From a virus, in IMG/VR virus record IMGVR_UViG_3300033141_006171, positions 1 through 24,773 of that record: a DNA stretch of 24,773 nt; one strand, given 5' to 3'. The notes under the pieces are model-generated. The model was not told the DNA's origin. It worked only from the letters and a program-made list of their open reading frames with translations, and did no database searches. Within the stretch, counting starts at the first letter, position 1. Each line of letters starts with the position of its first letter. Made by a program: the position numbers and the translations under genes. Positions 1 to 24,773 of the stretch are shown in pieces.

Positions 1-26
1 TTGAGCAACCTAACCTCTTTGAACAT
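1..26 (-). CDS. Start of a leftward gene cut by the window edge
   Basis: Only the first eight codons are visible (MFKEVRLL), starting at an ATG at 24-26. An AGGGGG ribosome site lies 8 nt upstream, in the same style as the other leftward genes nearby. The gene follows the 77-aa gene at 59-292 in the same direction, so the two are probably cotranscribed. No function can be assigned. The call rests only on the ribosome site, the start codon and the open frame. Confidence 0.4.
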
Positions 27-58
27 ACGCGCATCCCCCTGGATTAAGCTTGTATAAA

Positions 59-292
59 TTAAGACGCCTGCAGGACATTAAGCGCCTTTTCCAGGCGCCC
101 TATAACGTCCAGATATACAGGCGCATCCACGCGCCCGCGCTCTGCTACCTCCTCAGCTACCAGCAGAGCCTTCCCCATTATAACCCGCGCATACATCTCC
201 TCCGCCGCGTACGCGGATATGGAGGAGATAGCAACACGCAAAAGCCGAAGCTCCTGCGCGATATCCGCAAACTTCGACTTGCGCTTCTTCAT
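59..292 (-). CDS. Small helical protein of unknown function (77 aa)
   Basis: I do not recognise the family. The protein opens with a basic stretch (MKKRKSKFAD). The rest is rich in Ala, Leu, Glu and Arg and looks fully alpha-helical, with hydrophobic heptads that could form a short coiled coil. I chose the ATG at 290-292, preceded by GGGGGTG; a GTG directly before it in frame is an alternative. It lies between the stem-loop array on its upstream side and the start of another leftward gene downstream. There are no cysteines, signal peptide or membrane segment. Confidence 0.55.
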   Translation of the reverse strand: MKKRKSKFADIAQELRLLRVAISSISAYAAEEMYARVIMGKALLVAEEVAERGRVDAPVYLDVIGRLEKALNVLQAS

Positions 293-298
293 CACGCA

Positions 299-399
299 CC
301 CCCGGATTTATGCAGGATATAAAACCGCCTCGCGCACGCGCTGGCCGAAATTTGCCCCGGATATACACGGGATATAAACGGCCCGCACGCGCACGCGCC
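299..399. repeat. Two imperfect tandem copies of a 43-45 nt GC-rich unit
   Basis: Two units start with CCCCGGAT (299 and 355), share the word GGATATAAA (315-323 and 370-378) and end in alternating CGCGCACGCGC. They lie directly upstream of the leftward gene starting at 292, so they could carry its control signals. On the minus strand the shared word reads TTTATATCC, which is AT-rich enough to be part of a -10 region. No clear -35 box is seen. Confidence 0.5.
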
Positions 400-436
400 C
401 ACACACCGACGCCTAAGTTAGGCCCACCGCACAATG

Positions 437-453
437 TTAGGAGAGCCTAACTT
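437..453. promoter_or_regulatory. Operator-like site TTAGGAGAGCCTAACTT
   Basis: This 17-nt word matches the site at 20339-20355 (TTAGGTTAGCCTAACTT) at 15 of 17 positions. The other copy lies at the predicted transcription start of the portal promoter. The core TTAGG...CCTAA is a dyad, as expected for a dimeric repressor. The sequence just before it (AAGTTAGGCC at 415-424) can also pair with the right half. Function is inferred from position and repetition only. Confidence 0.4.
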
Positions 454-463
454 TTCCGGCACA

Positions 464-678
464 GAGTTTGCTTCCGACACTAAAGCAAACTCCATACCGG
501 CATGGTTTTTGCTATGCTCAAACGTACGCATATCTATCTGAGCATAGCTACGAAAACGCCTGTAACCAGGCCAAATTTCGCTGTACAGCTACGTTTTCAC
601 ATGTAGACGTGTCTACATGCCTGCACGCGAAAAACGTAGCTTAGAGGCGGAATTTGACGCCTTTACAGGCGTTTTTCG
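464..678. repeat. Array of three consecutive inverted repeats
   Basis: Stem 1 is GAGTTTGCTT (464-473) with AAGCAAACTC (483-492), a perfect 10 bp. Stem 2 is GCTATGCTCA (511-520) with TGAGCATAGC (539-548), also a perfect 10 bp. The third is an imperfect palindrome of about 128 nt (551-678) centred on CATGTAGAC-GT-GTCTACATG (600-619). Its outer arms pair CGAAAACGCCTGTAA with its inverse near 663-678, and its middle arms pair AGCTACGTTTTC with GAAAAACGTAGCT. With the 100 nt around it this stretch has no gene. It could be a structured RNA, an origin or a recombination site. Confidence 0.65.
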
Positions 679-695
679 CATTTCACTGTACATAA

Positions 696-738
696 AAAAA
701 GCCCACGTCCGCGTATCACTTCTAGACGTAGGCTTTTT
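696..738 (-). terminator. Rho-independent terminator of the leftward 772-1906 group
   Basis: AAAAAGCCCACGTC (696-709) pairs with GACGTAGGCTTTTT (725-738), leaving a 15-nt loop. Transcribed leftward, the hairpin is followed by a run of Ts, and its single irregular pair is a G-U. It sits 34 nt past the stop of the 235-aa gene. The A-run on the other side would let it act in both directions. Confidence 0.75.
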
Positions 739-771
739 CAGGGAAAACGCTGAAGAGCTTGGGACAATGGT

Positions 772-1479
772 TTAGTTGTTAGCTTGTTTCTGTTCCTGGA
801 TCGTTTTCAATATCTCCAGGAATTCGGATGCCAACATCTTAAAACGGATGGTGTCGGAAGTTTTGCCCGACTTGCTTTGAGCTCGCTGACCGCTTTTCGA
901 TCGCGGCCCAACCCACCCCAGGAATTTCCTGCCGTTCTTGGTGACGCCTACGATAGCCGTACGGCCGTCAAGAGTGGTTTCGGCATGGGTTTCGGCCGAA
1001 CGAAAGCGTTCAAGTACCCATTTCACTCCCCCGGCGTCAAGCCTAAACAAGACAACTTTAGGCTTGCCGTCAGGGACCTCGATGACTGCAAGCTCATTGC
1101 CCTTGACCTTGATCCTGACAACGCGCTTCGTCTTCAAGACCTTGGTCACATCTATCTCAGGATGAGCAAAGAGCTCATCCTTGCCCTCTTTCGTATCATA
1201 GAGACCCCTTAACAAAACGTTTGCCCTGAGATTTTGCTCGACACCTTCGATCTCGGTTTCGATCTCGTTCAGATCGAGATCGAACAGATCGAACTGCACC
1301 TCAGGAGTCTCTTCAGCCTGCACTTCAGCCTGCACCTCAGGAGTCTCGGTGGTTTCAGCAGTCTGAACCACAGCCTCTTCAGTCTCGGCAGGCATGGTCT
1401 CGTCAGCCTGGGCAACTTCAGCCTGCACATCAGTCTCGACAGGCCTGACCTTTTTGCGATTGCGCTTGGACTTGGACAT
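772..1479 (-). CDS. Unknown protein with acidic low-complexity N-terminus (235 aa)
   Basis: I do not recognise the family. Residues 1-13 are very basic (SKSKRNRKKVR). Residues 14-80 are acidic and repetitive, with recurring TPEVQAEVQAEE and FDLFDLDLNEIETEIE units, and are probably disordered. The remaining 150 residues look folded, with alternating beta strands (RVVRIKVKGNELAVIEV, KVVLFRLDAG) and a basic region near 190-210 rich in Lys, Arg and Ser. The ATG has an AGGGGGAG ribosome site 4 nt upstream. It is the last gene before the terminator at 696-738. A nucleic-acid-binding role is possible from charge alone. Confidence 0.7.
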   Translation of the reverse strand: MSKSKRNRKKVRPVETDVQAEVAQADETMPAETEEAVVQTAETTETPEVQAEVQAEETPEVQFDLFDLDLNEIETEIEGVEQNLRANVLLRGLYDTKEGKDELFAHPEIDVTKVLKTKRVVRIKVKGNELAVIEVPDGKPKVVLFRLDAGGVKWVLERFRSAETHAETTLDGRTAIVGVTKNGRKFLGWVGPRSKSGQRAQSKSGKTSDTIRFKMLASEFLEILKTIQEQKQANN

Positions 1480-1494
1480 GTTCTCCCCCTGTTT

Positions 1495-1710
1495 TTAGTT
1501 ATGGTTGTCTACCAGGGCAACGATCGCCTTTAGATTTGCCCTGGTTAAGGGACGGACAACGTCAAAGCTGGACAGTCCTATGCAGGCATGCGCCTGCTTC
1601 GATGATGTCCACTTGACGTCAACGTTTTCCACTTGCCCTCGCGAAAAGCTTAGCGTAGCGATCACTGCTACGTTTTCAGAGGGCAAGTCAAGGAGAACTC
1701 TCTTAAGCAT
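1495..1710 (-). CDS. Small unknown protein (71 aa)
   Basis: The start is the ATG at 1708-1710, chosen because GGGGGAG lies about 7 nt upstream; the frame stays open a little further. Predicted content is mostly beta strand (LLDLPSENVAVIATLSFS, ENVDVKW) followed by a helix (LTRANLKAIVALVDNHN). No family is recognised. Two perfect 10-bp inverted repeats lie inside the coding region (1511-1545 and 1631-1688), which is unusual and leaves some doubt that coding is the main role of this stretch. It sits between two genes of the same strand, with gaps under 20 nt. Confidence 0.5.
   Translation of the reverse strand: MLKRVLLDLPSENVAVIATLSFSRGQVENVDVKWTSSKQAHACIGLSSFDVVRPLTRANLKAIVALVDNHN
1511..1688. 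repeat. Two perfect 10-bp hairpins inside a small gene
   Basis: ACCAGGGCAA (1511-1520) pairs with TTGCCCTGGT (1536-1545). ACTTGCCCTC (1631-1640) pairs with GAGGGCAAGT (1679-1688). The second encloses a nested CGTAGC/GCTACG stem (1654-1659, 1667-1672) and a GAAAA/TTTTC pair. GCAGGC-ATGC-GCCTGC lies between them near 1579-1594. The word GGGCAA recurs in the hairpin at 2392-2412. Confidence 0.6.
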
Positions 1711-1729
1711 TTCGCGTCTCCCCCCCCCG

Positions 1730-1906
1730 TCAATCGTAATCAAGGTAAATCATTCGCGAGAGCCGATCAAGTAGCTCAGAGAGCAACTTGTGATCCGTTT
1801 GCTCGACATCGAATATCGTGACCCGGATGTCTTTCCCAACCACTCTTATTTCCCATACAGGGAATTCAAGTGATCCTCTCTCTTCCGTTTGTTGAATCCG
1901 CAACAT
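1730..1906 (-). CDS. Small unknown protein (58 aa)
   Basis: The open frame extends to 2020, but the ATG at 1904-1906 has a strong AGGGGGAG site 6 nt upstream, the same arrangement as the two genes that follow, so I start it there. The protein is strand-rich at first (LEFPVWEIRVVGKDIRVTIFD), then a helix (LLSELLDRLSRMI), with an acidic end. No family is recognised. It is the first gene of a three-gene leftward group (1906 to 772). The extension upstream contains an 18-nt perfect palindrome (1970-1987), which also argues against coding there. Confidence 0.5.
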   Translation of the reverse strand: MLRIQQTEERGSLEFPVWEIRVVGKDIRVTIFDVEQTDHKLLSELLDRLSRMIYLDYD

Positions 1907-2450
1907 CGCGCACTCCCCCTGTCCAAGTCCAAGCTCTTCAGCGCTTTCCCTTAGTGGACAGATTTTAGCCATCCCTTGCAAGGGATGAGGCCCCAAGACC
2001 GCGACAAGGTATCTGTCCACCTTGGGGGAAAGCTATGTTAGGGGATTTAACCTCGACAACCTTGCTCATCGTTAGGGAGTCTTACCTTTGCCTTGCACTC
2101 CCGTTGCCCTATGTAACGAAGCATGGACAGTGCTTCGCATTTTCGGTGTGTGGGATGCTGCCGGTCATAGCACTGAACAGTGCTATGACGTGTATCTTTA
2201 CATCTATCTGTTTCAGCTCAGCTCATAGCTGAACAGCTTTCATCCACAGACAGACGCCTATGAACAGCCTGGAAAACAGGCGCTATTCATAGGTACCAAT
2301 CCCACAGTGACCCATAGGTCACGCTGAGCAGGCAACCACAGACTAGAACGCCTGAAAGTTGCCATGCGGTTGTCTGTTTGTCATAGAACGTGGGCAAGTG
2401 GACAGCTTGCCCTGTCTGAACCTATGTTGACGGTGCTAAAGATATGAAAA
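1907..2450. repeat. Non-coding hairpin cluster with TGGACAG/TGAACAG loops
   Basis: No convincing gene is present. Hairpins include CGAAGCA-TGGACAG-TGCTTCG (2117-2137), CATAGCAC-TGAACA-GTGCTATG (2166-2187), CCTATGAACAGCCTG with its imperfect inverse (2257-2293), GTGACC-CATA-GGTCAC (2307-2322) and GGGCAAG-TGGACAG-CTTGCCC (2392-2412). An 18-nt palindrome CATCCCTTGCAAGGGATG lies at 1970-1987. The first and last of these hairpins have the same 7-bp stem, 7-nt loop design with the same loop. The region lies upstream of the leftward 1906 gene, so it may be its leader or control region. Confidence 0.65.
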
Positions 2451-3029
2451 AACATCCACAAAATCAATTTTGCCCTCATCGTAACTTCAGCAAAAACAGC
2501 TACTTAGGTGTGGGAATTTTCGTGAATTTGTCAAGCTCCTAATTTTCGCTTGCAAGTAGTTGATTTTTCGAAAGTTACGTTGTCAAGAATTTGCTTCTGA
2601 AAAGGTGAAAAAAATGAAGTTTTTTTAGGCTTGCAACTATGTGTTTTTGCTTATCTTAGCCTTATCCTTAGTGAAAACACCCGCTTACAGGCGTTGCGTA
2701 AGTGTAGCAAAAACACATATTTAGGTTATTTGTCTAAGAAAAAATGTTTTTGTTCCATAGGCAAGCGGAATTTTACTCATATCGGGATTTTTGGGTAATC
2801 GTTGTCGAAAAGTTGCATCAGACGTCAAGACAACGATCAACTTTTGGATCAACTTTGGCTTGGGTGTGGCTTGGGTATGGGTTGGGTGTAGGTTTAGGCA
2901 TAGCTTAGGTATGGACTATGTGTAGACCAGGCATGGACAGATAGACACCTATGCCTATTTTTTGGCATGGAAATTGCTGGGTGAACCGAACCGGTGTGAT
3001 ATTCCGGCTATTTTTCCTCGTTTTCACTC
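2451..3029. other. AT-rich and G-rich non-coding stretch
   Basis: No gene is seen. A perfect 14-bp inverted repeat (TATGTGTTTTTGCT at 2638-2651 and its inverse at 2706-2719) spans an inner CTTAC/GTAAG stem. A G-rich run of repeated GGCTTGGGTGT-like words follows (2856-2930), with four GGG tracts at 2862-2886. AGGCAT/ATGCCT (2929-2956) followed by ATTTTTT resembles a weak rightward terminator. Nothing identifies a promoter with confidence. Confidence 0.5.
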
Positions 3030-3560
3030 TAACATATTACTGCTATATAGCATACTTCATATTACTGCTAGATAGCATGCTCCGCTGTCTATCGTAGCGT
3101 GCTGTCTACAGTGTGTATCTTCGTGTATCCTCTCTGTGGCAGTGCGTATCTTTGTGTGTCGTTTCTATAGCGTAGCGTGCTCTATGCAGGTAGGATAGTG
3201 GTGGTAGGCTGTCTAGCGTAGTGTGCTGCCTGGCGTAGCATGCTATCTAGCACGCTTTACTATATAGCAAAGCGTGCTGTCTATAGTATGTATCCTCTCT
3301 GGGGGGGGTAGAGCGGACTTCGGCTACCGTGAAGTTACGGTAGCTCTACGGTAGCTCTAGTGTATGTCTTCGTGTGTCTGCTCTGTGTGGATAGAATAGC
3401 TGTAGCGTGCCGTCTAGTGTAGTGCGCTGTCTATCGTCTCTGTGTAGGTAGGACGGTAGCTTTATGGTAGCTCTCTAGCACGTAGTGCAGTGTGCTGTAT
3501 GCTATTGTGCCATCCGTGCTGGTGCGTAGTAGCGTGCTATCCGCGGTAGCTCTACGGTGC
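3030..3560. repeat. Degenerate repeat array of GTAGCGTGCT/GGTAGCTCTA words
   Basis: The array opens with two tandem 25-nt units (3033-3057 and 3058-3082, starting CATATTACTGCTA). It then continues as a decayed series of words such as GTAGCGTGCT, CTGTCTA and GTATCCTCTCT. From 3324 the word GGTAGCTCTA is repeated, including a GCTACCGT/ACGGTAGC hairpin (3324-3345). CGATAGCTCTA recurs past the tRNA at 3664-3690. No gene lies in this stretch. It is downstream of the leftward accessory block and could mark a replication or recombination region. Confidence 0.6.
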
Positions 3561-3566
3561 TGGTAG

Positions 3567-3638
3567 TGCCCCCAGGAGGAGTCGAACCTCCGCTCTAGGA
3601 TCGAAAATCCTAGGTCCTAACCACTAGACGATGGGGGC
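3567..3638 (-). tRNA. tRNA-Glu (anticodon UUC)
   Basis: The 72-nt cloverleaf folds cleanly on the minus strand: acceptor GCCCCCA/TGGGGGC with discriminator A, a 3-bp D stem around TAGTGGTTAG, anticodon stem TAGGA/TCCTA with loop TTTTCGA, and T arm GGAGG-TTCGACT-CCTCC. Loop positions 34-36 read TTC, giving Glu. Position 37 is G, where A is usual. The 3' CCA is not encoded. The gene lies at the 3' end of the leftward accessory block, and its 5' end is 2 nt from the palindrome at 3641-3660. Confidence 0.92.
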
Positions 3639-3640
3639 AT

Positions 3641-3660
3641 TTTTTGCAGACCTGCAAAAA
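3641..3660. repeat. Dispersed palindrome TTTTTGCAG-AC-CTGCAAAAA, copy 1
   Basis: A perfect 9-bp palindrome with a 2-nt centre, 2 nt upstream of the tRNA-Glu gene. The same design recurs at 5978-5999, 14141-14164 and 22613-22630 with different central bases, so the arms are conserved and the centre is not. It could be an operator or a small hairpin terminator. Confidence 0.7.
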
Positions 3661-3692
3661 TACACGATAGCTCTACGATAGCTCTACGGTAT

Positions 3693-4445
3693 CTAGGCTC
3701 CGTCTAGATCTAACTTTAGCTGAGCGGCCTCAGCGCTGATTCTCCTTTTAGCAATCTCGCAATACTCCTCCGATATTTCTATACCGATCCACCGGCGGCC
3801 TAATTGCTCACAGGCTACGGCAGTGGTTCCAGAACCTATAAACGGATCTAAAACTATATCACCGGTAGCAGTGTTATTCTCTATAAGCCACCTCAATAGA
3901 TAAACAGGCTTTTCAGTAGGATGATACAGCCGGCCAGGAGGCACTCGGCGGCAGTCTATTACATCCGGTAAACGCTGCCGAAAGGCATGCTCCTCTAAAG
4001 GATAAAACAATATACCTTCCCACATCCTGCCGTACTCATGCGCCAGATCACCAGCAGTCCAACTATTTTTTACCCACACAATGAAAGACTTCGGCCTATC
4101 CTCGCAACCTAGTCCGCCTACTTCAGCTCCTACTTCAGCTCCCACTCTAGCTCCTAAATCTATAAGGTTCTCCCACCTGCAAAAAACGAATACGGCCTTC
4201 CTAGCCAGCCTTTTTAAAAGCGCTATAATTTCACTAGGAAACCGCTCATCATTAGCTATAAATCCAAACGGATTCTCCTCTTTATAGCGGTTGCTGCGAT
4301 AACGCATACCATACGGAGGATCAGTAACTACTAAATCTACACTCTTAGGCTCCAGCCGCGGCAGTACCTCCAAACAATCTCCGCAATACAATACCCCTAA
4401 ATCCGTGCGGAAATATTCACGCGCCGGGATGTCCACCGACTTCAC
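3693..4445 (-). CDS. DNA methyltransferase, DPPY type (likely N6-adenine)
   Basis: This 250-aa protein transfers a methyl group from S-adenosylmethionine to a DNA base. Catalytic motif IV is TDPPYGMRY near residues 40-50, and the cofactor motif I is VLDPFIGSGTTAVACEQLGR near 205-225. Motif IV before motif I is the beta-class order. DPPY favours N6-adenine as the target. A GTG start (4443-4445) follows TAGGAG. It resembles the second methyltransferase at 13086-13850, nearly identical over motif I. No partner restriction enzyme is seen, so it is probably an orphan enzyme that protects or marks phage DNA. The TnpB element lies just upstream. Confidence 0.9.
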   Translation of the reverse strand: MKSVDIPAREYFRTDLGVLYCGDCLEVLPRLEPKSVDLVVTDPPYGMRYRSNRYKEENPFGFIANDERFPSEIIALLKRLARKAVFVFCRWENLIDLGARVGAEVGAEVGGLGCEDRPKSFIVWVKNSWTAGDLAHEYGRMWEGILFYPLEEHAFRQRLPDVIDCRRVPPGRLYHPTEKPVYLLRWLIENNTATGDIVLDPFIGSGTTAVACEQLGRRWIGIEISEEYCEIAKRRISAEAAQLKLDLDGA

Positions 4446-4495
4446 GCTCTCCTACCCCCACGTTTCGTAAATCCAAAAAGCACTACCTCCGACCT

Positions 4496-4640
4496 TTGGC
4501 ACTCCGCACGGCTAAGGCCATGGGATTCTTGGGTGGCTCCAGGCGATCCATTTCTGTCCGCCCTTCATCGCCCCCAAGTTCGGGGCTGTGCCATCAGCCC
4601 ATCCTGAGCCAGGTCGTATAGACGCTCAGGCAACCATCCT
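4496..4640 (-). ncRNA. Probable omega RNA (TnpB guide RNA scaffold)
   Basis: TnpB proteins use an RNA made from the 3' end of tnpB and the right end of the element, with the guide taken from flanking DNA. Here 130 nt with several stems lie between the tnpB stop and the conserved end motif at 4496-4515, including GAGC/GCTC pairing near 4600-4630 and GCCCCGAACTTGGGGGC near 4570-4590. If the model holds, the guide starts near 4495 and reads leftward into the methyltransferase leader. Exact ends are inferred. Confidence 0.5.
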
Positions 4641-5693
4641 GTTACCAGATGGTTCAGGTGCTCTCAAGATGTTCAAGATGTTGAGTGCACCCACCCGATC
4701 CCGGTGGGATCGGAATCCACACCTGCAGACGTACATTCGGTCTCTGGCCTTATTGCGTACTCCACATACAGGACAGGCTTGGGAAGTATAGGCAGGGTCT
4801 ACATATTCTACGCCAATACCCACAAGCTTGGCCTTATATTCGATGAACGAGGCCAGGCGATAGAACGACCATGAGTGCAACGAACGGTTGTTTTTACGAC
4901 TTTTTCGTGTCGCCGACCGGATATTAGCAAGCTTCTCCAGACGGATAACAGAGACGCCCTCTTGGAGGGCAAAGTTGACAATAGCACGAGACAGCTTATG
5001 ATCCTGATCCCGCATCCAACGCTGTTCCTTGTTCTTTGACTTCTTGATAGCGTTCAGTTTCTTGGCCTTGCCCAGCTTCCTGCGGCGGGCAAAATGACGG
5101 CGCCGGACGTATTTCCGCTGACGTCCATTTCCAAAAAAGCGGGTCTTGCCTGTAGAGGTGACGGCTACAGCGGGAACCTTGATCCCAAGGTCTATACCCA
5201 TTACTTCACCTCCGGGCTTCGGACGCGCTTCTTCGACCTCCACAGGTATCTGAGCAAACCACTTGCCCGACTTCTGGACGATCCGCAGGGTTCCCAAATG
5301 GCCCCGAAGCTTCTCCCGGTGGTGAGCCTGGATCGAGGCTCTGACACGAATTCGGGTGGACTTGCCCTCAATCCACAAGGGAAAAGAAATGGTGTCTTCG
5401 CCTACCCGGTAGTTTTGATTGTTCCAAAAACACACCGGCTTTTTCAGGATGGGCACTCTACCTAGCTTCTTAGACTTACGGAAGACACTATAGGCATCTC
5501 GAACAGCCTGCGACTTAACCGCAGACGGGAGCGGCGCTTGGACTGTCCGGCTGGTAGGCCGATGCCATTCTCCAAGTTCTACAGCCTGTGCCACAATCCG
5601 GTTGACCGTCTGGATGTAGGCCTGGGTTGCATGCCGCAACCAAGCTCCTTGCTCAAAAGTCGGACAAAGCTTGATGTTAAGAGTGAGATTCAT
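4626..5693 (-). CDS. tnpB: TnpB RNA-guided endonuclease (IS605 OrfB family)
   Basis: A full-length 355-aa protein. The split RuvC active site is complete: D168 in GIDLGIKVPAVAV, E253 in IRLEKLANIR and D332 in HRDRVGALNI. A zinc ribbon starts with CPVCG (C307, C310), but the second pair is C323-R-C325, one residue shorter than the usual CxxC. TnpB enzymes cut DNA matched by an omega RNA guide and help the element persist. The family also includes the ancestors of Cas12. The ATG at 5691-5693 lacks a strong ribosome site. It is flanked by phage genes on the same strand and probably read through by the accessory operon. Confidence 0.92.
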   Translation of the reverse strand: MNLTLNIKLCPTFEQGAWLRHATQAYIQTVNRIVAQAVELGEWHRPTSRTVQAPLPSAVKSQAVRDAYSVFRKSKKLGRVPILKKPVCFWNNQNYRVGEDTISFPLWIEGKSTRIRVRASIQAHHREKLRGHLGTLRIVQKSGKWFAQIPVEVEEARPKPGGEVMGIDLGIKVPAVAVTSTGKTRFFGNGRQRKYVRRRHFARRRKLGKAKKLNAIKKSKNKEQRWMRDQDHKLSRAIVNFALQEGVSVIRLEKLANIRSATRKSRKNNRSLHSWSFYRLASFIEYKAKLVGIGVEYVDPAYTSQACPVCGVRNKARDRMYVCRCGFRSHRDRVGALNILNILRAPEPSGNRMVA

Positions 5694-5736
5694 ACGTTTT
5701 TAGAGATCAAACACGAAATAGCCCTGAGCATAACCA

Positions 5737-6321
5737 TCACCTCGCTACCTGCAAAATCGCCTGTGCTCTGCCGTTTTCATGGTGAATAACTATCGATGGA
5801 GGTTGCCACTGCTCCGCTAAATTCTTCGCATACTGCAACGCATCGCGCTTTTCGGCGAAAATCCGGTACACCGTCAAAGAACCTTCGCGCTTCACGGCCC
5901 ATTTTCCGCCTACAGAGATCACGTGCAACCGCCGATGAGCCTCCCTATCATACTCCGACCGCCTCAAGGCGGCTTTAATTTTTACAGATCTGCAAAAATC
6001 ATCATCGGATGCGCGTGATTTCGTCTCGTTTTTGGAAATTTTACGCTCTAAATCATCGATTTTTGCCTGTAAAGCCGCTAATTTCGCACTAAATTCCTCG
6101 GCAATCTCGCCTAAAAGCCCTTTAGACCGACCGGCGGCGGCTTTTTCAGAGCGGTCTCCGCTTTTTACCGCCTCCGGAGCAAAATTTTTCATAAAATTCC
6201 AAAAAGCCCGGCTGCAATCAGGACACAAATAGCCTATAACCTGCGATTCACCCTCGATGTGCAGGAACTTCACGCCTTTAAGTAAGTCTACATTACGCCC
6301 ACACCCCAAACAACTAAACAT
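5737..6321 (-). CDS. Zinc-ribbon, coiled-coil, DUF2188-like protein (194 aa)
   Basis: Three parts are visible. Residues 1-40 carry two CxxC pairs (CLGCG and CPDC), a likely zinc ribbon. Residues 70-105 form a coiled coil (LLGEIAEEFSAKLAALQAKI). The C-terminal 55 residues (ISVGGKWAVKREGS ... VIHHENGRAQ) resemble DUF2188, a small fold of unknown role in which a GW-like strand and a terminal HxxxGR segment are typical. An imperfect copy of the dispersed TTTTTGCAG palindrome lies inside the gene (5978-5999). The gene precedes the TnpB element in the leftward operon. Function is not known. Confidence 0.75.
   Translation of the reverse strand: MFSCLGCGRNVDLLKGVKFLHIEGESQVIGYLCPDCSRAFWNFMKNFAPEAVKSGDRSEKAAAGRSKGLLGEIAEEFSAKLAALQAKIDDLERKISKNETKSRASDDDFCRSVKIKAALRRSEYDREAHRRLHVISVGGKWAVKREGSLTVYRIFAEKRDALQYAKNLAEQWQPPSIVIHHENGRAQAILQVAR
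5978..5999. repeat. Dispersed palindrome copy 2, inside a gene
   Basis: ATTTTTACAG-AT-CTGCAAAAAT has a single arm mismatch (A5984 against C5993). Its position within the DUF2188-like coding region is unexpected for an operator or terminator. Confidence 0.55.
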
Positions 6322-6339
6322 TTTTGTTACCCCCTGCCC

Positions 6340-7011
6340 CTAAAAGTCCCTAGTTTTTAATTTCGTGATGATACGACTGCCGTTTCTAGCAAATAAATCC
6401 ACTTTTGGCCTCAAAACCAAACCTTCAGCCAGAAAAACGTTGTCCGCGGTTGACCATCTCGAAGTAAAACCTGCTTTTACCATATCTACAGCATCAGATA
6501 AAGTGCCTTCACCTACTATAGTCACTGCTCCTATATCTAAAGAATCGGCAATCTCTTCCACGTCTTCGCGCTTTAGCCACCATCTGCCTATACGCACGTC
6601 GAAAAGCACGAAATCCACGCCGCCAGGTATATAATTTTTGCCAGCGGCCTGAATTCGGTTGCCGTAACCTTCGCCGTATAAGCATACCCACTCGGCGTTT
6701 TCGTCTTTTCCTACAGACGGAAAGACCTCCTTAAGCTTTTCCGCAGAAAATAGCTCTCGTAGCCTATCGTAAAGGAAAGTAGGCAACTGAGCTCTATCAG
6801 TCCGGCCGCGGAAATAAACGTCTTTACCATCGTAAATACACCGCACATTCGTGCCGTCAACCTTCTCGGTGAAAACCCACACATTATCCTTTAAATACTC
6901 GAACTCCGGCAAGCTGTAATCACCGAGGATGAATTTGTGGGTCTTTTCGTCGCGCTTAAAAATAGACTGAATCTTAGGATACTCAGGTACTTTAAGCTCC
7001 ATACCGCTCAT
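6340..7011 (-). CDS. RNA ligase, nucleotidyltransferase fold (223 aa)
   Basis: This enzyme joins RNA ends through a lysyl-AMP intermediate. Motif I is EKVDGTN, with K50 the expected nucleophile. Motif III is near VLFDVRIG, motif IV is EGLVLRP and motif V is ITKLKTRDF at the very end. Its length fits a core adenylyltransferase domain without the extra C-terminal domain of T4 Rnl2. The ATG at 7009-7011 is chosen for its AGGAGGT site 7 nt upstream, over an earlier in-frame start. The RlaP-type gene at 15206-15883 belongs to a family reported to associate with RNA ligases, so the two may act together in RNA repair. A copy of the IS right-end motif lies 14 nt upstream of the start. Confidence 0.88.
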   Translation of the reverse strand: MSGMELKVPEYPKIQSIFKRDEKTHKFILGDYSLPEFEYLKDNVWVFTEKVDGTNVRCIYDGKDVYFRGRTDRAQLPTFLYDRLRELFSAEKLKEVFPSVGKDENAEWVCLYGEGYGNRIQAAGKNYIPGGVDFVLFDVRIGRWWLKREDVEEIADSLDIGAVTIVGEGTLSDAVDMVKAGFTSRWSTADNVFLAEGLVLRPKVDLFARNGSRIITKLKTRDF

Positions 7012-7025
7012 ATAACCACCTCCTA

Positions 7026-7045
7026 TTGGCACTCCGCACAGCTAA
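7026..7045 (-). repeat. Stray copy of the IS605-like right-end motif
   Basis: This 20-nt stretch differs at one base from the right-end sequence at 4496-4515 (minus strand TTAGC-C/T-GTGCGGAGTGCCAA). There is no TnpB gene or matching 5' hairpin arm here. It ends next to the ribosome site of the RNA ligase gene. It may be a relic of a lost element. Confidence 0.6.
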
Positions 7046-7086
7046 AGAAGTCAAGCACGAAATGGCCTCCGGCCAGCGCTTTTTCA

Positions 7087-7317
7087 TCATCGGCACCTCC
7101 GTCTGCGGTATTCTTCCAGCACCAAGTCGCCTACCGCATAACCTAAAGCAACTACGACCAGAACCGCCGCTACCCCATAGCAGTACGCAAGCCCTATTTC
7201 AGCGGGTCTGCCTATAGCCAGCGCCACTATTATAGGCAGACAGAAAGCGGCTATAACCAGACCGATAACCAGCAAGCCTAATACCGCTCTTATGACTACT
7301 GCTTTTATTTTGGCCAC
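7087..7317 (-). CDS. Small membrane protein, two helices (76 aa)
   Basis: Two hydrophobic segments are clear: residues 8-34 (VIRAVLGLLVIGLVIAAFCL and onward) and 42-62 (GLAYCYGVAAVLVVVALGYA). The ends are basic (MAKIK and EEYRRRRCR), suggesting both termini face the cytoplasm. The GTG start (7315-7317) follows AGGGGGAA and overlaps the stop of the preceding gene by 13 nt, so the two are coupled. No family is recognised. It is one of six short membrane proteins in this operon. Confidence 0.7.
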   Translation of the reverse strand: MAKIKAVVIRAVLGLLVIGLVIAAFCLPIIVALAIGRPAEIGLAYCYGVAAVLVVVALGYAVGDLVLEEYRRRRCR

Positions 7318-7649
7318 TTCGATTCCCCCTTTCGCAAAAAATTTATAAACCCTCTTAGCGCCTCTTTAGAATGAAAAACCATTTCGCAGAGGTTAACTCC
7401 GGCAATCCGCAAGGTGCCGTAAGGCTCTGCTATAGGCTCAACCAGAAATTTCATCGTAACTACCTCAAGTGCTCCAGGATAAAACCACCAAAATCCTACC
7501 TGCGGTTTAATGCCTTCGTCGTCATCGCCTTCACACGAGTAATAGGTGTAAATGCCGTCTATCGAATTTAGCCACTGCACCACAGGAATCATCCCGATAT
7601 CTACCTTGGCCTTCTTAAGGACGATCTCTTTCTGCCTGTGGCGTGCCAT
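7305..7649 (-). CDS. Unknown phage protein (114 aa)
   Basis: No family is recognised with confidence. The protein has a basic N-terminus, a central segment with WLNSIDGIYTYYSCEGDD, then QVGFWWF and two strand-helix units. The YSCEG pattern followed by a glycine/aromatic strand is reminiscent of small phage proteins of unknown role. The ATG has AAAGGGGG about 6 nt upstream. It lies tightly packed between the glutaredoxin-like gene and the 76-aa membrane protein, all leftward. Confidence 0.72.
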   Translation of the reverse strand: MARHRQKEIVLKKAKVDIGMIPVVQWLNSIDGIYTYYSCEGDDDEGIKPQVGFWWFYPGALEVVTMKFLVEPIAEPYGTLRIAGVNLCEMVFHSKEALRGFINFLRKGESKWPK

Positions 7650-7874
7650 TTAAGCCCCCTTTGCTAGAACAAACCCCCTAATTTGGTTAAGGCCTTCACA
7701 AAACACCCCATCGCCTACAAGAACCGGCAACTTATGAAACCCCAAATCTCGGGGAACAGCAGCAAGCACTTTGGTTGGTAGCTCTACTTTGGTGAAGCAT
7801 ATACCTGCGCTCTTCAAAAGCTCTTCACCCTTCCGGCAGTGCAGGCTCCAAGGGACTGTATAATATTTCAACAT
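7650..7874 (-). CDS. Glutaredoxin-like protein with one active-site Cys (74 aa)
   Basis: Length and pattern fit a glutaredoxin fold: strand LKYYTVPW, active-site segment SLHCRKGEELLKSAG, the cis-Pro strand KLPVLVGDG and a final helix starting GLNQIRGF. Glutaredoxins reduce disulfides using glutathione or a thioredoxin-like system, and in phages they often supply ribonucleotide reductase. Here the usual CPxC pair is SLHC, so only the second cysteine remains, at C13. It could work by a monothiol route, bind a partner, or be inactive. No ribonucleotide reductase is in this window. The start overlaps the end of the upstream gene by 7 nt. Confidence 0.7.
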   Translation of the reverse strand: MLKYYTVPWSLHCRKGEELLKSAGICFTKVELPTKVLAAVPRDLGFHKLPVLVGDGVFCEGLNQIRGFVLAKGA

Positions 7875-8149
7875 TTATGACTCTCCCTCTTTTCCTTGCC
7901 GGCCACCACCTTAGTGAAGTGAAAGGCCATTAATCCGACGCAGATCATCGCATAGAAGCCTGCTACACCTAGAATACCTTTCAGCACAGCTCCGACAAGC
8001 TTTTCGCCTAGGAGCAGACAGACGCCAGCCGCTATTGCCCAAGGAATACCTACGAATACCACCACGATGACAGCTATAAACACCCATCCCATCAGCGCGT
8101 CCTGCACGGTTCTCGATATAAAACCTCCAACATCTCTCACCCCACGCAA
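7868..8149 (-). CDS. Small membrane protein, two helices (93 aa)
   Basis: Two long hydrophobic segments are visible: residues 20-48 (GWVFIAVIVVVFVGIPWAIA and onward) and 52-80 (LVGAVLKGILGVAGFYAMIC and onward). The C-terminus is short and charged (KEKRESHKC). The start is uncertain: TTG at 8147-8149 with GAGGGGGTG about 8 nt upstream is preferred, and a GTG at 8140 is possible. No family is recognised. It is translationally coupled to the glutaredoxin-like gene that follows. Confidence 0.62.
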   Translation of the reverse strand: MRGVRDVGGFISRTVQDALMGWVFIAVIVVVFVGIPWAIAAGVCLLLGEKLVGAVLKGILGVAGFYAMICVGLMAFHFTKVVAGKEKRESHKC

Positions 8150-8152
8150 ACC

Positions 8153-8446
8153 TTACACCCCCTCTAAATATCTCCACTCAGCAGGCGGAAGTTTAATAAC
8201 TCCTCTCAACACGGCATCCGGTACCACAGAATCAGGAATACCTAACCTGCGCCCTACACGCAAACACCACGAGGATGTAAATTTTGCAAAAACCATCTCG
8301 TATACCTCGCGGGCCTTCTCAAGCTCTGCCTCCACCCGCTCTACAGATGCGCCATAAAAAGGGTTAGGCAGAATCGAACCGTCTTCAGCCTGCATACTTA
8401 ACATTCCTACCAAAATCTTAAACTGCGGCGAATTCGTATCTATCAT
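8153..8446 (-). CDS. Unknown soluble protein (97 aa)
   Basis: I start this gene at the ATG at 8444-8446, which has AGGAG 8 nt upstream; the open frame extends further but without a ribosome site. The protein appears helical, with SVERVEAELEKAREVYEMVF as the most regular stretch, and ends KLPPAEWRYLEGV. No motifs or cysteine pairs suggest an activity. It lies between two small membrane-protein genes on the same strand. Confidence 0.62.
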   Translation of the reverse strand: MIDTNSPQFKILVGMLSMQAEDGSILPNPFYGASVERVEAELEKAREVYEMVFAKFTSSWCLRVGRRLGIPDSVVPDAVLRGVIKLPPAEWRYLEGV

Positions 8447-8472
8447 CGCTGCGCTCCTATTTGAAGGTCTTC

Positions 8473-8733
8473 TCATAGACGAAGAATCTTCTCGCAAAGC
8501 CACCGGCCAGTATACACAGACACTACGACCGCCAAAACCGCTATTCCGGCAAAAACAACCCCCTTAGCTATGGCCCCCCAATGAGAGGAGACCAGTTTTA
8601 CGACTTCCGATACTATTACCCCTATACCTACCCAAAAGACAAACCCTATCGCGCCGAGGACAAAATACCCGAGATAGTCATACAGCCTCTTCCGCGAATA
8701 CGGCCCGTTTTCGTGCATACCACCTAAACTCAC
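8473..8733 (-). CDS. Small membrane protein, two helices (86 aa)
   Basis: Hydrophobic segments at residues 20-46 (LGYFVLGAIGFVFWVGIGVI and onward) and 53-75 (IAKGVVFAGIAVLAVVVSVY) are separated by a short loop. The N-terminus is polar and basic. A GTG start (8731-8733) has AGGGGGCG 5 nt upstream, lying in the end of the 35-aa gene before it; an in-frame ATG at 8718 is an alternative. No family is recognised. Confidence 0.65.
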   Translation of the reverse strand: MSLGGMHENGPYSRKRLYDYLGYFVLGAIGFVFWVGIGVIVSEVVKLVSSHWGAIAKGVVFAGIAVLAVVVSVYTGRWLCEKILRL

Positions 8734-8734
8734 T

Positions 8735-8842
8735 TTATCGCCCCCTGTTCTTCGACCGATAACAGCTTTCTATGTCCTTCTGCAAAGCCCAAAACCCTAT
8801 GATACCAACAGCTATCAACGCTATCAGGCCTAGCCACCCCAT
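8735..8842 (-). CDS. Tiny single-helix membrane protein (35 aa)
   Basis: The frame runs from ATG 8840-8842 to TAA 8735-8737. The N-terminal 20 residues form one hydrophobic helix (MGWLGLIALIAVGIIGFWAL), followed by a charged tail (QKDIESCYRSKNRGR). AGGAA lies about 8 nt upstream inside the end of the preceding gene, and its own end carries the ribosome site of the next gene. This tight nesting supports it being translated. Single-helix proteins of this size in phages can be lysis, exclusion or host-membrane factors; nothing here decides which. Confidence 0.55.
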   Translation of the reverse strand: MGWLGLIALIAVGIIGFWALQKDIESCYRSKNRGR

Positions 8843-8843
8843 T

Positions 8844-9146
8844 TTAACCGTTCCTGTCCCTGGTTCCTATAGGCACGCAGAAGTGTTCGGCCTTACTATG
8901 GCGCACCGGCCTTACGCCGTTAGTAGCTATACCATCAGTGCCATTGTTCGGTTCATCGGAGGCCGAAGACCGAAGCTGACCCTGGCTAGGGTTCCTAACA
9001 TAGGTAATACCGTACCGCCTCTTAAGTAGCTCTACAGCCTCATCATCGCCTTCACGTGCGCGCATCAGCAACCTGCGTATAGAAAGCGACTTCATTTTAA
9101 AGCGGGTGCCATCTACACCAGAACCGCGCCTGATTGTTACCGCCAA
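8844..9146 (-). CDS. Unknown small protein (100 aa)
   Basis: The start is TTG at 9144-9146, directly after AAGGAGGTGAGGTAG. The N-terminal half is basic and helical (SLSIRRLLMRAREGDDEAVE), and the segment LLKRRYGITYVRN could bind nucleic acid. The C-terminal third is polar and probably disordered. No family is recognised. It sits directly after the 87-aa gene with no gap. Confidence 0.55.
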   Translation of the reverse strand: MAVTIRRGSGVDGTRFKMKSLSIRRLLMRAREGDDEAVELLKRRYGITYVRNPSQGQLRSSASDEPNNGTDGIATNGVRPVRHSKAEHFCVPIGTRDRNG

Positions 9147-9410
9147 CTACCTCACCTCCTTATAGGTGGACTCAAAAACATACCTCTTTACGGGATACAG
9201 CTCCCCTTTTTCTCCTCTTACCAGGTAGTCGCCCTTTCTACCGGACATCCTACCTTCCAAGGTCTCTACATCAAAATCGTTTTCCATTCGCACTGCCATT
9301 ACCTCTACAGGCTTTTTGCGGTAGCGCCTTGCCCCCAAAAGCTCTATGGATTCTGGATAAAGGGTAATGGTTCCGTGCGCCGTTTTAATAATGACTTTGG
9401 TTTCACCCAT
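9147..9410 (-). CDS. Small phage protein with GDYLVRGEKGELYP motif (87 aa)
   Basis: The pattern KKPVEVMAVRM, then a spacer, then GDYLVRGEKGELYPVKRYVF and FESTYKEV at the end, recurs in many small phage proteins of unknown role, where it forms a compact beta domain. The N-terminal 30 residues (KVIIKTAHGTITLYPESIEL) form an extra strand unit. The ATG at 9408-9410 follows GGAGGAACAG. Its role in infection is not known. Confidence 0.68.
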   Translation of the reverse strand: MGETKVIIKTAHGTITLYPESIELLGARRYRKKPVEVMAVRMENDFDVETLEGRMSGRKGDYLVRGEKGELYPVKRYVFESTYKEVR

Positions 9411-9453
9411 ATCTGTTCCTCCTAGCTATTTCACCTTGTCCAAAGGAGAAAAT

Positions 9454-9801
9454 CTATCTATTCTCTCCTTCCTGCAAGGAGAAAGCCTGAATTTCAACAA
9501 CTTCACCTTTTCCTGTTTTCTTTAAGACCGCCAAGCTTTGAATAGCGCAAACAGGAATAGACAGCATTGCATCAATCAATAGGTCACCATCATAGGATAC
9601 ATTTTTAGCTCTGGACTGGCAAATATGCACGGCATCCTCATCCACTCTAACCAAGTATCCTACCGTAGTATAGAGCAAGCTATCTTGTATTTCAGTCCAA
9701 TCAATAGTACTAAGCCACATCCACGACCCACCTTTATGAAGGCTATCTATCCACTCTACCTCAACCACATCGCCTATTCTAGCAGACAACCTTTTCCCCA
9801 T
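9454..9801 (-). CDS. Unknown phage protein, mostly beta (115 aa)
   Basis: The sequence begins with a strand unit (RIGDVVEVEWIDSLHKGGSW), then TTVGYLVRVDEDAVHICQSR, then a proline-containing strand (IPVCAIQSLAVLKK). The order VEWxDS, TVGYLV, AVHICQS, IPxxxI resembles a group of small phage proteins seen widely near early genes, of unknown function. The ATG at 9799-9801 has AAGGAG 5 nt upstream. A 43-nt gap separates it from the next gene. Confidence 0.68.
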   Translation of the reverse strand: MGKRLSARIGDVVEVEWIDSLHKGGSWMWLSTIDWTEIQDSLLYTTVGYLVRVDEDAVHICQSRAKNVSYDGDLLIDAMLSIPVCAIQSLAVLKKTGKGEVVEIQAFSLQEGENR

Positions 9802-9810
9802 TGTTACTCC

Positions 9811-10236
9811 TTATGCTAAGTAAATTAACCATCCGGCGGTTACCACCGCCAAAACCATCAACACCCGCGCCCTCTTAGAAGAAAAGTGAACAACAGCTTG
9901 ATGGCCACCTGCTGCCCATGGAAAGTAGATAAAAGTTGCCCGAGGAGGCCCCCAAGCGTATACCACTTCAAATACCACCAGGTCTAGCAACGCACTGGCA
10001 AATAACATCAGTAAAGCAGATACTGCTCCAGAAGTAAACCATATAGCGCACAGCGCCGCACCTAGGGCCATATAAGCAACCAGAGATATAAACTTAATCA
10101 GATGCCAAAACTTCCAAAGGCGAGCTTGCAACCACTGAGGTCTCCGCTTTAGGGCCGAAATAAAAACATAGGAGTCTCTCAGCGCATCACAAACCGCCGC
10201 CACACAAACAGCCATTACACAAAGCAATTTTATCAT
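9811..10236 (-). CDS. Multi-pass membrane protein (141 aa)
   Basis: Hydrophobic segments lie near residues 2-18 (IKLLCVMAVCVAAVCDA), 50-68, 70-92 (SGAVSALLMLFASALLDLVV) and 124-141 (VLMVLAVVTAGWLIYLA). The second follows WKFWHLIKFISL. Three or four helices are expected. The loop GPPRATFIYFPWAAGGHQAV is the longest soluble part. It is the largest of the membrane proteins in this operon. No family is recognised, and no catalytic motif is seen. Confidence 0.65.
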   Translation of the reverse strand: MIKLLCVMAVCVAAVCDALRDSYVFISALKRRPQWLQARLWKFWHLIKFISLVAYMALGAALCAIWFTSGAVSALLMLFASALLDLVVFEVVYAWGPPRATFIYFPWAAGGHQAVVHFSSKRARVLMVLAVVTAGWLIYLA

Positions 10237-10237
10237 T

Positions 10238-10504
10238 TTATCCCTCCTGGCTTTCCACTAGACGCCTGCATAATTCATCAAAACCTACGACATCCTCCGC
10301 TATCGTGGCACAGTTGCTATCCGCAACGCGTATGACGACCTGATCGGGGTCTGCCAGCCACAGATAAATTACCCTGTCGTGCATCCGTGAATATATTACG
10401 ACCATCGGCCTGTGGTTTTTGTCCACCAGCACCATAGGCGGACTGCGACGTACCTCAGACGTGCATTGCTTAAGCTGAGCAGAAGCTGTATAGCCTTCTA
10501 GCAC
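10238..10504 (-). CDS. Unknown small protein (88 aa)
   Basis: A GTG start (10502-10504) lies about 8 nt past GGGAGG, inside the end of the preceding membrane-protein gene (35-nt overlap). The core is made of beta strands (PMVLVDKNHRPMVVIYS, RVIYLWLADPDQVVIRV) followed by a helix (FDELCRRLVESQE). No family is recognised. An internal ATG (codon for M at VLVDKNH) is possible but has no ribosome site. Confidence 0.55.
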   Translation of the reverse strand: MLEGYTASAQLKQCTSEVRRSPPMVLVDKNHRPMVVIYSRMHDRVIYLWLADPDQVVIRVADSNCATIAEDVVGFDELCRRLVESQEG

Positions 10505-10712
10505 GATTTGCCTCCCATACTACGTCAAAAGCAACGACATTTACCATAGCTAGCACAGATCCGGCGGCTAGCACTAATCCACTACACCAAACAACCCTTT
10601 GCGAAAAGATCAGACCTGCCAGTGTAGTCCACAAGCCAAAGCAGAACCCTACCATCGAAGACCACACCAGCATCCTCACCGCCGCGGTTTCTACTCGTTG
10701 CCAGCGGTTCAT
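10470..10712 (-). CDS. Small membrane protein, two helices (80 aa)
   Basis: Two hydrophobic segments are visible: residues 12-36 (RMLVWSSMVGFCFGLWTTLA and onward) and 40-66 (VVWCSGLVLAAGSVLAMVNV and onward). The C-terminus is basic (EANRARRLYSF). The ATG at 10710-10712 has GGAGGAAA 7 nt upstream and overlaps the previous stop as ATGA, so the genes are coupled. No family is recognised. Confidence 0.65.
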   Translation of the reverse strand: MNRWQRVETAAVRMLVWSSMVGFCFGLWTTLAGLIFSQRVVWCSGLVLAAGSVLAMVNVVAFDVVWEANRARRLYSFCSA

Positions 10713-11014
10713 AGCCCGCTTTCCTCCGACGAGATAACACCAACGGCCACCACTCTGGCCGGATCGAAATACACCCGGTCATAATCGGCCTCTTCCGAAA
10801 GGACTATGCTCCACACGCCGTCGTACTCGATAACACCGCGAAACTCTATTGAGTCGCCTAACCATATTTTGACATGCTTGCCTATATACCGGCGAAGATC
10901 AGGATGATGCTTCTTGTAGATGGGGCCTCTAGGCGCCGGATAAGCAGGTTCTGCCGACAACTGCACAGGCTGGCTGTCCTGATACTGACCAGTTGACTTA
11001 TAACCCAAATTCAT
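10709..11014 (-). CDS. Unknown small protein (101 aa)
   Basis: The start is ATG 11012-11014, with GGAAGGAGG 6 nt upstream. The first 40 residues are polar, Pro- and Gln-rich and probably flexible. The rest forms a small beta domain (YIGKHVKIWLGDSIEFRGVI, then WSIVLSEEADYDRVYFDPAR, then VVAVGVI) that resembles Sm-like or SH3-like barrels in strand order, though this is only a visual impression. Function is unknown. Confidence 0.58.
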   Translation of the reverse strand: MNLGYKSTGQYQDSQPVQLSAEPAYPAPRGPIYKKHHPDLRRYIGKHVKIWLGDSIEFRGVIEYDGVWSIVLSEEADYDRVYFDPARVVAVGVISSEESGL

Positions 11015-11038
11015 CACGCTCCTCCTTCCTGTTTTTTG

Positions 11039-11076
11039 AAGTGCGCTACGCTGTAGAGTACGCTACGCTACCAGGT
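11039..11076. repeat. Intergenic copy of the GTAGCG-type repeat
   Basis: The gap before the 101-aa gene contains GTAGCGTAGCGTAC and CTACAGCGTAGCGC on the minus strand, the same words as the array at 3030-3560 and the GCTACG stems at 551-678 and 1654-1672. The two halves can partly pair. It is isolated between otherwise tightly packed genes. Confidence 0.45.
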
Positions 11077-11535
11077 TTAATACCGATCTGCAGGTATCCA
11101 TTCTATAACGAAGTCTATCGCCTCATCTAAATCTGCAAATACCGCAGAAGCTAAGGCAGTAGTCCACAGATGCTCGCGAAGGCTCTTAATAGGAGTAACT
11201 ACTACTACAAGCTTGGGTTTGTGTCCTAACGTGCCAAGAATAAACTCACCGGGTGTACCCCACATAAGGTAGCCTTCAGCATCCGCACTCTCATCCACAT
11301 AGATAAAAATTATATCGCTGTGAAAAATGTCCAGCCTATCCCTGTCAACACATGCCTTCGGTAGCGAACCAAACCTGCGCATAGCTACATCAGGCTTAGG
11401 CTTCGCATCCAGAGGATCTAGCACTTTGTAGCCAGCCTGCTCGAAACGCCACCTGGCATGCGACCGCCAGTCATAACTAACATCTAAGCCTTTGCCTGAC
11501 GGCGGAATAGGGCCAGACAAATACACCTTAACCAT
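11077..11535 (-). CDS. Nucleoside 2-deoxyribosyltransferase-like protein (152 aa)
   Basis: The pattern KVYLSGPI at the start, WRSHARWRFEQAGYKVLDPL, RDRLDIFHSDIIFIY and GTPGEFILGTLGHKPKLVVVV fits the nucleoside 2-deoxyribosyltransferase/YtoQ-like Rossmann fold, with the conserved D (in DIFHSD) and E (in GEF). Such enzymes hydrolyse or exchange the base of deoxynucleosides or their monophosphates. In phages they are linked to nucleotide scavenging or to making modified bases. The ATG follows TAGGAGGAG. The DUF1599-like gene next to it supports a nucleotide role. Confidence 0.75.
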   Translation of the reverse strand: MVKVYLSGPIPPSGKGLDVSYDWRSHARWRFEQAGYKVLDPLDAKPKPDVAMRRFGSLPKACVDRDRLDIFHSDIIFIYVDESADAEGYLMWGTPGEFILGTLGHKPKLVVVVTPIKSLREHLWTTALASAVFADLDEAIDFVIEWIPADRY

Positions 11536-11545
11536 CTTACTCCTC

Positions 11546-11914
11546 CTACTTGCCCCATTTGCCTTGGCGCAGGATAAGCCCTATAACAGCATATACGGCA
11601 AGATCCAACAGCGTATCATCTATCGACTCATTCCTAGGCTCCTTCGGGGCCGTAAACTCACCAGTCGCCGTGTTGAAACCTACCAGATTCATCAACCTAC
11701 TGACTTTATCCCACAGCCGCGTGGCCACACCTATAATACCATAACCCAAAACGTTATTCGGAGAATAATCGGCGTTTTTCGCCAAATGTAAATTATACAT
11801 CCTATCAAGTATTTCTCGGAAAGCTTTGGTCTGCTCAGGGTAAAGCTTTTCTACTGGATGCTCAGGCCCAGCCGTTATCGTTACCTTGCCACCGTTGCTT
11901 TCTATAACAGACAT
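11546..11914 (-). CDS. DUF1599 / nucleotide-modification domain 1-like protein (122 aa)
   Basis: The core is recognisable: MYNLHLAKNADYSPNNVLGY, then GVATRLWDKVSRLMNLVGF, then PRNESIDDTLLDLAVYAVI. In the family these helices carry acidic and basic residues that resemble a MazG-type nucleotide-binding bundle. DUF1599 was renamed nucleotide modification associated domain 1 because of its phage context. I start at the ATG at 11912-11914 because AGGAGGT lies 7 nt upstream; an in-frame ATG at 11986 would add 24 residues but has a weak site. It is paired with the deoxyribosyltransferase-like gene. Confidence 0.75.
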   Translation of the reverse strand: MSVIESNGGKVTITAGPEHPVEKLYPEQTKAFREILDRMYNLHLAKNADYSPNNVLGYGIIGVATRLWDKVSRLMNLVGFNTATGEFTAPKEPRNESIDDTLLDLAVYAVIGLILRQGKWGK

Positions 11915-11997
11915 AGTTACACCTCCTGCTTGCCGATCCTCAGACCTATCCATCACTGCAACGTCTCTAACTCTGTAGGCTGGCATTTTACGCGCCC

Positions 11998-12291
11998 CTA
12001 GTTACCCTGGTTAAAGTCTGTCTCCGGCGGGGTAACTATCAAAGCATCACCCCAGTCGGTGTCGCCTTCGTCCTTCATCTCTTTAGCGGCTTCGACTATG
12101 AGTTTGTAGGCTTCTCGCCACTCTGGTGTGTTAGGGAACCGGTATACCAGACTCCCTAATGCAATCTCGCCTACTTCTACCTCATCAGAGTCGAAGCTCG
12201 TGCACACGACTATGCCTTCTATGTCTTCGTCGTCATCGCAGGAAGGATGATCACAGACATCGGCCCACTTACAATATTTGCATATATTCAC
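11998..12291 (-). CDS. Cysteine-rich small protein, likely zinc-binding (97 aa)
   Basis: Five cysteines cluster in the first 30 residues (CKYCKWADVC, then C18, then C30), suggesting a metal site. The middle is very acidic (DDDEDIEG, SDEVEVGE). A helix follows (EWREAYKLIVEAAKEMKDEG). No family is recognised. It is 4 nt downstream of the zinc-finger/HTH gene. Acidity suggests a protein partner rather than DNA. Confidence 0.62.
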   Translation of the reverse strand: MNICKYCKWADVCDHPSCDDDEDIEGIVVCTSFDSDEVEVGEIALGSLVYRFPNTPEWREAYKLIVEAAKEMKDEGDTDWGDALIVTPPETDFNQGN

Positions 12292-12295
12292 CCTA

Positions 12296-12688
12296 CTACT
12301 CCTCGCTATGGCGTCTTGAGTGAAATTTCATATACCGGTCAACCATCGCCGCAAGATTTGCCACCACCTGCCTGGCGTACTCTCTGGAAAATCCGAAATG
12401 CTTGGCGATTGTGGCATACGGAAATCCATCTGCTACGAGTGATATTAAAGCTTTTACACCCCCTTTGCTGGCATAGAGTATATCGAACGAAATCATCGTG
12501 CTAGCAGGGTCTTCGCTGATGCGCACACCGTTATATTTGGTACTGTAAGCCTTCCGGCACGCATCGCTACAGAACGCCTTTGGCCTACCCGCTCCGGCGG
12601 CCTGCACTATTAAGGCACCACAATGCTTACAAAAAGAGACCCTACCGTTCTTCCTCTCTACGGCGAGACTTTCAAGCCGCCTTGCCAT
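12296..12688 (-). CDS. Zinc-finger and helix-turn-helix DNA-binding protein (130 aa)
   Basis: Residues 19-50 hold CKHCG and FCSDACRKAY, a typical short zinc-binding finger. Residues 80-118 fit a helix-turn-helix (ALISLVADGFPYATIAKHFG, then FSREYARQVVANLAAMV). The combination suggests a phage transcription regulator. The ATG at 12686-12688 has AAAGGAGG about 9 nt upstream and overlaps the preceding gene by 31 nt. Candidate targets would be the promoters at 13893-14076, 14794 and 20300, but nothing in the sequence proves this. Confidence 0.75.
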   Translation of the reverse strand: MARRLESLAVERKNGRVSFCKHCGALIVQAAGAGRPKAFCSDACRKAYSTKYNGVRISEDPASTMISFDILYASKGGVKALISLVADGFPYATIAKHFGFSREYARQVVANLAAMVDRYMKFHSRRHSEE

Positions 12689-13074
12689 CGCTTGAGCCTC
12701 CTTTCGGCTTCACTAGCGCTTATAGAGTCAAAGGCTACGAACAGATGGCCATCCACCTCGTTCAGCTTGTCTGGTTTTTCGACCCCTAAAACCGAAGCTA
12801 TGCCTTTGAATTTCACCAGGTACCAGAATGCTGTAGCGCTATCTTTGGAGATATGATGCTTGCTGATAGCGAATACTCCTTTCTCTGAGTATCCTACCAC
12901 TATATCATCCTGCTCGTAGATTAAGCCCTTTCCTTTACTCAGGTTAGTTAGGTAAAACTTACAGATCCTGCACTCCTTGTTATGCGGCGATCCCGAGTAA
13001 GGATTCAAAAGCCTCTTTTCTAATTCTCTCTGCCTTCTTGCGCGCTCTTCTTGAGTTAGCTTCGATCTTGCCAT
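12658..13074 (-). CDS. Unknown protein with CxxC motif (138 aa)
   Basis: The N-terminus is a charged helix (SKLTQEERARRQRELEKRLL). It is followed by HNKECRICKF and a strand-rich region (DDIVVGYSEKGVFAISKHHI), a helix (SATAFWYLVKF) and DGHLFVAFDSISASEAERRL. The CxxCxF, DDIVV, HHI spacing faintly recalls HIT proteins, but the histidine triad is missing, so I do not assign it. The ATG has GGAGG 4 nt upstream. It is the second gene of the leftward operon. Confidence 0.65.
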   Translation of the reverse strand: MARSKLTQEERARRQRELEKRLLNPYSGSPHNKECRICKFYLTNLSKGKGLIYEQDDIVVGYSEKGVFAISKHHISKDSATAFWYLVKFKGIASVLGVEKPDKLNEVDGHLFVAFDSISASEAERRLKRWQGGLKVSP

Positions 13075-13085
13075 TATTCCTCCCG

Positions 13086-13850
13086 CTAAAACAGCGACAG
13101 CTGATCAGCCACCGCTCGAATCCTATCACGAGATAATGCACAGTATTTCTCAGATATTTCTATGCCTATCCACCTCCGACCTAGTTGCTCACACGCCACG
13201 GCAGTGGTTCCAGAGCCTATAAACGGGTCTAAAACCACCTCACCAGGAAACGCATAAAGCTTAACCACCCGTTTAGCGAGCCTTACGGGAAAAGGAGCCG
13301 GATGCTTACGCACGCTTTCCGGCGAGACGCGCCATATAGAACGCGTAAATTCTACAAATTCATCACGGCTTATATCAGGCTCACCTTCGCGGCTACCGTC
13401 TTTTCTAAACACCAGGAGGTACTCATGCTGATCTCTAAGGCTAGGGGCATTTTGGCTTCTCCAACTACCCCACGCGGTACGGTAGGTAATGTTTTGCTTA
13501 TCCCATATAATCTCTCCTTTCATGGTTATTTTCTTGCACAGCATAGTGCTTATATAGTCGGAAAGAGGCGTATAAGGCTGGCGACTCGTATTAGCCACAT
13601 TTATCACTATATGACCACCAGGCACTAGTAAATCTATACACCTGGTAAAGACATTATCAATAAAGCGAAGATATTCATCAAGCGGTAGATCATCGCTTAC
13701 GGTATCGTAAGCTACGCCTACATTGTACGGCGGCGACGTAAACACTAGGCCTACACTCTCGGCCTCTATAAGAGGCAGGATAGCGCAGGCATCACCGCAA
13801 TACAACCTACCTTTCTCTGTTTCGTAGAAAAGATAATCGTTTATTTCCAC
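13086..13850 (-). CDS. DNA methyltransferase, TSPPY type
   Basis: This 254-aa S-adenosylmethionine-dependent enzyme has catalytic motif IV as FTSPPYNVGVAYD near residue 38 and cofactor motif I as VLDPFIGSGTTAVACEQLGR near 217, the beta-class order. SPPY is frequent in N4-cytosine enzymes but also occurs in N6-adenine ones, so the target base is open. A GTG start at 13848-13850 follows GAAGGG at 9 nt. It is the first gene after the two tandem leftward promoters. Its C-terminus closely matches the 3693-4445 enzyme, even at DNA level, indicating duplication or recombination. No restriction partner is seen. Confidence 0.9.
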   Translation of the reverse strand: MEINDYLFYETEKGRLYCGDACAILPLIEAESVGLVFTSPPYNVGVAYDTVSDDLPLDEYLRFIDNVFTRCIDLLVPGGHIVINVANTSRQPYTPLSDYISTMLCKKITMKGEIIWDKQNITYRTAWGSWRSQNAPSLRDQHEYLLVFRKDGSREGEPDISRDEFVEFTRSIWRVSPESVRKHPAPFPVRLAKRVVKLYAFPGEVVLDPFIGSGTTAVACEQLGRRWIGIEISEKYCALSRDRIRAVADQLSLF

Positions 13851-13892
13851 CTTCGTTTGCCCTTCATCTGCTAAGCTGTTAGCGACGCCATT

Positions 13893-13921
13893 AATATAAT
13901 ATATTTGCTTTCCTTTGTCAA
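13893..13921 (-). promoter_or_regulatory. Leftward promoter P2 (TTGACA-N17-TATATT)
   Basis: On the minus strand TTGACA occupies 13921-13916 and TATATT 13898-13893, with a 17-nt spacer. It is 43 nt upstream of the first leftward gene. About 40 nt around it are nearly repeated at the upstream promoter P1. Confidence 0.82.
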
Positions 13922-13932
13922 GGATTTTTATG

Positions 13933-14023
13933 GCCTGCCCCAGGCAAGGTTTCAGAATCTACTCCAGGATCTAATCCAAGGCTCCAAGGTTTGAGGCTCA
14001 CCTGTTTTAAGCCTGGGGCAGGC
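13933..14023 (-). other. 13-bp inverted repeat between tandem promoters; possible leader RNA
   Basis: GCCTGCCCCAGGC (13933-13945) and GCCTGGGGCAGGC (14011-14023) are perfect inverses separated by 65 nt. A transcript from P1 would start near 14041 and close this stem before reaching P2. The enclosed segment has short repeats (CCAAGG, AAGGTTT) and can fold further. There is no T-run after the stem, so it is not a standard terminator. Confidence 0.6.
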
Positions 14024-14047
14024 GATAGACCCAAGCTTGACGGCCAT

Positions 14048-14076
14048 AATATAACATATTCGCCTTCCTTTGTCAA
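14048..14076 (-). promoter_or_regulatory. Leftward promoter P1 (TTGACA-N17-TATATT)
   Basis: On the minus strand TTGACA is at 14076-14071 and TATATT at 14053-14048, with a 17-nt spacer. The spacer differs from that of P2 at only a few positions, so P1 and P2 look like a duplication 155 nt apart. Confidence 0.82.
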
Positions 14077-14140
14077 GGAAAATCTCACAAATCTCCGAAA
14101 AATTTTCTACCCCTCCTAATCTGCGGAGACACCAAGGCAG

Positions 14141-14164
14141 GATTTTTGCAGTACTGCAAAAATC
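14141..14164. repeat. Dispersed palindrome copy 3, longest and perfect
   Basis: GATTTTTGCAGT and its exact inverse form a 24-nt uninterrupted palindrome with a TA centre. It lies between the leftward promoters and the iteron region, where an operator or small terminator would both be plausible. Confidence 0.72.
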
Positions 14165-14378
14165 GCTGTACCCTCAGCACTTACGTGGGGTATATCGGTT
14201 AGAATTACCTCTCAGGTGCTTTCTCACAAGTTGCACTTACGTTCCTATAAGCTGTCTATCTGGTCTATAATGAAGGTGCAAGCGGTTCCACTCAGGAGGT
14301 GCAAAAAAATTAGTTTGGTAAGTTATTGAAAGCCTTTGGATTAGCAACGAACCTCGTTTTTCTTTAGCTTTTCGCGTC

Positions 14379-14500
14379 TCTAGTAGTGCTGTACTACCAC
14401 CTAAGCTTGTATAATCTAGTGCTTTTTCATGCTCTAGTGCTTATAGTAACTTATATAGCTAGTACATACTCTGGGTACGGTGGTGTACAGCACTACTAGA
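14379..14500. repeat. Long inverted repeat around the first iteron
   Basis: The arm at 14379-14401 (starting TCTAGTAGTGCTGTAC) is matched in inverse by 14479-14500 (ending GTACAGCACTACTAGA), with one small gap. The 77 nt between hold iteron 1. The stretch from about 14165 to 14780 contains no convincing gene. Confidence 0.65.
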
Positions 14501-14648
14501 GATTTAAAAGACATAGTTTACAAGAAGCACTCAGTGCTAACACATGCTCTAGTGCTTATAGTAACTTATATAGCTTATACATACTAAAAACACCTAGTGC
14601 TAGTACATGCTCTAGTGCTTTTAGTAACTTATATAGCTTATACATACT
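14428..14648. repeat. Three 43-nt direct repeats (iterons)
   Basis: Copies lie at 14428-14470, 14543-14585 and 14606-14648. Each starts CATGCTCTAGTGCTT, continues with TAGTAACTTATATAGC and ends in ACATACT. Copies 2 and 3 differ at one base; copy 1 differs at a few near its end. Spacing is uneven (115 and 63 nt), so this is not a CRISPR array. Between divergent operons and AT-rich, they fit an origin, partition or regulator-binding site. Related short words (CTAGTGCT, ACTAGTACT) fill the surroundings. Confidence 0.78.
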
Positions 14649-14781
14649 CTACTAGTACTCACCCACTACCTACTAACTGATATATTCTAGATACCTAAGT
14701 ACCCGGTACTAGTAATATATAAATAATATATAAATGCTAGAATAGCTGGATAGCTAGGCTTATTAAGCATATAGACTTTCG

Positions 14782-14806
14782 CAAACTTTGGTCTTGACAA
14801 ACTTTG
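14782..14806. promoter_or_regulatory. Paired CAAACTTTG words at the rightward promoter
   Basis: CAAACTTTG occurs at 14782-14790 and 14798-14806, 16 nt apart, the second overlapping the -35 box. The word is nearly self-inverse. Position and repetition suggest a binding site for a regulator, but no protein is identified. Confidence 0.4.
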
Positions 14807-14822
14807 AATAGTTTATTATATT
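14794..14822 (+). promoter_or_regulatory. Rightward promoter P3 (TTGACA-N17-TATATT)
   Basis: TTGACA is at 14794-14799 and TATATT at 14817-14822, spacing 17. It is 50 nt upstream of the first rightward gene and has the same boxes and spacer as P1, P2 and the portal promoter. Confidence 0.85.
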
Positions 14823-14871
14823 AGCGCTTTAGAAAATGCGGCGGTCGTGGCGAAGCGTAAAGGAGGCTGAA

Positions 14872-15195
14872 ATGGCGAAGTCTCGCAGAAGCGGTAAGGC
14901 TGAAAATCAGGCCGGTGAGAGCAGGCAGGAAAAGCAGGTTGCTGAAATTACAGTGAGCAAGGTTCTTCCGAAGGTGATGAATGTCCTTGCGAAGAATAAG
15001 GTAAAGTTCAGCTTAATGGGCAATGCATCTTCAAATTATGTGATTTATTATGATGGCCATCCGGCTCTTAGGCTTTATCCTAAGTTTTATCAATTTTACT
15101 CGGGCCGGATAGCAAGAATCCTGCGGGAAGATAAAGCAACCTCTCGCTTTTTCCGCTCTAACGTTTTAGGTGGCGTGATTAAATACGGCAATTAG
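14872..15195 (+). CDS. Unknown basic protein (107 aa)
   Basis: The ATG at 14872 is chosen because AAAGGAGG lies 5 nt upstream; the open frame starts 36 nt earlier without such a site. The first 35 residues are basic and polar (AKSRRSGKAENQAGESRQEK), followed by a folded part with ITVSKVLPKVMNVLAKNKVK and an aromatic-rich strand region (YVIYYDGHPALRLYPKFYQF). The end is basic. No family is recognised. It is the first gene of the rightward operon, so it may have a nucleic-acid role. Confidence 0.68.
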   Translation: MAKSRRSGKAENQAGESRQEKQVAEITVSKVLPKVMNVLAKNKVKFSLMGNASSNYVIYYDGHPALRLYPKFYQFYSGRIARILREDKATSRFFRSNVLGGVIKYGN

Positions 15196-15205
15196 GAGTC
15201 TGCTG

Positions 15206-15883
15206 ATGAGGGATGGGAAGCATGTTATCTTAAAGGTTTTGGTAGGCAGTCGTGCGCACCGTTTGCACGACGAAGATTCTGACTACGACTACAGATCGGT
15301 TTACGTAATTCCGACCGAGGATATTCTTAGCCTTGGATTTAGGTATAAAGGAACGTCTTGGATAGAAGGCAACGAGGATGATACTGCCTATGAAGTAGGT
15401 CATTTCCTTTCCTTAGCAACTAAGTGCAATCCGACGATATTAGAGGTGTTTCTTGCGCCTATAGTGGAAATAACCCCGTTAGGTGCGGAGCTTAGAGATC
15501 TTTTTCCTAAAGTGTGGAATACCAACGATGCCTTTAACGCTTTCGTTGGATATGGCCTGAACCAGCGCAAGAAATTTTTGGACAGGAAGGATAACCGAGA
15601 GATTAAGTACGCCGTGGCTTACATAAGAGTGCTCTATAACTTGACAGAGCTTCTTGAAAGTGGTACTTTTACAATAGCCGTAGGAGACACTCCTATAGGC
15701 GAGAAGCTTCGTCGTTATAAGAAAGGTTATTTCACGACCGGTGAGGTCATAGACGAAGCTGAAAAGCTCATTGCTAGAGCTTCCTATCTGAAGGAAGCTA
15801 TGCCGGAGCATGAGGCTGATTTAGAAGCGGTAAACCGCTATCTCTTGAAGGTGCGCCGCAAATTTTTCAGCGAGGAGAAGTAA
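15206..15883 (+). CDS. RlaP-type nucleotidyltransferase (225 aa)
   Basis: The polymerase-beta-like active site is plain: VGSRAHRLHDEDSDYDYRSV, with G14-S15 and the metal-binding D26 and D28. The rest is helical and includes EVGHFLSLATKCNPTILEVF, typical of the RlaP/YcgL-like family (PF10127), described as RNA-ligase-associated polymerases in RNA repair. The likely job is adding nucleotides to damaged RNA ends before ligation. An RNA ligase gene lies in the opposite operon at 6340-7011. The ATG has AGGAG 7 nt upstream. The gene is packed 10 nt after its neighbour. Confidence 0.85.
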   Translation: MRDGKHVILKVLVGSRAHRLHDEDSDYDYRSVYVIPTEDILSLGFRYKGTSWIEGNEDDTAYEVGHFLSLATKCNPTILEVFLAPIVEITPLGAELRDLFPKVWNTNDAFNAFVGYGLNQRKKFLDRKDNREIKYAVAYIRVLYNLTELLESGTFTIAVGDTPIGEKLRRYKKGYFTTGEVIDEAEKLIARASYLKEAMPEHEADLEAVNRYLLKVRRKFFSEEK

Positions 15884-15885
15884 CT

Positions 15886-16620
15886 ATGCCGCAGATAGAC
15901 AGAGTAAGCGAGGATGAGGTTTATCTGGTGGACGATAAAGGCCGCCGCGTGAAGAGGATCTGTGGTTACCGTCTGCCCGCTGGCGGTGTGTGCCGCCGCA
16001 CTGCAGGTTTCGGCACTATCCACTTAGGCGTAGGTTTATGCAAAGAGCACGAGGCGGCGGCTAAGCAGTTTCCTTCTGTTAGAGACAGAAACTTTTGGCT
16101 AGACAGGTTATCTCTTAGCAATAAAGAGTCGGAGATAGTTGAAGCGCTGACTATAGCTTCTGATATAGACGAGGAGTCTCTCCGTGATATAGATAAGGTG
16201 CTTCGCTTTTACCATGGTCTGCTTCGCCAAATGCTTATTAAGCACCACGAGGAGTGGTCTCCGTCTCACACCGAGCTTGCTTTGAAGATTTTAAAGCAGT
16301 TAGTCGGCGCGGTTGAGACCCGCCACCGCATAGAAAATGTTTACCGCTTCACGGCTGAGGACATTCGTAACTTCATTGATACGGTTATGCGTGTCGTGGC
16401 TATGACCGTAGGTAAGGATATGATCCCTATAGTCGCAGAGCGCCTCTATAAGGAGGTTACACTGCCCGTCCAAGGCAGAGATGAGCGGGTAACCCTGGGG
16501 CGGGTTATGGAAGTACCGGCAGAGGCTGAGTTCGAGGCTGTTGAGGGGAACGGTGAGGCCACGGAAGAAAGCGGTGAAGCCGCAGAGGGGAGTGAAAGTG
16601 AGCGAGAAAAACCAGCCTAA
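15886..16620 (+). CDS. Putative terminase small subunit with N-terminal zinc finger (244 aa)
   Basis: Residues 26-55 hold CGYRLPAGGVCRRTAGFGTI and a CKEH end, a finger seen at the start of many phage packaging proteins. Helices follow, including ELALKILKQLVGAVETRHRI, compatible with DNA binding and oligomerisation. The last 40 residues are Glu-rich and disordered (EATEESGEAAEGSE). It directly precedes and overlaps the large terminase by 23 nt, the usual place for the small subunit, which recognises phage DNA and starts packaging. The call rests mostly on position and the finger. Confidence 0.68.
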   Translation: MPQIDRVSEDEVYLVDDKGRRVKRICGYRLPAGGVCRRTAGFGTIHLGVGLCKEHEAAAKQFPSVRDRNFWLDRLSLSNKESEIVEALTIASDIDEESLRDIDKVLRFYHGLLRQMLIKHHEEWSPSHTELALKILKQLVGAVETRHRIENVYRFTAEDIRNFIDTVMRVVAMTVGKDMIPIVAERLYKEVTLPVQGRDERVTLGRVMEVPAEAEFEAVEGNGEATEESGEAAEGSESEREKPA

Positions 16621-19252
16621 CGGCTTTAATCCGCTGATCGATAGCCTGGTAGAGTGGGCAGATAAAGTCCGCAAAGATGAGACGGTGCCTATACTGGCGC
16701 GGTACCCTTGGTCTAAGGAGAAAGAAGAGGAGTTCTCCAAAGTGCCGGTGCAGGAGCTTATAGAAAACGACTATTTTCTAGGCCTTAAAAACCAGGTGTT
16801 TCCGGCGGTGATGGACGATATAATCAGCTTATTTGAGGAGCGTGAAAAAAGAAGAATAGAAGTTGCCATCTTCGAGGAGGCCTGGGGTAGCGGGAAGTGC
16901 GTTACCGGAGACACCTTGGTGTTTACGGAAGATGGTGTGCTGTATATGGAGGAGTTAGCTAGGAGGCTACGGTGTGAGGATGGGTGGGCTACCTATACCG
17001 CGAAGGTGGCTACGGTTGATGGCTATAAAGGCGCAGGTGGGTTTTATGCTAATGGCAGGACACCGACTGTAAGGATAAAACTTAGGTTAGGTTTTGAGAT
17101 AGAAGGTACCGTGGATCATCCGGTTTTAACATTGAATGATGACGGATGTATGGTATATAAGCCTCTGCTTGGGGTGCGAGAGGGAGATTATGTAGCCGTA
17201 AAAGTAGGTAGCAACTTATGGGGCAGGAAAACCGATTTGAAGTGGGTATGGCCTGGCTCGGTTGAGAATGGCGTTTATTCTAAGAGGATTAAATATCCAG
17301 AAAAGCTTACGGTGGATTTGGCATACCTTTTAGGTCTGCTGGTTGGTGATGGCGGATTAACCGGGCGATACAGCATTACGTTTACTAGTGCCGATGAGGG
17401 TTTATTAGAGTGGGTTACCAAGACGATGTGGAGTGTTTTTGGCGTGAAGGCGACAATCGTTAGGTCGCCTGGTAAATGCCCGTGTGTTTCGGCTAGTGGT
17501 GTGCGGTTGGTAGATTTCTTTGATAGACTGGGGATGTGTAAGCTGTCTTATGATAAAGAAGTGCCGAAAGTTATTCGCGAAGCGCCGAGAGAGTATGTTA
17601 TTGCTTTCTTGCAGGGTTTGTTTGATACCGACGGTTGGGTAGAAAGAGGTGCGGTAGGATTAGCCTCAGCTAGTGAACGTCTGATCAGGCAGGTTCAACT
17701 CATACTTCTGAATTTAGGTATAGTTGCCTCTATTTGGCCCAAACACCGGAAAGGTTACTCAAGGACGTGCTGGACGTTAGAGATAACCGGATCGGGGTTA
17801 AGGCAGTTTAAGCGGATAGTAGGCTTTAGGTTGAAACGAAAGAGCGATGACTTAAAAGGGTTCGGTGATGGTGTTGGGAGCCGGAGCCTTTCCCCGGTGC
17901 TTCCACCTATTAAGTGGGCGATGGGAAGGTGGCTAGAGGGCTTGTGCCGTTTAGGGGATATGGTGTGGTTACCTGTGGTAGGTGTAGCTGATGGCGAGGC
18001 GGAGACTTACGACCTGGAAGTGCCAATGGGCCATAATTTTGTAGCGAATGGCATTGTATCTCATAACACCACCAAATCCGCCATTATCACTTGGATTCTG
18101 TGGTATAGGCATTTAGGCACGGTGCACCGGCCTCAGCGCAGGTACGGACTTGCTGACAACTCACACATCGCCATTATGACTTTCTCCCGCAGTGCTAAGC
18201 AGTCTGCCAAAGTTACCTACGACCGCATTAGGCCATTCTTCTATTGTCCGTTTAACCGCGATTACTTCCCGCCAGATCCTACCAGGATTGCCGAGGTTCG
18301 TATCCCTGACAACAAAACCGTTATCTTTCCTGGCACTTCTACAGCACTGTCCGCGCTGGGATACGATCTGTTTGGTTGCGTGGATGAAAGCACGGTGATT
18401 GCTACGCCGAGAGGCGATGTAAAGATTGCGGAGTTGGAGGGGAAAAGTGATTTATATGTTACGTCCTACGACGTAGTGCGCCGGTGTCCAGTAGTGGCTA
18501 CTGCTGAGGCTGTAGTGTGTAAAGGCGTTAAGGATGTGTGGGAGATAGAAATGGGAAGCGGTTATATATTGAGGGCCACAGAGGATCATAAAGTTTTGGT
18601 AAAGACCAGCGGTGGTATACTTGTTTATAAGACAGTTGCGCAGATTGGCGAAGGCGACGATGTAGTGGTGCGGAGCGGCACAACAGAAGTAACCTCAAAG
18701 CGTTATGTGGGGCACCATAAGGTGTATGATGTCGTAGGCGTTGAGCCGCATCAGAACTTTATTGCAAATGGTGTGGTTGTGCATAACTGCGTGATCGATG
18801 AAGCTAATTTCTTCCAGGTAACGGAAGGCTCTAAAAGACAGAGTGCGGTAGGCGCAGATGGTATGCACGATGCGGCAGAGGAGATGTTTAATACGGTTTA
18901 TGCTCGTATGTTTTCGCGGTTTGGCAAAGATAGCCCGTGCCTTATAGTGCTGATTTCCAGCAAAAACTATGCCGGAGACTTCCTTGAGAGGAAGGTTGCT
19001 GAGTATGCTCGCATAGGCTTTGAGAACGCTCACGTTTTTTATCGTAGCCGCCCTCACTGGGAGGCGAAGCCGTGGGAGTATTCTGGCGAGAAGGTGCTGT
19101 TTGACTTAGATAGGATGGAGGTTGTGGATAAGGAGTATCTGAAGCGGCGGCGGATGGAGAAAATAGAAGCTATCGCCGCTGAGTTAGGTATAGAAGACGT
19201 AGGCCACTTGGTGGTGCCGGGGGGCGAGGTAGATGGAGATACTAGAGCTTAA
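16598..19252 (+). CDS. terL: Terminase large subunit, ATPase part, with two inteins
   Basis: This 884-aa precursor drives DNA into the head by ATP hydrolysis. The GTG at 16598 follows AGGGGAG, and residues upstream in frame lack a site. Removing intein 1 (residues 101-490) joins EEAWGSGK to TTKSAIITW, making the Walker A loop. Removing intein 2 (594-730) joins GYDLFG to CVIDEANFF, the Walker B motif. The coupling motif is near LIVLISSKN. The spliced product is about 357 aa and lacks the nuclease domain, which is in another frame at 19303-20283. The frame ends early at TAA 19250, soon after GHLVVPGGEVDGD. Confidence 0.9.
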   Translation: MSEKNQPNGFNPLIDSLVEWADKVRKDETVPILARYPWSKEKEEEFSKVPVQELIENDYFLGLKNQVFPAVMDDIISLFEEREKRRIEVAIFEEAWGSGKCVTGDTLVFTEDGVLYMEELARRLRCEDGWATYTAKVATVDGYKGAGGFYANGRTPTVRIKLRLGFEIEGTVDHPVLTLNDDGCMVYKPLLGVREGDYVAVKVGSNLWGRKTDLKWVWPGSVENGVYSKRIKYPEKLTVDLAYLLGLLVGDGGLTGRYSITFTSADEGLLEWVTKTMWSVFGVKATIVRSPGKCPCVSASGVRLVDFFDRLGMCKLSYDKEVPKVIREAPREYVIAFLQGLFDTDGWVERGAVGLASASERLIRQVQLILLNLGIVASIWPKHRKGYSRTCWTLEITGSGLRQFKRIVGFRLKRKSDDLKGFGDGVGSRSLSPVLPPIKWAMGRWLEGLCRLGDMVWLPVVGVADGEAETYDLEVPMGHNFVANGIVSHNTTKSAIITWILWYRHLGTVHRPQRRYGLADNSHIAIMTFSRSAKQSAKVTYDRIRPFFYCPFNRDYFPPDPTRIAEVRIPDNKTVIFPGTSTALSALGYDLFGCVDESTVIATPRGDVKIAELEGKSDLYVTSYDVVRRCPVVATAEAVVCKGVKDVWEIEMGSGYILRATEDHKVLVKTSGGILVYKTVAQIGEGDDVVVRSGTTEVTSKRYVGHHKVYDVVGVEPHQNFIANGVVVHNCVIDEANFFQVTEGSKRQSAVGADGMHDAAEEMFNTVYARMFSRFGKDSPCLIVLISSKNYAGDFLERKVAEYARIGFENAHVFYRSRPHWEAKPWEYSGEKVLFDLDRMEVVDKEYLKRRRMEKIEAIAAELGIEDVGHLVVPGGEVDGDTRA
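16898..18067 (+). other. Intein 1 with LAGLIDADG homing endonuclease, in Walker A
   Basis: The 390-aa intein starts CVTGDTLVFTEDG (block A) and ends with VANGIVSHN. Block B is GTVDHPVL. The endonuclease motifs are LLGLLVGDGGL and FLQGLFDTDGWV, each with its acidic residue, so it may be active. The terminal Asn is present and the +1 extein residue is Thr, giving a standard splice. Insertion falls between GSGK and TTKS of the P-loop, so unspliced protein cannot bind ATP. Confidence 0.93.
18377..18787 (+). other. Intein 2, mini-intein without endonuclease, before Walker B
   Basis: The 137-aa intein starts CVDESTVIATPRG, has block B as ATEDHKVLV, and ends VEPHQNFIANGVVVHN with Cys as the +1 residue. 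Its length is that of a splicing domain alone, with no LAGLIDADG motif. It sits directly before CVIDEA, the Walker B strand. It is clearly a different intein from intein 1, not a copy. Confidence 0.92.
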
Positions 19253-19286
19253 CGTAGGCGGCGAGAGGCATCGCTTTATAGATTAA
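19233..19286 (+). pseudogene. Orphan terminase fragment in a third frame
   Basis: Seventeen codons (MEILELNVGGERHRFID) lie in a frame different from both the ATPase frame and the nuclease frame, and bridge the gap between them. The VGGERHRFI segment resembles the linker of related terminases before their NPE-AL-DF segment. No homologue can be checked here, so this is inference. Confidence 0.45.
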
Positions 19287-19302
19287 CCCTGAAAGGGCCT
19301 TA

Positions 19303-20283
19303 ATGGACTTTGCCTGCATATCGGCGGAGAGCGGCACGCCGTATTTCCGCCGTAAGGATGCTATTAGGGCGGCCTTTAAGGATAATCGTCCTAATCCGTT
19401 TGATGAGGATAGGTGGGCATTTGCCGATGATTTTATGTGTAAGGACAGCTATCGTCGGTTTATCCACGTAGACCTTGCTAAAAATCGAGATGCTGCTGGT
19501 ATAGCGATGTGCCACGCACCGAAGTTTGTGGATGTAGAAAGAGTGAATTTGCAGAGTATGGAAAGAACCACGGAGCGTGCCCCGCACATAGTGGTTGATT
19601 TTATGGGGCGGTTAAAGGCCCCTGCCGGTGGAGAGATCATATTCTCTGATGTTCGTCAGCTTATATACGAGCTTGTGGAAAAGAGAGGCTTCCGCATTGC
19701 GCTGGTTACCTTTGACCGGTGGCAGAGCGTGGACATTATCCAGCAGCTCCAGGCCTACGGCCTAAACGTAGGTCTGCTTTCTGTGGATAGGACGGCCACC
19801 TATCCTGTGCTGGATTATTCTAAGGATGGTAATATCCGCAAGGAGAGCTCGTCTGGCAGGTACACTATATGCTATGAGACGCTGAAGGAGGCTTTATATG
19901 ATGGCCGCGTGTCTGTTCCGGTGCATCCTTACTGGGAGAAAGAGCTATCCACAGCGCAGAGAGTTATATCGCTGGGAACGCGTGGTGTAGAGCGCGTTGA
20001 AAAGCCCCGCGGTGGTAGCGATGACCTTTTGCAAGCGGTGGCTGGATGTGTATTTATGCTGACGGTAAACGAGAAGGAGTATGTAGAAATAGAGCCGTCT
20101 AAAGAGGAGAAGGCTGCGATGGTTAAGGAGAAAGAGATATATGATACGCTTGGATACAGCGAGATAGGTAATGATGGTAAAGGCGTTGAGGATTGGGAGA
20201 TCGATGCTTTAGATAATCCCGATTTAGCGGCTATCGATGATGAGCTGGATGATCGGCCATCATCTATTCACGATGTGTGGTAA
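19303..20283 (+). CDS. terL: Terminase large subunit, nuclease part
   Basis: This 326-aa frame contains the RNase H-like headful nuclease: FIHVDLAKNRDAAGIAM (first Asp), IALVTFDRWQSVDIIQQL (second Asp) and GGSDDLLQAVAG (third Asp). It cuts the concatemer before and after packaging. The ATG at 19303 has GAAAGGG 5 nt upstream, so separate translation is possible. However, terminase-like sequence reaches upstream of it in frame (INPERALMDFAC) as far as a TAG at 19279, showing that an ancestral longer gene was broken. It may work as a separate chain with the ATPase, or be a damaged gene. Confidence 0.85.
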   Translation: MDFACISAESGTPYFRRKDAIRAAFKDNRPNPFDEDRWAFADDFMCKDSYRRFIHVDLAKNRDAAGIAMCHAPKFVDVERVNLQSMERTTERAPHIVVDFMGRLKAPAGGEIIFSDVRQLIYELVEKRGFRIALVTFDRWQSVDIIQQLQAYGLNVGLLSVDRTATYPVLDYSKDGNIRKESSSGRYTICYETLKEALYDGRVSVPVHPYWEKELSTAQRVISLGTRGVERVEKPRGGSDDLLQAVAGCVFMLTVNEKEYVEIEPSKEEKAAMVKEKEIYDTLGYSEIGNDGKGVEDWEIDALDNPDLAAIDDELDDRPSSIHDVW

Positions 20284-20299
20284 AGTTCCTAGAAAATTC

Positions 20300-20328
20300 T
20301 TGACAAAGCAATAATTTATATTTATATT
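20300..20328 (+). promoter_or_regulatory. Rightward promoter P4 for the portal operon (TTGACA-N17-TATATT)
   Basis: TTGACA at 20300-20305 and TATATT at 20323-20328, spacing 17. It follows the nuclease stop by 17 nt, so the head genes can be transcribed on their own. The predicted start, near 20335, is next to the operator-like dyad. Confidence 0.85.
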
Positions 20329-20338
20329 AAGGCAAAGG

Positions 20339-20355
20339 TTAGGTTAGCCTAACTT
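20339..20355. promoter_or_regulatory. Operator-like site TTAGGTTAGCCTAACTT
   Basis: It is 11 nt past the -10 box, where a bound repressor would block initiation, and its near copy is at 437-453. The half-sites GGTTAG and CTAACTT form a dyad. A further GGTTAGG overlaps its left half. Confidence 0.5.
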
Positions 20356-20399
20356 GTGTTCGAGTAACCTTACTGCTTTCGTTGCTAAGGAGGGCTGGT

Positions 20400-22313
20400 G
20401 TGTCAGTGAAATTCCCGCTGGTAAAGCGGTCAACTTTTGAGAGTCTGCGCAAGGAGTATGCTGAGCTTAGGGAGGATTTAGCGAAGCTTCAGAGTGCCGT
20501 TGACGGCATAAAGAGCTCCTATGAAGAGCAGAAGAAGGTATATGAAAAGCAGGTTGAGGAGCTAAAAGCGCAGGTCGAGCGTGAGCGAACCGAGCGAGTG
20601 AGCATAGAGGAGGAGTTTATAGAGAGGGAAATCAGGCACCGTATGGATGATGGCCGCTACCGCGGGATGGTTGACGAGGAATTTCTGTATAACTTATCCG
20701 AGGATATAGGCGTACCGGTAGAGAGGGTTAAGGAGGTTGCGGAGGCCAGGTATTTTATACAATCCATAGGTTATGTAACTGCTATTCGTAATCTTTCGCG
20801 CAGTGAGTTGGCTCTGTGGCAAAATGCGGCGTTCGGAAGGGTATGGAAAGACCCCCACGCTATGAATATAGCCAACCAAATACAGTGGTGGACTCTTGGC
20901 AGAGGCATCAGGTTCCACTGCGATGTGCCTGAAGTCCAGGACATCCTGGAGAAGTTTTGGCGTTTGAATGATATGGAGATCCGCCATAAGAAAATGGTCT
21001 GGTCGACATTTGTAGAAGGTGAGGATTTTAGGTTGTTCCACATCAATAAAGCCACAGGCAGAATTAGGCTCCGCAAGCTTATGCCTATAGAGATTAGAGA
21101 TATAGAGGTGCATCCTGCCGACAATAGCATCCGACTAGCCTATCACTACGTGAGAGATGATGATCCAGATGAAGGTCGGTGGTATGCCGATGCGGATTAC
21201 TTTGAACAGCTTGAAGATGATCTAGATGGACAAAGGAGTGCTCACCACGACGAGCTTGCGGCTGATAGGCTGGTGCAGATGATTAAGTATGGCTGTGAAG
21301 AGGAGGTAAGCGGCAGAACACCTTTCCAGCCTATACTGCGTTTTCTTAAGTACTATGAGATATTCGTTACAGACCGTATGCGGCTTAATCATGAGCGGTC
21401 TAAGGTGTTGTGGATTCAAACTATCACTGGTGGCAGGCCAGAAACCACAGAGCGTGATAGGCGTGCTCCTGCTGGTGGTGTGATGCTCACGGAGACCGAG
21501 CATAAGAAATACCGCACCGAGAGTGCTAAGATAGAGGCGCCCAGTGCCCAGCCGGACGGCAGAATGGTGCTTTACTGCATAGGTAGCGGCGTATCTATGC
21601 CACTGCACGTTCTCGACCAGAATCCTGAGCAGGAGCCTTATGCGGCTATTCGTAAGGCTGACTCGCCGTTTTCGGCTATGATTCAGGATAACCAGGACTT
21701 CTGGCATTTTAACTTTGATAAAATGTTTCGTGTCGTTATTAGGGAGAATGTTAAAGCCGGCCTTCTGCCGGAAAGGGTAACGGTTAAGCGGTTCACCTAT
21801 AAAGCTACACAAGAGGCTTTAGATATTATTAAAGCTGGTGCGGAGGCGCTGGAGAAAGGTGATGCGGATGAGGTGATTAAGTGTATGAAGTATTTAGCTG
21901 AGGCTACCGAGGACTATGCTACTGAGGATATAGAGATTGATACAGTGGATGTGCCGATTCAGATAGTCTTCCCTGCAGTGGTAGTGGAAGATCCGTTTAG
22001 GAAAGCACAAGAGCTCCAGATCTACGATATGATGGGGCTTGCTGATAAATCTACGCTTGCTGGTATGGCGGGCTTTAACTGGCCGGAAGAGGAATACAAA
22101 ATGAGAATGAGGGGTAGGCAAGTTACCCGCACTAAGCCTGACCTAAAGCCGGGCGCATCTCCTCCGAAAGGTGGTAAGGAGCCTGCTGAGCCGCAAGCGG
22201 AGCAAGTAGCCGCGCGGCAACTTGCTGTGGCCGCAGAGAACCTGCGGCAAATAGTGGCATCTGCCAGCGAGATGCTGGACAGGATGGAGCGAGCATCAAA
22301 GACGGGGCAGTAG
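20400..22313 (+). CDS. Putative portal protein (637 aa)
   Basis: The portal is the dodecameric ring at the head vertex through which DNA passes. The GTG at 20400 has AAGGAGGG 6 nt upstream; an in-frame TTG at 20382 would place the ribosome site inside the gene. Residues 10-75 form a coiled coil (RKEYAELREDLAKLQSAVDG). The core begins near AFGRVWKDPHAMNIANQIQW, and contains RLNHERSKVLWIQTITGG and DQNPEQEPYAAIRKADSPFS. The C-terminus is Pro-rich, then helical. Position after terminase, length and following protease-scaffold support the call. Residue-level family motifs are weak to my eye. Confidence 0.8.
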   Translation: MSVKFPLVKRSTFESLRKEYAELREDLAKLQSAVDGIKSSYEEQKKVYEKQVEELKAQVERERTERVSIEEEFIEREIRHRMDDGRYRGMVDEEFLYNLSEDIGVPVERVKEVAEARYFIQSIGYVTAIRNLSRSELALWQNAAFGRVWKDPHAMNIANQIQWWTLGRGIRFHCDVPEVQDILEKFWRLNDMEIRHKKMVWSTFVEGEDFRLFHINKATGRIRLRKLMPIEIRDIEVHPADNSIRLAYHYVRDDDPDEGRWYADADYFEQLEDDLDGQRSAHHDELAADRLVQMIKYGCEEEVSGRTPFQPILRFLKYYEIFVTDRMRLNHERSKVLWIQTITGGRPETTERDRRAPAGGVMLTETEHKKYRTESAKIEAPSAQPDGRMVLYCIGSGVSMPLHVLDQNPEQEPYAAIRKADSPFSAMIQDNQDFWHFNFDKMFRVVIRENVKAGLLPERVTVKRFTYKATQEALDIIKAGAEALEKGDADEVIKCMKYLAEATEDYATEDIEIDTVDVPIQIVFPAVVVEDPFRKAQELQIYDMMGLADKSTLAGMAGFNWPEEEYKMRMRGRQVTRTKPDLKPGASPPKGGKEPAEPQAEQVAARQLAVAAENLRQIVASASEMLDRMERASKTGQ

Positions 22314-22314
22314 T

Positions 22315-22608
22315 ATGAATGGTGTAAACGATAGCAACTCTCGCCCGCTGTCTGCGGATGTGCTGTTAGGTGGTGGTGTGCCGTCGTATACCAAAGACGG
22401 TAAGGAGATTGTCTTTGCTGTTTTGGTGGTGGAAACCGCTGATGGTAGCGTGGATATAATGAATAAGGTAGACCTTGCTGGCGGCGAGGTTTTTGAGGTT
22501 TATGAGCAGAACCTCAGCCGGGTCTATAGGTTGCTATGTGATGCTAAGTCGCAGATTGAGAGCATCCGCATTTTGAAGCTACTGGCGGATATAGGTAAGT
22601 CGCAGTAG
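22315..22608 (+). CDS. Unknown small protein after the portal (97 aa)
   Basis: The ATG is 1 nt past the portal stop. The protein has a strand-rich core (KEIVFAVLVVETADGSVDIM) and a C-terminal helix (YRLLCDAKSQIESIRILKLL). No family is recognised. Position between portal and capsid-protease genes suggests a head-assembly or accessory role, without motif support. The dispersed palindrome copy 4 lies 5 nt past its stop. Confidence 0.65.
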   Translation: MNGVNDSNSRPLSADVLLGGGVPSYTKDGKEIVFAVLVVETADGSVDIMNKVDLAGGEVFEVYEQNLSRVYRLLCDAKSQIESIRILKLLADIGKSQ

Positions 22609-22612
22609 CAAA

Positions 22613-22630
22613 TTTTGCAGTCCTGCAAAA
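22613..22630. repeat. Dispersed palindrome copy 4
   Basis: TTTTGCAG-TC-CTGCAAAA lies in the 35-nt gap between two rightward genes. The RNA form is a stem of 8 pairs followed by A-rich sequence rather than a T-run, so it is not a good rightward terminator. Confidence 0.65.
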
Positions 22631-22643
22631 AGTAGGTGTTGCC

Positions 22644-22994
22644 ATGCAGGATAAACCGGGAAGTCTGATAGATGTTTTTTCGTATAGAGGACAGGCTTAT
22701 GGTAGACACAGAAGGAAGTATCATGACCCTGTAAGTGGCAGGGTTCCTATCGGTGTACAGGCATTAGGTCGTAAGGCTGCGGTTATATGGCATAGGGCAT
22801 TTGAGTTAGAGTTTGTGAGGTATAAAATTTGCCTTGATCCTGATTATAACGACGAATACACGTTTGCCATGAACCGCCGCCGGTATGCAGCTCAGAAGGC
22901 TTATGAGGCTGTTAATAGCTGGCTGGCCAAACGGCGGAAAGGAGGTGAGCAGGTTGCCGTACTCGTCAATGAAGGAAGTGCCAGCAAATCTTAA
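22644..22994 (+). CDS. Unknown basic protein (116 aa)
   Basis: The protein is rich in Arg, Lys and Tyr, with YGRHRRKYHDPVSGR near the start and NRRRYAAQKAYEAVNSWLAK near the end. The middle has a helix (KAAVIWHRAFELEFVRY). No family is recognised. Its last 41 nt overlap the protease-scaffold gene, whose AAAGGAGGTG site is within it, so the two are translationally coupled. A structural or DNA-binding role is possible from charge. Confidence 0.65.
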   Translation: MQDKPGSLIDVFSYRGQAYGRHRRKYHDPVSGRVPIGVQALGRKAAVIWHRAFELEFVRYKICLDPDYNDEYTFAMNRRRYAAQKAYEAVNSWLAKRRKGGEQVAVLVNEGSASKS

Positions 22995-24773
22995 GAAACT
23001 TAAAGGTATTCCTTTGAGGCTGGATCAGATTAACTGGATAGTAGATCTCTATGACCAGTTAAAGCCTAAGGAGGAAAGCGGTGAAATAGACAACGCTATG
23101 GCTGTAGCTAAGGCGCAGTTTATGAAAAGCCATATAATCCGCAATGGTCGGTGGGTAAAGAAAGCCTCGGAGGATGCTTTCGGCACTGAACCTACAGAAG
23201 GCATAGTGGTAGAGAATATGGCTTTCTCTGACTGCGAAGCCACCTTTGAGCATGATGACCGTATGGCGACTTTCACGGTGATTAAACCGGGATGGTCGAA
23301 GAACAAGCACTACTACTCGGAAGAGGTGGTGGAGTCGATAGTGCCTATGTTGCTAGAGCGGCGTAAGATGTATCTGGATCACGGATACCCGACTAATGTC
23401 CCTAGATCGGTTACAGACTGGGTGGCTACTATCGAGGATGCATGGTTTGAAAATGGTAACGCTCTAGCTAAGGCGCATATCTTTGAGCAAGGCAAGGCTG
23501 GTGAGCTTTACGAGAAGGCTTCTAAATATCCGTCCGAGGTTGGCGTATCCATAGTGGCTATAGTCAAGGCCAAAAAAGGTAAGGTGGATGGCCAATCCGG
23601 CTTGATTATAGAGCAGGTCTTACGGCTTCGCAGTGCAGACTTTGTTTTGGAACCAGCCGCTGGCGGAGAGGTGCACGGCGTAACGGAGGAGGTGATAGAC
23701 GATATGAACGCTGACGAGATTTATAGTTTTGACGAGTTTGTGGAGGATCTGGACGAGAAAATTAAGCAGCGCGAGAAGCGTGATGCTTGGTGGAACCTTT
23801 GGTCGGCATTTTCGGAGGCGTTGAGAGAGATTATTGCATCTAAGGAGTCGAAGAAGGCGAAAAAGGAAGCTATAGGTGAGCTTATGGATGATTTCAAGAC
23901 AAGAATTTTGAGGCTGGATCTGGATGCTATTTACGATGGCGTCTACTACGACCTTTCCAGCCTCGGTGATGAGGACTTCAACGCTATCTACGAGAAGCTG
24001 GCCGAGATAGAGGATGCCACCGTTGCTACCGAGGAAGGTAAGGAGGTAGAGGAGGCGGTGGAGTTTTCTGACAGGGATTGGGGTTCCGTTAAGAAGTCGG
24101 AGCTTCCGAGATCCTGCTTCCTTATACAAGGTGATCCAGATCATCCTACCACGTGGAAGTTGCCAGTGCGCGAGCCTGATTATAGCTCTCCTAAGAGCAA
24201 GAAGTGGCCTAACAAGTACACTAAGGCCGGGCCGTACAACCGCCAGGCTATCCGTGCTGCTATAGCGGCTGTTAAAGGTGCTCGCACCGGCAAACCTATG
24301 ACCGGAGTAACTAAGGAGGTGTGGCAGAAGCTTTTGAGGCTTGCCAAGCGTGCTGGTATAGAGTCGAAGTTCCTGAAAGAGGCCATAGAGCTTTATGCTG
24401 GCGATAATAAGGAGCTTGCTCAGGAGCTGGAACAGGCTGTTTTCGGCAAGCAGATCACCCCTGAGGAGGTGCAACAGTGGCTAGAGCTTCATCCTGATTT
24501 TAACGATGAGCTTAAGAAGACTATCCGCGCTGAGGTGGAAGCCGCTGTATCTGAGGAGGTCGAAGGTCTCCGCACTAAGCTTGCCGAGGCTACTAAGCAG
24601 CTTGAGGATCAGCAGAAAGCGAAAGAGGCAGAAGAGTACCGTGCTTTTGTGGACGAGATGATAGAGAGGGTTCAGGCGAAGGTCTCTGAAGAGTTCAGGA
24701 ATTACCTCTACGAGCTTTCTGATAAAGAGAAGGCCGAGTTTTTGATACGAGAGCATGCTAGAACCGCTACTGG
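22954..24773 (+). CDS. Capsid maturation protease fused to scaffold (partial, 606 codons visible)
   Basis: The frame is open to the window edge with no stop. The TTG at 22954 has AAAGGAGGTG about 8 nt upstream. The first 240 residues fit the herpesvirus-like prohead protease: catalytic His in MYLDHGYP (H143), then a strand GNALAKAHIFEQGKAGELYE, and the serine in EVGVSIVAI (S199), ending with VLEPAAGGEV. A linker follows, then a small domain near residues 385-460 (SELPRSCFLIQG, AIRAAIAAVKGA) and a long coiled-coil tail (EVEAAVSEEVEGLRTKLAEA) typical of scaffold. The protease releases itself and digests scaffold during head maturation. The major capsid protein should follow. Confidence 0.87.
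   Translation, partial: MPYSSMKEVPANLKKLKGIPLRLDQINWIVDLYDQLKPKEESGEIDNAMAVAKAQFMKSHIIRNGRWVKKASEDAFGTEPTEGIVVENMAFSDCEATFEHDDRMATFTVIKPGWSKNKHYYSEEVVESIVPMLLERRKMYLDHGYPTNVPRSVTDWVATIEDAWFENGNALAKAHIFEQGKAGELYEKASKYPSEVGVSIVAIVKAKKGKVDGQSGLIIEQVLRLRSADFVLEPAAGGEVHGVTEEVIDDMNADEIYSFDEFVEDLDEKIKQREKRDAWWNLWSAFSEALREIIASKESKKAKKEAIGELMDDFKTRILRLDLDAIYDGVYYDLSSLGDEDFNAIYEKLAEIEDATVATEEGKEVEEAVEFSDRDWGSVKKSELPRSCFLIQGDPDHPTTWKLPVREPDYSSPKSKKWPNKYTKAGPYNRQAIRAAIAAVKGARTGKPMTGVTKEVWQKLLRLAKRAGIESKFLKEAIELYAGDNKELAQELEQAVFGKQITPEEVQQWLELHPDFNDELKKTIRAEVEAAVSEEVEGLRTKLAEATKQLEDQQKAKEAEEYRAFVDEMIERVQAKVSEEFRNYLYELSDKEKAEFLIREHARTAT

Follow-up and report, generated by a model that had tools for sequence, protein, structure and literature searches.

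The window, the whole 24,773-base IMG/VR record IMGVR_UViG_3300033141_006171, very probably carries the ATPase gene of a two-gene large terminase (TerL) that has been invaded twice by different inteins, the terminase being made of a spliced motor and a separate nuclease subunit. The two-gene TerL is a less expected feature here than the intein pair, and having the ATPase and the nuclease on separate genes is also of greater consequence. Model terminases have the motor and the nuclease fused, and there is debate over how the nuclease is kept silent during translocation and brought into action for headful cutting. The features of the terminase region are collected in Table 1.

Table 1. Features of the terminase region of the window (^ marks an intein insertion site)
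Feature	Positions	Strand	Basis
Possible small terminase	15886–16620	+	Position only; no family match in profile search
TerL ATPase precursor gene	16598–19252	+	GTG start, translation, alignment with seven phage TerLs, tblastn against 179 phage records
Extein 1, terminating in Walker A ...EEAWGSGK	16598–16897	+	Translation and TerL alignment
Intein 1, 390 aa, class 1, LAGLIDADG endonuclease, site GSGK^TTKS	16898–18067	+	Residues, Pfam, tblastn
Extein 2, TTKSAII...LGYDLFG	18068–18376	+	Translation and TerL alignment
Intein 2, 137-aa class 1 mini-intein, site LFG^CVIDEA (Walker B)	18377–18787	+	Residues, Pfam, family alignment
Extein 3, Walker B CVIDEANFF, C-motif region, end of ATPase gene	18788–19252	+	Translation and TerL alignment
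Probable true nuclease start, ATG 19233 (MEILELNVGGERHRFID), TAA 19284–19286	19233–19286	+	Position and sequence match relatives' starts MSIIKVPMELKENFLRDPENFIRDIA and MEIIKQPKKFRRIFLLNPGRF
Frame break GATTAAC; a +1 step continues ...FID-NPERALMDFACI	19281–19287	+	Homologous continuation in the +1 frame
TerL nuclease subunit, 326 aa from ATG 19303	19303–20283	+	Open frame, PHROG, blast, AlphaFold
Portal protein	20382–22313	+	PHROG portal families, E about 5e-6

The likely GTG start of the ATPase open reading frame (ORF) has GAGGGGAG upstream, and the ORF ends with TAA at 19252. Removal of both inteins in silico leaves a product of 357 aa, the length that the sequence-only reading had predicted. 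The joined exteins read ...EEAWGSGKTTKS...LGYDLFGCVIDEANFF... and align along the full ATPase domain with TerLs that lack inteins, from Vibrio, Gordonia, Maribacter and Streptomyces phages. Specifically, joining restores the motifs of a packaging ATPase, with Walker A GSGKTTK, Walker B CVIDE and C-motif LISSK. The AlphaFold model of an ATPase subunit is poor (mean pLDDT 36), and the assignment therefore rests on sequence. The 357 aa match TerL ATPases, and the name "terminase" given earlier to this gene holds for the ATPase half only, the nuclease being the next ORF.

The product of this next ORF matches the PHROG terminase large subunit and is 32–33% identical to actinophage terminases in their C-terminal halves. 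Its AlphaFold model (mean pLDDT 78) finds its best PDB matches in the TerL nucleases of the thermophilic phages G20c and P74-26, and the sequence has conserved acidic residues in HVDLA, TFDRWQS and SDDLLQA, as in an RNase H-fold nuclease. The G20c and P74-26 nucleases share this fold but are C-terminal domains of fused TerLs, and the cultured relatives also carry both TerL domains on one ORF. In contrast, the window and seven other lineages encode on separate ORFs the ATPase and nuclease that make up one polypeptide in a TerL.

These lineages were found by searching IMG/VR with ATPase and nuclease alignments and sorting the loci by whether the profile matches share an ORF. Both domains lie on one ORF in 143 loci of the family and on separate ORFs in 15, and these 15 loci represent eight lineages (the window, L136, L137, L216, L217, L218, L221 and L223). 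The eight come out as monophyletic in the ATPase tree, with a support of 1.0, and are nested in a family of otherwise fused TerLs. In the nuclease tree the two-gene clade has a support of 0.96 and includes L228 and L238, in which the nuclease gene stands alone and the ATPase lies off the fragment retrieved. All split loci are metagenomic contigs.

The ATPase stop and the nuclease start overlap in L218 (TTTTAATG), and in the window the overlap is 20 nt, counted from ATG 19233. The other clade members have about 0.4–1.2 kb between the ATPase and the nuclease, usually with other genes, and the intervening ORFs include exonuclease-like and co-chaperonin-like ones by our own reading of the sequences. 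The nuclease genes start at the hinge joining the two TerL domains (e.g. MSIIKVPMELKENFLRDPENFIRDIA...); the gene is therefore cut at a natural domain border. The separate nuclease gene of L238 (1329–3335) is also intein-bearing, within TFDGFQ^S of the nuclease active-site region.

Some annotators name a terminase "ATPase domain" and "nuclease domain" separately, and two-gene TerLs may thus be informally known. No description of a split or two-gene TerL was found in the open-access papers searched, and a review of jumbo phages describes the C-terminal nuclease associated with TerL as universal in Caudovirales. Profiles of the split clade matched no sequence in the PDB, and the split ATPase profile matched none of the bacterial genome contigs searched.

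The sequence-only reading had placed two different inteins in the Walker A and Walker B motifs, and its limits hold to the base, intein 1 opening at 16898 and intein 2 closing at 18787. The ORF scores far beyond chance for Pfam Intein_splicing (3e-26) and LAGLIDADG_3 (3.5e-25). Intein 1 has the residues of a class 1 intein, with Cys1 (CVTGDT), block B TVDH and SHN^T with a +1 Thr, is 390 aa long as stated earlier, and carries the two LAGLIDADG motifs (LLVGDGG and LFDTDGW) of a homing endonuclease. Its tblastn matches are phage inteins, including that of the Psychrobacillus phage Perkons terminase, and over its full length it is 23–31% identical to other P-loop and Walker-B inteins. Intein 2 likewise has class 1 residues, with Cys1 (CVDEST), TEDH and VHN^C with a +1 Cys, and its translated sequence is free of an endonuclease, as expected of an element proposed to be 137 aa long and to do splicing only. 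It belongs with the TerL Walker-B inteins of L218, Bacillus phage SP-15 and Listeria phage LIS04 (31–40% identical in the family alignment), its site lying one residue downstream of theirs. From these conserved residues we infer that both inteins splice. The anatomy also bears out the proposal that the ATP-site motifs are unusable before splicing, as an active motor would almost certainly need both inteins excised.

Inteins in terminases were already known, as had been said, from literature and database precedents including mycobacteriophage TerL. The further suggestion that double placement at both catalytic motifs is unusual gained no support from comparison. An intein in or touching each Walker motif of TerL is present in the window and also in L302 and L089, and nearly so in SP-15. 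Specifically, the L302 TerL is interrupted by one intein within Walker A (G^SIGCGKS) and by another at Walker B; both motifs are affected as in the window, but the Walker-A site is G^S and the Walker-B intein is split. The L089 TerL (240–5408, minus strand) also has both motifs affected, but by three inteins, located in the P-loop, before SKIRGQR and, as the last, just after Walker B (SDEFA^S). In the SP-15 TerL (KT624200) a split intein occupies Walker B, and another intein precedes Walker A by three residues. The Walker-B inteins of SP-15 and LIS04 belong to the family of intein 2 (39–40% identity); unlike intein 2, they are split over two ORFs and inserted one residue upstream, and the part after Walker B is fused with the nuclease domain.

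Published cases resemble the window to differing degrees. Mycobacteriophage inteins TerL1-a, at P-loop Lys^Thr, and TerL1-e, at Walker B, occupy sites like those of the window, but are described as separate insertion sites in a fused TerL (PMC5050341). The TerL of Microcystis phage Mic1 also contains two different inteins, one with an endonuclease, with +1 Thr and +1 Cys, but one is in the ATPase domain and the other in the nuclease domain of a fused TerL (PMC7156551). Two inteins are also reported for a crAss-like TerL (PMC7886860). Outside terminases, a single haloarchaeal MCM protein can hold up to four inteins; one site directly follows the Walker A lysine and another lies four residues past Walker B (PMC3972481). 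Inteins A and C affect both Walker motifs as in the window, but in an archaeal replicative helicase. Furthermore, the helicase of Vibrio phage 13VV501A has inteins at both Walker motifs. Judged by its sequence, the intein pair of the window is a further case of known double TerL insertions. Our survey patterns detect only inteins that start with Cys, or common junction motifs, and the true number is therefore probably higher.

Several other intein arrangements came to light in the survey. Naturally split TerL Walker-B inteins, encoded by two ORFs, occur in L298 (SP-15; 2222–4963), L013 (LIS04; 3000–4851), L302 and L304, and in SP-15 a 232-aa ORF sits between the N- and C-intein halves. L099 (945–2555) has two inteins at the TerL P-loop, apparently only six extein residues apart (HN^SIGFGK^C), and an apparent portal-type gene in L078 (7123–10929) contains two inteins and adjoins an intein-bearing TerL.

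The distribution of inteins among the closest relatives bears on why both motifs are interrupted. Within the split clade, inteins at Walker A occupy GSGK^T in the window, GSGK^S in L137 and GIG^SGKT in L217 and L221, and the L137 intein is different from that of the window, begins with Ala and looks class 3. Walker-B inteins are found in the window and L218, while the ATPase genes of L136, L216 and L223 are free of inteins. Differing inteins, differing codons and erratic presence among close relatives are what homing into conserved sites predicts; a conserved switch, by contrast, would be expected to be retained. Recurrent homing into such sites accounts for the double placement. The idea of a timing or condition-dependent switch, advanced in the sequence-only reading, is thus unsupported. 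Such a switch would keep the inteins because their splicing depends on heat, redox state, zinc or the stage of infection, packaging waiting for both excisions. The interruption of both catalytic motifs would suit it, and sensor roles for TerL inteins have been proposed in PMC5050341 and in the study of Mic1 (PMC7156551). However, the closest relatives have other inteins at other positions or none, intein 1 retains its homing endonuclease and the sequence shows no sign of a sensor, which makes a switch improbable.

The junction between the two genes likewise admits several readings. The break at 19284, in the frame opened by ATG 19233, is most likely a base error or a real mutation; it was sought in the relatives and is absent from all, and a check for near-identical contigs found none among the loci retrieved. 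With this frame broken, the window copy may not yield an intact nuclease from ATG 19233. A start at the internal ATG 19303, with the 17-codon upstream frame not translated as part of the nuclease, would agree with GAAAGG a few bases upstream and with a well-predicted part of the AlphaFold model that begins after residue 8, but it would forgo the hinge segment kept by relatives, which the upstream frame encodes, and we regard it as rather unlikely. The nuclease could in principle be expressed by a programmed +1 frameshift like that of prfB, taking place at GAT UAA C, since the shift point is a stop codon followed by C with coding sequence flanking both sides. Yet the arrangement occurs in no relative and is without prfB-like Shine-Dalgarno spacing, and a search near the break for notable RNA structure, which could be stimulatory, found none (fold z = 0.56), so that we think such a frameshift very unlikely. 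It is also highly improbable that the separation of the two genes in the window is a local artefact, in which a fused TerL acquired one-base insertions at TTAAC 19249–19253 and 19283–19287. The two breaks are alike (GCT T AAC and GAT T AAC), and two +1 steps would give one continuous frame; however, the genes are separate in seven related lineages, most with other sequence in between, and the frame from ATG 19233 matches the nuclease starts of relatives. A broader scheme, in which a tailed-phage clade has a natural two-polypeptide TerL and two splicings plus one +1 frameshift would here set subunit ratio and timing, is as a whole very unlikely.

A further account of the gap between the ATPase and the nuclease, as a small intron or bypass element, was rejected: the gap has no Rfam match, inverted repeat or stable fold, and its only repeat is a direct one of 8 nt. 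The explanation by two frameshifts in a fused gene was dropped once relatives with separate genes turned up.

Under the preferred reading, a two-gene terminase invaded by two inteins, the 390-aa intein would have homed into the P-loop codons by means of its LAGLIDADG endonuclease, and the 137-aa mini-intein, a member of the TerL Walker-B family, would have lost its endonuclease or never had one. After translation, each intein would be excised by the class 1 route, with a Cys1 acyl shift, transfer to the +1 Thr or Cys and Asn cyclisation, and excision of both would give the 357-aa motor ATPase. The separately translated nuclease subunit, of RNase H fold, would then assemble with the ATPase and replace the usual fused TerL. 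The inteins probably persist as selfish elements rather than as a regulatory switch. A natural two-subunit terminase would allow the motor and the nuclease to be purified, mixed and titrated independently. The intein pair, one more instance of a TerL struck at both ATP-site motifs, is useful for the study of intein site choice.

Elsewhere in the window, a tRNA-Glu (TTC) lies at 3566–3638 (minus strand), and an IS605 OrfB/TnpB-like protein (OrfB_IS605, Cas12f1-like_TNB) is encoded at 4626–5693 (minus strand). An RNA ligase (6340–7032, minus strand) and a RlaP-type nucleotidyltransferase (15206–15883, plus strand) are possibly an RNA repair pair. Two N6/N4 DNA methyltransferases (3693–4445 and 13086–13850, minus strand) share a near-identical C-terminal segment, VLDPFIGSGTTAVACEQLGRRWIGIEISE.
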